Below are positions 1 to 56,207 of a DNA stretch of 56,207 nt, piece by piece. The DNA lies in assembly GCF_002081825.1 (NCBI RefSeq), contig NZ_MUKU01000032.1, positions 1-56,207 on the forward strand, in the 5' to 3' direction. How positions within the stretch are numbered: the stretch's first letter is position 1; each line of letters opens with the position of its first letter. The notes beneath the pieces were generated by a model. That model did not search any database and was not told the DNA's origin. It was given only the letters and a program-made list of their open reading frames with translations. The position numbers and the translations under genes were made by a program. The stretch comes from Chromobacterium haemolyticum (GTDB taxonomy: Bacteria > Pseudomonadota > Gammaproteobacteria > Burkholderiales > Chromobacteriaceae).

Positions 1-1
1 G

Positions 2-1513
2 GCCTTCACGCTGGACGGCCACCCGGACGCGGCGCGCAACCGCCGCTACTACGTGGCGGCCAGCGAGCTGACCTTTCTACAAGACGGACCGGACAGCAGC
101 AGCCAGGGCCGCAATGTGATGTGCGTGTTCCGCGCGATGCGGGACGACCGTCCGTTCCGGCCACTGAGGCTGACGCCCAAGCCCATCCTGCCCGGCATCC
201 AGAGCGCGACCGTGGTGGGGCCAGTAAACGCGGAGGTCCATACCGACAAGCTGGGCCGTATCCGCGTCCACTTCCACTGGGATCGCTACAAGACCCAGGA
301 GGAGGACGCCTCGTGCTGGATCCGGGTATCGCAAGCCTGGGCCGGCAAGGGTTGGGGCGTGCTGGCGTTGCCGCGGGTGGGTCAGGAAGTGCTGGTCACC
401 TATGTGGACGGCGATCTGAACCGGCCCATGGTCACCGGCATTGTCTACAACGGCGACAACCCGACGCCTTACGACTTGCCCAAGGACATCCGTTATACCG
501 GCTTGGTGACGCGCTCTTTAAAACAAGGCCGCTACAGCAACGCCAGTCAGATCACCTTCGACGACCAGCGCGGCGCCGAGCGGGTGATGTTGCACGCCGA
601 GCGCGATATGCAGCAGACCACCGAGCGCAATAGCTCGGAGGCGGTGGGCCAGGATCAGAACATCGATGTGAAAGGGACCTCGACCTCGGTCACCGGGGCT
701 TCGATCAAGTTCACCGGGGTGTCGGTGTCCTTCACCGGCCTGTCGGTCAGCTTCACCGGGGTATCGACCAGCTTCACCGGCCTGTCCACCAGTTTCACCG
801 GGGTGTCCACCAGCTTCACCGGCGTCTCCACCGGTTTCACCGGGGTGTCCACCGGCTTTACCGGCGTGTCCACCAGCTTTACCGGAATCTCGACAGGTTT
901 CACCGGGGTGTCCACCAGCTTTACCGGGGTGTCCACCAGCCTGACCGGCACGCGGACCTCGGTGACCGGTACCTCGCAGAGCATGACCGGCGTGTCCACC
1001 TCGATGACGGGCACCAGCGTGTCGGCCACCGGCATGTCGCAAAGCATGACCGGGGTGTCGTCCTCTTATACCGGCACCTCCACCAGCGTCACCGGCAGCA
1101 AGATGTCGGTGACCGGCAGCTCCAAGAGCGTGACCGGCACTTCGATGTCGGACACCGGTACTTCGATCAGCGTGACCGGCACCGATATGTCGACCACCGG
1201 CAGCGCCACCAAGGTGGTCGGCAGCAAGATGTCCACCACAGGGTCCGACGCCAGCATCACCGGCTGTTCGGTGTCCACCACCGGCGCTTCAGTCAAGTTG
1301 GTGGGCAGCGATACCTCGATGACGGGTTCCGAGACCAAGGCGGTGGGCAGCAAGATGTCCTCCACTGGTTCCAGCATCAGTTCGGTGGGGTCTGACGTCA
1401 GCAGCACCGGCTTCAGCAGCTCCACCACCGGTTTCAAATACTCCTACACCGGCGCGTCCTACTCGGACACCGGCGTGGATCTGAAAAAAGTCGGCATGGA
1501 GGTCAAAAGCTGA
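2..1513 (+). CDS. vgrG: VgrG spike protein of T6SS, 5' end outside window
   Basis: This is the C-terminal part of a VgrG, the trimeric spike that sits on the Hcp tube of the T6SS and is fired into target cells. The reading frame is open from base 2, so the gp27-like base lies upstream of the window. The visible part starts in the gp5-like OB-fold region, with typical VgrG stretches such as GRIRVHFHWDR and RVGQEVLVTYVDGDLNRP (about codons 86-145 of the visible frame). From about codon 230 it becomes an uninterrupted seven-residue repeat to the stop. No effector domain follows the repeat, so cargo is probably carried non-covalently through the adjacent genes. The stop overlaps the next start (TGATG), indicating translational coupling. 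The family call is firm; the needle length is unusual. Confidence 0.93.
   Translation, partial: AFTLDGHPDAARNRRYYVAASELTFLQDGPDSSSQGRNVMCVFRAMRDDRPFRPLRLTPKPILPGIQSATVVGPVNAEVHTDKLGRIRVHFHWDRYKTQEEDASCWIRVSQAWAGKGWGVLALPRVGQEVLVTYVDGDLNRPMVTGIVYNGDNPTPYDLPKDIRYTGLVTRSLKQGRYSNASQITFDDQRGAERVMLHAERDMQQTTERNSSEAVGQDQNIDVKGTSTSVTGASIKFTGVSVSFTGLSVSFTGVSTSFTGLSTSFTGVSTSFTGVSTGFTGVSTGFTGVSTSFTGISTGFTGVSTSFTGVSTSLTGTRTSVTGTSQSMTGVSTSMTGTSVSATGMSQSMTGVSSSYTGTSTSVTGSKMSVTGSSKSVTGTSMSDTGTSISVTGTDMSTTGSATKVVGSKMSTTGSDASITGCSVSTTGASVKLVGSDTSMTGSETKAVGSKMSSTGSSISSVGSDVSSTGFSSSTTGFKYSYTGASYSDTGVDLKKVGMEVKS
689..1507 (+). repeat. 39 tandem 21-bp units coding a heptapeptide needle
   Basis: Thirty-nine consecutive seven-residue units of form x-T/V-G-x-S-x-S fill the VgrG C-terminus. 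The first dozen are nearly identical (FTGVSTS and variants) and later ones diverge. A Gly in the third position of every unit resembles the Val-x-Gly repeats of the T4 gp5 C-terminal beta-helix, but with a period of seven rather than eight. The similarity of the early units at DNA level suggests recent expansion by unequal exchange or slippage. Confidence 0.95.
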
Positions 1514-3729
1514 TGCCCTTGCGTCATATCAAACCCCAGGCGGCGCTTGTTTCCTCGTCGCGCACCCAGATCGGCTCCCAAGCCATGTTGCGCATCGGCG
1601 TCGGCATCGGTTTCCGCCTGAGCGATCCCTTCATCCTGGCGCACGAGGCCGCATGCTGGGAGGCGATCAAGGCGGCCAACCCGGCCTTGCCGCTGTTCGA
1701 ACCGGCAATGCCCAAGCTGCGCGCCGAATGGTTGCTGCTGGGCAGCGCGCATTATCGCGGCCCGGCGGCCGGCGCCGGCGCGCTGGACTGGCTGGCCGAG
1801 GCCGAGCTGGGCGGCGTGCGCAAGATCGCGAGCTGCCGGGCGCAGCCGCGTCTGGACGGCGGCCGCGTCGAGGCCAGCCTGGCGCTGGACCCGCGCCAGG
1901 CCGCGGCCGGTCTTCAAGGGGAAAACCCTTTTGGGCAACGCCACGCGACGCCGCCCTTGCAACGGATTCGCGGCTTAAGCGTGAGCCCGGCGCCGCTGGC
2001 GGCGATGGGGCCGCTGGGCAGCGACTGGCCGGAACGCCGCCAATGGCAGCCGCGCTTCGCCGGTTCTCCGCAAGCGATGGCGGACGACGGCAGCCATATG
2101 GGATGGCCGGCGGCCACCGATCTGCGCTTTTTCCAACAGGCGGCGCCGGACCAGTGGTCGGATCAGGCCTGCTGGCCGGCTCAAGCGCCGTATGCGCTCA
2201 GCGGCTTTCGCGGCGGAGAAGTCCAGGGACGGTTGCCGGCTTTGCGACCGCTGCTGCTGGCGGGGCGAGGGGACGGCCCGTTGGACGAACGACCGGAACT
2301 GGCGCTGCAGACAGTGTGGCTGCTGCCGGACGCGGACCTGGGCGTGATGTGGTGGAACGGCTTTCTGCCGCTGGATTACGTATTGGACGACGGCGTCGGC
2401 CGGCTGGCGTTGGGCTTCAAGGACGCCGCCGAGCCTGAACGGCTGGCGGAACTGGCCGCCTTCGCCGAGCGCCGTTCCCGTTTGGATGATCAAGACCCCT
2501 TGCTGTTGGCCGATCACGCTCTGATGCCGGATCCGGCCCGCGGCTGGGTCTGGGAACAGATACTCGACTCCGCCGATCACCCGCGTTTCGCGCCGTCGCC
2601 GCGCGACCGCGTCGATATCCGCGCGCGGCTGGAACAAAGCCACGAGGACTTGCGCGAGGCGCAGGCGGCGCAAACCCGGCTGCAGTCCTTTGTCCGCGCC
2701 AATGAAAACGCCTTGGCCGGCCTGCCGCAAGCGGCGGCCGACGACGAAGACTGGCGCGCGCGGCTGCAAAGCGAACGCGGTCCCTGGAGCGAGCTGACCA
2801 TACGCGACGCCGATCTGAGCGGCCTGGTTTTCGACGGCCGCGAGCTGAATCAGGTGCGCTTCGAACGCTGCAAGCTGGACCACGGCCGCTGGCGGCAATG
2901 CCGGCTGGAACAAGTGCAGTTCGTCGATTGCTCGCTGGCCGGCGCCGTGCTGGATACGGTGCGCTGGACCGGCGGCGGCCTGAACCGCTGCAATCTGGGC
3001 GCCAGCGTCTGGAACGGCGTTGAACTGGCTCAGCTGGGCATAGAGGATTGCCGGCTGGACGATATTGCCCTCAACGGCGGCGCCTGGCGAGCGGTCACCG
3101 TGCAGGGCGAGGGCGGCGCCGGCGGCCGGGTTGGTCAGTTGCGTTGGGATCAAGTCAATTGGTGCCGGGTTCGCGCAGAGGACTGGCGCTTCACCGGGGT
3201 GCAGGCCGACGGACTGGGGCTAGTGGAATGCCAGCTGCCGCGCAGTGGCTGGCGGCAATGCCGGCTGTTGAAGTTCAGCGCGTTGGACACTGACCTGTCC
3301 GCCAGCGTCTGGCAGCGCTGCCAGCAGCGTTTCGGAGTGGTGTCGCACGGCAGCTCTCTGCGCCAGGCGAGGCTGGAAGACTGCGAACTGCTGTCTTGCA
3401 GTTGGCAGGATCTGGACGCGGCGCAGCTGCGGATGGAGCACTGCGCCTGCCCGCAACTGCACGCGCAACGCTTGCGGGCGCCGGATTCTCTGTGGCGGGG
3501 CTGCGCGCTGGACGGCCTTAACGCCACCCACGCCGAACTGGAGCGAGCCCGCTTCGAAGCTTGCGCGTTGAAAGACGCGCTGTTCTACGGCGCAAGCTTG
3601 GGCGACAGCCGGATGGAGGGCTGCAATCTGATTGACGTCAAAACCGCCTGGATGCGGCCGCCGTCCGGCGGAGGCTGGCGCGGCAATCTGGAAACCGGAC
3701 GCCAGGATTGGCCGAGGAGGGCGCAATGA
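1513..3729 (+). CDS. DUF2169-pentapeptide-repeat T6SS accessory protein
   Basis: This 738-residue protein has an N-terminal DUF2169 domain (about residues 1-310), a family encoded next to vgrG and thought to act as an adaptor or chaperone loading effectors on the spike. A short predicted helical stretch rich in Glu, Gln and Arg follows (about 360-400). The C-terminal half (about 430-725) is a pentapeptide-repeat array with recurring A/C-x-L/F/W units such as CKLDHGRW and CRLEQVQF, predicted to form a right-handed quadrilateral beta-helix. The start overlaps the vgrG stop and the stop overlaps the next start (ATGA), so the genes are coupled. The link to spike loading is inferred from family and context. 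Confidence 0.85.
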   Translation: MPLRHIKPQAALVSSSRTQIGSQAMLRIGVGIGFRLSDPFILAHEAACWEAIKAANPALPLFEPAMPKLRAEWLLLGSAHYRGPAAGAGALDWLAEAELGGVRKIASCRAQPRLDGGRVEASLALDPRQAAAGLQGENPFGQRHATPPLQRIRGLSVSPAPLAAMGPLGSDWPERRQWQPRFAGSPQAMADDGSHMGWPAATDLRFFQQAAPDQWSDQACWPAQAPYALSGFRGGEVQGRLPALRPLLLAGRGDGPLDERPELALQTVWLLPDADLGVMWWNGFLPLDYVLDDGVGRLALGFKDAAEPERLAELAAFAERRSRLDDQDPLLLADHALMPDPARGWVWEQILDSADHPRFAPSPRDRVDIRARLEQSHEDLREAQAAQTRLQSFVRANENALAGLPQAAADDEDWRARLQSERGPWSELTIRDADLSGLVFDGRELNQVRFERCKLDHGRWRQCRLEQVQFVDCSLAGAVLDTVRWTGGGLNRCNLGASVWNGVELAQLGIEDCRLDDIALNGGAWRAVTVQGEGGAGGRVGQLRWDQVNWCRVRAEDWRFTGVQADGLGLVECQLPRSGWRQCRLLKFSALDTDLSASVWQRCQQRFGVVSHGSSLRQARLEDCELLSCSWQDLDAAQLRMEHCACPQLHAQRLRAPDSLWRGCALDGLNATHAELERARFEACALKDALFYGASLGDSRMEGCNLIDVKTAWMRPPSGGGWRGNLETGRQDWPRRAQ

Positions 3730-4805
3730 GCGCGGCGCGGGAGGCCTCGCTGCGGGAGCTGGCCGGAGAGTTGCCCGCCGTGGTGGAAGGACAGCGCTTC
3801 AACGCGCCGCCGGCGGAGACGCTGAGCCGCGTGGTCTACATCGATTGCAGTTTCGAGCGCGTGCACTGGCGGCAGTGCCGCTTCGAGAAAGCGCGCTTCG
3901 TCAATTGCCGCTTCGAAACCAATCGCTTCGAGCGCTGCGTCTGGCGCGAAACGGGCTGCGCCGACAGCCAGTTCATCGACTGCGTCTGGGAGGAGTGCGA
4001 GCTGGAGCGGGTGGGCTGGCAGCGGGTGATCGCGTCCAGGGCCGAGTGGCGCGGCGGGCGGCAACGGGATTTTTCCTGCGTGGAGCTGGACGCCGCCGGC
4101 TGGCGCGTCAGCGATGTTCGCAGCGAGCACGGCTCTTTCGTCGACTGCCGGCTGCGGGAATGGCGGCTGCAGGGCGGCCGTTGGTCGGACAGCGCCTGGA
4201 TACGCAATCAGCTGGACGGCTTCAGCGTGGAGGAGGTCGAGCTGCACAACTTCATTCACGGCCAAAGCCAGGCGCGGCGCGTGGCGCTGAGCGGCTGCCG
4301 CGGCGTGAACGCGCGCTGGATAGATTGCGAACTGGAGCATATGGCGCTGGACCACTGCGAGCTGAAACAGGCGGCCTGGTCGCACAGCGTCTGGAACGGC
4401 GGCGCCATCCGCTCCAGCCGCCTGGCCGGCGCCAGTTTCGACCAGGCCCGGCTGCGCAGGGTGCAGGCGCGCGAGGCCGATCTGGAGCAGGCCATGTTCG
4501 ACGGCGCGCGCTTGGAGGATTGCGCCTTTGAGCAATTGAACGCGCCGCGGCTGTCGCTGCGGCAGGCGCGGCTGGAACAGGTCAACCTGTCAGGCGCCAA
4601 TCTGCGCGGGCTGGACGCCAGCGGCGCCGCGCTGCAGTCGGTGAAGCTGTCCGGCTGCGATTGCCGGGGCGGCAGGCTGCTAGGCCAGCCGCGCGGCGCA
4701 TGGAGCGCGGCGGACACCGCCGGCGCGCTGTTCGACGATAGCAAACTTGAGCAAGACCGGGCTTGGCGGCAACAGGCGCAGCCCGGACCTAGAGGAGCCG
4801 CATGA
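3726..4805 (+). CDS. Pentapeptide-repeat protein in T6SS operon
   Basis: This is a 359-residue protein consisting almost wholly of pentapeptide repeats (FERVHW, CRFEKARF, CRFETNRF and so on) from about residue 30 to 340. The ATG at 3726 overlaps the upstream stop by four bases; in-frame starts further upstream lie inside the previous gene. It resembles the C-terminal half of the preceding DUF2169 protein and may have arisen by duplication of it. Such proteins are regular members of VgrG-DUF2169-DUF3540-DUF4150 modules, but their biochemical role is not settled. It could be a spike-associated structural protein or an effector accessory. No toxin motif is visible. Confidence 0.82.
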   Translation: MSAAREASLRELAGELPAVVEGQRFNAPPAETLSRVVYIDCSFERVHWRQCRFEKARFVNCRFETNRFERCVWRETGCADSQFIDCVWEECELERVGWQRVIASRAEWRGGRQRDFSCVELDAAGWRVSDVRSEHGSFVDCRLREWRLQGGRWSDSAWIRNQLDGFSVEEVELHNFIHGQSQARRVALSGCRGVNARWIDCELEHMALDHCELKQAAWSHSVWNGGAIRSSRLAGASFDQARLRRVQAREADLEQAMFDGARLEDCAFEQLNAPRLSLRQARLEQVNLSGANLRGLDASGAALQSVKLSGCDCRGGRLLGQPRGAWSAADTAGALFDDSKLEQDRAWRQQAQPGPRGAA

Positions 4806-5401
4806 TGACATGGATGCAAGAAAGCGCCCTGGCCTGGGCCGAAACGCCGGCCGAATCCGATCCGGTGCTGCGCGCGCTGCGCGTGGCCGCGCCGACGCCG
4901 CGGCCCAGCCAGGAATGGCTGCCGGCGAGAGTATGCGCGCAAGGCGAAAAGGAAGGCGAATGGCTGGTCCGGCTGCCGTCCGGCGCGCTGCGCCAGGCGC
5001 GAGCCGCCTTCAGTTGCCTTGTGCGGCCGCAGCGCGGCGATCTGGTGCAGCTGGCGGCGGCGGATGAGGCTTGCTGGGTGTTGGCCATTCTGGAGCGCCC
5101 GCAGCCGGGCGGCGTTTGCCGCTTGGAGCTGGGGGCGGCCAGCGTGCAACTGCACGCCGCCGAACTGCATCTGTGCGCCGACGGCGAGCTGAGCCTGAGC
5201 GGCCGACAGCTCAACAGCCGCGCCCAGGCCATCGCCACCGCGGCGCAGGAAAGGCAGACCCATATCGGCGGCACCGACGCCGAGCACTGCGGCAGCCTGC
5301 TGCTGCACGCGGACCGCCACATGGGGCTGCACGCCAAGAGCACCGCGCTGAGCTCGGCTTCGCTGTTGAAGCTGGACGCCGGTCAAATCCACGTCGCCTA
5401 A
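4802..5401 (+). CDS. DUF3540 domain protein
   Basis: This 199-residue soluble protein matches the DUF3540 family, which occurs almost exclusively between DUF2169/pentapeptide genes and DUF4150 PAAR-like genes in T6SS loci. It has a mixed beta-rich N-terminal half and a C-terminal part with regularly spaced small residues (LHLCADGELSLSG, GSLLLHADRH), suggesting a VgrG-like beta-helical tail. The start overlaps the preceding stop by four bases (ATGA). A role in assembling or capping the spike is inferred from the conserved neighbourhood; no catalytic motif was seen. Confidence 0.82.
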   Translation: MMTWMQESALAWAETPAESDPVLRALRVAAPTPRPSQEWLPARVCAQGEKEGEWLVRLPSGALRQARAAFSCLVRPQRGDLVQLAAADEACWVLAILERPQPGGVCRLELGAASVQLHAAELHLCADGELSLSGRQLNSRAQAIATAAQERQTHIGGTDAEHCGSLLLHADRHMGLHAKSTALSSASLLKLDAGQIHVA

Positions 5402-5413
5402 AGGAGAAACGCG

Positions 5414-5800
5414 ATGTTCGCCAATTGTTCCGCCGGCGGCATGGCCCTGGCGGCCTCCGATGTCTGCAAGACCCCGCCGCTGGGGATTCCGTCCACCTAC
5501 GCCAATATCGCCAACAAGCCGGAGGCGGTGCCCAATGTGCCGACCATCATTTACGCCGGCGGGCCGGTGCACAACCTCAACACCATCATTCCGATGACCC
5601 ACGGCGACGAGGGCGGCTCAATGGGCGGAGTGGCCTCCGGCACGGTGGCGGCGCTGTCCCGCCACGTGACCGGCTCAGGCAAGGTGCTGATCCAGGGCGC
5701 GCCGCAGACGCGGCTGACCGACACCAATCTGCCCAATAACCAGAACACCGCCGGGCAGACGGTGGCGCCTTCCCAGACCATCACCATGACTTTGAGCTAA
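5414..5800 (+). CDS. DUF4150 PAAR-like spike tip protein
   Basis: This 128-residue DUF4150 (PAAR-like) protein is expected to cap the VgrG needle with a metal-stabilised cone. Family-typical features include the opening MFANCSAGGMALA, the GIPSTYANIANKPEAVPNVPT stretch (about residues 26-46) and the closing TDTNLPNNQNTAGQTVAPSQ segment. There is a good ribosome site (AAGGAG) before the ATG. It lacks a C-terminal toxin extension, so any effector is not fused here. The last base of its TAA is the first base of the tssJ ATG. Confidence 0.88.
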   Translation: MFANCSAGGMALAASDVCKTPPLGIPSTYANIANKPEAVPNVPTIIYAGGPVHNLNTIIPMTHGDEGGSMGGVASGTVAALSRHVTGSGKVLIQGAPQTRLTDTNLPNNQNTAGQTVAPSQTITMTLS

Positions 5801-6402
5801 TGACCTCCTTCTCCTTTGTCCGGCGCGCGCTGCTGCTGTGCGCGCTGGCTGGCCTGGCAGGCTGTTCCTCGCTGTTCTCCTCGCGCGGAGACGACGGGCC
5901 GCGCCAGCTGCACGTCACCCTGGTGGGCGGCGGTCAGCTCAACAACAGCGGCGGCGGGCCGCGACCGGTGCAGGTCTGCCTGTACGTGGTGCGTGAGGCC
6001 AATTGGCTGCCGCCAGCCGGGCTGGAGGATTCCAGCTGCGCCCAGCGCGGCCGCGAAGTGGCGGCCGAATCCCGCCACGTGGTGGCGCCCAACCAGGTGC
6101 AGCAAGTGCTGCTGCCGGCCTCCGGATCGGACCCGGTCTGGCTGTTGGCGGACGCCGATTTCGCCAGCAAGTCACCCGGCTACGCGCCGCTGCGCATCCG
6201 GGTGGACGGCCGCCAGCTGATCCATCTGGCGGTGCTGCTGGAACGCAACCGCATCGTCGACGCGTTGCGGCCCGCCGCCGCGCCGTTGGCGGACGTCCCC
6301 GCGGCGGCCCCGGCCGCGTCGCCGCCGCCGGCCAAGCCCGGCCGCAAGCCTTGGCGCAAGACGCGCAAGGCGCCCATCGCCCATTTGGAGGAAAGCCCAT
6401 GA
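5800..6402 (+). CDS. tssJ: TssJ outer-membrane lipoprotein of T6SS
   Basis: TssJ anchors the T6SS membrane complex to the outer membrane and binds TssM. The 200-residue product begins with a lipoprotein signal peptide ending in a lipobox (LAGLAGC), with the acylated Cys near residue 22. A beta-rich transthyretin-like domain follows (about 35-155) with the typical VCLYVVRE segment. The C-terminal 45 residues are an Ala/Pro-rich then basic tail (KPGRKPWRKTRKAP), longer than in many homologues and probably disordered. It shares bases with both neighbours' start and stop codons. Confidence 0.9.
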   Translation: MTSFSFVRRALLLCALAGLAGCSSLFSSRGDDGPRQLHVTLVGGGQLNNSGGGPRPVQVCLYVVREANWLPPAGLEDSSCAQRGREVAAESRHVVAPNQVQQVLLPASGSDPVWLLADADFASKSPGYAPLRIRVDGRQLIHLAVLLERNRIVDALRPAAAPLADVPAAAPAASPPPAKPGRKPWRKTRKAPIAHLEESP

Positions 6403-7760
6403 GCGCTTTGCCTGTAGGACCCGTCGCCTGGAGCGACGGCATGTTGATAGAAACCCAGCATTTTCAGCAGCAGGAGCGCCACTTGGCCCATCAGTTCGGC
6501 CTGCGCCTGCGCCAGACCTCCAACCATGGCTGGGGCTTTTCCCGGCTGGACGTGGACAGCGACGGTTTGGGGCTCGGCCGCTTGGGCTTGCGCGCCGCCG
6601 AAGGCGTATTGCCGGACGGCACCCCGTTCGCGCTGCCGGCTCACGACCCCTTGCCGGCGCCGCTGGACACCTCGGATGCCCAGGCCGGCGACATCGCCTG
6701 CCTGGCGCTGCCGGCCGCCGGTTGCGGCGGCCCGGAAATGGCCTTCGGCGACGCGTCGGCGGCCGCGCGCTACCACGCGGCCGCCACCGAGGTGCCCGAT
6801 CTCAGCGTGGGCCTGGACGCGCCGGGCTCGCCGCGCCGGCTGACGCTGGAAACCGGCCGCATGATGACGCGGCTGTGCTGGCAATCGCAATTGCGCGCCG
6901 ACGAAACCGCCTTGCCCTTCGCCCGGGTGGCCGGGCGCAGCAGCGCGCTGACTCTGCTGCTGGACCCGCGTTTCATTCCGCCGCTCTTGGATAGCCGCGC
7001 CCACCAGACGCTGCGCGCGCTGATTGAGGAGTTGCAGAGCACGCTGCAAGTGCGGCTGGCCGGCAGCGCCGGCTTGCGGGTGTTGTCCGCCGGCGGCGGC
7101 TTGGCGGATCTGGTGGAACTGATGCTGCGCCAGGGCATCGCCGAATACCGGATGCGCTTGGCCCACCTGGACGCCTTCGACCCGCTGCCGCCGGCCTTGC
7201 TGTTCCAGGAACTGATCGGCCTGCTGGGCCGGCTCAGCGTGCTGCCCGGCGTGGACGAAGCCTTGGCCGAACGGGAGTTCGTCTATCAGCACAACGACCT
7301 GCAAGCCGGGTTCGAGCCGCTGGCGGCCACCTTGCGCTACGCGCTGGCCAGGGTGATCGAAACCCCGGTGCTGCCGTTGAAGTTCGAAGACCGCGGCGAC
7401 CAGGTTCATGTCTGCGTGGTGGACCGCCAGTGGAAGCTGCAGAAGATGGTGTTCGCCTTCTCCGCGGCGATGCCGGCGGACAAGCTGCGCCAGCTCTTGC
7501 CGCAGCAGGCCAAGCTGGGCGCGGTGGAGCAGATCCAGAAACTGGTGGACCTGCAATTGCCGGGCGCGCGGCTGATTCCGGCACCCAACCCGCCGCGCCA
7601 GGTGCCGTACTACGCGCAGAGCGTGTACTTCGAAGTGGAATCCAGCGACCCGTTTTGGGCGCAGGCCTTCGCCGGCTCGGCGCTGGCGCTGCGCATCGTC
7701 GGGGATTTCCAGGACTTGCGGTTTGAGGCCTGGGGACTGCGCGAAGGCAAGGTCGCTTAG
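6399..7760 (+). CDS. tssK: TssK baseplate protein of T6SS
   Basis: TssK links the T6SS baseplate wedges to the TssJLM membrane complex. The 453-residue product starts with the characteristic PVAWSDGMLIETQHFQQQERH, shared across TssK proteins and related to phage receptor-binding protein shoulders. The body and C-terminus (QKLVDLQLPGARLIPAPNPPRQVPYYAQSVYFEVE) also match the family and length. The ATG at 6399 overlaps the tssJ stop and was chosen over upstream in-frame codons that lie within tssJ. It is followed by an 80-base gap carrying a hairpin before tssL, the only sizeable gap in the operon. Confidence 0.95.
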   Translation: MSALPVGPVAWSDGMLIETQHFQQQERHLAHQFGLRLRQTSNHGWGFSRLDVDSDGLGLGRLGLRAAEGVLPDGTPFALPAHDPLPAPLDTSDAQAGDIACLALPAAGCGGPEMAFGDASAAARYHAAATEVPDLSVGLDAPGSPRRLTLETGRMMTRLCWQSQLRADETALPFARVAGRSSALTLLLDPRFIPPLLDSRAHQTLRALIEELQSTLQVRLAGSAGLRVLSAGGGLADLVELMLRQGIAEYRMRLAHLDAFDPLPPALLFQELIGLLGRLSVLPGVDEALAEREFVYQHNDLQAGFEPLAATLRYALARVIETPVLPLKFEDRGDQVHVCVVDRQWKLQKMVFAFSAAMPADKLRQLLPQQAKLGAVEQIQKLVDLQLPGARLIPAPNPPRQVPYYAQSVYFEVESSDPFWAQAFAGSALALRIVGDFQDLRFEAWGLREGKVA

Positions 7761-7810
7761 AACTTGTTTTCGATCCGCCGCGCGTATTCGCGGGATCGTA
7801 AAACAGGTTC
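7760..7810. repeat. Intercistronic inverted repeat between tssK and tssL
   Basis: A GAACTTGTTTTCGATCC arm is matched by GGATCGTAAAACAGGTTC, giving a hairpin of about 17 bp per arm with a CG-rich inner stem around TATT. The left arm begins at the last base of the tssK stop. The arm sequence is shared with elements after benB and pcaF. No T-run follows, so it is more likely an RNA processing or attenuation structure, or a REP-like repeat, than a simple terminator. Confidence 0.75.
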
Positions 7811-7840
7811 AAAACCCAATAGCCGAAAGAGTGAACCCAA

Positions 7841-9469
7841 ATGAATCTGCTGCACAATTTTTCCTCCATCTTCCGCCGGGCCTCCGCCGCGCACCTGAAC
7901 AGCGGCATGCTGGAGGGCGCGATGCGCAGCCGGCTGGAAAACCTGCCCTTGCTGATGCCGGGCCAGCAAGTGTCCACGCTGGACGCTGAAGCCGAGCCGG
8001 AAGCCTTGAACGCCTTGCCGCTGGCGCTCCCGCCCGCCGCGCCGCCGACGGCGGGCGCGGGCAGGGCGCAGGCCGAACCCGACGACGCGCCGGTGATCTA
8101 CCAGCGCTCCAGCGCGCGCGGCGGCCTGCTCAAGGCAGGCTTGCAACAAGCGCAATGGGACAACCCCTTCATTTCCCACGCCTTGCCGGCGGTGCTGCAA
8201 TTACAGCGGCTGCAAGGCGGCGCGGCGGAGAGTCAGGCGCAGATCCGCGCCCAGCTGGGTCTGGAACTCAAGCTCTATCGCGAACGCCTGGCCGCGTCCG
8301 GCTGCGAGTGGCAACAGGCCCAGGACGCCTCCTATCTGCTGTGCACCTATCTGGACGAAGTCTGCAACGACGCGGCGCGCGGCGCCGGCCAGCAGCCCTA
8401 CGACGGCGAGCGCAGCCTTTTGGTGGAGTTCCACGACGACGCCTGGGGCGGGGAGGACGCCTTCGCCGACCTGCAGCGCTGGCTGCGCCACGAGCCGTCG
8501 CCCACCCCTTTGCTGGAGCTTTACGAACTGGTGCTGGCCTTGGGCTGGCAGGGCCGCTACCGGGTACTGGAACGCGGCGAGGCGTTGTTGCAGGATTTGC
8601 GCTCGCAGCTGCATGCCGCCATCTGGCGCCAGCGGGAGCCGGAGCCGCTGGGGGCGGAATTGATCGCGCCGCCGCCGCCCCCGCCGCCGCCGGAACCCGA
8701 AGCGCCGCCGCGCCAGCGCTGGCTGACCCCCTTACGCGGCGGCGCCATCGCGCTGGGCGTGGTGGCGCTGGCCTACGGCGCGGCCAATATCAGCCTGGAC
8801 CTGCTGGGCCGGCCGATACGCGAAGCCCTGGCGGCCTGGACCCCGCCCTTGCGCAGCATCAATCTGGCCACCACCTTGCCGCCGCCGCTGCCGCAGCTGC
8901 TGTCCGAAGGCTGGTTGGTGGCCTATAAGCATCCGCAAGGCTGGCTGCTGGTCTTCCGCAGCGACGGCGCCTTCGACGTCGGCAAGGCCGAGGTGAGGGC
9001 TTCCTTCCAGAAAAACATCGAACGGCTGGGCCAGGCTTTCGCGCCGTGGCCGGGCGATCTGGAGGTGATAGGCCACACCGACCGCCAACCCATCCAGACC
9101 AGCGCCTTCCCCAGCAACCAGCGCTTGTCCGAGGCGCGCGCTCGTTCGGTGGCGGACACCCTGCGCCAGACCGCGATTCCCGGCGGCGCGCAAGCGCCCG
9201 ACAACGCGGTGGCGCGCCGCATTGATTCCTCCGGCCGCGGCGACAGCGCGCCCTTGGACGCGGCGCAGACCCCGGCCGCCTATGAACGCAACCGCCGCGT
9301 CGACGTGTTGTGGAAAGTGGCCGACGCCGCCAAGGGCGCTCCGGCCCTGCCGTCCCTTCCCCAAACGCAGTCCCCGCAGACGCCAGCCCCGCTGGCGCTG
9401 GCCCCCGGCGTCGGCATCGGCAACGGGCCCAGCCCGCTTGAGCCTGGCTATAAGGAGCAACAACCATGA
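7841..9469 (+). CDS. tssL: TssL inner-membrane protein with OmpA-like domain
   Basis: TssL (DotU/IcmH family) is an inner-membrane member of the T6SS TssJLM complex. The 542-residue protein has a cytoplasmic DotU domain (about residues 105-265, with SYLLCTYLDEVCND), a proline-rich linker (about 275-290), one transmembrane segment (about 300-322), and a periplasmic OmpA-type peptidoglycan-binding domain (about 365-510, including VIGHTDRQP and NRRVDV). This is the extended TssL form with built-in cell-wall anchoring. The ATG at 7841 follows a GAAAGAG-like ribosome site. The stop overlaps the tssM start. Confidence 0.94.
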   Translation: MNLLHNFSSIFRRASAAHLNSGMLEGAMRSRLENLPLLMPGQQVSTLDAEAEPEALNALPLALPPAAPPTAGAGRAQAEPDDAPVIYQRSSARGGLLKAGLQQAQWDNPFISHALPAVLQLQRLQGGAAESQAQIRAQLGLELKLYRERLAASGCEWQQAQDASYLLCTYLDEVCNDAARGAGQQPYDGERSLLVEFHDDAWGGEDAFADLQRWLRHEPSPTPLLELYELVLALGWQGRYRVLERGEALLQDLRSQLHAAIWRQREPEPLGAELIAPPPPPPPPEPEAPPRQRWLTPLRGGAIALGVVALAYGAANISLDLLGRPIREALAAWTPPLRSINLATTLPPPLPQLLSEGWLVAYKHPQGWLLVFRSDGAFDVGKAEVRASFQKNIERLGQAFAPWPGDLEVIGHTDRQPIQTSAFPSNQRLSEARARSVADTLRQTAIPGGAQAPDNAVARRIDSSGRGDSAPLDAAQTPAAYERNRRVDVLWKVADAAKGAPALPSLPQTQSPQTPAPLALAPGVGIGNGPSPLEPGYKEQQP

Positions 9470-12400
9470 TCCGGCAAAGCATGCGCGTCTTGATCGCGCT
9501 CTTGATCGCGCTGGCGATCTGGTGGATAGGCCCGCTGATTTCCATCGGCGTCTACCGGCCGCTGGGCTGGGCGCTGCTGCGACAAATTCTAGTGGCGGCG
9601 GTGTTGATCTGGGGCTTCTGGCCGCTGCTGAGCTGGCTATGGGGCCGGCTGAGCGCCGCGCCGCGTTCCTTCCGCCGCGCGCCCAAACCTGAGCCCGAGC
9701 CTGAGCCGGACCCCGGCCCGCTGGATTACATCAGCGACACCTTGCAGCAATTGGAACGCCAGTTGAGCCGTCGCGGCGGCGCGCCGCTGCCGTGCTATCT
9801 GCTGCTGGGCGCCGCCGGCAGCGGCAAAAGCAGCTTGTTGTCCTGGACGCTGCGCGACGGCGCGGAACCGACGGCGGTGGCAGCGATAGGACAGGGCATG
9901 GGACTGGATTTTCGCCTGTCCTCGGACGCGGTGTGGCTGGACACCCAGGGCCAGTGGAACGTGAGCGAAGGCTACGACCAGGAGGCCGCGGCGGCCTGGG
10001 ACAAGCTGCTGGCCGGCCTAGGCGCTTTGCGCGACAAGATCAGCGTCAGCGGCGTGGTGCTGTGCGTGGGCGGCGACGATTTGATCGCGATGGCGTCCAA
10101 ACGCCGTCAGCAAATGGCCGCCACCTTGCGCCAGCGCCTGCTCAAGTTGCGCGACGGCCTGGGTCGCACCCCCAACGTCTACCTGGCGCTGACCGGGGCG
10201 GACCGGCTGGACGGCGCGCTGGCGATGCTGAACCAGATGCGGCCGGAGCGCTGGGCGCGCGGCATCGGCTTCCCCTTGCCGTTGGAAGCCGGCGCGGACG
10301 CCTCCGGCGCCTGGGCGCCGGCCTTGCATAGCTTGGAACAGCGGGTGCAGCGCCAGGTATTGTTCGCCGCGCCCTTGGCTGGCGAGGTGGAGGCCAACCA
10401 CGCCCAGCTGCGCTTCGTGGAGGCGCTGGGCCGGCTGCGCCAGGCGCTGCAAGGCTTGCTGCCGCCGCTGTTCGCCCGCGACGGCGACGAAGACGCCGCC
10501 CATTTGCGCGGACTGTGGCTGGGCTCGGTGGCGGAAGTGGCCGACATCGAGATCGACGGACCGGAGCCGACGACGCGGCCCTTGGGCGAGCTGTGGACGC
10601 CCTTGCTGCGGCAGGTGGCCGTGGAACGGCAATTGATGGAGCAGAACCTGACCGCGGTCGAACGTCAGGCTCGGGAACGGCCGGCCCCGCCCGCGCCGCC
10701 GTCGCGCAAGCGCCGGCTGCTGAATGCCCTGCGTTGGGCGACTTTGCCGATGCTGGCACTGGCCTTGCTGGTCTGGGTGGCTTGGGGCTATTTCGCCGAG
10801 CGCAATTATCTGGAATACGTCTGGGCCCAGTTCAGCGAGGGCAAGACGCTGGCGCGGGAGCAGGCCGGCAGCGCGCCCAGCACCGGATCGCCGCTACTGG
10901 CGGTGGCGGCTCAAATGCGCTACGCGCAGGCCCAGGCCGAAAGCGCCGAGCGCGGGATGAGAACCCCGTATTTCGAGCACCGTCGCGTGGCTGAAACCGC
11001 CACCGCCACTTATCACCGCCATCTGCAGAAAACGCTGATGCCGGAGTTGTACAACGAGGTGAAGCGCACCTTGCTGGCGCAGACCGAAGGCAGCCCCGGC
11101 GACATCTTCCTGACGCTCAAGGTCTATCTGATGTTGTGCCGGCCGCAGTACCGTTCCGCCGACGCGGTGGAGCGCTGGATCTCCGGCCGCTGGGAAGCGC
11201 TGTCCGAAGGGCAATACAACGACGAGGACCGGCGCATGCTGATCGCCGACGCGCGCGCGCTGATCACGCTGCCCGGCCTGCCGGCGGCGCCGGAGGACGC
11301 CAACCTGGTGCAGACCGCCCGCGCCCGCGCTTCGCAGATTCCGGTGGTGACTCGGGTGCTCAACCATGTGCGGGAGCAGGGCCTGCCGTCCCAGATTCAG
11401 GACATCTCGCTGGCGCGCGCGGCCGGCTTCGGCTCGGCGATGAGCCTGCGCCTGCGCAACAATGTGCCGGATACCGACAGCGCCGTTTCCGGCTGGTACA
11501 CCCGCGCCGGCTATGTCGACGCCTTCCTGCCCAGGCTGGAGCCCAGCGCCCGGGCCATGCTGGAGGAGCAGAGTTGGGTGCTGCGCAACGAGCCGCTGCG
11601 GGGCAACGGTTTTGAAATCGATAGCCTGGTGCAGAAGCTGGCCGATAGCGCCCGCAATCAATATCTGCAGGACTACATCACCGCCTGGCAAAGCTTTCTT
11701 GCCAATGTCAGCGTGCGCTCCGTCACCGGCCTGGACGACGCCGCGCAGCTGGCGGCGTCGATGATGAACTCGCAATCGCCGCTGGCCAATCTGCTGCGTT
11801 TCGCCGGGCGCGAAACCATGCTGACCGGCAACTACGACGGGGGCATGGATAGCTGGATAGACCGCCAGAAGGCGCGGCTGGAAAAAAGCCGCCGCTCCCT
11901 GGTCGGCGAGATCAACGGCGAGCGCTACCGCACCACCTTGCTGCCGGAGCACGCGGTGGAGGAGCACTTCCAGGCCTTGCGTCAGATCGCCAAGCAATTG
12001 GAGAAAAACGACAACAGCGGAAGCAACCCCTTGGCGCGGCTGTTCGACTCGCTGTATCGCCAGTTGGGCCTGGTCAACGGCGCCTTGCAAACCGGCCAGG
12101 TGCTGCCGGCGCAATACGATGTGTTTACCAAGCTGCGCGGCGACGCCGGCCTGCAGCCGGAGCCGGTGCGCGGCATCATGCTGGACCTGATCAACAACGG
12201 CAGCGCCGCCACTTCCAGCCAGACCCAGGCGGTGCTGAACAAGGGGGCGGCCGGCGCCACGCGCAGCGCCTGCGATCAGGGTTTGACCGGCCGCTACCCG
12301 TTCCGCCGCGGCGCCGGCGCGGACGCCAGCGTAGAGGGCTTTGAGCGGCTGTTCGCGCCCCAGGGCGCGATGGCGGTGTATTTCCGCGAGCATCTGGCCG

Positions 12401-12927
12401 CCTATGTCGACACCTCGGTCACGCCGTGGAAGGCGCGCAGCGTGGACGGCGGCAAGCAGGCGCTGCTGAGCCCGGAGGTGATAGGCGCTTACGAAAGCGC
12501 CAGCCGCATCCGCGACGCGATGCTGGACGACGGCGGCCGCTTGCGGGTGCCCACGGTGCTGCGCTTCCTGGACATGGACCCGCAATTGGCCGAGGTGCAG
12601 TTGGACCTGGCCGGCCAGACCTTGCGTTTCGCCCACGGCGCCACCACGCCGCAGCGCATCGACTGGAACGGCCAGAGCCAGAAGCTGGCGATACGGCTGC
12701 AAATGAAGTCGGTGGACGGCCGCGTCAACACCTTGCAATACGACGGGCCGTGGGCGCTGTTCCGCTTCTTCGACGCCGGCCGCGGCGTGGGCGGGAGCGC
12801 GGATCGCCGCGAGCGCCTGTATCAGGGCAGCCTGGGTTCGGTGCGCATAGAGTGGCAGTCGCTGTCCTCGCCGTCGCCGCTGTGGTCCGGGCTGATCCAG
12901 TCTTTCCGTTGTCCGCAAGGCGGCTAA
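9466..12927 (+). CDS. tssM: TssM (IcmF-like) T6SS membrane complex protein
   Basis: This 1153-residue TssM spans the inner membrane and periplasm and contacts TssJ and TssL. Two transmembrane segments lie near residues 8-28 and 40-60. A cytoplasmic NTPase-like domain follows with Walker A GAAGSGKS (about 115-122), then a third transmembrane segment (about 422-445) and a long periplasmic IcmF/DUF1215 region. The intact Walker A suggests an ATP-binding-competent version, whereas some TssM proteins have lost it. ATGA overlap with tssL indicates coupled translation. The T6SS genes tssA-I other than vgrG are not in the window and presumably lie upstream. Confidence 0.95.
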   Translation: MIRQSMRVLIALLIALAIWWIGPLISIGVYRPLGWALLRQILVAAVLIWGFWPLLSWLWGRLSAAPRSFRRAPKPEPEPEPDPGPLDYISDTLQQLERQLSRRGGAPLPCYLLLGAAGSGKSSLLSWTLRDGAEPTAVAAIGQGMGLDFRLSSDAVWLDTQGQWNVSEGYDQEAAAAWDKLLAGLGALRDKISVSGVVLCVGGDDLIAMASKRRQQMAATLRQRLLKLRDGLGRTPNVYLALTGADRLDGALAMLNQMRPERWARGIGFPLPLEAGADASGAWAPALHSLEQRVQRQVLFAAPLAGEVEANHAQLRFVEALGRLRQALQGLLPPLFARDGDEDAAHLRGLWLGSVAEVADIEIDGPEPTTRPLGELWTPLLRQVAVERQLMEQNLTAVERQARERPAPPAPPSRKRRLLNALRWATLPMLALALLVWVAWGYFAERNYLEYVWAQFSEGKTLAREQAGSAPSTGSPLLAVAAQMRYAQAQAESAERGMRTPYFEHRRVAETATATYHRHLQKTLMPELYNEVKRTLLAQTEGSPGDIFLTLKVYLMLCRPQYRSADAVERWISGRWEALSEGQYNDEDRRMLIADARALITLPGLPAAPEDANLVQTARARASQIPVVTRVLNHVREQGLPSQIQDISLARAAGFGSAMSLRLRNNVPDTDSAVSGWYTRAGYVDAFLPRLEPSARAMLEEQSWVLRNEPLRGNGFEIDSLVQKLADSARNQYLQDYITAWQSFLANVSVRSVTGLDDAAQLAASMMNSQSPLANLLRFAGRETMLTGNYDGGMDSWIDRQKARLEKSRRSLVGEINGERYRTTLLPEHAVEEHFQALRQIAKQLEKNDNSGSNPLARLFDSLYRQLGLVNGALQTGQVLPAQYDVFTKLRGDAGLQPEPVRGIMLDLINNGSAATSSQTQAVLNKGAAGATRSACDQGLTGRYPFRRGAGADASVEGFERLFAPQGAMAVYFREHLAAYVDTSVTPWKARSVDGGKQALLSPEVIGAYESASRIRDAMLDDGGRLRVPTVLRFLDMDPQLAEVQLDLAGQTLRFAHGATTPQRIDWNGQSQKLAIRLQMKSVDGRVNTLQYDGPWALFRFFDAGRGVGGSADRRERLYQGSLGSVRIEWQSLSSPSPLWSGLIQSFRCPQGG

Positions 12928-12937
12928 CGACGGTTCA

Positions 12938-12958
12938 GGGGCCGACGTTGTCGGCCCC
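12938..12958 (+). terminator. GC-rich hairpin after tssM
   Basis: A perfect nine-base inverted repeat, GGGGCCGAC-GTT-GTCGGCCCC, lies 11 bases after the tssM stop. There is no T-run, so it may slow or protect the 3' end rather than terminate by itself. Confidence 0.5.
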
Positions 12959-12966
12959 GGCAAGAT

Positions 12967-13003
12967 GAAGCCCGTTCAGCACAGCAGATTTTGAACGGGC
13001 TTC
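12967..13003 (+). terminator. Second hairpin between tssM and small T6SS gene
   Basis: A perfect 12-base inverted repeat, GAAGCCCGTTCA with TGAACGGGCTTC, encloses a 13-base AT-rich loop. It is followed by GGCGGGTTTTCC, a weak T-tract. With the hairpin just before, it could form a tandem terminator or attenuator separating tssM from the downstream gene. Confidence 0.5.
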
Positions 13004-13056
13004 AGGCGGGTTTTCCGCTGTTTGTTTCGTTCCCCTATCCACTGAAAGGAAACACC

Positions 13057-13434
13057 ATGACCAAGGCCGCAGAAAACATGATCAACCCGGCGGAAATCCT
13101 CAAGGCGTGCAACGCCGCCCACCAGTACGGCCAGAGCGCCGGCGGCTCCATGGCCGAACCGTTCATGAACTCGGTGCCGGGCATGAACATCGCCTCCGGC
13201 AGCAATGCCAGCAATATGATCGGCAATGTGCAGGATGTGGGTCGTCAGATGCTGGACCACATGACCGCGATCAAGTCGGCGGTGGACAAGCAGGTGGCGG
13301 TGCATCAGGACCAGCAGCGCCGGCAGAAGACTTACGACTTCCAGCCGGACATGTCCGACCTGCGCCCCAGCGACGCCAAAGGCTTCCCCACCGAAATGCC
13401 GGAAGCCTTCTTCGCGCCTTTCATGAAGAAATAG
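13057..13434 (+). CDS. Unrecognised small protein after tssM
   Basis: This 125-residue soluble protein was not assigned to a family. The ATG at 13057 has a ribosome site (AAAGGA) eight bases upstream; an earlier in-frame TTG lies inside the hairpin and is less likely. The middle is rich in Ser, Gly, Asn and Met (GGSMAEPFMNSVPGMNIASGSNASNM), followed by a likely helix (VGRQMLDHMTAIKSAVDKQVAVHQDQQRR) and a proline- and aromatic-rich tail ending PFMKK. It has no signal peptide or membrane segment. Its position after tssM suggests a T6SS accessory or a small secreted protein, but two hairpins separate it from tssM and it may be transcribed independently. Confidence 0.7.
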   Translation: MTKAAENMINPAEILKACNAAHQYGQSAGGSMAEPFMNSVPGMNIASGSNASNMIGNVQDVGRQMLDHMTAIKSAVDKQVAVHQDQQRRQKTYDFQPDMSDLRPSDAKGFPTEMPEAFFAPFMKK

Positions 13435-13496
13435 GCGGACGGACAGGCAAACGCTCGGGGCGCGCGCACGTCCCGGGTGTTTTCGCCGGCCGTCGT

Positions 13497-14519
13497 TCAG
13501 CCGCCGCTATCGGCGAATTTCTCCAAATAGAGATTGAGATGCTCGCAGCCGTTGCGGCGCAGCCAGTCACGCATCGCGTCCACCATCGGCGGCGGGCCGC
13601 ATAGATAGATGTCGGCGGCCTGGGCGCGCAGCGTATCCGCGTCCAGGTGCTCGGGGATCAGCCCGCGCTTGCCGCTCCAGCCGTCTTCCGCCGCCATCAC
13701 CACCGGATGCCAGGCAAAGCCGGGCAGCCGTTCGGCCAGGCCGCGCAGCCGCGGCTGCTCGCATAGATCGCCTTCGCGGTTGACGCCGTAGTACAGCGTC
13801 ACCGGCTGGCCGCAGCCGCCTTGCTCGGCCAATTGCTCCAGCATGCCGAGAAAGGCGGACAGGCCGGTGCCGCCGGCCAGCATCAGCACAGGCTTGTCGA
13901 TATGGCGCAGGTAGAAGCTGCCCAGCGGCGCCTCCAGTTCGATGCGATCGCCGGCCCGCCAGCCAGTGCGCAAATAATTGCTCATCGCGCCGTCCGGCAG
14001 CAGCCGCACCAGGAAGCGCAGTTGCTTGTCCGCGGCGGGGGCGTGGGCGAAGGAGTAGGCGCGCCATTGCTCGCCGCCTGGCACGCGCAGCCGCGCGTAC
14101 TGGCCGGGCAGGAAGGACAGCGCGCCTTCTGTGGCGGAGGCGTCCAGACACAGCACGGCGCAGCTGTCCGACACCGGCTCCACGCGGCTGACCACGGCGG
14201 CGAGGCGGGCGGCCGGCGCGCTCCGGCACAGGCTGGAGTCGAAGTCGAAGGAAAAGGCGGCGTTGGACAGCACCCTGGTCTGGCAGGACAGGATGCGGCG
14301 CTCCGCCAGATCCTCCGCGGACAACGCCTCGGGGTCAACGTAGTCCTGGCTGTAATCGCCGCGGTCGCAGCGGCCGCGGCAGGTGGCGCACACGCCTTCG
14401 CGGCAATCCATCGGGATCTTGATGCCCTGGCGCAGCGCGGCGTCCAGTAGCAGTTCGCCCGGCTTGGCCTCCAGGAACAGGGTATGGCCATCGAGAAAAT
14501 TCAAAGCCACTTGATGCAT
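13497..14519 (-). CDS. benC: Benzoate 1,2-dioxygenase reductase component
   Basis: BenC passes electrons from NADH to the BenAB oxygenase during conversion of benzoate to its cis-diol. The 340-residue protein has an N-terminal plant-type [2Fe-2S] ferredoxin domain with Cys39, Cys44, Cys47 and Cys79. An FAD-binding barrel follows (RAYSFAHAP) and then an NAD-binding domain (LMLAGGTGLSAF and the closing YLCGPPPMVDAM). It is the last gene of the cat-ben operon. benD, which usually follows and encodes the diol dehydrogenase, is absent: the next gene is the convergent T6SS-linked small gene 62 bases away. Confidence 0.94.
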   Translation of the reverse strand: MHQVALNFLDGHTLFLEAKPGELLLDAALRQGIKIPMDCREGVCATCRGRCDRGDYSQDYVDPEALSAEDLAERRILSCQTRVLSNAAFSFDFDSSLCRSAPAARLAAVVSRVEPVSDSCAVLCLDASATEGALSFLPGQYARLRVPGGEQWRAYSFAHAPAADKQLRFLVRLLPDGAMSNYLRTGWRAGDRIELEAPLGSFYLRHIDKPVLMLAGGTGLSAFLGMLEQLAEQGGCGQPVTLYYGVNREGDLCEQPRLRGLAERLPGFAWHPVVMAAEDGWSGKRGLIPEHLDADTLRAQAADIYLCGPPPMVDAMRDWLRRNGCEHLNLYLEKFADSGG

Positions 14520-14545
14520 TTCGGTGTTTCCGCTTTGAGATGTCA

Positions 14546-14670
14546 GAGCGTGTTTACGATCTTGCGAGCTAGAGACGTTGCGGCGGAGAAAGCGAAATGC
14601 GTGGACGGCACATCAGCTTTCCTAAGCGCTAAAGGGCTCTCGACGCGCGGCAGATCGTAAACAGGTTCTC
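14546..14670. repeat. 125-bp inverted-repeat element between benB and benC
   Basis: The ends GAGCGTGTTTACGATCT and AGATCGTAAACAGGTTCTC are near-perfect inverted copies enclosing about 89 bp with no ORF. The right end supplies the benB stop codon. It resembles a small non-autonomous repeat (MITE or REP-like). The same arm occurs after tssK and pcaF and, shortened, near catB and pobA. Confidence 0.75.
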
Positions 14671-15160
14671 AGAGGTGGTAGAAATCCAGCACCGCGTTCA
14701 CGGTATCGTTCAACAGCAGCACATGCTGGCGCCGGATCAGCCAACCGTCGCCGTCCCGCGCCAGCGTGTAAGCGGCTCGGCCGTAGAAATAACCGGTCTC
14801 GCCAAAGCGGGTGTAGAAAGTGGCCCAGTTGACGCGGGCTTCCACCAAACCGTCGGCGCCGCGTTCAACGCGGACATTGGCCAACTGGTGCAAAGTGCGG
14901 GGCATCGGGTTGCAGGCGGCGGATTTGCCGGTGCGTATACGGAACACCCGGTCCTCCAGGCCCGCGCGGCTGGCGTAGTAGATCAGCGACATCTCGCGCT
15001 TGGGGTCCGTGGTGTAAACGTGTTCGGCGTCCCATTGCGGCACGTGGTATTCGCAGTCCGGCGCGTAATCGGCCAGGTAGCCGTCCCAGTCCTGGCTGTC
15101 GCAGCGCTCGGCGTGGCGATAGAGAAACTGTTCCACTTGGTAATGAAGTTCGATATTCAT
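14669..15160 (-). CDS. benB: Benzoate 1,2-dioxygenase small (beta) subunit
   Basis: This 163-residue beta subunit of a Rieske ring-hydroxylating dioxygenase belongs to the SnoaL/NTF2-like fold family. Typical features are the N-terminal EQFLYRHAERCDSQDWDGYL, the central YYASRAGLEDRVFRIRTGKSA and the closing RRQHVLLLNDTVNAVLDFYHL. It is structural, supporting the alpha subunit in the hexamer. The start overlaps the benA stop by four bases on the minus strand, so the subunits are translationally coupled. The stop codon lies in the terminal repeat of the 125-bp element. Confidence 0.94.
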   Translation of the reverse strand: MNIELHYQVEQFLYRHAERCDSQDWDGYLADYAPDCEYHVPQWDAEHVYTTDPKREMSLIYYASRAGLEDRVFRIRTGKSAACNPMPRTLHQLANVRVERGADGLVEARVNWATFYTRFGETGYFYGRAAYTLARDGDGWLIRRQHVLLLNDTVNAVLDFYHL

Positions 15161-16551
15161 CGCTCGACTCCCTCGGCGGCGCCGCGCCGCGCCAGCCCTT
15201 GCAGCAGGAACTGCCGCCAGGCGCTGTGCTGGTTGACGTACAGGCCTTCATGAGTGATTTCAGTCCCGGTCAGGCAGGGCGCGATGTTCAGGGTCTTGCT
15301 ATTGGGCGTGGCGCCGGTCTGCCAGCGCGGGTGGCCGCGCGAGATGTCGCTCCAGCGTTCCAGCCGCGCCTGGAAGCCGCGCTGGGCCTCGCGAAACTCG
15401 GTCAAATCATCCGGCGTGCCCATGCCGGACACATTGAAGAAGTCCTCGAACTGGCGGATGCGGTTCTCGCGGTCGGCGGCGGATTCGCCCTTGACGCCCA
15501 GGCACTGGCTTTGCACCAGGGTCTTGTTCCAGGCCAGCGGGCGGATGATGCGCAGCTGGGAGCTGATTTGGTCCATGAAGAACAAGCTGGGGTAGATATT
15601 GAGGTTGCGCAGCCGGTGCATCATCCATTCCGCCTTGGCCTGGCCGTGTTCGGCCACCAGACGCGGCATGATGCCGGCGTAGCCGGGCCGCACCGCGGGG
15701 TTGGGCATGTCGCTGAACAGCACGCTGTGGCCGTTGGGGAAGGAGAACCAGCCATCGTCGGTGGCGGCGTCGCCGGCGCCCAGCTTGCTGTAGTCCAGCG
15801 TGGCGGCCTGCGCCTCGCCCTGTTGGCGGCAGACTTCCTGGCGATGCTGCACCGTGGTCACGTAGTTGTAGTGCACGGTGCTGACGTGATAACCGTCCAG
15901 GCCGTTTTCGTTTTGCAGCTTCCAGTTGCCGTCGTAGGTGTAGCTGGATTTGCCGGGCAGCACTTCCAATTCGCCGTTGGGAGACTGCGCCACCATCATG
16001 TCGAAAAAGACCTTGGCGTCGCCCAAATAGTCTTCCAGCGAGTCCGCGCCGTCCGGGTCCAGGCTGACGAAAACGAAGCCCTTGTAGCTGGCGACGCGCG
16101 CCTGTTTCAGCGACCGGGCGGCCTTGTCGAAGTCCGCCGGGTATTCGCCCGGGGCCTTGACCTTGAGCAGGCGGCCGTCGTTCTTGTAGCACCAGGCGTG
16201 GAACGGGCAGGTGAAGGTGGATTGATTGCCCTTGCACTGGCGCACCAGGGTGGCGCCGCGGTGCTGGCAGGCGTTGATCAGCGCGTGCAGCTCGCCGTTG
16301 CCGTCTCGGCTGACGATCAGCGGCTGGCGGCCGGCCTGCACGGTGATGAAGTCGTTGGGGGCGGCGATTTCGCTTTCGTGACAGGCGTAAATCCAGACTT
16401 TCTCGAAGATCAGCTCCATCTCCAGATCGAACAGCTGCGCGTCGGTGAACATGTCGCGGGCGATGCGGTAGACGCCGTCGTCCGGGCGAAAGTCCAGGCA
16501 GCCGCCGACGAAGCTGCGCCATTGCTCCGTGGTGCGGAAGCTTGTGCTCAT
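15157..16551 (-). CDS. benA: Benzoate 1,2-dioxygenase large (alpha) subunit
   Basis: BenA is the catalytic subunit that adds O2 to benzoate. The 464-residue protein shows the Rieske [2Fe-2S] ligands Cys95, His97, Cys115 and His118. The mononuclear iron motif has Asp219 with His222 and His227 (DGYHVSTVH). A good ribosome site (AAGGAG) precedes the ATG. The 72-base gap before it (towards catA) contains a GC-rich hairpin and no recognisable promoter or BenM box. The ben genes are therefore probably transcribed with cat from the catB promoter, an arrangement unlike Acinetobacter, where ben and cat are separate. Confidence 0.95.
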   Translation of the reverse strand: MSTSFRTTEQWRSFVGGCLDFRPDDGVYRIARDMFTDAQLFDLEMELIFEKVWIYACHESEIAAPNDFITVQAGRQPLIVSRDGNGELHALINACQHRGATLVRQCKGNQSTFTCPFHAWCYKNDGRLLKVKAPGEYPADFDKAARSLKQARVASYKGFVFVSLDPDGADSLEDYLGDAKVFFDMMVAQSPNGELEVLPGKSSYTYDGNWKLQNENGLDGYHVSTVHYNYVTTVQHRQEVCRQQGEAQAATLDYSKLGAGDAATDDGWFSFPNGHSVLFSDMPNPAVRPGYAGIMPRLVAEHGQAKAEWMMHRLRNLNIYPSLFFMDQISSQLRIIRPLAWNKTLVQSQCLGVKGESAADRENRIRQFEDFFNVSGMGTPDDLTEFREAQRGFQARLERWSDISRGHPRWQTGATPNSKTLNIAPCLTGTEITHEGLYVNQHSAWRQFLLQGLARRGAAEGVER

Positions 16552-16623
16552 CGTAATCTCCTTTCTGCATTCCGGCGGCCTCGCCGCGCCGGGCGGGGCG
16601 GGGCCGCGGTTTCAATCAGCCCA

Positions 16624-17535
16624 TCAGCCCTGAGCGCGGGCGCGGCTCACCTCGGTGGAGGGCGCCGGCGCCGCTTCGCGGTGCAGGGTGAAGTTGAACT
16701 CAATGCGTGCGAAAGGCTTGCCGACGCCGCTCTGACGCAGTTCCTCAGGCGAGCTGACGCGTTGGACATCCGGCACCAACCCTTCGCGCGTGCCGAAGGC
16801 GAAGTCGTCCCATAGATGGGGGTCGTCCTGAATGTTGATCTGTGTGGTCAGCTTGCGAAAGCCCGGCGAGGAGATGAAGAAATGCACGTGGGCCGGACGG
16901 TGGCCGTGACGGCCCAGCTGCCGCAGCAGTCGGTCGGTGGGGCCGTCTGGCGGCACGCTGTAGCCACAGGGCATGATGCTGCGGAAGCGGTAGCGGCCTT
17001 GCTCGTCGGTGCGAATGCTGCGGCGCAGGTTGAAAGCGCTCTGGGTCTGGTCGAAGTAGGAGTAATTGCCCAGGCTGTTGGCGTGCCACACTTCCACCAG
17101 CGCGTGCGGCACCGGCTGGCCGGCGCTGTCCAGCACCTGGCCGCGCATGAACAAGGGCTCGCCGTCGTCCTTGCCGTCGTCCAGCCGCGCCTCGCATTCG
17201 CACAGCGGCGCGCCGGCCACGTAGAGCGGGCCTTCTATGGTGCGCGGCGTGCCGCCGAGCAGGCCGGCCTTGCGTTCCGCCTCGTCGGCGCGCATGTCCA
17301 GGAAGTGTTCCAGCCCGAGTCCGGGCACGATCAAGCCCAGCTCGCCGCTGCGGCCGGCGTCGGCCAGCAAGCCCACAGCGCTCCAGAACTCCGACGGTTG
17401 GATGTCGAAATCCTCGATCGCATAGCACAGCTCGCGCATCAAATGGTTGACGATGGCTCGGGTGCGCGGGTTGGCCTGGTCGGTGGCGGGTTGGTCGAAG
17501 CGTTGCAGCAAAGCGTCGATTTCGGCGCGTTCCAT
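16624..17535 (-). CDS. catA: Catechol 1,2-dioxygenase
   Basis: This is the intradiol ring-cleavage enzyme converting catechol to cis,cis-muconate. The 303-residue protein has the N-terminal helical dimerisation region of catechol dioxygenases. Non-haem Fe(III) ligands are recognisable as Tyr158 (GNYSYFD), Tyr192 (CGYSVP), His216 and His218 (RPAHVHF). AAGGAG precedes the ATG at a suitable distance. It sits between catC and benA in the minus-strand operon. Length and ligands are normal for the family. Confidence 0.95.
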   Translation of the reverse strand: MERAEIDALLQRFDQPATDQANPRTRAIVNHLMRELCYAIEDFDIQPSEFWSAVGLLADAGRSGELGLIVPGLGLEHFLDMRADEAERKAGLLGGTPRTIEGPLYVAGAPLCECEARLDDGKDDGEPLFMRGQVLDSAGQPVPHALVEVWHANSLGNYSYFDQTQSAFNLRRSIRTDEQGRYRFRSIMPCGYSVPPDGPTDRLLRQLGRHGHRPAHVHFFISSPGFRKLTTQINIQDDPHLWDDFAFGTREGLVPDVQRVSSPEELRQSGVGKPFARIEFNFTLHREAAPAPSTEVSRARAQG

Positions 17536-17608
17536 GGTGTTTCTCCTTTGTTGGCGGGCGGGGGTGTTGTGTTTTGATTCCGCCGTGGTGGCCCGACTGG
17601 GCGGGCGC

Positions 17609-17899
17609 CTAGCGGTCGTCGGCGTGGATGCTCGACGGATGCCGGTTCAAGGGCCGGACCTCGATGCGCATGAAGGGGAACAGCGGCAAGCTGGACAGCA
17701 GCTGATGCAGTTCCTCGGCGTCGGCGACGTCGAATACGCTGATGTTGGCGTACTGGCCGCTGAGCCTCCACAGATGGCGCCACTGGCCGCTGCGTTGCAG
17801 AGCCTGGGCGCGTTCGCGCTCGTCCAGCTTCAAGGCCGCCGCCCGTTCCGGGTCCAGGTCGTGGGGCAGATTCACTTGCATTTCCACATGAAACAGCAT
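17609..17899 (-). CDS. catC: Muconolactone delta-isomerase
   Basis: CatC isomerises muconolactone to the beta-ketoadipate enol-lactone. The 96-residue length and sequence (MLFHVEMQVNLPHD, GQYANISVFDVADAEELHQLL, RIEVRPLNRHPSS) are typical of the small decameric family. It lies between catB and catA. The 47-base gap to catB contains one of the recurrent GAACCTGTT motifs followed by the AAGGAG ribosome site. Confidence 0.95.
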   Translation of the reverse strand: MLFHVEMQVNLPHDLDPERAAALKLDERERAQALQRSGQWRHLWRLSGQYANISVFDVADAEELHQLLSSLPLFPFMRIEVRPLNRHPSSIHADDR

Positions 17900-17946
17900 G
17901 GTGGTCTCCTTGGCTTGTTTGAACAGGTTCTCAGTGGCTGTCGTGT

Positions 17947-19098
17947 TCAGAGCGCGTGCAAGCGCGGCGAGCTCCGGTCGCGGCGTAGGGCCGCCAGCTT
18001 GTCCAGGTCCGGCCTCACGCCCAAGCCGGGGCCGGACGGCAAGTGCAGCTCGAAATCCCGGTAGCAGAGAGGCTCGGTCAGCAATTCCTCGGTCAGCAGC
18101 AGCGGGCCGAATAGCTCGCTGCCCCAGTCCAGCTGTTCGAAAGTGGAGAACAACTGGGCCGAGGCGATGGTGCCGATGCCGCCCTCCAGCATGGTGCCGC
18201 CGTAAAGACCCAGGCCATTGACGGCGGCGATCTCGGCCACCTGCCGTGCGGCGAACAAGCCGCCGGACTGCGCTATCTTCACCGCGAACACATCGGCGGC
18301 GTCCTGGCGCGCCAGTTGGTTGGCGTCCGCCGGGCCGTGCAGGGATTCGTCCGCCATGATGGGCACCTCGAAACGCCGCGCCAGCCGCGCCAGCGCGGCG
18401 GGGTGTTCGCGCGGCACCGGTTGTTCGATCAGCTCCACGCCGCCGTCCTGCAGCCGGGCGATGGCGCGTTCGGCCTGCATCTCACTCCAGGCCTGGTTGA
18501 CGTCGACGCGCACGCCGGCGCGGCCGTCCAGCGCGCGGCGGATGGCCAGCACGTGTGCCACGTCGTCTTCCGGCGCGCGCAGGCCTATCTTCAGCTTGAA
18601 TACGCGGTGACGGCGCCGATCCAGCATATCTTCGGCCTCGTCGATGTCGCGGCCGGTGTCTCCGCTGGCCAGGGTCCAGGCCACCGGCAAGCTGTCGCGC
18701 ACCCGGCCGCCCAGCAAGTCGCTCACCGGCACGCCCAATCTTTGCGCCTGGATGTCCAGCAAGGCGGTTTCCAGCGCGCATTTGGCGAAGCGGTTGCCGC
18801 GGGCGCCGCGGCGCAGCTTGACCAGCAGTCGGCCCAGGCCGCGGGCGTCCTCGCCCAGCAGCAGCGGCGCCAAGTGGCGGTCGATATTGGTTTTGACGCT
18901 TTCCGGGCTTTCCTCTCCGTATTGCAGCCCGCCTATGGTGGTGGCCTCGCCCCAGCCTTCCAGCCCGTCGCGGCAGCGGATGCGCACCAGGGCCAGCGTC
19001 TGGCTGCGCATGGTGGCCACCGACAGTTGGTGCGGGCGGATGGTGGGCAGGTCGACCAGGATGGTCTCCACCGTGTCTATCGCGGTATCAGGTATCAA
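17947..19098 (-). CDS. catB: Muconate cycloisomerase
   Basis: CatB cyclises cis,cis-muconate to muconolactone and belongs to the enolase superfamily. The 383-residue protein has the catalytic Lys motif (VFKLKIG), metal-binding acidic residues in RVDVNQAW, IEQPV and ADESL, and the second Lys in VFAVKIAQSGG. I chose a TTG start at 19098 because GGGAG lies seven bases upstream and the family's N-terminus matches there. The frame stays open upstream but that part overlaps the divergent regulator. It is the first gene of the operon, with the promoter in the 93-base gap to the LysR gene. Confidence 0.93.
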   Translation of the reverse strand: MIPDTAIDTVETILVDLPTIRPHQLSVATMRSQTLALVRIRCRDGLEGWGEATTIGGLQYGEESPESVKTNIDRHLAPLLLGEDARGLGRLLVKLRRGARGNRFAKCALETALLDIQAQRLGVPVSDLLGGRVRDSLPVAWTLASGDTGRDIDEAEDMLDRRRHRVFKLKIGLRAPEDDVAHVLAIRRALDGRAGVRVDVNQAWSEMQAERAIARLQDGGVELIEQPVPREHPAALARLARRFEVPIMADESLHGPADANQLARQDAADVFAVKIAQSGGLFAARQVAEIAAVNGLGLYGGTMLEGGIGTIASAQLFSTFEQLDWGSELFGPLLLTEELLTEPLCYRDFELHLPSGPGLGVRPDLDKLAALRRDRSSPRLHAL

Positions 19099-19173
19099 GA
19101 TTGCGCTCCCGTGGTTTCGGATATCATGCAAGCCTGTGGAACCGCGGGTCCAACACCGTTTTCGTCTGCTTCC

Positions 19174-19188
19174 ATACCTGTGAGGTAT
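19174..19188. promoter_or_regulatory. BenM/CatM-type operator ATAC-N7-GTAT
   Basis: ATACCTGTGAGGTAT fits the published BenM/CatM consensus ATAC-N7-GTAT exactly and is itself almost perfectly palindromic. It lies in the catB-LysR divergent gap, only three bases before the regulator's ATG, over its ribosome site. Binding there would repress the regulator as well as bear on catB. GGTATC repeats within the first codons of catB may be secondary half-sites. Confidence 0.8.
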
Positions 19189-19191
19189 TGA

Positions 19192-20094
19192 ATGGAATTG
19201 CGCCATCTGCGCTACTTCGTCGCCGTCGCCGAAGAGCTCAACTTCACTCGCGCGGCGGAAAGACTGCACATCGCCCAGCCGCCGCTGAGCCGACAGATCC
19301 AGCAACTGGAGGAGGAACTGGGCCTGTTGCTGCTGGACCGCGGCGCGAGGCCGCTGCAGCTGACCGAGGCCGGCCGCTTCTTCTACGCCCAGGCGCGCAA
19401 TCTGCTGGCCCAGGCCCAGGGCATGCGCGCGATGACGCGCAAGATCGCTCTGGCGCGCCGCCAGCTGGTGATAGGTTATGTCGGCTCCACTCTGTACCGG
19501 CCGCTGCCGGAGGTGATACGCCGTTTCCGCGCCATCCACGCCGACACCGAGCTGTCCTTGCTGGAAATGACTTCGTTGGAGCAGGTGGAGGCCTTGAAAG
19601 CCGGACGCATCGACGTCGGCTTCGGCCGGCTGTTGTTCGACGACCCGGCGGTAGAGCGCGAGGTGCTGGCCGAGGAGGCCCTGTGGCTGGCGCTGCCGCT
19701 GGAGCATCCGCTGGTGGGGCGAGAAGGCCCGCTGCGCTTGCGCGACGCGGCGGAGGAGACGGTGCTGATCTATCCACGCCAGCCGCGCCCCAGTTACGCC
19801 GACCAGGTGTTGTCCGCCTTCCGCCAGCGCGCGCTGGAGCCCGCTTACGCGCTGGAGGTGCGCGAGCTGCAAGCCGCGCTGGGCCTGGTGGCCGCCGGCA
19901 TGGGGGTGTGCGTGGTGCCGGCCAGCGTGTTGCGGCTGCGCCGAGACGATGTGGTCTACCGGCCGCTGACGGACGAGGGCCTGGCGTCGCCGCTGATCAT
20001 GAGCGCGCGGCGCGGGGACTGCTCAGAGGAACTGGTCCTGATCCGACGCTTATTGCGCGAGCTGTTGCCGCGCGAGGAGGTGTTGGAGGAGTAG
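19192..20094 (+). CDS. benM: LysR-type regulator of ben/cat genes
   Basis: This 300-residue LysR-family activator diverges from catB. The winged helix-turn-helix is at residues 1-60 (ELRHLRYFVAVAEELNFTRAAERLHIAQPPLSRQIQ), close to CatM/BenM/CatR. The effector-binding domain (about 90-295) would sense cis,cis-muconate and possibly benzoate. The single regulator upstream of a joint cat-ben operon suggests it does the work of both BenM and CatM. The exact orthology name (benM, catM or catR) cannot be settled by reading. Confidence 0.88.
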   Translation: MELRHLRYFVAVAEELNFTRAAERLHIAQPPLSRQIQQLEEELGLLLLDRGARPLQLTEAGRFFYAQARNLLAQAQGMRAMTRKIALARRQLVIGYVGSTLYRPLPEVIRRFRAIHADTELSLLEMTSLEQVEALKAGRIDVGFGRLLFDDPAVEREVLAEEALWLALPLEHPLVGREGPLRLRDAAEETVLIYPRQPRPSYADQVLSAFRQRALEPAYALEVRELQAALGLVAAGMGVCVVPASVLRLRRDDVVYRPLTDEGLASPLIMSARRGDCSEELVLIRRLLRELLPREEVLEE

Positions 20095-20109
20095 GGCGTT
20101 GGCGCTGGT

Positions 20110-20979
20110 TCATGTCTTATTGCGGAACTCGCTTGGCGGTAAGCCAAGCTGGCGCTTGAAGCAGCGACAGAAATAAGCGGGATCGTTGAAGCCGAGATCA
20201 TAGGCCACGCGGCTGATCGGCCAGGCGCTGTAAGCCAGCATGCGGCGCGCCTCCAGCATCAGACGCTCCTGCGTCAAGGCGAAGGCGGTTTTCCGGCTCA
20301 GCTTGAGGCTGGCGCGGTTGAGCTTGCTGGCCGTCACGCATAAGGCGTCCGCATAGCGCGGGATGTCCCAATGCTCGCGATAGCGTTCTTCCAACAAGGC
20401 GTGGAAACGGGCTAGCAAATCGCGCTCGGCCGGGTACCCGCCGCCGCCGGCGTCCTGCTCGTCGACCAGGCGCGCCAGCATCAGCAGAAGGGCCTTGAGC
20501 AAGCAGTCCACCATCAAGTCTTGACCGCGTTGCGGCCAGTGCAATTCTGCCAGCAGTTGGCCAAACAAGGATTCGATGCGTTCCCTGGCCGGCCAGTCCC
20601 GCCGCAGATCCACCAGCCTGGGCGTTTGCAGCAGCGGCCGCAACAAGGCGCTGGCTTGATCCGGATCGTGTGTCAGCGCGCTTTCGGCCACGGTCAAGAC
20701 AAAGCCCTGCGCCTCTTCCAGAAAACTGAAGCCATGCACCGTCGCCGGCGGCAGGCATATGGCCGCCGGTCCACTCAGCGGATATTCCCGGTCGTCGATG
20801 CGCGCCTTGACTTCGCCGTCCAGCAGGCAAAGCAACTGGAACAGGCCGCGATGACAATGATCGGCGATTTCCCAGTCGAAGCGACGGCTGCGCGAGCTGA
20901 GCAGCTCGAGATGCAGAAACGCCGCGTCTGTGACGCTGCTCTCTTCGCCATACAGGGTGAATTCCGGCGCGCGGTCCAT
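20110..20979 (-). CDS. pobR: AraC-family activator of pobA
   Basis: This 289-residue regulator has an N-terminal cupin-type sensing domain (about residues 10-150) and a C-terminal AraC double helix-turn-helix (about 190-285, ending RVAYDLGFNDPAYFCRCFKRQLGLPPSEFR). It is divergent from pobA and very probably activates it in response to 4-hydroxybenzoate, as PobR/PobC AraC proteins do in pseudomonads. The ATG at 20979 has GGGAGAG just upstream; the longer open frame upstream crosses the promoter region and is not used. Confidence 0.87.
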   Translation of the reverse strand: MDRAPEFTLYGEESSVTDAAFLHLELLSSRSRRFDWEIADHCHRGLFQLLCLLDGEVKARIDDREYPLSGPAAICLPPATVHGFSFLEEAQGFVLTVAESALTHDPDQASALLRPLLQTPRLVDLRRDWPARERIESLFGQLLAELHWPQRGQDLMVDCLLKALLLMLARLVDEQDAGGGGYPAERDLLARFHALLEERYREHWDIPRYADALCVTASKLNRASLKLSRKTAFALTQERLMLEARRMLAYSAWPISRVAYDLGFNDPAYFCRCFKRQLGLPPSEFRNKT

Positions 20980-21110
20980 GCGGCTCTCCCGAATCAAGAC
21001 TGAGCAAATAGTACAAGTCTTTGTCAGCTTGCTCCATTTAGCACGTTCCCGGTAGCGGCTAGGATTTCCCTGGCAAATCAATGTATTCGGCTGCACGGTT
21101 TTCCGCCGTC

Positions 21111-21152
21111 ATTGCTGCGGCGCAATATGCGGTGGCTTGGCATTGCCGCAAT
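21111..21152. promoter_or_regulatory. Repeated ATTGC/GCAAT half-sites upstream of pobA
   Basis: Two inverted pairs, ATTGC-N6-GCAAT (21111-21126) and ATTGC-C-GCAAT (21142-21152), lie 31 bp apart (start to start) in the 210-base pobR-pobA gap. They are 38-79 bases before the pobA ATG. Spaced half-sites about three helical turns apart suit an AraC-type activator. Assignment to PobR is inference only. Confidence 0.4.
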
Positions 21153-21189
21153 CGTGCAAGCCTTGTCACGCTCTTCATGGAGGCTTGCC

Positions 21190-22368
21190 ATGCGTACATC
21201 CGTGGGCATCATCGGCGCCGGCCCTGCCGGCCTGCTGCTGGCGCAGTTGCTGCAGCGGCACGGCATCGATTCCGTGGTGCTGGAGGCGCGGGGGCGCGCC
21301 GAGATCGAATCGACGGTGCGCGCCGGCGTGCTGGAGCCGGGGACGGTGGAATTGCTGGCGGAGGCCGGCGCGGACGCGCGGCTGCGTCGCCTGGGGCAGG
21401 AGCACCGCGGCATAGCGCTGGCCTTTGACGGAGGCCGCCACCGCATCGACTTGTACGCGCTGACCGGGCGCGCCATCACCGTCTACGCCCAGCACGAGTT
21501 GCTGAAGGATTTGATCACCGCGCGGCTGGAGGCCGGTGGCGGGCTGTTGTTCGACTGCCCGGTCACGGCGCTGGAGGCTTTCGACGGCAGCGGCCCAGCT
21601 CGGATACGCTACCGCGACGCCGGCGGCGAGCGGGCGCTGGAGTGCGACTTCATCGTCGGCTGCGATGGTTTTCACGGCATCGCGCGCCAGGCGCTGGGCG
21701 AGCGCGAACCGCCTTGGCAGCGGCAATACCCGTTTGCCTGGTTCGGCATTCTGGCGGCGACGCCGCCCTCGGCTCCGGAACTGATCTATGCCTGCCATGA
21801 ACGCGGTTTCGCCCTGGTCAGCACCCGTTCGCCCACGCTGCAGCGGCTCTATTTCCAGTGCGCGCCGGACGACAGCGTGGACGCCTGGCCGGACGCCAGT
21901 ATCTGGGACGAATTGCAGGCCAGGGTGCCGGCCGCCGATGGCGTGGGCCTGGAGCGGGGGGAGATCCTGCACAAGAACATCGTCGCGATGCGCAGTTTCG
22001 TCGCGCGCAACTTGCAGCGCGGCCGGCTGTTTCTGGCCGGCGACGCCGCCCACATCGTGCCGCCCACCGGCGCCAAAGGACTCAACCTGGCCGCGGCCGA
22101 CGTGCGTTTATTGGCCTTGGCCCTGGTAGAACATTTCCGGGACGGCAGCGAAGCGGCGCTGCTCGATTACAGCCGGCGCGCCTTGCGCCGCATCTGGCGC
22201 GCCGAGCACTTTTCCTGGCGGCTGACTGGCTTGCTGCACGCTTTTCCCGATGCCGGCCCGTTTGAACGCGAGATGCAGCGCGCCGAGCTCGACTACCTGG
22301 TGTCCTCGCGCGCGGCGGCCACCAGCCTGGCCGAGAACTATGTCGGCATGCCCAGGGACTGGGACTGA
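21190..22368 (+). CDS. pobA: 4-hydroxybenzoate 3-monooxygenase
   Basis: PobA hydroxylates 4-hydroxybenzoate to protocatechuate with FAD and NADPH. The 392-residue length is typical. The FAD dinucleotide motif GIIGAGPAGLLLAQ is at residues 6-19. The middle CDGFHG motif and the C-terminal GDAAHIVPPTGAKGLNLA are conserved. The ATG at 21190 was chosen over an upstream in-frame start because GGAGG is correctly placed and the flavin fold begins directly after. It is the first gene of pobA-pcaK-pcaH-pcaG. Confidence 0.95.
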   Translation: MRTSVGIIGAGPAGLLLAQLLQRHGIDSVVLEARGRAEIESTVRAGVLEPGTVELLAEAGADARLRRLGQEHRGIALAFDGGRHRIDLYALTGRAITVYAQHELLKDLITARLEAGGGLLFDCPVTALEAFDGSGPARIRYRDAGGERALECDFIVGCDGFHGIARQALGEREPPWQRQYPFAWFGILAATPPSAPELIYACHERGFALVSTRSPTLQRLYFQCAPDDSVDAWPDASIWDELQARVPAADGVGLERGEILHKNIVAMRSFVARNLQRGRLFLAGDAAHIVPPTGAKGLNLAAADVRLLALALVEHFRDGSEAALLDYSRRALRRIWRAEHFSWRLTGLLHAFPDAGPFEREMQRAELDYLVSSRAAATSLAENYVGMPRDWD

Positions 22369-22405
22369 GCCGTCAACAAGCAAGAGCCTGTTCAAAGGAG
22401 AGGTC

Positions 22406-25147
<2,742 letters not shown>

Positions 25148-25158
25148 GGGCCGCGCAA

Positions 25159-26361
25159 TCAGCTGTCCAAGGCCGCTTCGAGGACACGCGTTTTCAAGCG
25201 GCTCCGCCCGGCCCAGGCGATCAAGGCCATCAGCACGCCGGCGACCTGCGTCACGCCGAAACCGGCGCGCACGCCGGCGTGGTCCACCACCCAGCCGGTC
25301 AACGCCGCGCCCAGCGCCACGCCGCTGGCCAGGCCGGTGATCAGCCAGGTCAGGCCCTCGGTCAACTGAGCCGGCGCCACCATCTCCTCCACCAAGCCCA
25401 TCGCCACGATCATGGTGGGGGCGAAGAACACCCCGGCCAGCAGCATGCCCGCGCCCAGCAGCCACAGATTGGAAACCAGTAGCAAGGGCAGGGTGGCCAA
25501 GGCGGTAGCGGCGGCGGCCCAGACGAAGAGCCGCGGCAGCGGCATGTTGAGCTTGCGCGCGCCGAACAGCAGGCCGGCCAGGCAGGAGCCGATCGCGTAC
25601 ACCGACAACACGATGCTGGCCGCCGCCGGCTGCCCTTGCTGCTGGGCGAAGGCGACGCTGATCACGTCCACCGCGCCGGCGATGGTGCCCAGCGCCAGCA
25701 GGGCCAGGATCAACACCCGCATGCCGGCCAAGGACGCGACCGAGCCGCGACGTTCCCGTGCGCTGGGGTGCACCGGCGGTTCGGTGCCGGTTTGCGCGCA
25801 GAAGGCGGCGACGCCGCCGGCCAGCAGCACGGCGGCCAGTAAGGGCCCGGCCTGCGGAAACGCCGCCACGCTCAGGCCAACGGCAATGGGCGGGCCGACG
25901 ATGAAGCACACCTCATCCAATACCGATTCCAGCGAAAACGCGGTGTGCAGTTGCGGCGAGCCGCGATAGATTTCGGTCCAGCGCGCGCGCGCCATCGCCG
26001 ACATGCTGGGCATGCAGCCGGCGAGGGCGGCGGAAACGAACAAGGTCCACACCGACCATTGCGCCCAGCTGCAAAACAACAGCGCCAGCATCGCCGTCAC
26101 GCTGAGCGCGGTGGCGGCCGGCAATACCCGACGCTGGCCGTAGCGGTCCACCAATCTGGAGATCTGCGGCGCTAGCAGCGCCATCGAAAAGGTGAAGGTG
26201 GCGGCGACGGCGCCGGCCAGCCAATAGGAGCCGGAGGTTTGCGACAACATGGTGATGATGCCGATGCCGGTCATGGAGATTGGCATCCGCGCTACCCAGG
26301 CGGCGGCGGAGAAAGCCAGGCTGCCGGGATGGGAGAACAGGCTAAGGTAGGGGTTGGCCAT
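25159..26361 (-). CDS. MFS transporter, probably TetR-controlled efflux
   Basis: This 400-residue major facilitator protein has about twelve hydrophobic segments and the loop motif RLVDRYGQRRVL (about residues 66-77). It is not of the AAHS type: it lacks the DGFDT first-helix motif. The ATG at 26361 has AAGGAAA upstream. It diverges from a TetR gene across a gap with two palindromic operators, the standard layout of a substrate-inducible exporter. The substrate is unknown; a role in exporting toxic aromatics would suit its place in the pca region but is inference. Confidence 0.85.
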   Translation of the reverse strand: MANPYLSLFSHPGSLAFSAAAWVARMPISMTGIGIITMLSQTSGSYWLAGAVAATFTFSMALLAPQISRLVDRYGQRRVLPAATALSVTAMLALLFCSWAQWSVWTLFVSAALAGCMPSMSAMARARWTEIYRGSPQLHTAFSLESVLDEVCFIVGPPIAVGLSVAAFPQAGPLLAAVLLAGGVAAFCAQTGTEPPVHPSARERRGSVASLAGMRVLILALLALGTIAGAVDVISVAFAQQQGQPAAASIVLSVYAIGSCLAGLLFGARKLNMPLPRLFVWAAAATALATLPLLLVSNLWLLGAGMLLAGVFFAPTMIVAMGLVEEMVAPAQLTEGLTWLITGLASGVALGAALTGWVVDHAGVRAGFGVTQVAGVLMALIAWAGRSRLKTRVLEAALDS

Positions 26362-26412
26362 CGGGTTTCCTTGTGACGGACGATGTGAATACAGCTCGTC
26401 CGCTGTTTTAAT

Positions 26413-26456
26413 ATACGCGACGTATGTTAAACTAATCGACATACATTCCGTATGTC
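26413..26456. promoter_or_regulatory. Twin palindromic operators between MFS and tetR-type gene
   Basis: Site 1 is ATACG-CGA-CGTAT (26413-26425) and site 2 is GACATAC-ATTCC-GTATGTC (26438-26456), a perfect seven-base inverted repeat. Both contain the ATAC/GTAT core. They lie in the AT-rich divergent promoter region of the MFS and TetR genes, the expected place for TetR-family autoregulation. Confidence 0.75.
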
Positions 26457-26496
26457 AAATGCGGGGTGACGACCCAGGCGGCAACAGGAGAACGCG

Positions 26497-27090
26497 ATGG
26501 CAGGCAAAACGCGCAGCGAAACCATGGAGGAAACCCGGAACCGGCTGCTGCAGTCTGCGCGCCGCAGCTTTGGCGTCGATGGTTACGCCGCGACGGTGAT
26601 GGACGAGTTGACCGCCGCCGCTGGCGTGACTCGTGGCGCGCTCTACCACCACTTTGGCGACAAGAAGGGCTTGCTGTTGGCGGTGGCCCAGGCGCTGGAC
26701 GCCGAGATCGAGGCCGGCCTGGCGCGGGCGGAGCGCGAGGCGGCGGACCCGTGGCAGGGTTTCAAGCGCCGTTGCCGCGCTTACCTGCAAGCGGTCACGC
26801 AGCCGGAGGCGCAACGCATTTTGCTGTATGATGCGCCGGCGGCGCTGGGCGCCGAATACGTGCAGGCCGGCCAGCGGCAGTGCGTCGGCGCCATCGCCGA
26901 GCGCTTGCGCGCGCTGATGGACGCCGGCCTGATCCGCCCCGCCGATCCTCAGGCGCTGGCGCGTTTGATCAACGGCGCGCTGGTGGAGGGCGCTTGCTGG
27001 GCGTCCGGCGCCGAGCAGCCGGCGGCGGCGCTGGCTCAGACGCTGGACGCGCTGGAGATCTTGCTGGAAGGGTTGCGGCTAAGCGTCTGA
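26497..27090 (+). CDS. TetR-family repressor
   Basis: This 197-residue regulator has a TetR helix-turn-helix at about residues 14-60 (ARRSFGVDGYAATVMDELTAAAGVTRGALYHHFGDKKGLL) and an all-helical ligand domain. It is divergent from the MFS gene and probably represses it and itself at the twin palindromes. The 3' end overlaps that of pcaC by 12 bases, tail to tail. The ligand is unknown. Confidence 0.9.
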   Translation: MAGKTRSETMEETRNRLLQSARRSFGVDGYAATVMDELTAAAGVTRGALYHHFGDKKGLLLAVAQALDAEIEAGLARAEREAADPWQGFKRRCRAYLQAVTQPEAQRILLYDAPAALGAEYVQAGQRQCVGAIAERLRALMDAGLIRPADPQALARLINGALVEGACWASGAEQPAAALAQTLDALEILLEGLRLSV

Positions 27091-27483
27091 GCCGTCGCCG
27101 CCGTCGCAGGACGAGGCGGCCAAGGCTTCTTCCGCCAGCTGGAAGGCGGTGTTCGCCGCCGGCACGCCGCCATATATCGCCACCTGCAGCAGGGTTTCCT
27201 TCAGTTCGTCCCGGCTGACGCCATTGTTGCGCGCCGCGCGCAAATGCAGCTTCAGCTCCGCCTCTCTGCCCAGCACCGCCAGCATGGCGATGGTGATCAG
27301 GCTGCGCTGCCGGCGCGATAGGCCAGGGCGATCCCAGATCTCGCCCCAGGCGTAGCGGGTGATCAGGTCCAGGAAATCGCCGTTGAAGTCGTTGCGTCCG
27401 GCCTGACTGCGGTCCACGTGGGCGTCGCCAAGCACTTCCCGGCGTATGCCTTCGCCCTGGCGCAGTCGTTCTTGTTCATTCAT
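27079..27483 (-). CDS. pcaC: 4-carboxymuconolactone decarboxylase
   Basis: PcaC decarboxylates 4-carboxymuconolactone to the enol-lactone. The 134-residue protein belongs to the AhpD-like CMD family, with WGEIWDRPGLSRRQRSLITIAML and the catalytic-region stretch HLRAARNNGVSRDELKETLLQVAIYGGVPAANTAF. The ATG at 27483 lies within the end of pcaB (eight-base overlap). It is the last gene of the pcaD-pcaB-pcaC run and converges with the TetR gene. Confidence 0.95.
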   Translation of the reverse strand: MNEQERLRQGEGIRREVLGDAHVDRSQAGRNDFNGDFLDLITRYAWGEIWDRPGLSRRQRSLITIAMLAVLGREAELKLHLRAARNNGVSRDELKETLLQVAIYGGVPAANTAFQLAEEALAASSCDGGDGSDA

Positions 27484-28825
27484 CCGTTCGCTCCCGATAA
27501 CGACGCAAGACTCGCGCCACCATGGCATCGGCCGCGCCCAGATTTTGAGAAGGCTCCAATAGCGTGCTCAATTCGTCGTGGCTCAGCAAGGCCGACAATT
27601 CGGGGTGGCCGCGCAGCGCGTCGGCCAGGTCTTCCCCGCGTAGGCGCGCCTGTTGGCAGCACTCCGCCACCAGCTGATGAGCGCGCGAGCGGCCCAGCCG
27701 CTCTCCCAAGGCCATGGTCACCGCTTCCGCCATGATCAGGCCGCAGCTGGCGGCAAGATTGCGGCGCATGGCGTCGGGGCGGACTTCCAGCCCGCGCAAC
27801 AGCTCCACCGCCTGGCGCAAGGCCCCGGCGCACAAGCACAGCAGCTCAGGCAGCGTTTCCCACTCCGCATGCCAGCCGCCCAGGCCGCGTTCCTGCTCCT
27901 GAACCTGGGCCGTCAGCAGGGTGGCGGCCAATCCCGGCGCCCGCGCGGCGGCGGCAAGCATCACCGCCGAGGCCACCGGATTGCGCTTGTGCGGCATGCT
28001 GGACGAGCCGCCGCGGCCAGCTTGTTCCGGCTCGCACAACTCGGCGATTTCGGTTTGCATCGACAAGGACACATCGCGGCCCAGCTTGCCCAGGGTGCCG
28101 CACAAGAGCGCGCACCAGCAGGCCAGTTCGGCCAGGCGGTCGCGCTGGCTGTGCCAGGGCAGGTCCGGCGCGGCGAGATCCAGCCGCCGCGCCATCTGTT
28201 CCGCCACCGCCAGGCCATGTGGCTGCAGCGCGGCCAGGGTGCCGACCGCGCCGCCCAATTGCAGCGTCAGCAGGCGCGGGCGCAGCTGCCGCAAACGCTC
28301 GCGCTGGCGCAGCAGGGCATCCAGCAGGCTGGCCAGCTTCAGGCCCAAGGTAATGGGCGGCGCCTGTTGCAGCCAGGTGCGGCCGGCCATGATCTCGCCG
28401 CGGTGTTGCGCGCAGCGCTCCGCGCACAGCTCAATCAGGCTGTCGAGATCGGCAGCGATGCCTGCCAACGCCCGCCGCAATTGCAGCACCAGCGCGGTGT
28501 CCAGTATGTCCTGGCTGGTGGCGCCCCAGTGCACGAAGCCAGCGGCGACGGCATCGTCGGTGGCGACCAGCGCCGTCAGCTGGCGGACCAGGGGAATCGC
28601 CAGATTGCCGGCCTGCGCGGCGTCCGCCGCCAGCCGGGGCAGATCGATCCGCTCGACGCGACAGTGCGCGGCAATGGCTTCTGCCGCGGCGGGCAAAATC
28701 ACCCCGACGTCGGCCTCGGCCCACGCCAGCGCGGCCTCGACGTCCAGCAGCGCCTGGATGGTGGCCTCGGGCGTGAAAGCCTGGGGCCCGACGCCGGGGC
28801 GGAATAAGGAATTGAGCAGTTCCAT
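27476..28825 (-). CDS. pcaB: 3-carboxy-cis,cis-muconate cycloisomerase
   Basis: PcaB closes 3-carboxymuconate to 4-carboxymuconolactone and belongs to the fumarase/aspartase superfamily. The signature GSSSMPHKRNP (about residues 270-280) and the HWGATSQDI region are present. Two candidate ATGs occur at 28831 and 28825. I prefer 28825 because AAGG sits seven bases upstream, whereas it abuts the other. The product is then 449 residues, normal for the family. Confidence 0.94.
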   Translation of the reverse strand: MELLNSLFRPGVGPQAFTPEATIQALLDVEAALAWAEADVGVILPAAAEAIAAHCRVERIDLPRLAADAAQAGNLAIPLVRQLTALVATDDAVAAGFVHWGATSQDILDTALVLQLRRALAGIAADLDSLIELCAERCAQHRGEIMAGRTWLQQAPPITLGLKLASLLDALLRQRERLRQLRPRLLTLQLGGAVGTLAALQPHGLAVAEQMARRLDLAAPDLPWHSQRDRLAELACWCALLCGTLGKLGRDVSLSMQTEIAELCEPEQAGRGGSSSMPHKRNPVASAVMLAAAARAPGLAATLLTAQVQEQERGLGGWHAEWETLPELLCLCAGALRQAVELLRGLEVRPDAMRRNLAASCGLIMAEAVTMALGERLGRSRAHQLVAECCQQARLRGEDLADALRGHPELSALLSHDELSTLLEPSQNLGAADAMVARVLRRYRERTDE

Positions 28826-28838
28826 TGGCATCCTTGCT

Positions 28839-29618
28839 TCAGCTCGCGTCCAGGAATTCAAGCAGCGCTTGCTCAAAAGCGAGCGGCGCTTCCAGATTGG
28901 ACAGATGGGAGGCTGGCAGCAGCGCCAGCCTGGCCTTAGGCATGGCCGCCACCATTCTCTCCGCTTCCGCTGCGGTGGTGACTGGATCGTAACTTCCGGC
29001 AATCAGCAGTGTGGGCGTGGCGATGCGCGGCAAGTCCGCGCGCAGGTCGGCGTCGGCCAGCGCCTCGCAGCAAGCGGCGTAGCCGTCCGGCGAAGCGCTC
29101 TCCAGCCAGGCGCGGGCCTGCTCGACGGCGTCCGGCGCCTTAGCGCAAAAATCGGCGCTGAACCAACGCAGATGGGCGCTGGAGGCTAATTCCGCCATGC
29201 CCTCGGCGCGCACTTGGGCGGCGCGCTGCCGCCAGGCTTCGCTTTCGCCTATTTTGGCTGCGCTATTGCTGACGACCAGGCATTGCAGGCGTTCCGGCGC
29301 GTAAGCGCCTAGCCACAGGCCGGTGAGGCCCCCCATGGAAATGCCGCAAAAGTGCGCGCGCTCGATGTCCAGCGCATCCAGCAGCGACAGCGCGTCGCCG
29401 GCGAGGTCCGCCAACCTGCACTCGGCGCTGGCCGTACTGGCGCCGTGGCCGCGCACATCGTAGCGCAGCACCCGGTAACGCTGGCTCAAGGCCGCAAGTT
29501 GAGGCTTCCACATGTCCAACGTGGCGCCCAGGGAGTTGGACAGCAACAATGCCGGCGCGGCCGGAGGGCCCTCTAGTTGGTAGTGCAGCGAATGGCTGGC
29601 TAGTTTCAGCATTGGCAT
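28839..29618 (-). CDS. pcaD: 3-oxoadipate enol-lactonase
   Basis: PcaD hydrolyses beta-ketoadipate enol-lactone to beta-ketoadipate. The 259-residue alpha/beta-hydrolase has a nucleophile elbow GISMGG with Ser94, an acid in AGSYDPVT (about residue 207) and the catalytic His in PASHLSN (about 236). It serves both the catechol and protocatechuate branches here, since no separate catD is present. It lies upstream of pcaB on the minus strand, 13 bases apart. Confidence 0.95.
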   Translation of the reverse strand: MPMLKLASHSLHYQLEGPPAAPALLLSNSLGATLDMWKPQLAALSQRYRVLRYDVRGHGASTASAECRLADLAGDALSLLDALDIERAHFCGISMGGLTGLWLGAYAPERLQCLVVSNSAAKIGESEAWRQRAAQVRAEGMAELASSAHLRWFSADFCAKAPDAVEQARAWLESASPDGYAACCEALADADLRADLPRIATPTLLIAGSYDPVTTAAEAERMVAAMPKARLALLPASHLSNLEAPLAFEQALLEFLDAS

Positions 29619-29633
29619 GACGGGCTCCTTTAT

Positions 29634-30974
29634 CTATGCCTGGGATTTCAAAACCGTAGGCGCCGCGTCCAGCCGCGCCATCGCGAACAAGGCTAGCGCG
29701 CCGGCCAGCACCGGCGCGGCGGCCCAAGCGAAGAAACCGTGCGCGGAACCCGCCGCGGAGAGCAGTAGAGCGCCGGTCATCGAGCCGATGATGGAGCCGG
29801 CGCGGCCGGCCGCCAGCGCCCAGCTTACCCCGGTGGCGCGCGCCTGGGTGGGGTAGAGCGTGGCGGCGAGTATGCTCAAATTGTTCAAGGCGCCGGTCAG
29901 GCTGAAGCCCACCAGGAACACCGTGGCGAACAGCCAGCCGCCGTCGCCCAGCGCCGCGCCCACGGCGGACAGCGCCAGCGCCGCCAGCAAGCACAGCCAG
30001 GGAAGCACCCGGCGCGCGCCCATCCGGTCCATCAGCATGGCCATGACCACGCCGCCTACCGCGCCGCCCAGCGGCACCATGGCGCTGATGCGCGCCGCCT
30101 GAGCGGTGCTGTAGCCGTGGTCCCGCAGAATGGTGGGCATCCAGTTGGTCAACAGATAGAACACGAACAAGCAGCAGAAAAAAGTCAGCCACAACAGCAA
30201 AGTGCGGGCGCGAGCGCCGGCGACGAACAGCAGGCTGGCCGAGGTGCGGCCGGAAGACGCCGCGTTTTCGTGGCGAAAGGGCTGGCTTTGCCAATGAGGG
30301 TCCGGATTGATGCGGGCAACGATGCGGCGCAGCGCGTCTATCTGCTCCGGTCTGCCTGCGAGATAGCATACGGACTCCGGCAACAGCCAGACCATGAAGG
30401 GCAGCAAGAGCAGAGGCGCCAGGCCGCCGGCCACCAGCACGCCTTGCCAGCCCCATAACGGAATAATCTGGCTGGCGACACCACCGCCCAGGGCCAATCC
30501 GGCGGTAAACCCAGCGTAGCTGAGCGTCACCAGCAACATGCGGTGGCGAGCAGGAGAGTATTCCGAGCTCAGCGTAATGCAATTGGGCAGCACGCCGCCC
30601 AGGCCGATGCCGGTGATAAAGCGCAACAGCGCCAGCGTTTCTATCGATTTGGATTGCGCCGAGGCCAAGGTGCCCAGACCAAAGATCAAGGTGCACAGCA
30701 GCAGCACCCGCTTGCGGCCCAGGCGGTCCGCCACCGGACCGAAGGCGAAATTGCCTATCAGCATGCCGAACAAGCCTGCGCCGAAAGCCGGCGCCAGTTG
30801 ACCGCGGGAAATGCCCCATTGGCCGATTAGCTCCGGCGCGATGTAGCCGATGGCGGCGGTGTCGAAGCCGTCCAGCAGCACGATGAGAAAACACAGCGTC
30901 AACACCATGACTTGATAGCGGGACAGCGGGCTGTCGTCGATGAACTCGCTGATGTCCATAGGCTTGTTCTGCAT
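29634..30974 (-). CDS. Second AAHS-family aromatic acid transporter
   Basis: This 446-residue MFS protein has the AAHS hallmarks DGFDTAAIGYIAPELI in helix 1 and GPVADRLGRKRVLL in the first cytoplasmic loop. It is a paralogue of the pcaK product but clearly diverged. It lies between pcaF and pcaD on the minus strand, 15 bases before pcaD, so it may be part of one long pcaIJF-transporter-pcaDBC transcript. It could import a different substrate such as protocatechuate, benzoate or beta-ketoadipate. No benK gene is present beside ben, so benzoate uptake is plausible. Confidence 0.9.
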   Translation of the reverse strand: MQNKPMDISEFIDDSPLSRYQVMVLTLCFLIVLLDGFDTAAIGYIAPELIGQWGISRGQLAPAFGAGLFGMLIGNFAFGPVADRLGRKRVLLLCTLIFGLGTLASAQSKSIETLALLRFITGIGLGGVLPNCITLSSEYSPARHRMLLVTLSYAGFTAGLALGGGVASQIIPLWGWQGVLVAGGLAPLLLLPFMVWLLPESVCYLAGRPEQIDALRRIVARINPDPHWQSQPFRHENAASSGRTSASLLFVAGARARTLLLWLTFFCCLFVFYLLTNWMPTILRDHGYSTAQAARISAMVPLGGAVGGVVMAMLMDRMGARRVLPWLCLLAALALSAVGAALGDGGWLFATVFLVGFSLTGALNNLSILAATLYPTQARATGVSWALAAGRAGSIIGSMTGALLLSAAGSAHGFFAWAAAPVLAGALALFAMARLDAAPTVLKSQA

Positions 30975-31030
30975 GGGGGGCTCCTATGAGAGTGGGCGCG
31001 CGGTCGGCTCTCTCCGTGTCGCGCCTCGCC

Positions 31031-31059
31031 GACGCGCGATTGATGGCGAACAGGTTCTC
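31031..31059 (-). repeat. Intercistronic repeat after pcaF
   Basis: Read on the minus strand, the pcaF stop is part of TGAGAACCTGTTC, followed by sequence ending CGCGCGTC. It aligns over about 28 bases with the repeats following benB and tssK. It lies at the start of the 83-base gap to the downstream transporter gene. Confidence 0.65.
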
Positions 31060-32260
31060 AGACGCGCTCGATGATCAGCGCAATGCCTTGCCCCACGCCT
31101 ATGCACATGCTGCACAGCGCGTAGCGGCCGCCGTTGCGTTGCAACTGATACAGCGCGGTGGCGGCCAGTCGCGCGCCGCTGGCGCCCAGAGGATGGCCGA
31201 GGGCGATGGCGCCGCCGTTGGGGTTGACGTGCTCGGCGTCGTCCGGCAAGCCCAGGTCGCGCAATACAGCCAGCGCCTGGGCGGCGAAGGCCTCGTTAAG
31301 TTCGATTACGTCCATTTGATCCAGGCGCAGCCCGGCCAGAGTCAAGACTTTGCGGATGGCCGGCGCCGGACCGAAGCCCATGATGCGCGGCTCCACGCCG
31401 GCGCAGGCCATGGCCAGTACGCGTGCGCGCGGCGTCAGGCCATGGCGTTTCAGCGCGCCTTCTCCGGCCAGCAGCAGCGCCGCCGCGCCGTCGTTGATGC
31501 CGGAGGCGTTGCCGGCGGTGACGCTGCCGTCGGTCCGCACCACGCCCTTGAGCCGGGCCAGCGCCTCCAGCGAGGTGGTGCGCGGGTGTTCGTCGCGCGT
31601 GAAGCGCAGCGGCTCGCTCTTGGGACGCGGAATCAGCACCTCCATCAGTTCATCGTCCAGCCGGCCGGCCTCCTGCGCGGCAGCGGCTCGCAGCTGGCTG
31701 CGCAGCGCGAAAGCGTCCTGATCCGCGCGCGAGATGCGGAACTGCTCGGCCACGTTTTCCGCGGTTTCCGGCATCGAGTCCACACCGTAGCGCTCGCGCA
31801 GCAAGGGGTTGACGAAACGCCAGCCCATGGTGCTGTCCTCTATGCGCAGATTGCGGGCGAAGGCGCTGTCCGCCTTGCCCATCACATAGGGCGCGCGGCT
31901 CATGCTTTCCACGCCGCCGGCAATCAGCAGTTCGGCTTCGCCGCTCTTGATGGCGCGCGCGGCCTGGCCAATGGCGTCCAGGCTGGAACCGCACAGGCGG
32001 TTGATCGTGCTGGCGGGGGTGGATGCCGGCAGGCCGGCCAGCAACACGGCCATGCGCGCCACGTTGCGATTGTCTTCGCCGGCCTGGTTGGCGCAACCAT
32101 AAAAAACATCGTCCAACAAGGCCCAGTCCACGCCCGGATTGCGTTGTTGCAACGCGTTCAAGGGCAGGGCGGCCAGATCGTCGGCGCGCAGGGTGGACAG
32201 CCCGCCGCCGTAGCGGCCAAAGGGGGTGCGGATGGCGTCGCAGATATAAGCTTGTTTCAT
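31058..32260 (-). CDS. pcaF: Beta-ketoadipyl-CoA thiolase
   Basis: PcaF cleaves beta-ketoadipyl-CoA to succinyl-CoA and acetyl-CoA, the last step of the pathway. The 400-residue thiolase has the acyl-enzyme Cys90 ([11 protein letters not shown]), the His in [17 protein letters not shown] (about 350) and the second Cys in [10 protein letters not shown] (about 386). The N-terminal [16 protein letters not shown] is typical of the PcaF/PaaJ group. The ATG overlaps the pcaJ stop by four bases. A paaJ identity is unlikely because no phenylacetate genes are near. Confidence 0.95.
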
Positions 32261-32916
32261 TGGATACCTCCTTGACGGGCATCGGTCAGCCGAACCGGAG
32301 TCAGCCGCTGCAACTCATCGAAATCCAGGCCGTGCACGCATTCGCGCACCAGCAACTCTCCGTCGCGGAGGTCGATCACCGCGAGGTCGGTGTACACGCG
32401 GTGCACGCAAGCAACGCCGGTCAGAGGATAACTGCAGGCTTCCACCAGCTTGCATTCGCCCTGTTTGTTCAAATGTTCCATCATCACGAACACTTGCTTG
32501 GCGCCTATGGCCAGGTCCATCGCGCCGCCCACCGCCGGAATGGCGTCCGGCGCGCCGGTATGCCAGTTGGCCAGGTCCCCGCGCCTCGACACCTGAAAAG
32601 CGCCCAACACGCAGATGTCCAGATGACCGCCGCGCATCATGGCGAAAGAATCGCCATGGTGGAAAAAGCAGCCGCCGGGCAATAGCGTGACCGGCTCCTT
32701 GCCGGCGTTGATCAGGTCCGGGTCCGCCTGGCCTGGAGCCGGCGCCGGCCCCATGCCCAGCAGGCCGTTTTCGCTATGCAGGAAGATATCCAGCTCCGGC
32801 GGCAGATAGTCGGCCACCCGGGTGGGCAGGCCAATACCCAAGTTGACGTATGCGCCTTCCGGGATGTCGCGCGCCACCCGCGCCGCCATCTGTTCGCGGT
32901 CCAGTCGCTTATGCAT
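32257..32916 (-). CDS. pcaJ: 3-oxoadipate CoA-transferase subunit B
   Basis: This 219-residue beta subunit of the succinyl-CoA:3-oxoadipate CoA-transferase contains the catalytic Glu49 in the conserved HSENGLLGMGP motif and the closing [16 protein letters not shown] tail. It overlaps pcaI by eight bases and pcaF by four, so the three genes form a tightly coupled unit. Confidence 0.95.
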   Translation of the reverse strand: MHKRLDREQMAARVARDIPEGAYVNLGIGLPTRVADYLPPELDIFLHSENGLLGMGPAPAPGQADPDLINAGKEPVTLLPGGCFFHHGDSFAMMRGGHLDICVLGAFQVSRRGDLANWHTGAPDAIPAVGGAMDLAIGAKQVFVMMEHLNKQGECKLVEACSYPLTGVACVHRVYTDLAVIDLRDGELLVRECVHGLDFDELQRLTPVRLTDARQGGIQ

Positions 32917-33601
32917 GCCGGCCTCCTTGCGTAAGCTGGCCGGCGACGCAAACCAGCTTGTGAACGAAGATGCCCGGCGTCACCACGGTTTCCGGGTCCA
33001 TTTCGCCTAGCGGCAGCAGTTGCCCCACCTGGACGATGGTCTGGCGCGCGGCGGCGGCCATGATGGGGCCGAAGTTGCGCGCCGCCTTGCGGTATTGCAG
33101 ATTGCCCCAGCGGTCTCCGCGGCAGGCCTTGATCAGGGCGAAGTCGGCGTGGATGGGGAGTTCCAGCACATAGTCGCGGCCATCGATTCGGCGGGTTTCC
33201 TTACCCTCCGCCAGCAGGGTGCCATAACCGGTGGGCGTGAAGATGGCGCCCAGCCCGGCGCCGGCGGCCTGGATGCGCGCCGCCAGATTGCCCTGTGGCA
33301 CCAGTTCCAGTTCGATGTCGCCGGCGCGGTAGAGCGCGTCGAAAACCTGGGAGTCCGCTTGGCGCGGAAACGAGCAGACGATCTTGCGCACCCGGCGTGC
33401 TCGCAGCAACGCGGCCAGCCCGGTTTCGCCGTTGCCGGCGTTGTTGTTGACGATGGTGAGGTTGCGCGCGCCGTGGTCTATTAGCGCGTCTATCAATTCC
33501 GCCGGCTGGCCGGCGACGCCGAAGCCGCCGATCATCACCGTGGCGTCGTCGTGGATGTCGGCAATGGCGGTGGCGGGAGAACTTACCGTTTTATCTATCA
33601 T
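32909..33601 (-). CDS. pcaI: 3-oxoadipate CoA-transferase subunit A
   Basis: This 230-residue alpha subunit of the CoA-transferase activates beta-ketoadipate with CoA from succinyl-CoA. Family features are VMIGGFGVAGQPAELIDAL, NNNAGNGETGLAALL and the FTPTGYGT stretch. The ATG at 33601 has AAAGGA upstream; the longer open frame crosses the regulatory gap and is not used. It is the first gene of pcaIJF and diverges from pcaR, with a PcaR box about 40 bases before the start. Confidence 0.95.
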   Translation of the reverse strand: MIDKTVSSPATAIADIHDDATVMIGGFGVAGQPAELIDALIDHGARNLTIVNNNAGNGETGLAALLRARRVRKIVCSFPRQADSQVFDALYRAGDIELELVPQGNLAARIQAAGAGLGAIFTPTGYGTLLAEGKETRRIDGRDYVLELPIHADFALIKACRGDRWGNLQYRKAARNFGPIMAAAARQTIVQVGQLLPLGEMDPETVVTPGIFVHKLVCVAGQLTQGGRHA

Positions 33602-33641
33602 CGACTGTCCTTTGCGGGTTGCATGCAGCCATAAAGGAGTT

Positions 33642-33656
33642 GTGCGATTATCGAAC
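33642..33656 (-). promoter_or_regulatory. PcaR operator upstream of pcaI
   Basis: On the minus strand this is GTTCGATAATCGCAC, matching the 15-base PcaR box reported for the Pseudomonas putida pcaI promoter as I recall it. It lies 41-55 bases before the pcaI start, in a position suited to promoter occupancy by PcaR with beta-ketoadipate. Confidence 0.8.
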
Positions 33657-33727
33657 AAAATAACTTTAATCGCGCATTCAGCATGCTTGCCCGCCAGCGG
33701 CTGGGTCAATACGATGATCGCAATAGT

Positions 33728-33742
33728 GTGCGGTAATCGCTC
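33728..33742 (+). promoter_or_regulatory. Second PcaR-like box before pcaR
   Basis: GTGCGGTAATCGCTC matches the complement of the first box at 11 of 15 positions and lies 23 bases before the pcaR start. It is a likely autoregulatory site. Confidence 0.6.
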
Positions 33743-33764
33743 AAGATGAAAAAAGGGAGGCAAG

Positions 33765-34574
33765 ATGCAACAGCGGCAAGACCCTATCGCCGAAGAGGGC
33801 GTGGAAGAGACTTTCAGCGGCGACCCCAACTACATGGCCTCGCTGGCGCGCGGTTTGGCGGTGATTCAGGCCTTCTCCGCGCAGCGGCGCCTGCTGTCCA
33901 CTTCGCAAATCAGCCAGCGCACCGGCATTCCTCGCGCGGCGGTGCGGCGCTGCTTGTACACCTTGAACAAGCTGGGCTTCGTGGACAGCGAGGACGGCCG
34001 TCATTTCTCCCTGCGGCCGCGCATCCTGGCGCTGGGCCACGCTTATCTGGGCTCCACGCCCTTGGCGCGCGCCGGCCAGCCTGTGTTGCGCCACGTGAGC
34101 AGCAGCGTCAACGAATCCAGCTCCATCGCCATCCTGGACGGCGACGACATCCTCTATATCGCGCGCGCCTTCACCAGCCGAATCATGACGGTGGACCTGG
34201 ACATAGGCAGCCGTTTGCCCGCGGCGTGCACATCCATGGGCCGAGCGATGCTGAGCCGACTGCCCGCCGCCGAGCTCACTCAACTATTGGATCGGGCGAG
34301 GCTGGTCCAGCACACGCCGTACACCATCGTAGAGCGACCGGAGCTGGAGGCGGAGCTGGCGAGGGTGGCGGAGCAGGGCTATGCCTTGATTGATCAGGAG
34401 CTGGAAATCGGCCTGCGTTCCATCGCCGTGCCCATCATCGGCGCCGATGGCCGCGCCGCGGCGGCGATCAATGTCGGCGTGCAGGCGGCGCGCGTCAGCC
34501 GCGAGGATTTGTTATTGCGCATCTTGCCGGTGCTCCGCGAGGCGGCGGCGGAACTGGCCTTGCTGCTTGCTTGA
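33765..34574 (+). CDS. pcaR: IclR-family regulator of pca genes
   Basis: This 269-residue IclR-type regulator has an N-terminal winged helix-turn-helix (about residues 25-85, LARGLAVIQAFSAQRRLLSTSQISQRTGIPRAAVRRCLYTL) and a C-terminal GAF-like effector domain (about 100-265). The LARGL start, GDPNYMASL context and LRSIAVPI segment are typical of PcaR/PobR/PcaU. It is divergent from pcaIJF and flanked by PcaR boxes, so it is most likely the beta-ketoadipate-responsive activator. GGGAGG precedes the ATG. Confidence 0.93.
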   Translation: MQQRQDPIAEEGVEETFSGDPNYMASLARGLAVIQAFSAQRRLLSTSQISQRTGIPRAAVRRCLYTLNKLGFVDSEDGRHFSLRPRILALGHAYLGSTPLARAGQPVLRHVSSSVNESSSIAILDGDDILYIARAFTSRIMTVDLDIGSRLPAACTSMGRAMLSRLPAAELTQLLDRARLVQHTPYTIVERPELEAELARVAEQGYALIDQELEIGLRSIAVPIIGADGRAAAAINVGVQAARVSREDLLLRILPVLREAAAELALLLA

Positions 34575-34678
34575 GCAAAGCGTTGTCGATGAAGCGGATA
34601 GGACATCAGAATTAACAGCGCTTGAGAAAACCCTATGCTAAACCTACAGCAATAAAACATAGGTGAAAGCAGGACGAG

Positions 34679-36154
34679 ATGTCGTTCAAGTTTCCAGAAA
34701 GGGTTCCTGCCGCGGGCGCCTCCGGTAATGCCGGGCTGGCTTCCGTCGTAGAGGCCGCCCCTGTGGGCGTGTTGGTGGTGGCGGCCGATGGACGCATGCT
34801 CTACGTCAACAGCGCGCTGGAAAACATGTTTGGCTACAACAAGGCCCAACTTCTTGGACAGCCGGTGGAAATGTTGTTGCCGGCGGATATTCGTGAACGC
34901 CATCTGGATTTTCGTCAGCTGTTTTTTGCCAATCCCACGCCCAGAACCATGGGCAGCGGCCGCGAACTGTTTGCCCAGCATGCCGATGGACGACAGTTCC
35001 CGATCGAAATCGGCCTGGGTTCGATGCCCCACGACGACGAAGTCTGCGCAGTGGCCTTTGTCAGCGACATCACGCCGCGACGCCGGCTCGAGCATCGCTT
35101 TTCTAAAGTGGTGTCGTCGCTGCCTATCGGCCTGCTGATGGCGGGCGCGGACGGCAGGATTTCAATGACCAATCAAGCGCTGGACGCCATGTTTGGTTAT
35201 CCGCCAGGCGAACTGGTGGGCAAACCGGTGGAGGTGTTGCTGCCGCAGCGCGTGCGAAATGGCCACCCGGCTTTGCGCGCCGCCTTCGCCAAAGCGCCGG
35301 AAGTGCGGGCGATGGGCTCCGGTCGCGATCTGCTGGCCCAGCATCGGAACGGCAGCGAATTTCCGGTGGAAGTGGGTCTGACCCCGCTGGAAACCGAAGG
35401 GGAGCGGCAGGTGTTGGCCGCAATCACCGACATTTCCCTGCGCAAGAAATTTGAGGAAACGCTGCAGCAGGCCAACGCTCAACTGGAGGAGTTCACCTAT
35501 GTGGCCTCCCATGATTTGCGCTCGCCTTTGCGCGGAATCGCGGATCTGATTTCGTGGATTCGCGAAGATTTGGATCCCTCCCAGCTCAGCGCGGATATAG
35601 AGAAAAACTTTACCCGGGCTGAAGAGCGCATCGCCCGCGCCGAACGCATGATAGAAGACTTGTTGGAATACGCGAGGGCAGGGCGCCAGGATGAACGATT
35701 TGAAGTGATTGACCCCGGTCAACTGGTGCGCGAAACCCTGGAACTCCTCGATATCTCCCCCGGTTTCCAGCTGGAGGTTGAAATCAATGCCAAGCCTTTT
35801 CCCGCCGCGCGCACACCGCTGTCCTTGGCGATCCGCAATTTGTTGTCCAATGCCTGCAAGCATCACGGCAGTGGCAAAGGCGTGATCCGCATCACGGTGG
35901 AGGAGGAGGGGCGTTTCAATCTGTTCACGGTGGAAGACGACGGTGTTGGCGTGCCAGAGGGCTCGGAAGAGCGTATTTTCAAGCTGTTTCACCGCGCCAG
36001 CAGTCAGGCGGCGGGGCATGGCGTTGGGCTGGCGGTGACCCGCCGCATGGTCAACAGCAATGGCGGCACCGTGGTGCTGGACCGAAACGGCACCTTGGGT
36101 GGAGCCTGTTTCCGCATCCGCTGGCCGCGGTTTCCGCTCAAGGAGGTGGAGTGA
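34679..36154 (+). CDS. PAS-PAS sensor histidine kinase
   Basis: This 491-residue soluble kinase has no membrane segment. Two tandem PAS domains (about 20-140 and 145-260) are similar to each other in sequence (ENMFGYNKAQLLGQPVEMLLP versus DAMFGYPPGELVGKPVEVLLP), pointing to internal duplication. A HisKA segment follows with the phosphoacceptor His near residue 279 (SHDLRSPLRG). The HATPase domain has N (LLSNACKHHGSG), G1 (VEDDGVGVP) and G2 (GHGVGLAV) boxes. The short, bacteriophytochrome-like transmitter and the following single-domain receiver resemble Cph1/Rcp1-type pairs. The signal is unknown. Confidence 0.92.
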   Translation: MSFKFPERVPAAGASGNAGLASVVEAAPVGVLVVAADGRMLYVNSALENMFGYNKAQLLGQPVEMLLPADIRERHLDFRQLFFANPTPRTMGSGRELFAQHADGRQFPIEIGLGSMPHDDEVCAVAFVSDITPRRRLEHRFSKVVSSLPIGLLMAGADGRISMTNQALDAMFGYPPGELVGKPVEVLLPQRVRNGHPALRAAFAKAPEVRAMGSGRDLLAQHRNGSEFPVEVGLTPLETEGERQVLAAITDISLRKKFEETLQQANAQLEEFTYVASHDLRSPLRGIADLISWIREDLDPSQLSADIEKNFTRAEERIARAERMIEDLLEYARAGRQDERFEVIDPGQLVRETLELLDISPGFQLEVEINAKPFPAARTPLSLAIRNLLSNACKHHGSGKGVIRITVEEEGRFNLFTVEDDGVGVPEGSEERIFKLFHRASSQAAGHGVGLAVTRRMVNSNGGTVVLDRNGTLGGACFRIRWPRFPLKEVE

Positions 36155-36597
36155 TGGCAAGTGCGGTGATATCAAGCGATATTACGGTTTTACTGGTGGA
36201 TGACGATGACGTGGCCATCGAAGGCGTATTGCGGGGGGTGCGCCGCCAGGGGCTTGAGTGCAAGATGGTGACCGCTAGCGATGGCCTTGAGGCCTTGCAA
36301 ATCTTGCGCGGAACGCACGACAGCAAGCGGATTACCAGCCCCTTCCTGATTTTGCTAGATCTCAATATGCCGCGGATGGACGGGTTTCAATTCCTTGAAG
36401 CCGTCCGCGCCGACAACCAGTTGCGCCACTCGGTCATCTTCGTGCTGACCACCTCGTCTCGGGATGCGGACCGCATGCGCGCTTACGAAGAAAATGTAGC
36501 TGGCTATATGATGAAATCCGCCGTGGGTCCGCAATTCGTGAAACTGATGGATCTACTGCATTCTTACGCCCAGTCCGTGGTTTTGCCGGCCCGGTAA
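36154..36597 (+). CDS. Stand-alone receiver domain response regulator
   Basis: This 147-residue single receiver domain has no output module. The acidic pocket (VDDDDVA, about residues 14-20), phosphoacceptor Asp69 (LLDLNMPRMDG), Thr/Ser switch (VLTTSSRDAD) and Lys (MMKSAVG) are present. It belongs to the Rcp1-like group, usually partnered with phytochrome-type kinases. ATG at 36154 overlaps the kinase stop (TGATG), so it is the immediate partner of that kinase. Phosphotransfer onward to the next gene's receiver is plausible but not shown. Confidence 0.92.
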   Translation: MASAVISSDITVLLVDDDDVAIEGVLRGVRRQGLECKMVTASDGLEALQILRGTHDSKRITSPFLILLDLNMPRMDGFQFLEAVRADNQLRHSVIFVLTTSSRDADRMRAYEENVAGYMMKSAVGPQFVKLMDLLHSYAQSVVLPAR

Positions 36598-36602
36598 TCG
36601 CA

Positions 36603-38369
36603 ATGATCGACGATGTCGAATGCCTGCAAGAGGCTCCGCAGCAAGTCAGCGTGCTGGTGGTGGACGACGACGACGTCGACCGCGAGCGCATCATCCGCCT
36701 GTTGCACAGAAACGCCTTATGTTCGCAAATCCTGGAAGCGGACTCCAAGGCCAGCGCCTTGAGCCTGCTGGGCCGAGAGCTATTTGATTTCGTTTTTCTG
36801 GATTTCAAACTGGACGACGGCGACGGCCGCGAACTGGTGCCGTCCATCCAGCAACGCAACCAATCCTGTCTGATCGTGGCGGTCACCGGCACCGGCAATG
36901 AGCGAATCGCCGCCGAGGCCATCAAACTGGGCGTATACGAATACTTACCCAAGTTCGAGCTGACCGAGGACCGGTTGCGCCAAACCATCAGCGACGGCGT
37001 GCGGGTGGCGGCAATGCAGGCCAAGCTGCGTGAAACCGAACAGCTATTACAACACCGCAGCCTGTACGATTCGCTGACCGACTTGCCCAACCGCAACCTG
37101 TTTCTCGATCGCCTGGACCAGTTGTGCGCATTGCACGCTCGCAATCAGCTGCCGTTTGCCGTGTTGATGATAGATCTGGACCGTTTCAAGGAGGTCAACG
37201 ATAAACTGGGCCACCAGGCGGGCGATTTGGTGTTGCGGGAAGTCGGCGCGCGCTTCGCCAGCCTGCTGCGAGGCTCGGATACCATTGCGCGCCTGGGCGG
37301 CGACGAATTCGCCGCCTTGCTTCTGGAGGTGGATGGCGCGGAGTGCGCGTTGGCCTTGGCAGAGAAAGTGGGGCATACGCTGGACGCGCCGATTCTGGTG
37401 GGCGAACACGCCTTGTCGATAGGCGCCTCCTTCGGCGTGGCCATGTGCCCGCAGCATGGCTGCGATCCCGCCCAGCTGTTGTCCTGCGCTGATATCGCAA
37501 TGTACCAGGCAAAAAGCAACCTCGGCTCCGTTGCCTTGTACGCGGGCGAAAACGACAAACCCTGGCCCAAGTCGGGACAAACCACTCAGGCCTTGATTAC
37601 CCAGCTAACCCGAGCGATCCAGCACGAGGAACTGGAAATGCATTACCAGCCAAAAGTCCGGCTGGACACCGAGGAAGTAGTCGGCTTCGAAGCCCTTGTC
37701 CGATGGAACAGCCCTGCACAGGGCCAGGTGAATCCCGATGATTTCATGCCCACGCTGGAGTCTTGCAATCTCTTGAGTCGTTTTACATACCTGACGCTGG
37801 AGCTGGTGCTGTCCCAGCAACAGCTCTGGATCAGGCAGTTGCAGGAACCATTCAAGATTGCGGTGAACATTTCTGCGAGGATGCTGGAAGATGGTCGCTT
37901 CGTCGAAGAAGTGATGACGCGGTTGGCCGGTTACAAGATTCCCCCCAAGCTACTGGTGTTGGAATTGACGGAAACCGCTCTAGTCATCAACCCGGTCAAG
38001 GCCAAGCAAATGATTGAGCAATTGCACGCCAGGGGCGTGTCCCTGTCTATAGACGACTTTGGCGCGGGCTTCACGTCCTTTACCTACCTGAAAAACTGCC
38101 CAATCACCGAAATCAAACTGGACAAGGCTTTTGCGCAGGAATTGGAGCCAGGCTCCTTCAACGCTTCACTGATACAGTGCATGGCGGTGTTTTGTCAGAG
38201 TCGTTCTATCGACTTTATTGTTGAAGGCGTGGAGCGCAAGAAGTATTGGCCAGTTTTGATGCAGCTAGGCTGCTATCTGGGTCAGGGCTACAGCATCGCC
38301 AAGCCCATGCCTGCATCTAAGGTATTGCCATGGTGGAAGATGTGGGAGCAAGGCAAGCGACGGGGGTGA
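36603..38369 (+). CDS. REC-GGDEF-EAL cyclic-di-GMP protein
   Basis: This 588-residue response regulator has an N-terminal receiver (about 15-125, Asp in FLDFKLDDGDG), a GGDEF domain (about 150-310) and an EAL domain (about 330-575). The GGDEF motif is intact (RLGGDEFAAL). The EAL side keeps FEALVRW, VNIS, ELTET, DDFGAGF, KLDKAF and EGVE, so both diguanylate cyclase and phosphodiesterase activities are possible. It is five bases after the receiver gene and closes a three-gene phosphorelay. The attL site of the prophage lies 19 bases past its stop, so this gene is the chromosomal left flank. Confidence 0.93.
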   Translation: MIDDVECLQEAPQQVSVLVVDDDDVDRERIIRLLHRNALCSQILEADSKASALSLLGRELFDFVFLDFKLDDGDGRELVPSIQQRNQSCLIVAVTGTGNERIAAEAIKLGVYEYLPKFELTEDRLRQTISDGVRVAAMQAKLRETEQLLQHRSLYDSLTDLPNRNLFLDRLDQLCALHARNQLPFAVLMIDLDRFKEVNDKLGHQAGDLVLREVGARFASLLRGSDTIARLGGDEFAALLLEVDGAECALALAEKVGHTLDAPILVGEHALSIGASFGVAMCPQHGCDPAQLLSCADIAMYQAKSNLGSVALYAGENDKPWPKSGQTTQALITQLTRAIQHEELEMHYQPKVRLDTEEVVGFEALVRWNSPAQGQVNPDDFMPTLESCNLLSRFTYLTLELVLSQQQLWIRQLQEPFKIAVNISARMLEDGRFVEEVMTRLAGYKIPPKLLVLELTETALVINPVKAKQMIEQLHARGVSLSIDDFGAGFTSFTYLKNCPITEIKLDKAFAQELEPGSFNASLIQCMAVFCQSRSIDFIVEGVERKKYWPVLMQLGCYLGQGYSIAKPMPASKVLPWWKMWEQGKRRG

Positions 38370-38382
38370 TATCGCGCCGCTT

Positions 38383-38772
38383 TCAAATATTCGCATAATG
38401 GGCAGTTAAGTCTAATCCTTTGTCATGTTTACCTATTGTAGAGGCTTCTGAATTTTGCCCTGCGCCTAGCATCGTAATCGCTAGGAACAAAGCGGCAACG
38501 TTGCGCGAATGCCGCAAAAAAATGCTCTTGATGTACTCTTTTGCTACGGGGTCTTTCGTGTATTCATAGTCTAAACAAGCCTTTACCTCTCTTGCGTCAA
38601 GTCCGAGTATGTCAGCTATGACATATCCCGCTACTGGCGGTGCCTGTCTTCTTCCTCCCATGATGTCACTCATCTTTTTTACGTCGATTAGCAGCAATTT
38701 TGCAACAGCATAATCACTCGTAAGCCCTTCTTTTTGCTTAATTTCTTCTACGTAGTCTTTGAATGTTTTCAT
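38383..38772 (-). CDS. Putative phage repressor (DUF3693-like)
   Basis: This 129-residue protein is transcribed opposite to the structural genes. The N-terminal half (KTFKDYVEEIKQKEGLTSDYAVAKLLLIDVKKMSDIMGGRRQAPP) reads as a helix-turn-helix of the type found in phage repressors and DUF3693 proteins. The C-terminal part has a hydrophobic stretch (NVAALFLAITMLGAG). The gap upstream holds two matching palindromes, so repression of both promoters is likely. The last residues (AHYANI) are encoded by the attL site. The stop comes from chromosomal sequence, so the C-terminus may differ in the circular phage. Confidence 0.72.
   Translation of the reverse strand: MKTFKDYVEEIKQKEGLTSDYAVAKLLLIDVKKMSDIMGGRRQAPPVAGYVIADILGLDAREVKACLDYEYTKDPVAKEYIKSIFLRHSRNVAALFLAITMLGAGQNSEASTIGKHDKGLDLTAHYANI
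38388..38416. other. attL: degenerate dif-like site
   Basis: A TATTCGCATAA arm (XerC type) is followed by a seven-base centre, TGGGCAG, and a degenerate XerD-type arm, TTAAGTCTAAT, that matches the right-hand site at nine of eleven positions. The unusual centre marks phage-derived sequence. Confidence 0.75.
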
Positions 38773-38796
38773 TCGAACAATCCTTAATTATTTGCC

Positions 38797-38851
38797 ATAT
38801 CCCCAACTAGGGGTTAGCCTTCTGTTCAGACTATCCCCTGTGTGGGGTTAG
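38797..38851. promoter_or_regulatory. Two repressor operators in divergent phage promoter
   Basis: TATCCCC-AACTA-GGGGTTAG (38798-38817) and CTATCCCC-TGTGT-GGGGTTAG (38831-38851) are two copies of one interrupted palindrome with centres 34 bp apart. A TTGACA box follows at 38860. They lie between the leftward repressor gene and the rightward ssDNA-binding gene, so the repressor is the likely ligand. Confidence 0.7.
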
Positions 38852-38930
38852 TTTCGTTCTTGACAGATCATTTTATCAGCGTTGCAGCCCGCCAGCTGCA
38901 CTGATATTCCAACGTGCTAGAGGTTCTCAA

Positions 38931-39245
38931 ATGGCTGAACAACCGACTTCCAAACCTTCTCTCTCGGCAAATATGGCCGTCGTTATTGGCCGTATCAAAG
39001 CCGTCCGCAAGTCCGATGATTTCGTCCACACCGAAGTGATCCAGCCAGCCCCGGATGAATACAGCATGCCGGGGGTCGTAGAGGTTCGCTCCCGCAAGCG
39101 CCTGGGCGACATCGGACAAGATGTTCACATCAAGGTTCAGTGTACTGGCTACTACGGCAAGCCGTTCGATAGTAAAGACAAAGTTACCGGCGAGATTGTT
39201 AAGAAACGTGCTGTCATCAACGTTTTTTCCGCGATTGAAGATTAA
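38931..39245 (+). CDS. Phage single-stranded DNA-binding protein (gV-like)
   Basis: This 104-residue protein has the size, position and character of the inovirus ssDNA-binding protein that coats the plus strand before packaging. A beta-rich core is evident (VEVRSRKRLGDIGQDVHIKVQCTGYYGK, KRAVINVFSAIED). It is the first gene rightward of the operator region, with AGAGG before the ATG. No membrane segment is present, in line with a cytoplasmic role. Confidence 0.82.
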   Translation: MAEQPTSKPSLSANMAVVIGRIKAVRKSDDFVHTEVIQPAPDEYSMPGVVEVRSRKRLGDIGQDVHIKVQCTGYYGKPFDSKDKVTGEIVKKRAVINVFSAIED

Positions 39246-39307
39246 CCCCCGGTCTGCGCATTGGCTACGTGTGCGGACCTTTTCCATTTGTAGCCATGGA
39301 GATTGAA

Positions 39308-39508
39308 ATGAAACATATGAATGTTGCCCGCAAGTTCGCCCTGGGTCTGTTCGCAATGGCTGCTGCTGCATCGGCCAACGCTGCTGTCTCTGAGGAGATT
39401 ACCAAGGCCATCAAGGATTCCGGCGCTGACGCCGCTATCGTCGGTGGCTTGGTGCTCGTTGTGATGGTTGGCATTGCCGGCTTCAAATGGCTGCGTAAGG
39501 CGGTGTGA
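39308..39508 (+). CDS. Major coat protein (gVIII-like)
   Basis: This is a 66-residue prepilin-like coat protein. It has a signal peptide ending ASANA at residue 25 and a mature part of about 41 residues. The mature part has an acidic N-terminus (AVSEEITKAIKDSGAD), a hydrophobic middle (AAIVGGLVLVVMVGIAG) and a basic end (FKWLRKAV). This charge pattern is the standard for filamentous phage major coats. The ATG at 39308 with GGAG upstream gives the right signal peptide. Confidence 0.92.
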   Translation: MKHMNVARKFALGLFAMAAAASANAAVSEEITKAIKDSGADAAIVGGLVLVVMVGIAGFKWLRKAV

Positions 39509-39822
39509 TGGGCTTCGCTGTCGGCTATGCCTGCTATTCGGATCAGGCGTCGGCAGCGGACGCGCTTTACACGTCTACTGCTCCGCGCATTACTGAGACT
39601 GGCTATCAGGCTTTTGAGAAGAGCGGGCATAGCTGGCAGCTAAATAACTACCGTAACAGCCCCGATGGGGCTGTTTTAGTTTCTAGCTCGCTTGTTGTGC
39701 CTAAATTTGCTGAATGTGATCCTCAGCAGCTTATTTTTGACGGCGTCTCATTAGGTTGGCTGGTTTTGACGCCGGCAATTATTGTATGGGGCATTCTTGT
39801 TTTAAAAAGGGCGCTGACATGA
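39508..39822 (+). CDS. Small phage protein with C-terminal membrane segment
   Basis: This 104-residue protein is translationally coupled to the major coat gene (TGATG at 39506-39510). A predicted membrane helix lies near the C-terminus (LGWLVLTPAIIVWGILVLKRAL), preceded by about 75 polar residues. The N-terminus (MGFAVGYACYSDQASAADA) may be a weak signal peptide. Its place between the major coat and the adsorption protein suggests a minor virion or assembly protein. I do not recognise the family. Confidence 0.75.
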   Translation: MGFAVGYACYSDQASAADALYTSTAPRITETGYQAFEKSGHSWQLNNYRNSPDGAVLVSSSLVVPKFAECDPQQLIFDGVSLGWLVLTPAIIVWGILVLKRALT

Positions 39823-39881
39823 TTTATTTTGCCGCTGGTTTCATTTCTATTTTGTTTGTAGGAATGGTGCTATTCAAATGA
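39819..39881 (+). CDS. 20-residue membrane peptide (gVII/gIX-like candidate)
   Basis: A short frame from ATG to TGA gives MIYFAAGFISILFVGMVLFK, almost entirely one hydrophobic helix with a terminal Lys. It overlaps the preceding stop and the next start by four bases each (ATGA at both ends), which is strong evidence for translation despite its size. Inoviruses such as M13 have similarly tiny tip proteins gVII (33 residues) and gIX (32 residues); equivalence is inferred from size and position. Confidence 0.7.
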   Translation: MIYFAAGFISILFVGMVLFK

Positions 39882-41233
39882 ATATAATGCGCCTGTTTCT
39901 ATATTTTCTAGTGGGCGTCATGATTTCGGCGGCGGCTAGTTTTTCTTTTGCGGGAAGCTATAGAGTTGGCACCTATTATCGTTACGGTGATTCAATTACT
40001 CGCAAAGTGACATCCGCTTCTGACGCTCAAAAGCTATCTGATACCGTAATGAAGGTTGCTTTAGACGATGCTAAAAATGCGCGGGTGACTACGCAAATTG
40101 CTGTCAATATGGAGTCCAATCTAGTCCAGTCACGCATTCTTGATCAAATACCTATTCCCGCCGCTGCGGCTGCTGCTGCGGCTGCTTCAGCGCTTAAAAA
40201 GGGCCGCATTAATCCAGGTGCCATTGTTGCCAATCTTTTGGCTGATTATGCTGTTCAAAAAGGTTGGGAGATGATGAAAGATGCTCAATGTGAAATGAAG
40301 GCTGGCGGATGCTGGAATGCGCCTGCAAGCGGCATTAATGAGTCTAATGCTTCTGATTGTGATATGTATTCACTCGCTTGGGGTCAAAAGGGTACTTTTA
40401 TAGTACATATTCCAGGTTGGGTTTGTATTCAAACTACGGGCGGCGGTCCTTCTTTTAATCCTGATAAATGTTTCTACAGAAACAACATTCCTGTCGGTGG
40501 CGGAGAGTATGCGGGTTATTACTGGTGCAGAGAAACGACGCCGGTCAAATATGCTCAGAGTTCGCCCGCCACTCAAAATGATATCGACAATTTGGCAAAA
40601 GACTATTACTACAACTATACGCAACCTCTTTTTGAAGGCTTTATGAAAGAGGGGACTATTTTTGAATTGGATGACAATACGCCTGTAACGACTTCTGGTG
40701 ATCCTGTTACCGGTCCAAAGTCTGTTTCTGCATCGGGCACTAAAAAAAACGCTGACGGTACAGAATCGCAATGGCAAACAGAGACTCAGACCACTTATAC
40801 CCCCAAAGGCGATGGCAAGGCCGGCGGTGAAATCAAAATTGGAAAAACGACTACGACAACGACAACAACAAATACGTGTACGGGTGCAGGCTCTTGCACA
40901 ACTAATTCGAATACGACAACAACAAAGCCGCCTGAGGAACAAAAAACAGATTGTGACAAGCATCCCAATTCTATTGGTTGCTCGGAATATGGTGATCCTC
41001 CGACAATTACTATTCCGGAATCCACACAAAATGTCACATTTGAATGGAATCCCTTTTCACTTCCTGCCACATGTCCGCCTGATTATGTTTTTACGCTATC
41101 GAATGGGATGACGTACCATTATTCTTTTGAGTGGTTTTGTCGATTTGCTTCGGCTATGAAGACGGTCATTCTTTTGGCTGCATTTGTTGCTGCTTATTAC
41201 ATTTGTTTTGGTGCAAGGAAGGGTGAGTCATGA
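39878..41233 (+). CDS. Minor coat/adsorption protein (gIII-like)
   Basis: This 451-residue protein has an N-terminal signal peptide (about 1-25, cleavage near SFSFA), a large extracytoplasmic part with many paired cysteines, and a low-complexity Thr/Lys/Gly linker (about 290-360 with a run of Thr). A C-terminal membrane anchor follows (VILLAAFVAAYYICFGARKGES). This layout matches the gIII attachment proteins of filamentous phage. The repetitive linker codons ACG/ACA give a polymorphic stretch. It overlaps neighbours on both sides by four bases. Confidence 0.88.
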   Translation: MNIMRLFLYFLVGVMISAAASFSFAGSYRVGTYYRYGDSITRKVTSASDAQKLSDTVMKVALDDAKNARVTTQIAVNMESNLVQSRILDQIPIPAAAAAAAAASALKKGRINPGAIVANLLADYAVQKGWEMMKDAQCEMKAGGCWNAPASGINESNASDCDMYSLAWGQKGTFIVHIPGWVCIQTTGGGPSFNPDKCFYRNNIPVGGGEYAGYYWCRETTPVKYAQSSPATQNDIDNLAKDYYYNYTQPLFEGFMKEGTIFELDDNTPVTTSGDPVTGPKSVSASGTKKNADGTESQWQTETQTTYTPKGDGKAGGEIKIGKTTTTTTTTNTCTGAGSCTTNSNTTTTKPPEEQKTDCDKHPNSIGCSEYGDPPTITIPESTQNVTFEWNPFSLPATCPPDYVFTLSNGMTYHYSFEWFCRFASAMKTVILLAAFVAAYYICFGARKGES

Positions 41234-41505
41234 ATCTTGCAAGCTTTTTAATTTCGATGGTGAAACCGCTTATTGCTCAGATTTTAGTGAGCCTTGGCTT
41301 GTCGATAATTACTTTTGGCGGCATTCAAATGATTTTGACGCAACTAAATGGCTATATTCAAAATAGCTTGAATGGCTTGCCTGTTGTTGTATCAAACTTA
41401 TTTGGCTTGGCCGGTGTAGGTGAAGCGTTAGGTATTATTGTCGGTGCCTTTGCTTTTCGCTTGTCTATGGGTTCGTTTAAGCGCATTGACTTCAAGAGCA
41501 AATAA
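41230..41505 (+). CDS. Minor coat protein, DUF2523/gVI-like
   Basis: This 91-residue hydrophobic protein has two to three predicted membrane segments (IAQILVSLGLSIITFGGIQMIL; VVSNLFGLAGVGEALGIIVGAFAF) and a basic tail. It resembles the DUF2523 family that takes the gVI place in Pseudomonas and Neisseriales inoviruses, helping to cap the virion end with gIII. ATGA overlap with the gIII-like gene. Confidence 0.87.
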   Translation: MNLASFLISMVKPLIAQILVSLGLSIITFGGIQMILTQLNGYIQNSLNGLPVVVSNLFGLAGVGEALGIIVGAFAFRLSMGSFKRIDFKSK

Positions 41506-41507
41506 TT

Positions 41508-42554
41508 ATGTTGACTCTAATTACTGGTGATCCTGGTACGGGCAAATCAGCGTTAGCTGTTTCTATGATGCTTGAAGAGCAGGGCGAGCGTCCTTTGTTT
41601 GTGATGGGTATTTCAGAGCTAAAGATACCGCATGAAGTGGCGCCGCCGGTTGCAGAGTGGACAAAGCTCGTGCCTTTGCCGGAAGACCCTTCAATCCAGC
41701 GTCCTGTTTTTCAATTCCCGCCTAATGCAATCCTTCTAGTCGATGAAGCACAGACCGTATATAGACCGCGTGCGGCTGGTAGCCGCGTTCCTGACCATGT
41801 TGCGGCGATTGAAACTCATCGCCATACCGGCATTGATATTTGGCTGATTACTCAGGGCGTGCATTTAATAGACTCCAATGTCCGTCCGCTTGTGGGTCGA
41901 CATGTCCATATTCGTGCGCTGCCTTTTGGCCGCAAGCTTTATGAGTGGTCCGAGTGTGGAGACCCAAAGAGTAAAACCTCCCGCGATATTGCTGCACGGC
42001 GAAACTACAAATTACCCAAGAAAGTATTTGGTCTTTATAAAAGCGCTAGTCTTCACGTTAAAGTTGATAAGCGAATGCCTACTTATGTTTGGGTTATTGG
42101 ATTTTCTATTGTCATTGCTTTGCTATTGGCCTTTTTTGCGTATCGTTCTATTAATCGAAAGATGCACCAGGGCGAGCAGGCTCAGCCTAGTTTAACGCAG
42201 CCGGATCGGACGCCTGAGGTGGCGACGACGGCGCAGCCGGCGGCGCGTCCTCAGGCGGATGTGACGGCGGTTTCGATTTACGAGGCTGAGCATCCGCGTA
42301 TCGCTGGAAGGCCTGAGACAGCTCCGCTATATGATGCTCAGCGCTCTGTAAAAGCTATGCCTATGGTTGTGGGCTATATCGCCAGCAAAGGGCGCTGTAA
42401 GGCGTTTACACAGCAAGGGACGGTAGTTGCGATGTCGAATGAGCAGTGCTTGTCTGAGATGGAGCAGCCTCGCTATAACCCGTATCTTGATCAACAGGTT
42501 TCGCCGCCACAAACGACAAACATTAAAACTCAACAGATAGAGGTTAAGAAATGA
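41508..42554 (+). CDS. zot: Zot-family phage assembly ATPase (gI-like)
   Basis: This 348-residue inner-membrane ATPase extrudes phage particles. Walker A GDPGTGKSA is at residues 7-15 and Walker B ILLVDEAQ near 83-90. A Zot-type H-R-H-T-G segment follows (ETHRHTGIDIWLITQGVHLID), then one membrane helix (about 196-216, VWVIGFSIVIALLLAFFAY) and a periplasmic tail with a Cys pair (GRCKAF, NEQCLSE). The name refers to family only; no toxin activity is implied. Three bases separate it from the gVI-like gene. Confidence 0.94.
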   Translation: MLTLITGDPGTGKSALAVSMMLEEQGERPLFVMGISELKIPHEVAPPVAEWTKLVPLPEDPSIQRPVFQFPPNAILLVDEAQTVYRPRAAGSRVPDHVAAIETHRHTGIDIWLITQGVHLIDSNVRPLVGRHVHIRALPFGRKLYEWSECGDPKSKTSRDIAARRNYKLPKKVFGLYKSASLHVKVDKRMPTYVWVIGFSIVIALLLAFFAYRSINRKMHQGEQAQPSLTQPDRTPEVATTAQPAARPQADVTAVSIYEAEHPRIAGRPETAPLYDAQRSVKAMPMVVGYIASKGRCKAFTQQGTVVAMSNEQCLSEMEQPRYNPYLDQQVSPPQTTNIKTQQIEVKK

Positions 42555-42634
42555 CTTATTTGTTTTGGTTATTAATGCTAGCTTTTTCAGCGTATGGTCT
42601 AGTTCTTATTTTTAAGTTTTTCCTACGGGGTTAA
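42551..42634 (+). CDS. 27-residue membrane peptide after zot
   Basis: ATG overlaps the zot stop (ATGA) and the frame encodes a 27-residue peptide with a single hydrophobic helix flanked by a few polar residues and ending FKFFLRG. Overlap with zot supports translation. It could be another tip protein or an assembly helper; the function is unknown. Confidence 0.6.
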   Translation: MTYLFWLLMLAFSAYGLVLIFKFFLRG

Positions 42635-42639
42635 CTAAA

Positions 42640-42876
42640 ATGCAAACGATTGAAATTTTTGATATTCTCAAGCTTTGTTTAATTGTTTCTTTTTTTGCCT
42701 TTTTCTCTGGCTTTGGAGTTTCTAGCTTTGCTGGAATGTTATTTAGTTCAAGGCGAATCGAAAAATATTTCGATAGATTAATTAAGCCGCCTTCAAAAGA
42801 TTTAATTGCCAGGGCTTTAAAAATAAGAGTTGCTAAATTACAACGGAGAATAAAAGAATTTGAGAATTCCAATTAA
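42640..42876 (+). CDS. Small membrane protein, unknown
   Basis: This 78-residue product has one N-terminal membrane helix (LCLIVSFFAFFSGFGVSSFAGMLF, about 12-35). A basic amphipathic cytoplasmic tail follows (RRIEKYFDRLIKPP, KIRVAKLQRRIKEFENSN). It lies five bases after the 27-residue frame, ahead of the regulator gene. AT-rich codon use matches the phage block. Function not recognised. Confidence 0.65.
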   Translation: MQTIEIFDILKLCLIVSFFAFFSGFGVSSFAGMLFSSRRIEKYFDRLIKPPSKDLIARALKIRVAKLQRRIKEFENSN

Positions 42877-42885
42877 ATAACTTCC

Positions 42886-42910
42886 ATTATTCGTTACCAT
42901 AACGGATAAT
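42886..42910. promoter_or_regulatory. Extended palindrome upstream of the iteron-bearing gene
   Basis: The core CGTTA-CCA-TAACG (42892-42904) is extended on both sides by ATTAT and ATAAT, giving a 25-bp near-palindrome that ends 26 bases before the ATG. It is the same core as the sites within and after the gene, so autoregulation is likely. Confidence 0.7.
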
Positions 42911-42936
42911 GAATTATCTAAACGGAGTTTACGCAA

Positions 42937-43587
42937 ATGGCTAAAGACATGAATGACAGCGCAACGCTTGAATTGATTCCGACTGCTAAGAAACGTGGCC
43001 GTCCTGCGAGTGGCAAAGCATTAACCAATGCTGAGCGTCAGCGTATATTTAGGCTTTCTAAAAAATTTAAGCATCACTTAGAATTAACTGATGATCAGTG
43101 GGTTAATTTGATTTGTGTCATTGACGCTGCCGCAAGAAGCAGCACGTATTTTAGTTCGAGTAAAGAGACCTTTGAATTAATGAGGCTTGTTTACAATTCT
43201 CGCTTTAATGATGAATTGCCGGCTGAATATTCTAAATCGTTTGATTTTACGTCCGTTACCGTAACGGAAAATCAACTCGTCCAAGAAAGCGTTACCGTAA
43301 CGGAAATTGAGGATGTTGAGGACAAACCCGTTACCGTAACGAAAAAGCCGCGTGTTAAGAAGGCGCTGGCCCAGGTTCAGGCCCAGTCAAAAGAACCCGT
43401 TACCGTAACGGAAATTCCCGATACTACTAAAGCCGTTACTGTAACGAAAAACAATTTTCAGGTGCGCTACGTTCATCCGGATGAACCTATGCTTACCTGG
43501 ACGGGTAGGGGGCGTCAGCCTGTGTGGGTTAAAAACTGGCTTGATGGTGGCGGCCAGATTGACGATTTGTGGGTCCGCCATGACTAA
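42937..43587 (+). CDS. Phage regulator: CopB/RepB-like N-terminus, VTVT repeats, H-NS-like C-terminus
   Basis: This 216-residue protein has three parts. Residues 17-50 (KKRGRPASGKALTNAERQRIFRLSKK) match the basic N-terminus of plasmid and phage replication-regulatory proteins. Residues 105-170 hold five VTVT[E/K] repeats. Residues 174-215 resemble the H-NS DNA-binding domain (RYVHPDEP, TWTGRGRQPVWVKNWL, GGGQIDDLWV). Each VTVT is written as GTTAC-C/T-GTAACG, a palindromic DNA site, so the coding sequence doubles as a site array. An operator lies upstream and a terminator downstream. It probably regulates phage gene expression or replication. The three-part domain reading is mine and needs confirmation. 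Confidence 0.75.
   Translation: MAKDMNDSATLELIPTAKKRGRPASGKALTNAERQRIFRLSKKFKHHLELTDDQWVNLICVIDAAARSSTYFSSSKETFELMRLVYNSRFNDELPAEYSKSFDFTSVTVTENQLVQESVTVTEIEDVEDKPVTVTKKPRVKKALAQVQAQSKEPVTVTEIPDTTKAVTVTKNNFQVRYVHPDEPMLTWTGRGRQPVWVKNWLDGGGQIDDLWVRHD
43254..43446 (+). repeat. Five in-frame CGTTA-N3-TAACG palindromes inside a CDS
   Basis: Copies lie at 43254-43266, 43290-43302, 43329-43341, 43398-43410 and 43434-43446. Four have the centre CCG and the last has CTG. Spacings are 36, 39, 69 and 36 bases, all multiples of three, and every copy is read as Val-Thr-Val-Thr. The palindrome itself is conserved rather than only the amino acids, since each copy uses the same codons GTT-ACC/T-GTA-ACG. Confidence 0.9.
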
Positions 43588-43604
43588 CTTTCAATTCTTC
43601 TTTT

Positions 43605-43617
43605 TGTTACCGTAACG
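43605..43617. repeat. Palindromic site after the regulator gene
   Basis: TGTTACCGTAACG, one arm base changed, lies 18 bases past the stop and upstream of the terminator. Confidence 0.8.
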
Positions 43618-43637
43618 AAAACCCCGCTTCTAAAAAT

Positions 43638-43664
43638 GCCCAGGTGTGCGCCCTGGGCTTTTTT
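43638..43664 (+). terminator. Rho-independent terminator of the phage operon
   Basis: GCCCAGG-TGTGCGC-CCTGGGC is followed by six T. It ends the transcript running from the coat genes through the regulator gene and isolates rep. Confidence 0.9.
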
Positions 43665-43676
43665 GTATCTATTTTC

Positions 43677-43689
43677 CGTTACCGTAACG
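43677..43689. repeat. Palindromic site past the terminator
   Basis: A perfect CGTTACCGTAACG lies 12 bases after the terminator T-run, at the edge of the intergenic region leading to rep. Confidence 0.85.
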
Positions 43690-43984
43690 AAATTCTTTGG
43701 GCCTCTGCCTCTCGCCCCGGCTCTTCTGAAGACCTCTCATAGCTCTCTCACCCGCTCGCTTCCGTAGCCCCGCGAAGCGCCCCTAGGGGCCCCATGCGGG
43801 CGTTTTGTGCCCGCCGTGGGGGTAGGGGGACTAGGCCGCCATCGAGCGGCCGTAGTAGGGCGTCATAATCACTTCACAATGTCACCTAATTGGGGTTATT
43901 CTTACGTTACTCCAAATGAAAAACCCCCAAGTCAGTTGCAGCTGATCTTGGGGGGTGTTGCGAACACGACAGATACAGGCTGCC
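43690..43984. other. Phage intergenic region: candidate origin and packaging signal
   Basis: This is a 295-base non-coding stretch packed with inverted repeats. GCCCCTAGGGGC is at 43779-43790, GCGGGC-N7-GCCCGC at 43796-43814, and GGCCGC-N6-GCGGCC at 43834-43851. A long hairpin lies at 43923-43956 (ACCCCCAAG and TCAG paired with CTGA and CTTGGGGGGT), only 28 bases before rep. Inovirus origins and packaging signals are hairpins in just such a region next to the initiator gene. The individual assignments cannot be made from sequence alone. Confidence 0.65.
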
Positions 43985-45079
43985 ATGCACACCGAAACTA
44001 TATACCCTGAAGGTCCGATTTCCAAGCCTCTTAGTCGTCAGGACGCGAAGCGTCCGCATGGGCTTGTCTTATATTCAACAAGTGCGACGCACGAGCAGCG
44101 GTTCTTTGAAGCGCGTGCTAGCCGCCTCAAGCGCATGAAGCGGACCGTCATCACGTCCGCCAGAATTCATGCGGAACACGTCTCAGCGAAGGGCTTTCGT
44201 AAGCCCAAAGCTGCCATGCTGACGTTGACCTATCGTCCTGATGCTGATTACAGCCCCCGTCACGTTTCTGACCTGCTTGAGCGCGTGCGCAAGTGGCTCA
44301 AGCGGCGCGGCGTCCATCAGCTGCGGTATGTGTGGGTTTTGGAGCTTACCAAGGCCGGCAAGCCTCATTATCACCTTGTGTTCTTTCTTCCGCGTGGCCT
44401 GACGCTTCCCAAGCCTGATAAACAGGGCTGGTGGCCGCATGGGTCCACACGTATCGAGTGGGCCCGCAATGCGGTGGGCTATCTTGCGAAATATGCGAGC
44501 AAAGGCGGGGACGGCTGGCAGTTGCCGGTAGGCGCGAGGCTTTACGGCGCCGGGGGCTTTACAGATGATCAGCGTGAAGAGCGCGCTTACATTCTTGCGC
44601 CTGGCTGGATTCGTGCGGTCTGGGACAACAAGGATTACAAGGTGCGTCGCGCGATTGGCGGCGGCTGGATCAGCCTAGCTACGGGTGTGTGGATGGCTTC
44701 GCCGTTCATTGTCCAGTTTGACGGTAAGCGTAATGGCGTTACGGTAACGCCAATGGACGTAAAGACCTTCGTTTCAGTCGCTCACGACACATGGCGTGAA
44801 GACATTGGCTTGCGCGATTTCGTCCGTGAGTGCCTTGAAGGCGGTGGGAAAGTCGTTCAACTTGGTCAGAAACAAGTGACCGGGTCACTCCGTAGTCCTA
44901 TGTTTGGAGATGACCCGGACACGCCGGAATATTGGCAAAAGCTTGGCCGCTTGTATTGCAAAGCGATTGAAGCGATGGGCCGCGACGATCTGCGCTTTCA
45001 TGAGTCGCAGCTTGATCGAGAGTGGGCGGCTTTTTTTTCTGCGTCTCAGGTTCGCATAATGTATATTATGTCAAATTAA
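43985..45079 (+). CDS. Rolling-circle replication initiator (gII-like Rep)
   Basis: This 364-residue HUH endonuclease nicks the phage origin. The His-hydrophobic-His motif is His128 and His130 (KPHYHLVFF). The catalytic tyrosine motif is Y166-L-A-K-Y170, a two-tyrosine arrangement, in VGYLAKYASKGG. The ATG at 43985 gives a normal start; earlier in-frame TTG/GTG codons lie in the intergenic hairpin. A CGTTA-CGG-TAACG palindrome lies inside the gene (44737-44749), again read as VTVT. The last ten codons (QVRIMYIMSN) are encoded by the dif site, so the C-terminus depends on integration. Confidence 0.9.
   Translation: MHTETIYPEGPISKPLSRQDAKRPHGLVLYSTSATHEQRFFEARASRLKRMKRTVITSARIHAEHVSAKGFRKPKAAMLTLTYRPDADYSPRHVSDLLERVRKWLKRRGVHQLRYVWVLELTKAGKPHYHLVFFLPRGLTLPKPDKQGWWPHGSTRIEWARNAVGYLAKYASKGGDGWQLPVGARLYGAGGFTDDQREERAYILAPGWIRAVWDNKDYKVRRAIGGGWISLATGVWMASPFIVQFDGKRNGVTVTPMDVKTFVSVAHDTWREDIGLRDFVRECLEGGGKVVQLGQKQVTGSLRSPMFGDDPDTPEYWQKLGRLYCKAIEAMGRDDLRFHESQLDREWAAFFSASQVRIMYIMSN
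44737..44749. repeat. Palindromic site inside rep
   Basis: CGTTACGGTAACG is a perfect palindrome around a CGG centre (within the 15-base GCGTTACGGTAACGC), translated as V-T-V-T in NGVTVTPM. It is the ninth site of the family in the prophage. Confidence 0.8.
45049..45076. other. attR: canonical dif site for XerC/XerD
   Basis: The site has arms GGTTCGCATAA and TTATGTCAAAT around the centre TGTATA. It differs from the E. coli dif sequence at only two positions by my recollection. It marks the prophage right end and probably the chromosome dimer-resolution locus, and hence the replication terminus region. Confidence 0.93.
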
Positions 45080-45124
45080 GGAAGCTAGGGAAAAAGCTCC
45101 CCAAGTTCTTCGCCGCCTTCATCG

Positions 45125-45808
45125 TCAAGCCCCCTCCGCCAGAGCCTGCCATCTCACCGTGCCGCCCAACTGGTCGGTTTGCGTCTGATCTGCGTCGATG
45201 CCGATCCCGTTCACCAGCTGAGGCACCAGGGTTTGCATCATTTGGTAGCCCCGTTGCGGGATCTCCGGCACGCTGCTGCAAGATTGCCAGTAATGCTGAA
45301 AAGGCAGTTCATACAACTGTGCTCCACTCAGTCCCGCGTCGGAACCTACATACAAGCCTGGCGCGTAGCCCGCGGCGGAAACCGCTTCAAACCATTGCGA
45401 ACAATAGTCGGCCACATCCTGCGCCGCCGTCCCATCCGCCACGCCTTCCAGATCGCACCAGATGTTCACGCCGGGCAATAATCCGACCGTTTTCGCGTGC
45501 GCAGCGGTGTTTTGGCCGTCGCTTTTGCCCATGGCCGCATTCGGCGACCAACCGGGCTCTCTCACGTGTTGCACGGCCATCAAAGCCAGGCTCGCTTCAA
45601 GAATATCCTGCGCCTCGCTTGCGGACAGGTCTGAGGCGTACTCATCGGACCCTAGCGAGAGATAACGAACACAAAATTGGTAGCCGGAGGCGGCGAACTG
45701 CCGGGCGAGCTCCAGGGACAGCGGCGTATCGGCGTCAAATCCATGCGCGCCGGCCGCAGCGGCTTCAACGTAGATTCCGCTTGGACTGTAAGAGGCGTTC
45801 ATCTTCAT
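45125..45808 (-). CDS. DUF1906 glycoside-hydrolase-like protein
   Basis: This protein of about 227 residues matches the DUF1906 (Rv2525c-like) family, a TIM-barrel related to glycoside hydrolase family 25 lysozymes. Motifs include GFDADTPLS at the start, QFCVRYLS, LPGVNIWCDLEG (acidic residues at the barrel mouth) and PGLYVGSDAG. An in-frame extension to 45871 would add a hydrophobic N-terminus (AAWLMLMSVVFCVGL) that could serve as a signal sequence, so the start is uncertain; I use the ATG with GGGA upstream. It lies just right of dif and may act on peptidoglycan or a polysaccharide. Confidence 0.75.
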   Translation of the reverse strand: MKMNASYSPSGIYVEAAAAGAHGFDADTPLSLELARQFAASGYQFCVRYLSLGSDEYASDLSASEAQDILEASLALMAVQHVREPGWSPNAAMGKSDGQNTAAHAKTVGLLPGVNIWCDLEGVADGTAAQDVADYCSQWFEAVSAAGYAPGLYVGSDAGLSGAQLYELPFQHYWQSCSSVPEIPQRGYQMMQTLVPQLVNGIGIDADQTQTDQLGGTVRWQALAEGA

Positions 45809-45895
45809 TAGTCCCACGCAAAAAACAACACTCATCAGCATAAGCCAGGCGGCGTCTTGCGCAGTGCCCATTGGGATGGTTGCGTCTTGGAATGA

Positions 45896-46210
45896 CTATG
45901 TTTCGTTTTGACGCTTGGTCGCGGGCTTGTGAAAACAATCCGGCGGCGGATTGCCTTTGATGGCGGCGCTGTAGATTTTCCTGGCCAGCGCGAAATCGGA
46001 CTCGCCGTAACGCGATGGATCGGCTTTTACTGCTTGCTCCAGCATATTGGTCAGGTGGGCCCACTCCTGGTCATTTAGCGTTACAGTGACGGTATTTGCC
46101 CGGTACTTGCGTTGTCGTTCCGCTCCGGACATAGCCAGGCCGGTGCTAGGACGGCCGCGCTTTTTGGTCGCGGCGGTGTTGGCTTCACCTTGCCGCTGTT
46201 CTTTCTTCAT
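45896..46210 (-). CDS. Small replication-regulator-like DNA-binding protein
   Basis: This 104-residue protein shares the basic KKRGRPSTGLAMSGAERQRKYRA segment (residues 16-38) with the prophage regulator at 42937. The shared part continues through the TVTVTLNDQEWAHL region, which could be the strand-helix of a ribbon-helix-helix fold. It lacks the repeat and H-NS-like parts. Its gene contains a CGTCA-CTG-TAACG hybrid site encoding VTVT, and two CGTCA-N3-TGACG palindromes lie upstream. It looks like a paralogue with a diverged operator, perhaps from a second phage or plasmid that used the same dif. Confidence 0.72.
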   Translation of the reverse strand: MKKEQRQGEANTAATKKRGRPSTGLAMSGAERQRKYRANTVTVTLNDQEWAHLTNMLEQAVKADPSRYGESDFALARKIYSAAIKGNPPPDCFHKPATKRQNET

Positions 46211-46249
46211 CGCCAGCCCTCCTCTGCTTATTTGTCTAAGTTAATTATG

Positions 46250-46290
46250 CGTCACCGTGACGGAAATTCAAAATTATCGTCACGGTGACG
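46250..46290. promoter_or_regulatory. Two CGTCA-N3-TGACG operators before the small regulator
   Basis: CGTCACCGTGACG (46250-46262) and CGTCACGGTGACG (46278-46290) are perfect arms with centres 28 bp apart, 40-80 bases upstream of the minus-strand start. They differ from the prophage sites by T to C in each half. Confidence 0.8.
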
Positions 46291-46527
46291 AAAATATCAC
46301 GCCTAGAGGCCATGCCGCTTGGTGCTTTTGCCCGTTACTTCGCCCGGTATGCATAATTAATTCGAAGGATATATGGTATTGAGATGCTATTTTTTTTGTT
46401 TTTGGATTAAAATTTGGAATAAAGTAAATATGTGACAGATATTTGCATGGCATTTTATTTGTCGAGTTCGCCCGCGAGAGCGATAACCAGCAACACTGGC
46501 TGCGCGCAGCCGGAAGCAACGATCTAA
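46291..46527. other. AT-rich non-coding gap
   Basis: I see no gene in this stretch. It is clearly AT-richer than its surroundings. It contains GGTATGCATAA at 46346-46356, nine of eleven matches to the XerC arm of the dif at 45049. Promoters for the MarR-type gene presumably lie near its right end. Confidence 0.6.
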
Positions 46528-46977
46528 ATGACCAACAAAAACATAAAACTACATAATCAACGGCTGCCACAGCACCTGCTGCGGGCACGAGAATCGGTGA
46601 TGGCCTACTTCCGCCCGATCCTCAACCGTTACGGGGTGACAGAGCAACAGTGGCGCATTCTGCGAGTGCTGGAGGACTTTGGCGATCAGGAGGCCGGCGT
46701 TATCGCGGACCGGGCTTGTATCCTACCGCCAAGCCTGACCGGCATCTTGGTCCGCATGGAAAAAGCGGGGTTGATCCATCGCCAGCGCGACCATGTTGAC
46801 AGCCGGCGCCTGATCATTTCAATGTCGCGGGACGGGCGTGAGCTGATTCAACAAATCTCCCCGTTGGCGGAAGACTGTTATCGACAGATCGAAAGCCATT
46901 TGGGCCAGGAAAAACTGGCGCAACTGCTGGGCTTGCTGGATGATCTGGAGAAACTGCCGGCCCCGCGGGTCGGCTGA
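46528..46977 (+). CDS. hpaR: MarR-family regulator, HpaR-like
   Basis: This 149-residue MarR-type regulator has a winged helix from about 35 to 105 (YGVTEQQWRILRVLEDFGDQEAGVIADRACILPPSLTGILVRMEKAGLIHRQRD) and flanking dimer helices. It resembles HpaR, the repressor of homoprotocatechuate degradation genes. No hpa genes are in the window, so it may act at a distance or regulate something else. It is the first typical chromosomal gene to the right of the dif-associated insertions. Confidence 0.75.
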   Translation: MTNKNIKLHNQRLPQHLLRARESVMAYFRPILNRYGVTEQQWRILRVLEDFGDQEAGVIADRACILPPSLTGILVRMEKAGLIHRQRDHVDSRRLIISMSRDGRELIQQISPLAEDCYRQIESHLGQEKLAQLLGLLDDLEKLPAPRVG

Positions 46978-46978
46978 G

Positions 46979-47779
46979 TCAGAGCTCGGGCCCTGGGGCG
47001 GGTTCCCCCTCGGGTTCGGGCAATCTCCTTGCCGGATCTTGCCGGTAGAACAAGGCAAGCTGCTCGTATAGCTCCGGGCAATCCAGCTTGAGATGATGCG
47101 GTAGCTCGAAAAAAGCCTCGCTCAACACGGCGAAGAATTCCGCAGGGTTCTCCGCCGCATACGGATCCAGCCAGCCAGGATCGATTCCGCGGTCCAGCAT
47201 GCGACAAAATAAACGATAACCTTGAGACCAGACGCGGCTCCATTGCGCCTGGTTCATTCCTTTGTGCAAAGGCGGCGAGCCATTGGCCGGACCGCTTAAC
47301 ATGTCCAGCTTGTGCGCCACTTCATGGACCACCACATTCCATCCGTCCAGTTGCTCCGAAGCTCGCGCGTCCGGCAGCGACAACACCACCGGGCCGTCCT
47401 GACGGGCCTGCCCTATCAGCACGCTCTCGCTCTCATGCTGCAGGCCTATGCCGTCCATCCAGATGTCGCGCGCGACAAACGGCGACGGGTACAGCACCAC
47501 GTCGTTCCAGCCACTCAGGGCGGCTTTGCCCAGATTCATGGCGGGCAGCGCCATTTGCAGGGCCACGCTGGCGCATGAGCGGGCGCTTAAGCGCACCCCG
47601 TCTTGGCCGGAGAAGCTTTTGCTGCGCAAAACCCAGGCCGCCAGTTCGATCAGGCGCGATAGCTCCGCCTCGCTCAGCCCGGCCAACAGCGGCATGCGTA
47701 CAGCTTGTTCGCGCAACGCAGCCATTGTTTCCGGAGCGGTTTTGCCGGATAGCGCGCGGCGAATCCACTCAATCACCAT
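46979..47779 (-). CDS. mtfA: MtfA-like zinc metallopeptidase
   Basis: This 266-residue protein of the MtfA (M90) family is related to the E. coli protein that binds Mlc and has aminopeptidase activity. The zinc motif HEVAHKLD places His152, Glu153 and His156, and the further family element ENPAEFFAVLSEAFFE supplies the distal Glu. The C-terminal ten residues are a Pro/Glu-rich tail. It converges with the MarR gene, with one base between the stops. A role in glucose phosphotransferase control is known only for the E. coli protein. Confidence 0.92.
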   Translation of the reverse strand: MVIEWIRRALSGKTAPETMAALREQAVRMPLLAGLSEAELSRLIELAAWVLRSKSFSGQDGVRLSARSCASVALQMALPAMNLGKAALSGWNDVVLYPSPFVARDIWMDGIGLQHESESVLIGQARQDGPVVLSLPDARASEQLDGWNVVVHEVAHKLDMLSGPANGSPPLHKGMNQAQWSRVWSQGYRLFCRMLDRGIDPGWLDPYAAENPAEFFAVLSEAFFELPHHLKLDCPELYEQLALFYRQDPARRLPEPEGEPAPGPEL

Positions 47780-47826
47780 GAACTCTCGTCCCGTTTTATC
47801 GTCTCTCCTACTCTGAGGGCGATTTT

Positions 47827-47842
47827 GCGCATTTCAATGCGC
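47827..47842. promoter_or_regulatory. Palindrome between mtfA and the antiporter gene
   Basis: GCGCATT-TC-AATGCGC is a perfect seven-base inverted repeat in the 163-base divergent gap. It could be an operator; no regulator can be named. Confidence 0.4.
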
Positions 47843-47942
47843 ACCCCATCCGATCTGTCGCAAGACGTCAACATTCCGCTTTCGCTGCGCCGGCCCAGGC
47901 TAGCGCAACAGTCAAAATCATAAAATAAACGGGGGAATTATC

Positions 47943-49139
47943 ATGAGCCTGCCTTGGCAAACGCTGGCGCTCAATCCTTTAGCGGCATTTGGCGTGCTGC
48001 TGTCGCTAGGGGTGATAGGCGGCCAGATCGCTGTGCGGGTGGCGCGGCTGCCCGCCATTGTCGGCTATGTGCTGACTGGCTTGCTGATTGGTCCGCACAG
48101 CTTGCGGCTGCTGGACGAGCAGCTACTGCAGCAAGCGTCCATTTTCGTGCACCTGGCCTTGGGCATCGCGCTGTTTGAGGCCGGCCGCCGCGTGGATCTG
48201 CGCTGGCTGCGGGTGGAGCGCACCTTGCTGCTGACCACCTTGTTCTATTGTCTGCTGACCTTGCTCGGCCTATTCGCAGCCTTGCAATTGTTTGGCCTGG
48301 GGCTGGCGGCCAGCCTGATGTTGGCGGCGCTGGGCGTGGCCACTTCTCCGGTGGTCACACTGGAAATTGTGCGGGAATCTAACGCTGACGGTCAGGTCAG
48401 CGAGCGCCTGTTGGTGGCCACCGCGCTGTCCAATCTGCTGGCGCTGCCCTGCTTCGCGCTGGCCTTGTCTTATGGGCATCTGTCCGGCAACAACGGGGTG
48501 GAAAGCGGTATTTTGCTGCCGGGCTGGCTAACCTTGGCCTCCTGTGCACTGGGCTTGCTGGCCGGTCTCGCGGCGATCCAGCTTAATCGCTGGCTGGGCG
48601 GCCGACAGCGGGAATCGCAGAAAGTCATGTTGTTCGGTTTGATCGCGCTGGTCGTCGGGGTGGCGGACATGCTGCAAGTCTTACCGTCCCTTGCCTTGCT
48701 TACGGCCGGCCTGGCCACTCGCAACCTCAAGCACGGCCATACCGTCACTGAACGCGGCATCATGTCGTCGGCTCATATCTTTACCGTGGCTTTCTTCGTG
48801 GCCGCCGGCGCGCAATTGGCTCCGCAGTCGCTGGCGCAGTTTTGGCCGGTGGCGGTGGCCTGCCTGCTGTTGCGAACCGGCTTCGCCGTGTTGATTTGGT
48901 GGCTGGCCGCCAGCGCCAATGGCCTGCCCAAGCGCCATGGCGCCTGCCTGGGGCTGGCGCTGAATTCCTGGTCCGGCGGCACTTCGCTGCTGATGAGCCT
49001 GGGCGCGATTTCCCTTGGGGCCGCCGCGGGCAACTTCAGCGGGGTGATGATGGCCATCTTGGTGATCAATGAGTTGTGCGCGCCGGTGCTAACCCGCCTG
49101 GCCTTGAAGCTGGCCGGCGAAACCCGGCCGCAGGAGTGA
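47943..49139 (+). CDS. CPA2-family cation:proton antiporter
   Basis: This 398-residue membrane protein has about twelve hydrophobic segments and belongs to the Kef/CPA2 type. Typical elements are LPAIVGYVLTGLLIGP (about 36-51) and a broken-helix region near SSAHIFTVAFFVAAGAQL. There is no C-terminal TrkA-N/RCK domain, so it is a minimal form without ligand gating. It probably exchanges K+ or Na+ for H+. The ybdK gene follows after four bases, so the two are co-transcribed. Confidence 0.85.
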   Translation: MSLPWQTLALNPLAAFGVLLSLGVIGGQIAVRVARLPAIVGYVLTGLLIGPHSLRLLDEQLLQQASIFVHLALGIALFEAGRRVDLRWLRVERTLLLTTLFYCLLTLLGLFAALQLFGLGLAASLMLAALGVATSPVVTLEIVRESNADGQVSERLLVATALSNLLALPCFALALSYGHLSGNNGVESGILLPGWLTLASCALGLLAGLAAIQLNRWLGGRQRESQKVMLFGLIALVVGVADMLQVLPSLALLTAGLATRNLKHGHTVTERGIMSSAHIFTVAFFVAAGAQLAPQSLAQFWPVAVACLLLRTGFAVLIWWLAASANGLPKRHGACLGLALNSWSGGTSLLMSLGAISLGAAAGNFSGVMMAILVINELCAPVLTRLALKLAGETRPQE

Positions 49140-49143
49140 GACG

Positions 49144-50277
49144 ATGCTGGAATTCAACCGCAGTCAGCCGCTAACCCTGGGGGTGGAGCTGGAGCTGATG
49201 ATTCTCAATCGGCGCGATTACGATTTGACCCGCGGCTCGGACGATTTGCTGCTGCAGGTGAATCGTCAGCAACACGGTTTCGACATCAAGCCGGAAATCA
49301 CCCAGGGCATGATAGAAATCGGCACCGCCGTGCATAGCGATGTCAACAAGATGCTGGAGGAAATTCTGGCCATCCGCGAGCTGCTGGTCAGCAGCGCGCG
49401 CAAACTGAACCTGGGTCTGGCCGGCGGCGGCTCGCATCCGTTCCAGCATTGGGACGAGCAACGCATTTATCCCAAAGAACGCTATCACCTGGTATCCGAG
49501 CTGTACGGTTATCTGGCCAAGCAATTCACCGTCTACGGTCAGCACATTCACATCGGCTGCCCTGATGGCGACAGCGCGGTGCGGCTGACCCATTATCTGG
49601 CGCGCTACATCCCGCACTTCATCGCACTGTCCGCCTCCTCTCCGTTCTACCAAGGCGTGGATACGCTGTTCCAGACCTCAAGGCTGACCAGCGTCAACGC
49701 CTTTCCGCTGTCCGGCTGCATGCCTTGCGTCAACAACTGGGAGCAGTTCAACGACTATTTCCGGCGCATGGCCAATCTGGGCATTGTCGCCAGCATGAAG
49801 GATTTTTACTGGGACATCCGGCCCAAACCGGAATACGGCACGGTGGAAATCCGCATTTGCGATACGCCGTTGTCGGTGGAGACCCCGGTGTTGTTGGCGG
49901 CTTATGCGCAGATGCTGGCGCATCGTTGCCTGGGCGAGCAGCAGGACGAGGTGTGTCAGGAACATTATCTGACCTATAGCTACAATCGCTTCCAGGCCTG
50001 CCGCTTCGGTTTTGACGGCATGTTGGTGGATGCCGGCAACAATAGCCAAATCGGACTGCAGGAGGATTTGCTCAACACGCTGAATCAGTTGGAGCCGCAG
50101 GCCGAGGCGTTGGGCAATCAGACGCAACTGGCCGCCTTGCGTCAGCGGGTGCTGAAACGACAGTCGGACAGCGCTTGGCTGCGCCAAGTGTTCGACGACA
50201 GCGGTTCTTTGTCCGAAGTCGTGCGTCGACAAAGCGAACACTGGATGTACGCGGCGCCGGGAGTGGGCGTAAACTGA
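49144..50277 (+). CDS. ybdK: YbdK-type carboxylate-amine ligase
   Basis: This 377-residue member of the glutamate-cysteine ligase type 2 (YbdK) family joins a carboxylate and an amine with ATP. Motifs include LGVELELMILN at the N-terminus, GGGSHPFQHWDEQRI, YGQHIHIGCPDGD, and RPKPEYGTVEIRICDTP, all carrying ATP- and metal-binding residues. YbdK has weak glutamate-cysteine ligase activity in E. coli, but its physiological substrate is uncertain. Confidence 0.92.
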   Translation: MLEFNRSQPLTLGVELELMILNRRDYDLTRGSDDLLLQVNRQQHGFDIKPEITQGMIEIGTAVHSDVNKMLEEILAIRELLVSSARKLNLGLAGGGSHPFQHWDEQRIYPKERYHLVSELYGYLAKQFTVYGQHIHIGCPDGDSAVRLTHYLARYIPHFIALSASSPFYQGVDTLFQTSRLTSVNAFPLSGCMPCVNNWEQFNDYFRRMANLGIVASMKDFYWDIRPKPEYGTVEIRICDTPLSVETPVLLAAYAQMLAHRCLGEQQDEVCQEHYLTYSYNRFQACRFGFDGMLVDAGNNSQIGLQEDLLNTLNQLEPQAEALGNQTQLAALRQRVLKRQSDSAWLRQVFDDSGSLSEVVRRQSEHWMYAAPGVGVN

Positions 50278-50304
50278 GCGGCTACCACATTACCACAAGC
50301 CGCC

Positions 50305-51108
50305 ATGCCATTCGACCTGCCCGCCCTGCCCGACCCCGCGCTGCCTGCCCGCTACTGCATTTTCGAAGGGTCCAAGATTCTGCTGTTGGATCAGGCCTTG
50401 CCGGATGAGCGCGCGCGCGGCTGGTCTTTGTCCCAGCAGCTGTTCATCGGCGTACATGATGGTCACAATCTTTACTTGGCGGAACTGGTGGGCGCGCCGC
50501 CGTCCGGCAGCGACTGGCTGGCCCTGCGGCCGGCCTTGCTCAGTCTGCCTTCCGGGCTGGCGCCCGCCATCGCCCGCGCCGCGCAAATCCGCCAGTTTCA
50601 ACGCACTCATCGCTATTGCGGCCGCTGCGCCGGGCCGCTGCTTCAGCGGCCGGACGATAGCGGCAAACGCTGTTCCAGCTGCGGCCAGCTCTACTATCCC
50701 AAGCTGTCGCCGGCGATGATGGTGGTGATCCATCGCGGCCGGCAATTGTTGCTGGCGCGCAGCCCTCACTTCGTCCCCGGCGTTTACAGCGCGCTGGCCG
50801 GTTTTGTCGAGCCCGGCGAAACACTGGAGGAATGCGTGCACCGCGAGGCGTTTGAAGAGGTGGGCGTGCGCATCAAGAATCTGCGCTACGTCTGCTCGCA
50901 ATCCTGGCCCTTTCCCCACTCGCTGATGCTGGGTTTTACCGCCGAGTACGACAGCGGGGACATCCAACCTCAGGAGGGCGAAATCGAAGACGCCGGCTGG
51001 TTCGACATCGACGCCCTGCCGCAAACGCCGACGCCCATCTCCATTGCCTATCAATTGCTGAATCACACCGTAGCGTGGCTGCGCGCGCGGGACGAGGGGC
51101 GGGCCTAG
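50305..51108 (+). CDS. nudC: NADH pyrophosphatase / NAD-RNA decapping hydrolase
   Basis: This 267-residue NudC has the four-Cys zinc ribbon (CGRCAG and CSSCG, about residues 108-131), the Nudix box (GFVEPGETLEECVHREAFEEVGV, about 169-191) and the NudC-specific SQSWPFPHSLM just after. It hydrolyses NAD(H) and can remove NAD caps from RNA. It follows ybdK by 27 bases on the same strand. Confidence 0.95.
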   Translation: MPFDLPALPDPALPARYCIFEGSKILLLDQALPDERARGWSLSQQLFIGVHDGHNLYLAELVGAPPSGSDWLALRPALLSLPSGLAPAIARAAQIRQFQRTHRYCGRCAGPLLQRPDDSGKRCSSCGQLYYPKLSPAMMVVIHRGRQLLLARSPHFVPGVYSALAGFVEPGETLEECVHREAFEEVGVRIKNLRYVCSQSWPFPHSLMLGFTAEYDSGDIQPQEGEIEDAGWFDIDALPQTPTPISIAYQLLNHTVAWLRARDEGRA

Positions 51109-51484
51109 CCGCTTAGCCGCATGGCGGACGGCCCCCGTCTCGCACCCCTATCCATCTTTCCATCACAAGCAGGCCGGCGCGTCTGCTTGATCCTCCACAT
51201 CGTTTTGACGCTGTCCCCGTCTACTTCCTCCGCGCTCTCCCGCCGTCGCCCATCGCCAAATGTTCAAGGGATCTTCGCTCTTGCATATAAGTTTTTCTAC
51301 TCATATCCATAAATACAAAAAGTAATGCTGATATAAGCGCGGTGATAAGCTTTAGTCATAGCAAAAGCGACGCGACTCCCGCCTGCAAGGGGAAATCTCG
51401 TCGAATTCAATGAAATACGGCGGCGATGACGCAGGCCGGCCTCCCTCCTCAGGCCAAATCACCGCGCCGCACAAGGAGCGCAAA
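51109..51484. other. Non-coding gap before the MBL gene
   Basis: I see no convincing gene in these 376 bases. The second half (from about 51270) is AT-rich with TTGCATATAAG and TATCCATAAAT stretches that could hold the promoter of the metallo-beta-lactamase-fold gene. A 63-codon frame from 51121 has no ribosome site and no family resemblance. Confidence 0.5.
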
Positions 51485-52411
51485 ATGAAAATCCGCATGC
51501 TTGCCTTATCCCTCTTGCTGGCCTGCGCAGCCAACGCTTCCCTGGCCAGCCCAACTCAATGCGAAAACAAAGACTACGCCTTGCAATTGCTGGGCTCGGG
51601 CGGGCCGATCTCCGACGACGGCCGCGCCTCGTCGGCCTCGCTAATCTGGTGGAAGAACAAACCCGTGGCGATGATAGACGCCGGCGGTGGCGCCTTTCTG
51701 CGCTTCGGCCAATCCGGCGCGCGGCTGGAAGACGTCGGCTTCATCGGCCTCACCCACTTCCACACCGACCATGTATCGGACTTGCCCGCGCTGCTTAAGG
51801 GCAGCTACTTCTTCAGCTCGCCGCGCGCCATTCAGATGTCCGGCCCAACGGGCGGCGCCGGCTTTCCCAGCCTGAGCGGCTTCATGAACGCCCAGTTCAA
51901 CGCCAAAAGCGGCGCTTACGCCTATCTGTCCGGCCTCTACTCCGGTCAGGGCGCTATTCCGCTGAAGGTATCGCTGTCCAATGTGGACTACCGCAAGACC
52001 ACGCCGACCACCGTGTATGAAAAAGACGGCGTCCGCATCAGCGCGCTCGGCATTCCGCATGGCGACGTGCCCTGCCTGGCTTATCGCATAGACACGAAAG
52101 ACGGCAGCATTGTCATCTCCGCCGACCAGAACGGCAGCAACCCGCACTTTCTCGATTTTGCCAAGAATGCGGACATCCTGGTAATGCCGCTCGCCATCGA
52201 CGAGCAGGCGGACCCCGCTTCCGCCTTCCTGCACGCCAAGCCGTCCGTCGTCGGCCGCATCGCCGCAGCGGTGAAACCCAAGCAGCTGGTACTCAACCAT
52301 TTTATGGGCAAGGGGCTACGGCTCAAGGAGCAATCAATCTCCATTGTCCGCCGCTATTACAAAGGACCGCTCTACGCCAGCCGCGACCTTTCATGCTTCC
52401 CGGCGCATTGA
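51485..52411 (+). CDS. Exported metallo-beta-lactamase-fold hydrolase
   Basis: This 308-residue protein has a Sec signal peptide (residues 1-22, ending SLA|SP) and a metallo-beta-lactamase fold. The metal motif THFHTDH supplies His91, His93, Asp95 and His96; later ligands are in GIPHGDVP (His), SADQNG (Asp) and LNHFMG (His). The SGGP opening and the order of motifs suggest the RNase Z/arylsulfatase-like MBL branch rather than class B beta-lactamases. The ATG at 51485 has AAGGAG eight bases before it. It is 27 bases upstream of the bufferin gene and may belong to the same metal-related operon. Confidence 0.87.
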   Translation: MKIRMLALSLLLACAANASLASPTQCENKDYALQLLGSGGPISDDGRASSASLIWWKNKPVAMIDAGGGAFLRFGQSGARLEDVGFIGLTHFHTDHVSDLPALLKGSYFFSSPRAIQMSGPTGGAGFPSLSGFMNAQFNAKSGAYAYLSGLYSGQGAIPLKVSLSNVDYRKTTPTTVYEKDGVRISALGIPHGDVPCLAYRIDTKDGSIVISADQNGSNPHFLDFAKNADILVMPLAIDEQADPASAFLHAKPSVVGRIAAAVKPKQLVLNHFMGKGLRLKEQSISIVRRYYKGPLYASRDLSCFPAH

Positions 52412-52438
52412 GCGCCGCCATCCCAAAGGAGAACCGAC

Positions 52439-52741
52439 ATGAAAAAACAGATCATTCTTTCCATCGCCATGACATCCTTGCTCGGCCTGAGCGCCGAAGC
52501 CGCATTGGCGGCGGAAGCCAGCCAGCCGGAGCAGGAGGTGAAAAGCCAAAGCGGCCATGGTGGCAAATGCGCCAGCGGCAAGTGCGGCACGGTGAAGATG
52601 TATGAAAAAGCCGACATCAAGCACAACCCGCAAGATCAACTGGTCCGCGCTCGCGACGGCAAGTGCGGCAAGACCGGCCAAGGCGTCCACTCCGACCAAA
52701 CCGGCAAGGGAAAAATGGTGGAGGGCGTATGCGGACAATAA
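52439..52741 (+). CDS. bufA: Bufferin-type Cys-rich precursor peptide
   Basis: This 100-residue protein has a Sec signal peptide (about 1-24, ending ALA) and four cysteines at 44, 49, 76 and 98, each in a small-residue setting (KCASGKCG, DGKCGK, GVCGQ). This pattern and the following DUF692 and DUF2063 genes identify it as a bufferin (DUF2282-related), a periplasmic metal-binding peptide whose cysteines are modified by the MNIO partner. Bufferins described so far sequester copper. It has AAGGAG before the ATG and overlaps bufB by 13 bases. Which BufA subtype it is cannot be decided by eye. Confidence 0.86.
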   Translation: MKKQIILSIAMTSLLGLSAEAALAAEASQPEQEVKSQSGHGGKCASGKCGTVKMYEKADIKHNPQDQLVRARDGKCGKTGQGVHSDQTGKGKMVEGVCGQ

Positions 52742-53568
52742 ATCAACAGGCCGTCGGCGTGGGGCTGCGCGCCGAACATGCCCAATGGCTGGCCGATCAC
52801 CCCCCGCAGCCTGAAATCGACTTCCTGGAAATCACGCTGGAAAACTGGATGGACATCGGCGGCCGCAAACGCGAGCAGCTGGACCGCCTGGCGGAGAAAT
52901 ACCCGTTGATCTCGCATGGGCTCAGCCTGTCGATAGGCGACGAGCTGCCGCTGGACGCGGACTATCTCCAGCGCGCCAAGCGCTTTCTCGACCGCTATCG
53001 CATCCGCCTGCACGGCGACCACCTCAGTTACTCCCGCGATCGGCAAGGTTATTTGTACGAACTGTTGCCGATTCCGCGCGACGAGACGGCCGTGGCGCGC
53101 ATCGCAACCAAGATCCGCCAAGCCCAAGACACCCTGGAGCGGCCGCTGATTCTGGAAAACATCAGCTATTACCACAATCACCCCGGCCAGATGGCGGAAG
53201 CGGATTTCATCCGCGCCGTCGTGGAGCAGAGCGGCTGTCAATTGTTGCTGGACATCAACAACGTCTACGTCAACGCCTGCAACCACGGCTACGACCCGCG
53301 ACGCTTCATCGCCGATCTGCCGTCCCAGGCCATCCGCTACTTCCACATCGCCGGCCACTGGCGCCGCGACGACGGCATGTTGATCGACACCCATGGCGCG
53401 GCCGTATGCGAGGAAGTTCTGGAGCTTGCCCGATACGCCGTAGCGCAGCATGGCTCTCGTCCCTTGCTGCTGGAGCGAGACAACAGCATGCCGCCGTGGA
53501 GCGAGTTATGCGCTGAAGCGGCCAAACTGCGGCAGTGCCTCCACCAAGCCGCGGCCCAGGCCGCCTGA
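52729..53568 (+). CDS. bufB: DUF692 multinuclear iron oxidase (MNIO) BufB
   Basis: This 279-residue DUF692 enzyme has a TIM-barrel fold with metal-binding residues in GLRAEH, ISHGLSLSIG, RLHGDHLSY, LENISYYH, LLLDINNVYVNACNHG and HIAGHWRRD. In bufferin systems it uses iron and oxygen to convert Cys of the precursor into thiooxazole-type heterocycles. The ATG at 52729 lies within bufA with GGAGGG-like sequence upstream, and coupling by overlap is clear. Confidence 0.92.
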   Translation: MRTINQQAVGVGLRAEHAQWLADHPPQPEIDFLEITLENWMDIGGRKREQLDRLAEKYPLISHGLSLSIGDELPLDADYLQRAKRFLDRYRIRLHGDHLSYSRDRQGYLYELLPIPRDETAVARIATKIRQAQDTLERPLILENISYYHNHPGQMAEADFIRAVVEQSGCQLLLDINNVYVNACNHGYDPRRFIADLPSQAIRYFHIAGHWRRDDGMLIDTHGAAVCEEVLELARYAVAQHGSRPLLLERDNSMPPWSELCAEAAKLRQCLHQAAAQAA

Positions 53569-53587
53569 GCGCGGCAAAGGAGACATC

Positions 53588-54259
53588 ATGAACGCGATAT
53601 CGGACATCGAAACCTTCAGCCAGCGGCTGCGGGGCGGCCCGGAGGCCTTGGGCGAGCGTTCCGTCGAGCTTTACCGCCAGTTTCTGCGCGGCAATATCGA
53701 GGAAGTGCTGAGCCATGTTTTCCCCTTGTTCTGCGCCAGGCTGTCGGCTGAGCAGCTGCGCGGCAGCATCGACGACTTTTTGGCGGGTCACGCCTCGTCC
53801 AGCCCCGAGTTCCACCACATCGCCACCGAGTTTCTCTGTTTTTCCCAAGCCGGCCTGCCCGCGGATCTGCGGCAATGTCTGGAATACGAGTGGCTGCTGT
53901 TCAGCGTGGAAATCGACGAAGCTCTCGTGACGCCGCCATCCACAAGCGAAGTGACGGAGCGCTCAGTCTTCTCGCTCAATCCCACGCTGGCCTGCATTGA
54001 TATCCAACTGGACTTCGCCGGCCTTGCCGGCCCTTACGCCATCTTCCGCGACGCCCGTCATCAGGTGATCCAGAAACCGCTGAGCGCTTTAGATCGCTGG
54101 CTGCTTGAAGCCTTGCGGACGCCTTGCACCTATCCGGATCTGTCGGCTGAAGTTCCGCTCGACGCGCTCTGGACCTGGCTCAAGGAAGCGCTCGCCATCG
54201 GCTTGATACAGAGGCGCGACATGCGCGCGCCGGCGTCCGACGCCGGCCGCCCAATATGA
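53588..54259 (+). CDS. bufC: DUF2063 partner protein BufC
   Basis: This 223-residue protein has an N-terminal DUF2063 domain (about 10-95, with VELYRQFLRGNIEEVLSHVFPL) and a C-terminal winged-helix-like part. Proteins of this type partner DUF692 MNIO enzymes and guide the precursor peptide to them. AAAGGAG is correctly placed before the ATG. It lies 19 bases after bufB. Confidence 0.9.
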   Translation: MNAISDIETFSQRLRGGPEALGERSVELYRQFLRGNIEEVLSHVFPLFCARLSAEQLRGSIDDFLAGHASSSPEFHHIATEFLCFSQAGLPADLRQCLEYEWLLFSVEIDEALVTPPSTSEVTERSVFSLNPTLACIDIQLDFAGLAGPYAIFRDARHQVIQKPLSALDRWLLEALRTPCTYPDLSAEVPLDALWTWLKEALAIGLIQRRDMRAPASDAGRPI

Positions 54260-54270
54260 GGAATACGAAA

Positions 54271-54855
54271 ATGATTGCCAAGATAATGAATGGCTTCGAC
54301 CGAGCGCTTGCAGCATGCAAACAATACGACTTCATCGCCCTGCTGGGCGTCCGCCTCTATCTGCTCCCGGTGATCTACGTCGGCGCCCACTCCAAGGTGG
54401 TCGGCTTCAGCGCGGCGGTGAGCTGGTTCGGCGCTCCGGCCAGCGAAGGCGGCCTGGGCCTGCCCTTCCCCGTGCTGTTCGCCTTTCTGGCGGTGGCCAC
54501 CGAGGTGCTGGGCCTGGTCTGCATTGCGCTCGGCTTGTTCACCCGGGTGATGGCCATCCCCATGATGGTGCTGATGAGCGCGGCCAGCGCCATGGTGCAC
54601 CTGCCGCGCGGCTGGCTGGCCATTGCCGCCAAGGACATGGAGTCCAGCCAGCGCTTGGCCGGCTTCCTGTCCTGGCTGGCAGAGAACTTCCCCGGTCGTT
54701 ACAACTACATCACTGAACTGGGCGACCCGGTCATCCTGAACAACGGGATGGAGTTCGCCGCCACCTACTTCGTCATGCTGTTGGTGCTGTTCTTTTACGG
54801 CGGTGGCCGCTACGTCAGCTTGGACTACTGGCTGCGCAAGCGTTTTGCCACTTAA
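54271..54855 (+). CDS. DoxX-family membrane protein of the bufferin operon
   Basis: This 194-residue protein has four membrane segments of the DoxX type (about 20-40, 65-85, 90-110 and 160-180). DoxX-like proteins are common last members of bufferin operons, where they may couple to quinones or help handle the product. Two starts are possible: 54256 overlaps the bufC stop, while 54271 has GAGGAA seven bases upstream; I prefer 54271. A perfect terminator 180 bases downstream closes the unit. Confidence 0.87.
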   Translation: MIAKIMNGFDRALAACKQYDFIALLGVRLYLLPVIYVGAHSKVVGFSAAVSWFGAPASEGGLGLPFPVLFAFLAVATEVLGLVCIALGLFTRVMAIPMMVLMSAASAMVHLPRGWLAIAAKDMESSQRLAGFLSWLAENFPGRYNYITELGDPVILNNGMEFAATYFVMLLVLFFYGGGRYVSLDYWLRKRFAT

Positions 54856-54980
54856 AAAGCGTTTCAAAACCTACTGCAGCTAATGAAATGTGACGCGGGG
54901 AGCTCCGCTTCAGAGCTCGCCTGTCGGCCATGGTGGGACGCCAGCCTTTTGGTCAGTTCGAACCTACATGCCGGCCGCCT

Positions 54981-55023
54981 ATAACAGGCAGTAGCTGGCA
55001 TCCTCATGTCGGCCTCCTGTTAT
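54981..55023. repeat. Inverted repeat ahead of the terminator
   Basis: ATAACAGG (54981-54988) pairs with CCTGTTAT (55016-55023), enclosing 27 bases. It precedes the terminator by nine bases, in a 273-base stretch without a gene (54856-55128). It could be a stable 3' end or a small RNA. Confidence 0.55.
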
Positions 55024-55032
55024 GACCATGAG

Positions 55033-55060
55033 CCCCAGCCAATTTGGCTGGGGTCTTTTT
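55033..55060 (+). terminator. Rho-independent terminator after the bufferin operon
   Basis: CCCCAGCC-AATTT-GGCTGGGG is followed by TCTTTTT. The stem is perfect with eight GC-rich pairs and a T-tract. Confidence 0.92.
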
Positions 55061-55128
55061 ATGTCTTCGAATTAGCCATGGCGACTACGAGAACGCATGC
55101 ATCGCCATGTCAAAACAAGGTTTCCAGA

Positions 55129-56109
55129 CTAAGGTTGTTGTTGCTGGGCCCATAAAGCCAGGCCCTGATTGAACTCATCCTTGGTCAGGATATTGTAGTT
55201 GAGAGCGCGCTCATCGAAACCAGGCGCGTTTTTGATGTCGTCTATATGACTTTGACCCACTTTCCACACGCCGACGGAATGACCTGCGGCCTGGGCTGAA
55301 GCCGCCATTGCCGCCGAACGCTGCTTATTGAGGGAGGCGGAACTGTCCAGTGCTTTATCCGCCTTGACATCTCTGCAGAATAACTTCTCCGCTACAGCCC
55401 AATCCTGCAGCAAAGCCTTGGCTTGGGTCTGAACATCTTGCGCGTTGAGCGCGCCGGGCGTCTGGTATTTATGGCTCAGTTGTTCGATATGCTGATGCAA
55501 GGATTGAAGTTGATCGATAGATTGCTTGTCGTCTATGGCCAGGAGTTCGTGCATGGTCAGCAAAAGCTGCTTGGACTCCGTCTTGAATGCGCTTTCCACG
55601 AAACTATTCCATGCCTGCTCCAGCGGATAGCCAGCAACCCCCAGCGCCGGCGGATTGTTTCCCGCGGCGAACTGCTCAGCCAAGGGAATGAACTTCTCTT
55701 TGACATCGGCAAGCCGCATTTCCAAGCGCAGCATGACGGAGTCGCCAAATTGTTCGGTGGTTTTGGTCAGGAAGGACTTGCCAAACAGCTTAAAGCCGCC
55801 GCTGGTCTGGCTATATTGAAACTGATCTTCTTTCCAGTACTGAGCGTTCTGCATGCCCAGTGATTGAATGTACGCCTTCTCTTCCTGGCGGCGCGGTCCG
55901 GATTCAGGGTGGGACTCGCCGACAATATTCAGCCGGTGTGGATCCAGCGATTTCACCAACTGAGAACTCGGACCTGGAAGGCTTGCACTGCTTATGCCAG
56001 TCAAATGGCCTGTCTGATAATTGCTCCTTGCGGAGTTCGATGCGGAGCCGTTTACGTGTTGTGCCCCTACAGAGCCAATTGGGGACTTCCAGAAACCTGC
56101 TTCAGGCAA
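55129..56109 (-). CDS. Unknown protein with GESH and VGQSH motifs; start uncertain
   Basis: This soluble 326-residue protein has no signal peptide and an N-terminal Ser/Asn/Gly-rich stretch of about 50 residues, as in secreted effectors. Residues 62-67 (NIVGESHPES, with R-R-x-E-E following) and a late VGQSHIDDI motif (about 288) are placed like the E-x-H and terminal H motifs of EreA/ChaN/TIKI-type hydrolases. The middle is helical. The first possible codon is a TTG directly preceded by an in-frame TGA; an ATG four codons earlier is in the same frame but is cut off by that TGA. Its GC is lower than its neighbours'. It may be a horizontally acquired effector, possibly disrupted at the start. 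Confidence 0.55.
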   Translation of the reverse strand: MPEAGFWKSPIGSVGAQHVNGSASNSARSNYQTGHLTGISSASLPGPSSQLVKSLDPHRLNIVGESHPESGPRRQEEKAYIQSLGMQNAQYWKEDQFQYSQTSGGFKLFGKSFLTKTTEQFGDSVMLRLEMRLADVKEKFIPLAEQFAAGNNPPALGVAGYPLEQAWNSFVESAFKTESKQLLLTMHELLAIDDKQSIDQLQSLHQHIEQLSHKYQTPGALNAQDVQTQAKALLQDWAVAEKLFCRDVKADKALDSSASLNKQRSAAMAASAQAAGHSVGVWKVGQSHIDDIKNAPGFDERALNYNILTKDEFNQGLALWAQQQQP

Positions 56110-56207
56110 TCAAAAACCAAGCATGCCCTCACACAGATAAAATTTTCAGCAACTTGACGCAGCCAGCGTCGCTGAAGCTGCTGTTTTTGCGCCCGGAGCC
56201 CGTATTT
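56110..56207. other. Right-edge non-coding stretch
   Basis: These 98 bases hold the upstream region of the minus-strand unknown gene and a GCAGC/GCTGC-rich stretch followed by TTTTTG on the plus strand. It might be the 3' hairpin of a gene outside the window. I see no coding region. Confidence 0.4.

Follow-up and report, generated by a model that had tools for sequence, protein, structure and literature searches.

Gene P0001 of an inovirus prophage in Chromobacterium haemolyticum encodes a putative DNA-binding regulator that probably (at about 60%) represses its own transcription, with predicted operators at its promoter and with further sites inside its own reading frame that are under selection and would probably tighten the repression. 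The prophage lies in a window of 56,207 nucleotides, which is the whole stretch of DNA that was analysed; the features are collected in Table 1. Its left end is a half-dif, TTCGCATAAT, at 38390-38399, and its right end a full dif-like site that falls in the 3' part of rep (45053-45076), both of which we take to be dif-type sites. The start of rep was placed at the first GTG, and the true start may be later.

Table 1. Features of the regulator region and the evidence they are based on
Feature	Position	Strand	Basis
Inovirus prophage, limits approximate	38390..45076	.	dif-like ends; coat, TspB-like, Zot and rep genes by Pfam/PHROGs
Probable promoter operator CATTATTCGTTA-CCA-TAACGGATAATG	42885..42911	.	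same register as family upstream sites
Site upstream of regulator gene	42892	.	motif scan, <=1 mismatch
Regulator gene P0001, 216 aa	42937..43587	+	Pfam, alignment, structure model, codon analysis
KRGRP codons, AT-hook-like core	42991..43005	+	KRGRP invariant in alignments A1 and A2, RGRP in A3
AERQRIFR codons, motif associated with GTNAC sites	43030..43053	+	alignment, initiator comparison
In-gene site 1, CGTTACCGTAACG (SVTVTE)	43254..43266	.	motif scan, codon analysis
In-gene site 2, CGTTACCGTAACG	43290..43302	.	motif scan, codon analysis
In-gene site 3, CGTTACCGTAACG	43329..43341	.	motif scan, codon analysis
In-gene site 4, CGTTACCGTAACG	43398..43410	.	motif scan, codon analysis
In-gene site 5, CGTTACTGTAACG	43434..43446	.	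motif scan, codon analysis
H-NS C-terminal domain, residues 177-211	43465..43569	+	PF00816, E 5.7e-13
Site 3' of regulator gene, TGTTACCGTAACG, one arm change	43605..43617	.	motif scan
Terminator-like hairpin 3' of regulator gene	43632..43664	+	hairpin search
Site past the hairpin, CGTTACCGTAACG, last of array	43677..43689	.	motif scan
Replication gene rep	43955..45079	+	PF23343 ORF2/G2P
Site within rep, CGTTACGGTAACG (NGVTVTP)	44737..44749	.	motif scan, codons, sister prophage
Second homologous regulator gene P0002, 104 aa, outside prophage	45896..46210	-	alignment
Site inside P0002 gene, codes VTVT	46079..46091	.	motif scan
Upstream site of P0002 gene, CGTCACCGTGACG	46250..46262	.	motif scan
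Second upstream site of P0002 gene	46278..46290	.	genome motif scan

Organization of the regulator gene

The predicted protein combines an AT-hook-like KRGRP, a helix with the AERQR motif, a helical domain, a linker with five VTVT and an H-NS C-terminal domain, the linker being mostly of low confidence in the model; both structure models are weak (pLDDT 69.7 for P0001 and 58.1 for P0002). The H-NS-like C-terminus of the initial annotation is borne out by PF00816 (48.8 bits against a cut-off of 25.6), and the full-length H-NS profile of NCBIfam scores 16.8 bits against a cut-off of 211 with its C-terminal part only, its N-terminal part finding no match in P0001. The protein thus shares the C-terminal DNA-binding domain with H-NS, but its N-terminus is that of the AT-hook/AERQR family. 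Pfam AT_hook gives no match in P0001 at E values up to 1, and one homologue (L101) is above the cut-off. A replication-regulator-like N-terminus had also been proposed, and this holds in so far as P0001 belongs to an inovirus and small-plasmid family associated with GTNAC pentamers, but the curated CopB/RepB models are unmatched: the respective Pfam families found neither P0001 nor P0002 (E up to 1), nor any of the 10 relatives scanned (E up to 5), and only L119 matched NF010256 weakly (E 0.028, 14.5 bits against a cut-off of 87). Regulators of the IncFII CopB/RepB type presumably resemble the family in a short, basic motif at the N-terminus, and by this analogy an autoregulator role is plausible; the homologue of phage 42-1 is annotated as RepB.

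The element upstream of P0001 has 12-base arms that are 92% complementary and contains a -10-like GATAAT (42905-42910); it is the probable promoter operator of the gene. Within it, the site CGTTACCATAACG followed by GATAAT has ATAAC as second half, which is off the GTNAC consensus. The hairpin behind the gene is one of six terminator-like sites in the region, where 5.4 are expected in shuffles, and Rfam has no match within 42500-46400.

Distribution of the sites

Ten matches to CGTTANNNTAACG with at most one mismatch occur in the window, where 0.42 are expected and none of 100 shuffles reaches ten. The initial annotation had counted nine copies of CGTTA-N3-TAACG, one of them with a single arm-base change (the site at 43605) and five of them in frame as Val-Thr-Val-Thr, all of which we find again; the tenth, with one mismatch at 46079, was absent from that list. 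In the whole genome (5.29 Mb, 88 contigs), the strict form CGTYACNGTRACG is present at 10 places, all within 43254-46290 of the window, and its reversed control once. Three of these strict sites, likewise missed before, belong to the related gene P0002. The looser form GTNACNGTNAC is not rare genome-wide, with 48 places versus 66 for its reversed control. The left flanks of the in-gene copies are 30% identical versus 27% at random, and the right flanks 45% versus 27% (P 0.003), an excess for which the A-rich first five bases account, identity beyond them being 30%. Judged from these flanks, a recent duplication of a longer unit does not look likely.

A sister prophage in genome G012 is 85% identical at the DNA level over 43723 to 45077, i.e. 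rep and the region before it. There the rep site is kept, and the regulator gene and the array are absent at that place. Such a rep can thus occur without the array, and the rep site need not be a dedicated target of the regulator; this counts against the earlier idea that the regulator reaches rep. The regulator-less sister fits a reading of the sites by a host DNA-binding protein no worse than it fits autorepression by P0001, but such a host protein is very improbable, as the strict sites of the genome are confined to, or lie beside, the two family genes and the neighbouring rep, as sites go with the family gene across different replicons, and as arrays and motif go together among the initiators of tailed phages (see below).

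Selection on the DNA of the in-gene sites

The in-gene sites use the codons GTT ACC/ACT GTA ACG, and GTA is found at none of the 12 valines of the gene outside the sites. Given five VTVT, the codon use of the phage block and independent copies, the probability that five of five read GTT-ACN-GTA-ACG is about 1e-9, and codon shuffling that preserves the protein yields on average 0.16 strict sites (at most two in 2000 shuffles) against the five present. This comparison shows that selection acts on the DNA of the in-gene sites, as had been suspected from the palindrome, and the third positions of the VTVT codons are fixed far beyond codon use.

Could VTVT instead be selected in the protein, as a strand or docking motif, with the palindrome as a by-product? 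VTVT is always encoded as GTNACNGTNACN, which suits such an explanation and means that only third positions, flanks and other-frame copies can separate the two kinds of selection; VTVT also directly precedes two predicted or likely helices in P0002 and in the Aeromonas proteins. Nevertheless, we regard selection for the peptide as extremely improbable: besides the third positions, the flanks are fixed beyond codon use, there are non-coding copies at 43605 (one change), 43677 and nearly at 42892, some homologues carry pentamers in other reading frames where they code for other residues, and the linker is the low-confidence part of the P0001 model. A pure protein repeat is rejected on the strength of the protein-preserving shuffle.

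Two groups of homologues agree with selection on the DNA. Other-frame copies in the coiled-coil group amount to 57 CGTNACG versus 10.1 in codon shuffles (26 genes; 27 versus 4.9 when thinned to 13), and the Ralstonia-type group has 36 versus 13.4 (8 genes; 26 versus 9.1 when thinned to 5). By the same measure, no significant excess is seen for P0001 alone (4 versus 1.8, P 0.064), the Aeromonas genes (2 versus 1.6), 22 other family members (3 versus 2.3) or the thinned spacing-1 group of 8 genes (5 versus 3.7).

A family in inoviruses and small plasmids

By its sequence, P0001 is a member of a scattered family, defined here by an AT-hook-like KRGRP and AERQRxYR, that occurs in inoviruses and Aeromonas plasmids; aligned with nine relatives, it shows the common N-terminus KRGRP...A...AERQ...R. 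As a query, P0001 found no relative in viral contigs or phages, whereas the core alignment A2 found relatives where that query had failed. The family-level search listed 43 of 61 genomes, of which 7 hold the ten strong matches (E below 1e-34); the remaining matches (E 9e-5 to 9e-4, mostly at profile positions 1-59) were left out. Paired GTTACNGTAACG was present in 35 viral contigs, 20 of which were set aside because their VTVTVTVT runs are simple-repeat DNA; among the rest, L161 and L163 were followed and L164, L147, L149, L130 and L160 noted, and L163 as query found nothing in phages. Plasmid observations refer to six of the 123 plasmids matched.

Pairs of GTNAC lie upstream of 42 of 72 distinct family genes, the best of 15 control pentamers reaching 6, and GTNAC density there is 19.3 versus 3.1 per kb elsewhere; these tests are not independent, as the genes are related. 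Start codons were set by rule (at least those of L095 and L091 too far upstream), and the 30 genes without a strict upstream pair include P0001 as well as some that a contig end truncates or whose start is misplaced; one relative, in G064, lacks any GTNAC pair in the 10-kb cut. An ATAAT/AAAAT-like box follows 1-2 nt after 38 of 58 distinct upstream pairs (background 3.3% per position). Pair spacing is mostly 0-3 and up to 8, which is odd for one rigid dimer. Two upstream pairs are present in an Aeromonas plasmid record of 1,044 bp, in which nothing but the family gene is annotated. In 20 of 72 family genes, a close GTNAC pair lies within the gene at +60 to +220, and the array of P0001 is therefore a larger form of an arrangement that is found more widely. 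The initial annotation knew of no described inovirus with such an array; most inovirus relatives have fewer in-gene sites, but in-gene sites as such occur in other family members.

The second gene

Upstream of P0002, the site at 46250 fills the spacer between a -35-like TTGAAT (46271-46266) and a -10-like CATAAT (46249-46244). The P0002 model has the order helix, extended VTVT segment, two helices, which together with the clustered repeats would be in line with a small DNA-binding protein that acts on a centromere-like partition site. This possibility is hardly credible, however, as no ParA/ParM-like partner was recognised among the scanned window proteins and in two plasmid gene tables, and as the sites abut promoter-like boxes. 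A ribbon-helix-helix fold was considered and is unsupported: Foldseek with the weak P0002 model found no fold (best E 3.3, no RHH by title), and profile A3 had no match among PDB sequences at E up to 1. A bZIP reading, prompted by an N-x7-R spacing and what we take to be a PAR-type site, was abandoned for lack of a conserved Asn.

Proposed mechanism and comparison with known systems

From these sequence features, we infer that the regulator would bind pairs of the GTNAC pentamer, perhaps as a dimer and probably via the AERQRxYR helix; here the pair is CGTTAC-N-GTAACG with A/T-rich flanks, one of which KRGRP may contact. Sitting at its own promoter against the -10 box, the protein would repress its own transcription, and the sites in and just after the gene would probably make this repression tight or cooperative, possibly by looping, by a roadblock or by a nucleoprotein patch that is aided by the H-NS-like tail. 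Such a mechanism would tell where the product of a little-studied accessory gene of inoviruses probably binds and how it probably acts, and it would link peptide repeats of phage proteins (VTVT, VTRD, QRNEK) to DNA sites.

The stoperators of cluster A mycobacteriophages are scattered over the phage genome. The predicted sites resemble them in that many repressor-site copies lie away from the promoter operator (PMC6550527), but the copies here lie in and beside the regulator's own gene. In filamentous prophages of Cupriavidus and Ralstonia, an AT-hook protein is encoded downstream of pI, and a regulatory role has been postulated for it (PMC10011098). Likened by description, this protein has the same place after Zot/pI and an N-terminal RGR-type AT-hook motif; P0001 adds the site, its promoter position, the codon-level selection and the H-NS tail, and the part of that paper available to us describes no DNA site or in-gene array.

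Replication initiators of tailed phages

Could the in-gene array consist of replication-control iterons, with the protein binding the array beside rep and the rolling-circle origin and thereby setting copy number? The array is situated between the promoter and rep, the family gene adjoins a replication gene in pAsa1, pAsa3 and pI064-2, and tailed-phage replication initiators that bear the motif have in-gene GTNAC arrays. The iterons of lambda O presumably differ in sequence from GTNAC sites. According to PMC7466680, gene O of lambdoid phages has the ori iterons in its middle part, where extra iterons add residues to the protein, and the predicted sites here would likewise be sites of the gene's own product within its coding sequence. 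Unlike in lambda O, the inovirus and plasmid sites are also at the promoter, and rep is a separate protein. The 85% identical rep region of the G012 sister, which lacks regulator and array, and the fewer in-gene sites of most inovirus relatives make iterons an unlikely explanation, and we prefer autorepression.

The initiators were taken from the best 80 relatives of at least 592 plus nine named tailed phages (9 of 31 records matched, none fitting the motif expression); 66 of the 89 genes were used, the rest being left out because they encode fewer than 150 aa or repeat another gene over the first 150 residues. Median GTNAC density is 15.9 per kb in the 29 with an AERQR-type motif versus 2.4 in the 37 without. 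We see even odds for a recognition code in which A[EQ]RQRxYR would read GTNAC and the address is written into the reader's own gene; if true, lock and key would travel together at module recombination, and a simple protein-DNA code common to unrelated replicons is suggested. As proposed, the code would be common to the regulators of inoviruses and of small plasmids and to replication initiators of tailed phages, which are otherwise unrelated. Motif-free initiators have no CGTNACG excess over shuffles, and their frame-1 GTNAC number 54 versus 30.1 in shuffles (maximum 46), 31 of the 54 being at three recurrent positions. PAN70, without a motif match, has 10.5 GTNAC per kb, and L210, which the motif expression missed, carries AQRQSEYRNR and 11 GTNAC.

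Putative operators within the regulator gene

The prophage regulator P0001 is best read as an autoregulator that would act through operators in its own coding sequence; selection on the DNA itself is evident from its codons. The array of palindromic sites that the initial annotation had described was recovered by a motif search of the window. Across the 5.29-Mb genome the strict form CGTYACNGTRACG was found ten times, each time inside the window. The looser GTNACNGTNAC is found at 48 places against 66 for its reversed control, i.e. it is rarer than the control, and therefore at genome scale it is the strict form alone that stands out. All five copies inside the gene read GTT ACC/T GTA ACG, and comparison with codon use elsewhere in the gene revealed GTA in none of its 12 other valines. 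Shuffling codons among identical residues left a mean of 0.16 strict sites (maximum 2 in 2000 shuffles) against the 5 observed, which bears out the earlier proposal that selection acts on the palindrome. Apart from a few A-rich bases on the right side, the flanks of the copies have diverged, and the repeated unit is therefore the bare site and not a longer repeat.

A literature text search, with most subscription journals outside its coverage, found neither CGTTACCGTAACG nor an account of such sites in the text available; sixteen articles contain one of four shorter forms, and none of them, going by title, concerns phage or plasmid regulators. An AT-hook protein after pI, with a postulated regulatory role, is mentioned for Cupriavidus and Ralstonia phages (PMC10011098). 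Pf4r and the Ralstonia repressors are, in the accessible portions of their sources, described otherwise than the P0001 system.

The P0001 gene lies within an inovirus prophage with coat, TspB-like, Zot and ORF2/G2P-type rep genes. The homologous second regulator gene P0002 may have been retained from an earlier phage or may belong to the host. One of its upstream sites occupies the whole spacer between the two boxes of a promoter-like sequence; the region holds eight such sequences against 3.0 expected in shuffles. The same gene, which looks MarR-type, adjoins a P0002 relative in the window and in four Chromobacterium-type stretches (L023, L025, L056, L057). GTTACGGTRAC sites, also read as VTVT, lie within other inovirus genes (L023 at 12645 and 11551, L024 at 5988).

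Approximate prophage limits and second regulator gene in the window
Feature	Position	Remark
Half dif	38390	Left limit of prophage
dif-like site	45053-45076	Right limit of prophage
P0002, homologue of P0001	45896-46210 (gene) and 46244-46290 (upstream region)	Outside prophage; own variant sites (putative operators), two upstream and one inside

Paired GTNAC sites in the regulator family

A core alignment search returned 57 viral and 9 genome contigs, and a search with one member of the alignment 123 plasmids (112 from Aeromonas), of which six were examined. Once the window's own genes and a handful of further ones were added, the family set comprised 82 genes, 72 of them distinct. GTNAC, which as a pattern is its own reverse complement, is found in pairs: a pair separated by 0-3 bases lies within 150 bases upstream of 42 of the 72 genes, whereas none of 15 other palindromic pentamers exceeds 6 genes, and upstream GTNAC density is 19.3/kb versus 3.1/kb elsewhere. 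An ATAAT/AAAAT-like box follows 38 of 58 distinct upstream pairs by 1-2 nt (background 3.3%), which places the pairs at the position predicted for a repressor operator. The site upstream of P0001 keeps this register, with ATAAC as its second half. In a plasmid record of 1,044 bp from Aeromonas caviae (L122, NZ_CP102337.1), which could be an assembly artefact, the sole annotated gene is a family regulator with two upstream pairs.

Pairs also lie inside the genes, at +60 to +220 in 20 of 72; the next-ranking pentamers are ACNGT, which overlaps the motif, with 9 genes and GCNGC with 7. Since VTVT always yields GTNACNGTNAC, frame-0 copies are weak proof; more informative are copies in either other frame, together with the C and G that flank the site. 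The 26 coiled-coil members carry 57 CGTNACG against 10.1 after shuffling (maximum 20), with 27 of the 57 read as CGT AAC (Arg-Asn), and the eight Ralstonia-type members 36 against 13.4 (maximum 24). Thinning below 60% identity left 27 versus 4.9 (13 genes) and 26 versus 9.1 (5 genes), respectively. The excess was not significant in P0001 alone (4 versus 1.8), six Aeromonas genes (2 versus 1.6), 22 other members (3 versus 2.3) or the thinned spacing-1 group excluding P0001 (5 versus 3.7, 8 genes). For the strict site, codon shuffles gave 0.33 against 5 observed in nine other Chromobacterium genes, and 0.21 against 2 in Aeromonas. Pseudomonas phage 42-1 has GTGAC...GTCAC at the spot after the motif, encoding other residues.

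In the 25 genes that have a close pair upstream as well as one within the coding sequence, spacing 0 upstream goes with only spacing 0 inside (7/7), and spacing 1 with only spacing 1 (10/11), the latter being forced wherever the pair encodes VTVT; spacing is mixed in L068 and the Ralstonia-type L061, L073, L075, L082, L091, L101 and L114.

Motif or host factor?

Are the sites linked to the AERQR-type motif or to a host factor? The best sign, from sequence comparison, that the motif rather than a host factor accompanies the site comes from tailed-phage initiators such as L161, which has an array. Its homologues were gathered by protein similarity only (the best 80 of at least 592, plus nine named phages), and 66 distinct genes were scored with [AT][EQ]R[QMA][RKA].[YFH]R. 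Median GTNAC density is 15.9/kb in the 29 with the motif and 2.4/kb in the 37 lacking it (Mann-Whitney P about 1e-11, relatedness ignored), and CGTNACG counts are 189 versus 55.6 shuffled and 5 versus 5.3, respectively. In motif-bearing genes the copies concentrate in two zones, 211-270 bases ahead of the motif and 30-119 bases past it. Motif-free initiators do exceed shuffles for frame-1 GTNAC (54 versus 30.1, maximum 46), with 31 of the 54 at three recurrent positions and four in L210, whose motif is a variant form. This possible motif-site code across replicons is the most interesting part of the system, and it is directly testable. Three proteins that read as replication-type (L149, L130, L160) have GTNAC sites but lack the exact AERQR motif; in each, NVTVT or VTVT repeats come after a basic segment.

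Relatives lacking the regulator or the sites

A sister prophage in genome G012 shares with the window 85% of the DNA at 43723-45077 and 38468-39246. Its zot-rep interval contains neither regulator gene nor array, and thus a rep of this type can exist without the regulator; as it retains the site in rep, that site may be incidental, to judge from this comparison. Of the rep relatives in viral contigs, 13 in number, a single one (L266) carries a GTNAC pair close to the corresponding place, by position and not by alignment. The family relative in G064 has no GTNAC pair within the 10-kb stretch examined. Structure models were of low confidence; that of P0002 matched no known fold at E 0.001, and the family profile matched no PDB sequence.

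Near the G012 prophage, a gene that we take to be DUF2726-like (L279, reverse complement 10773-11404) may be under a shared regulator, because CGTTACGGTGACG and CGTTAACGTAACG lie ahead of it with 56 bases between them. Another part of the same genome holds a gene that reads as Arc-like (L169, 3106-3593); immediately upstream of it are two GTCACGGTGAC sites at a distance of 58 bases.
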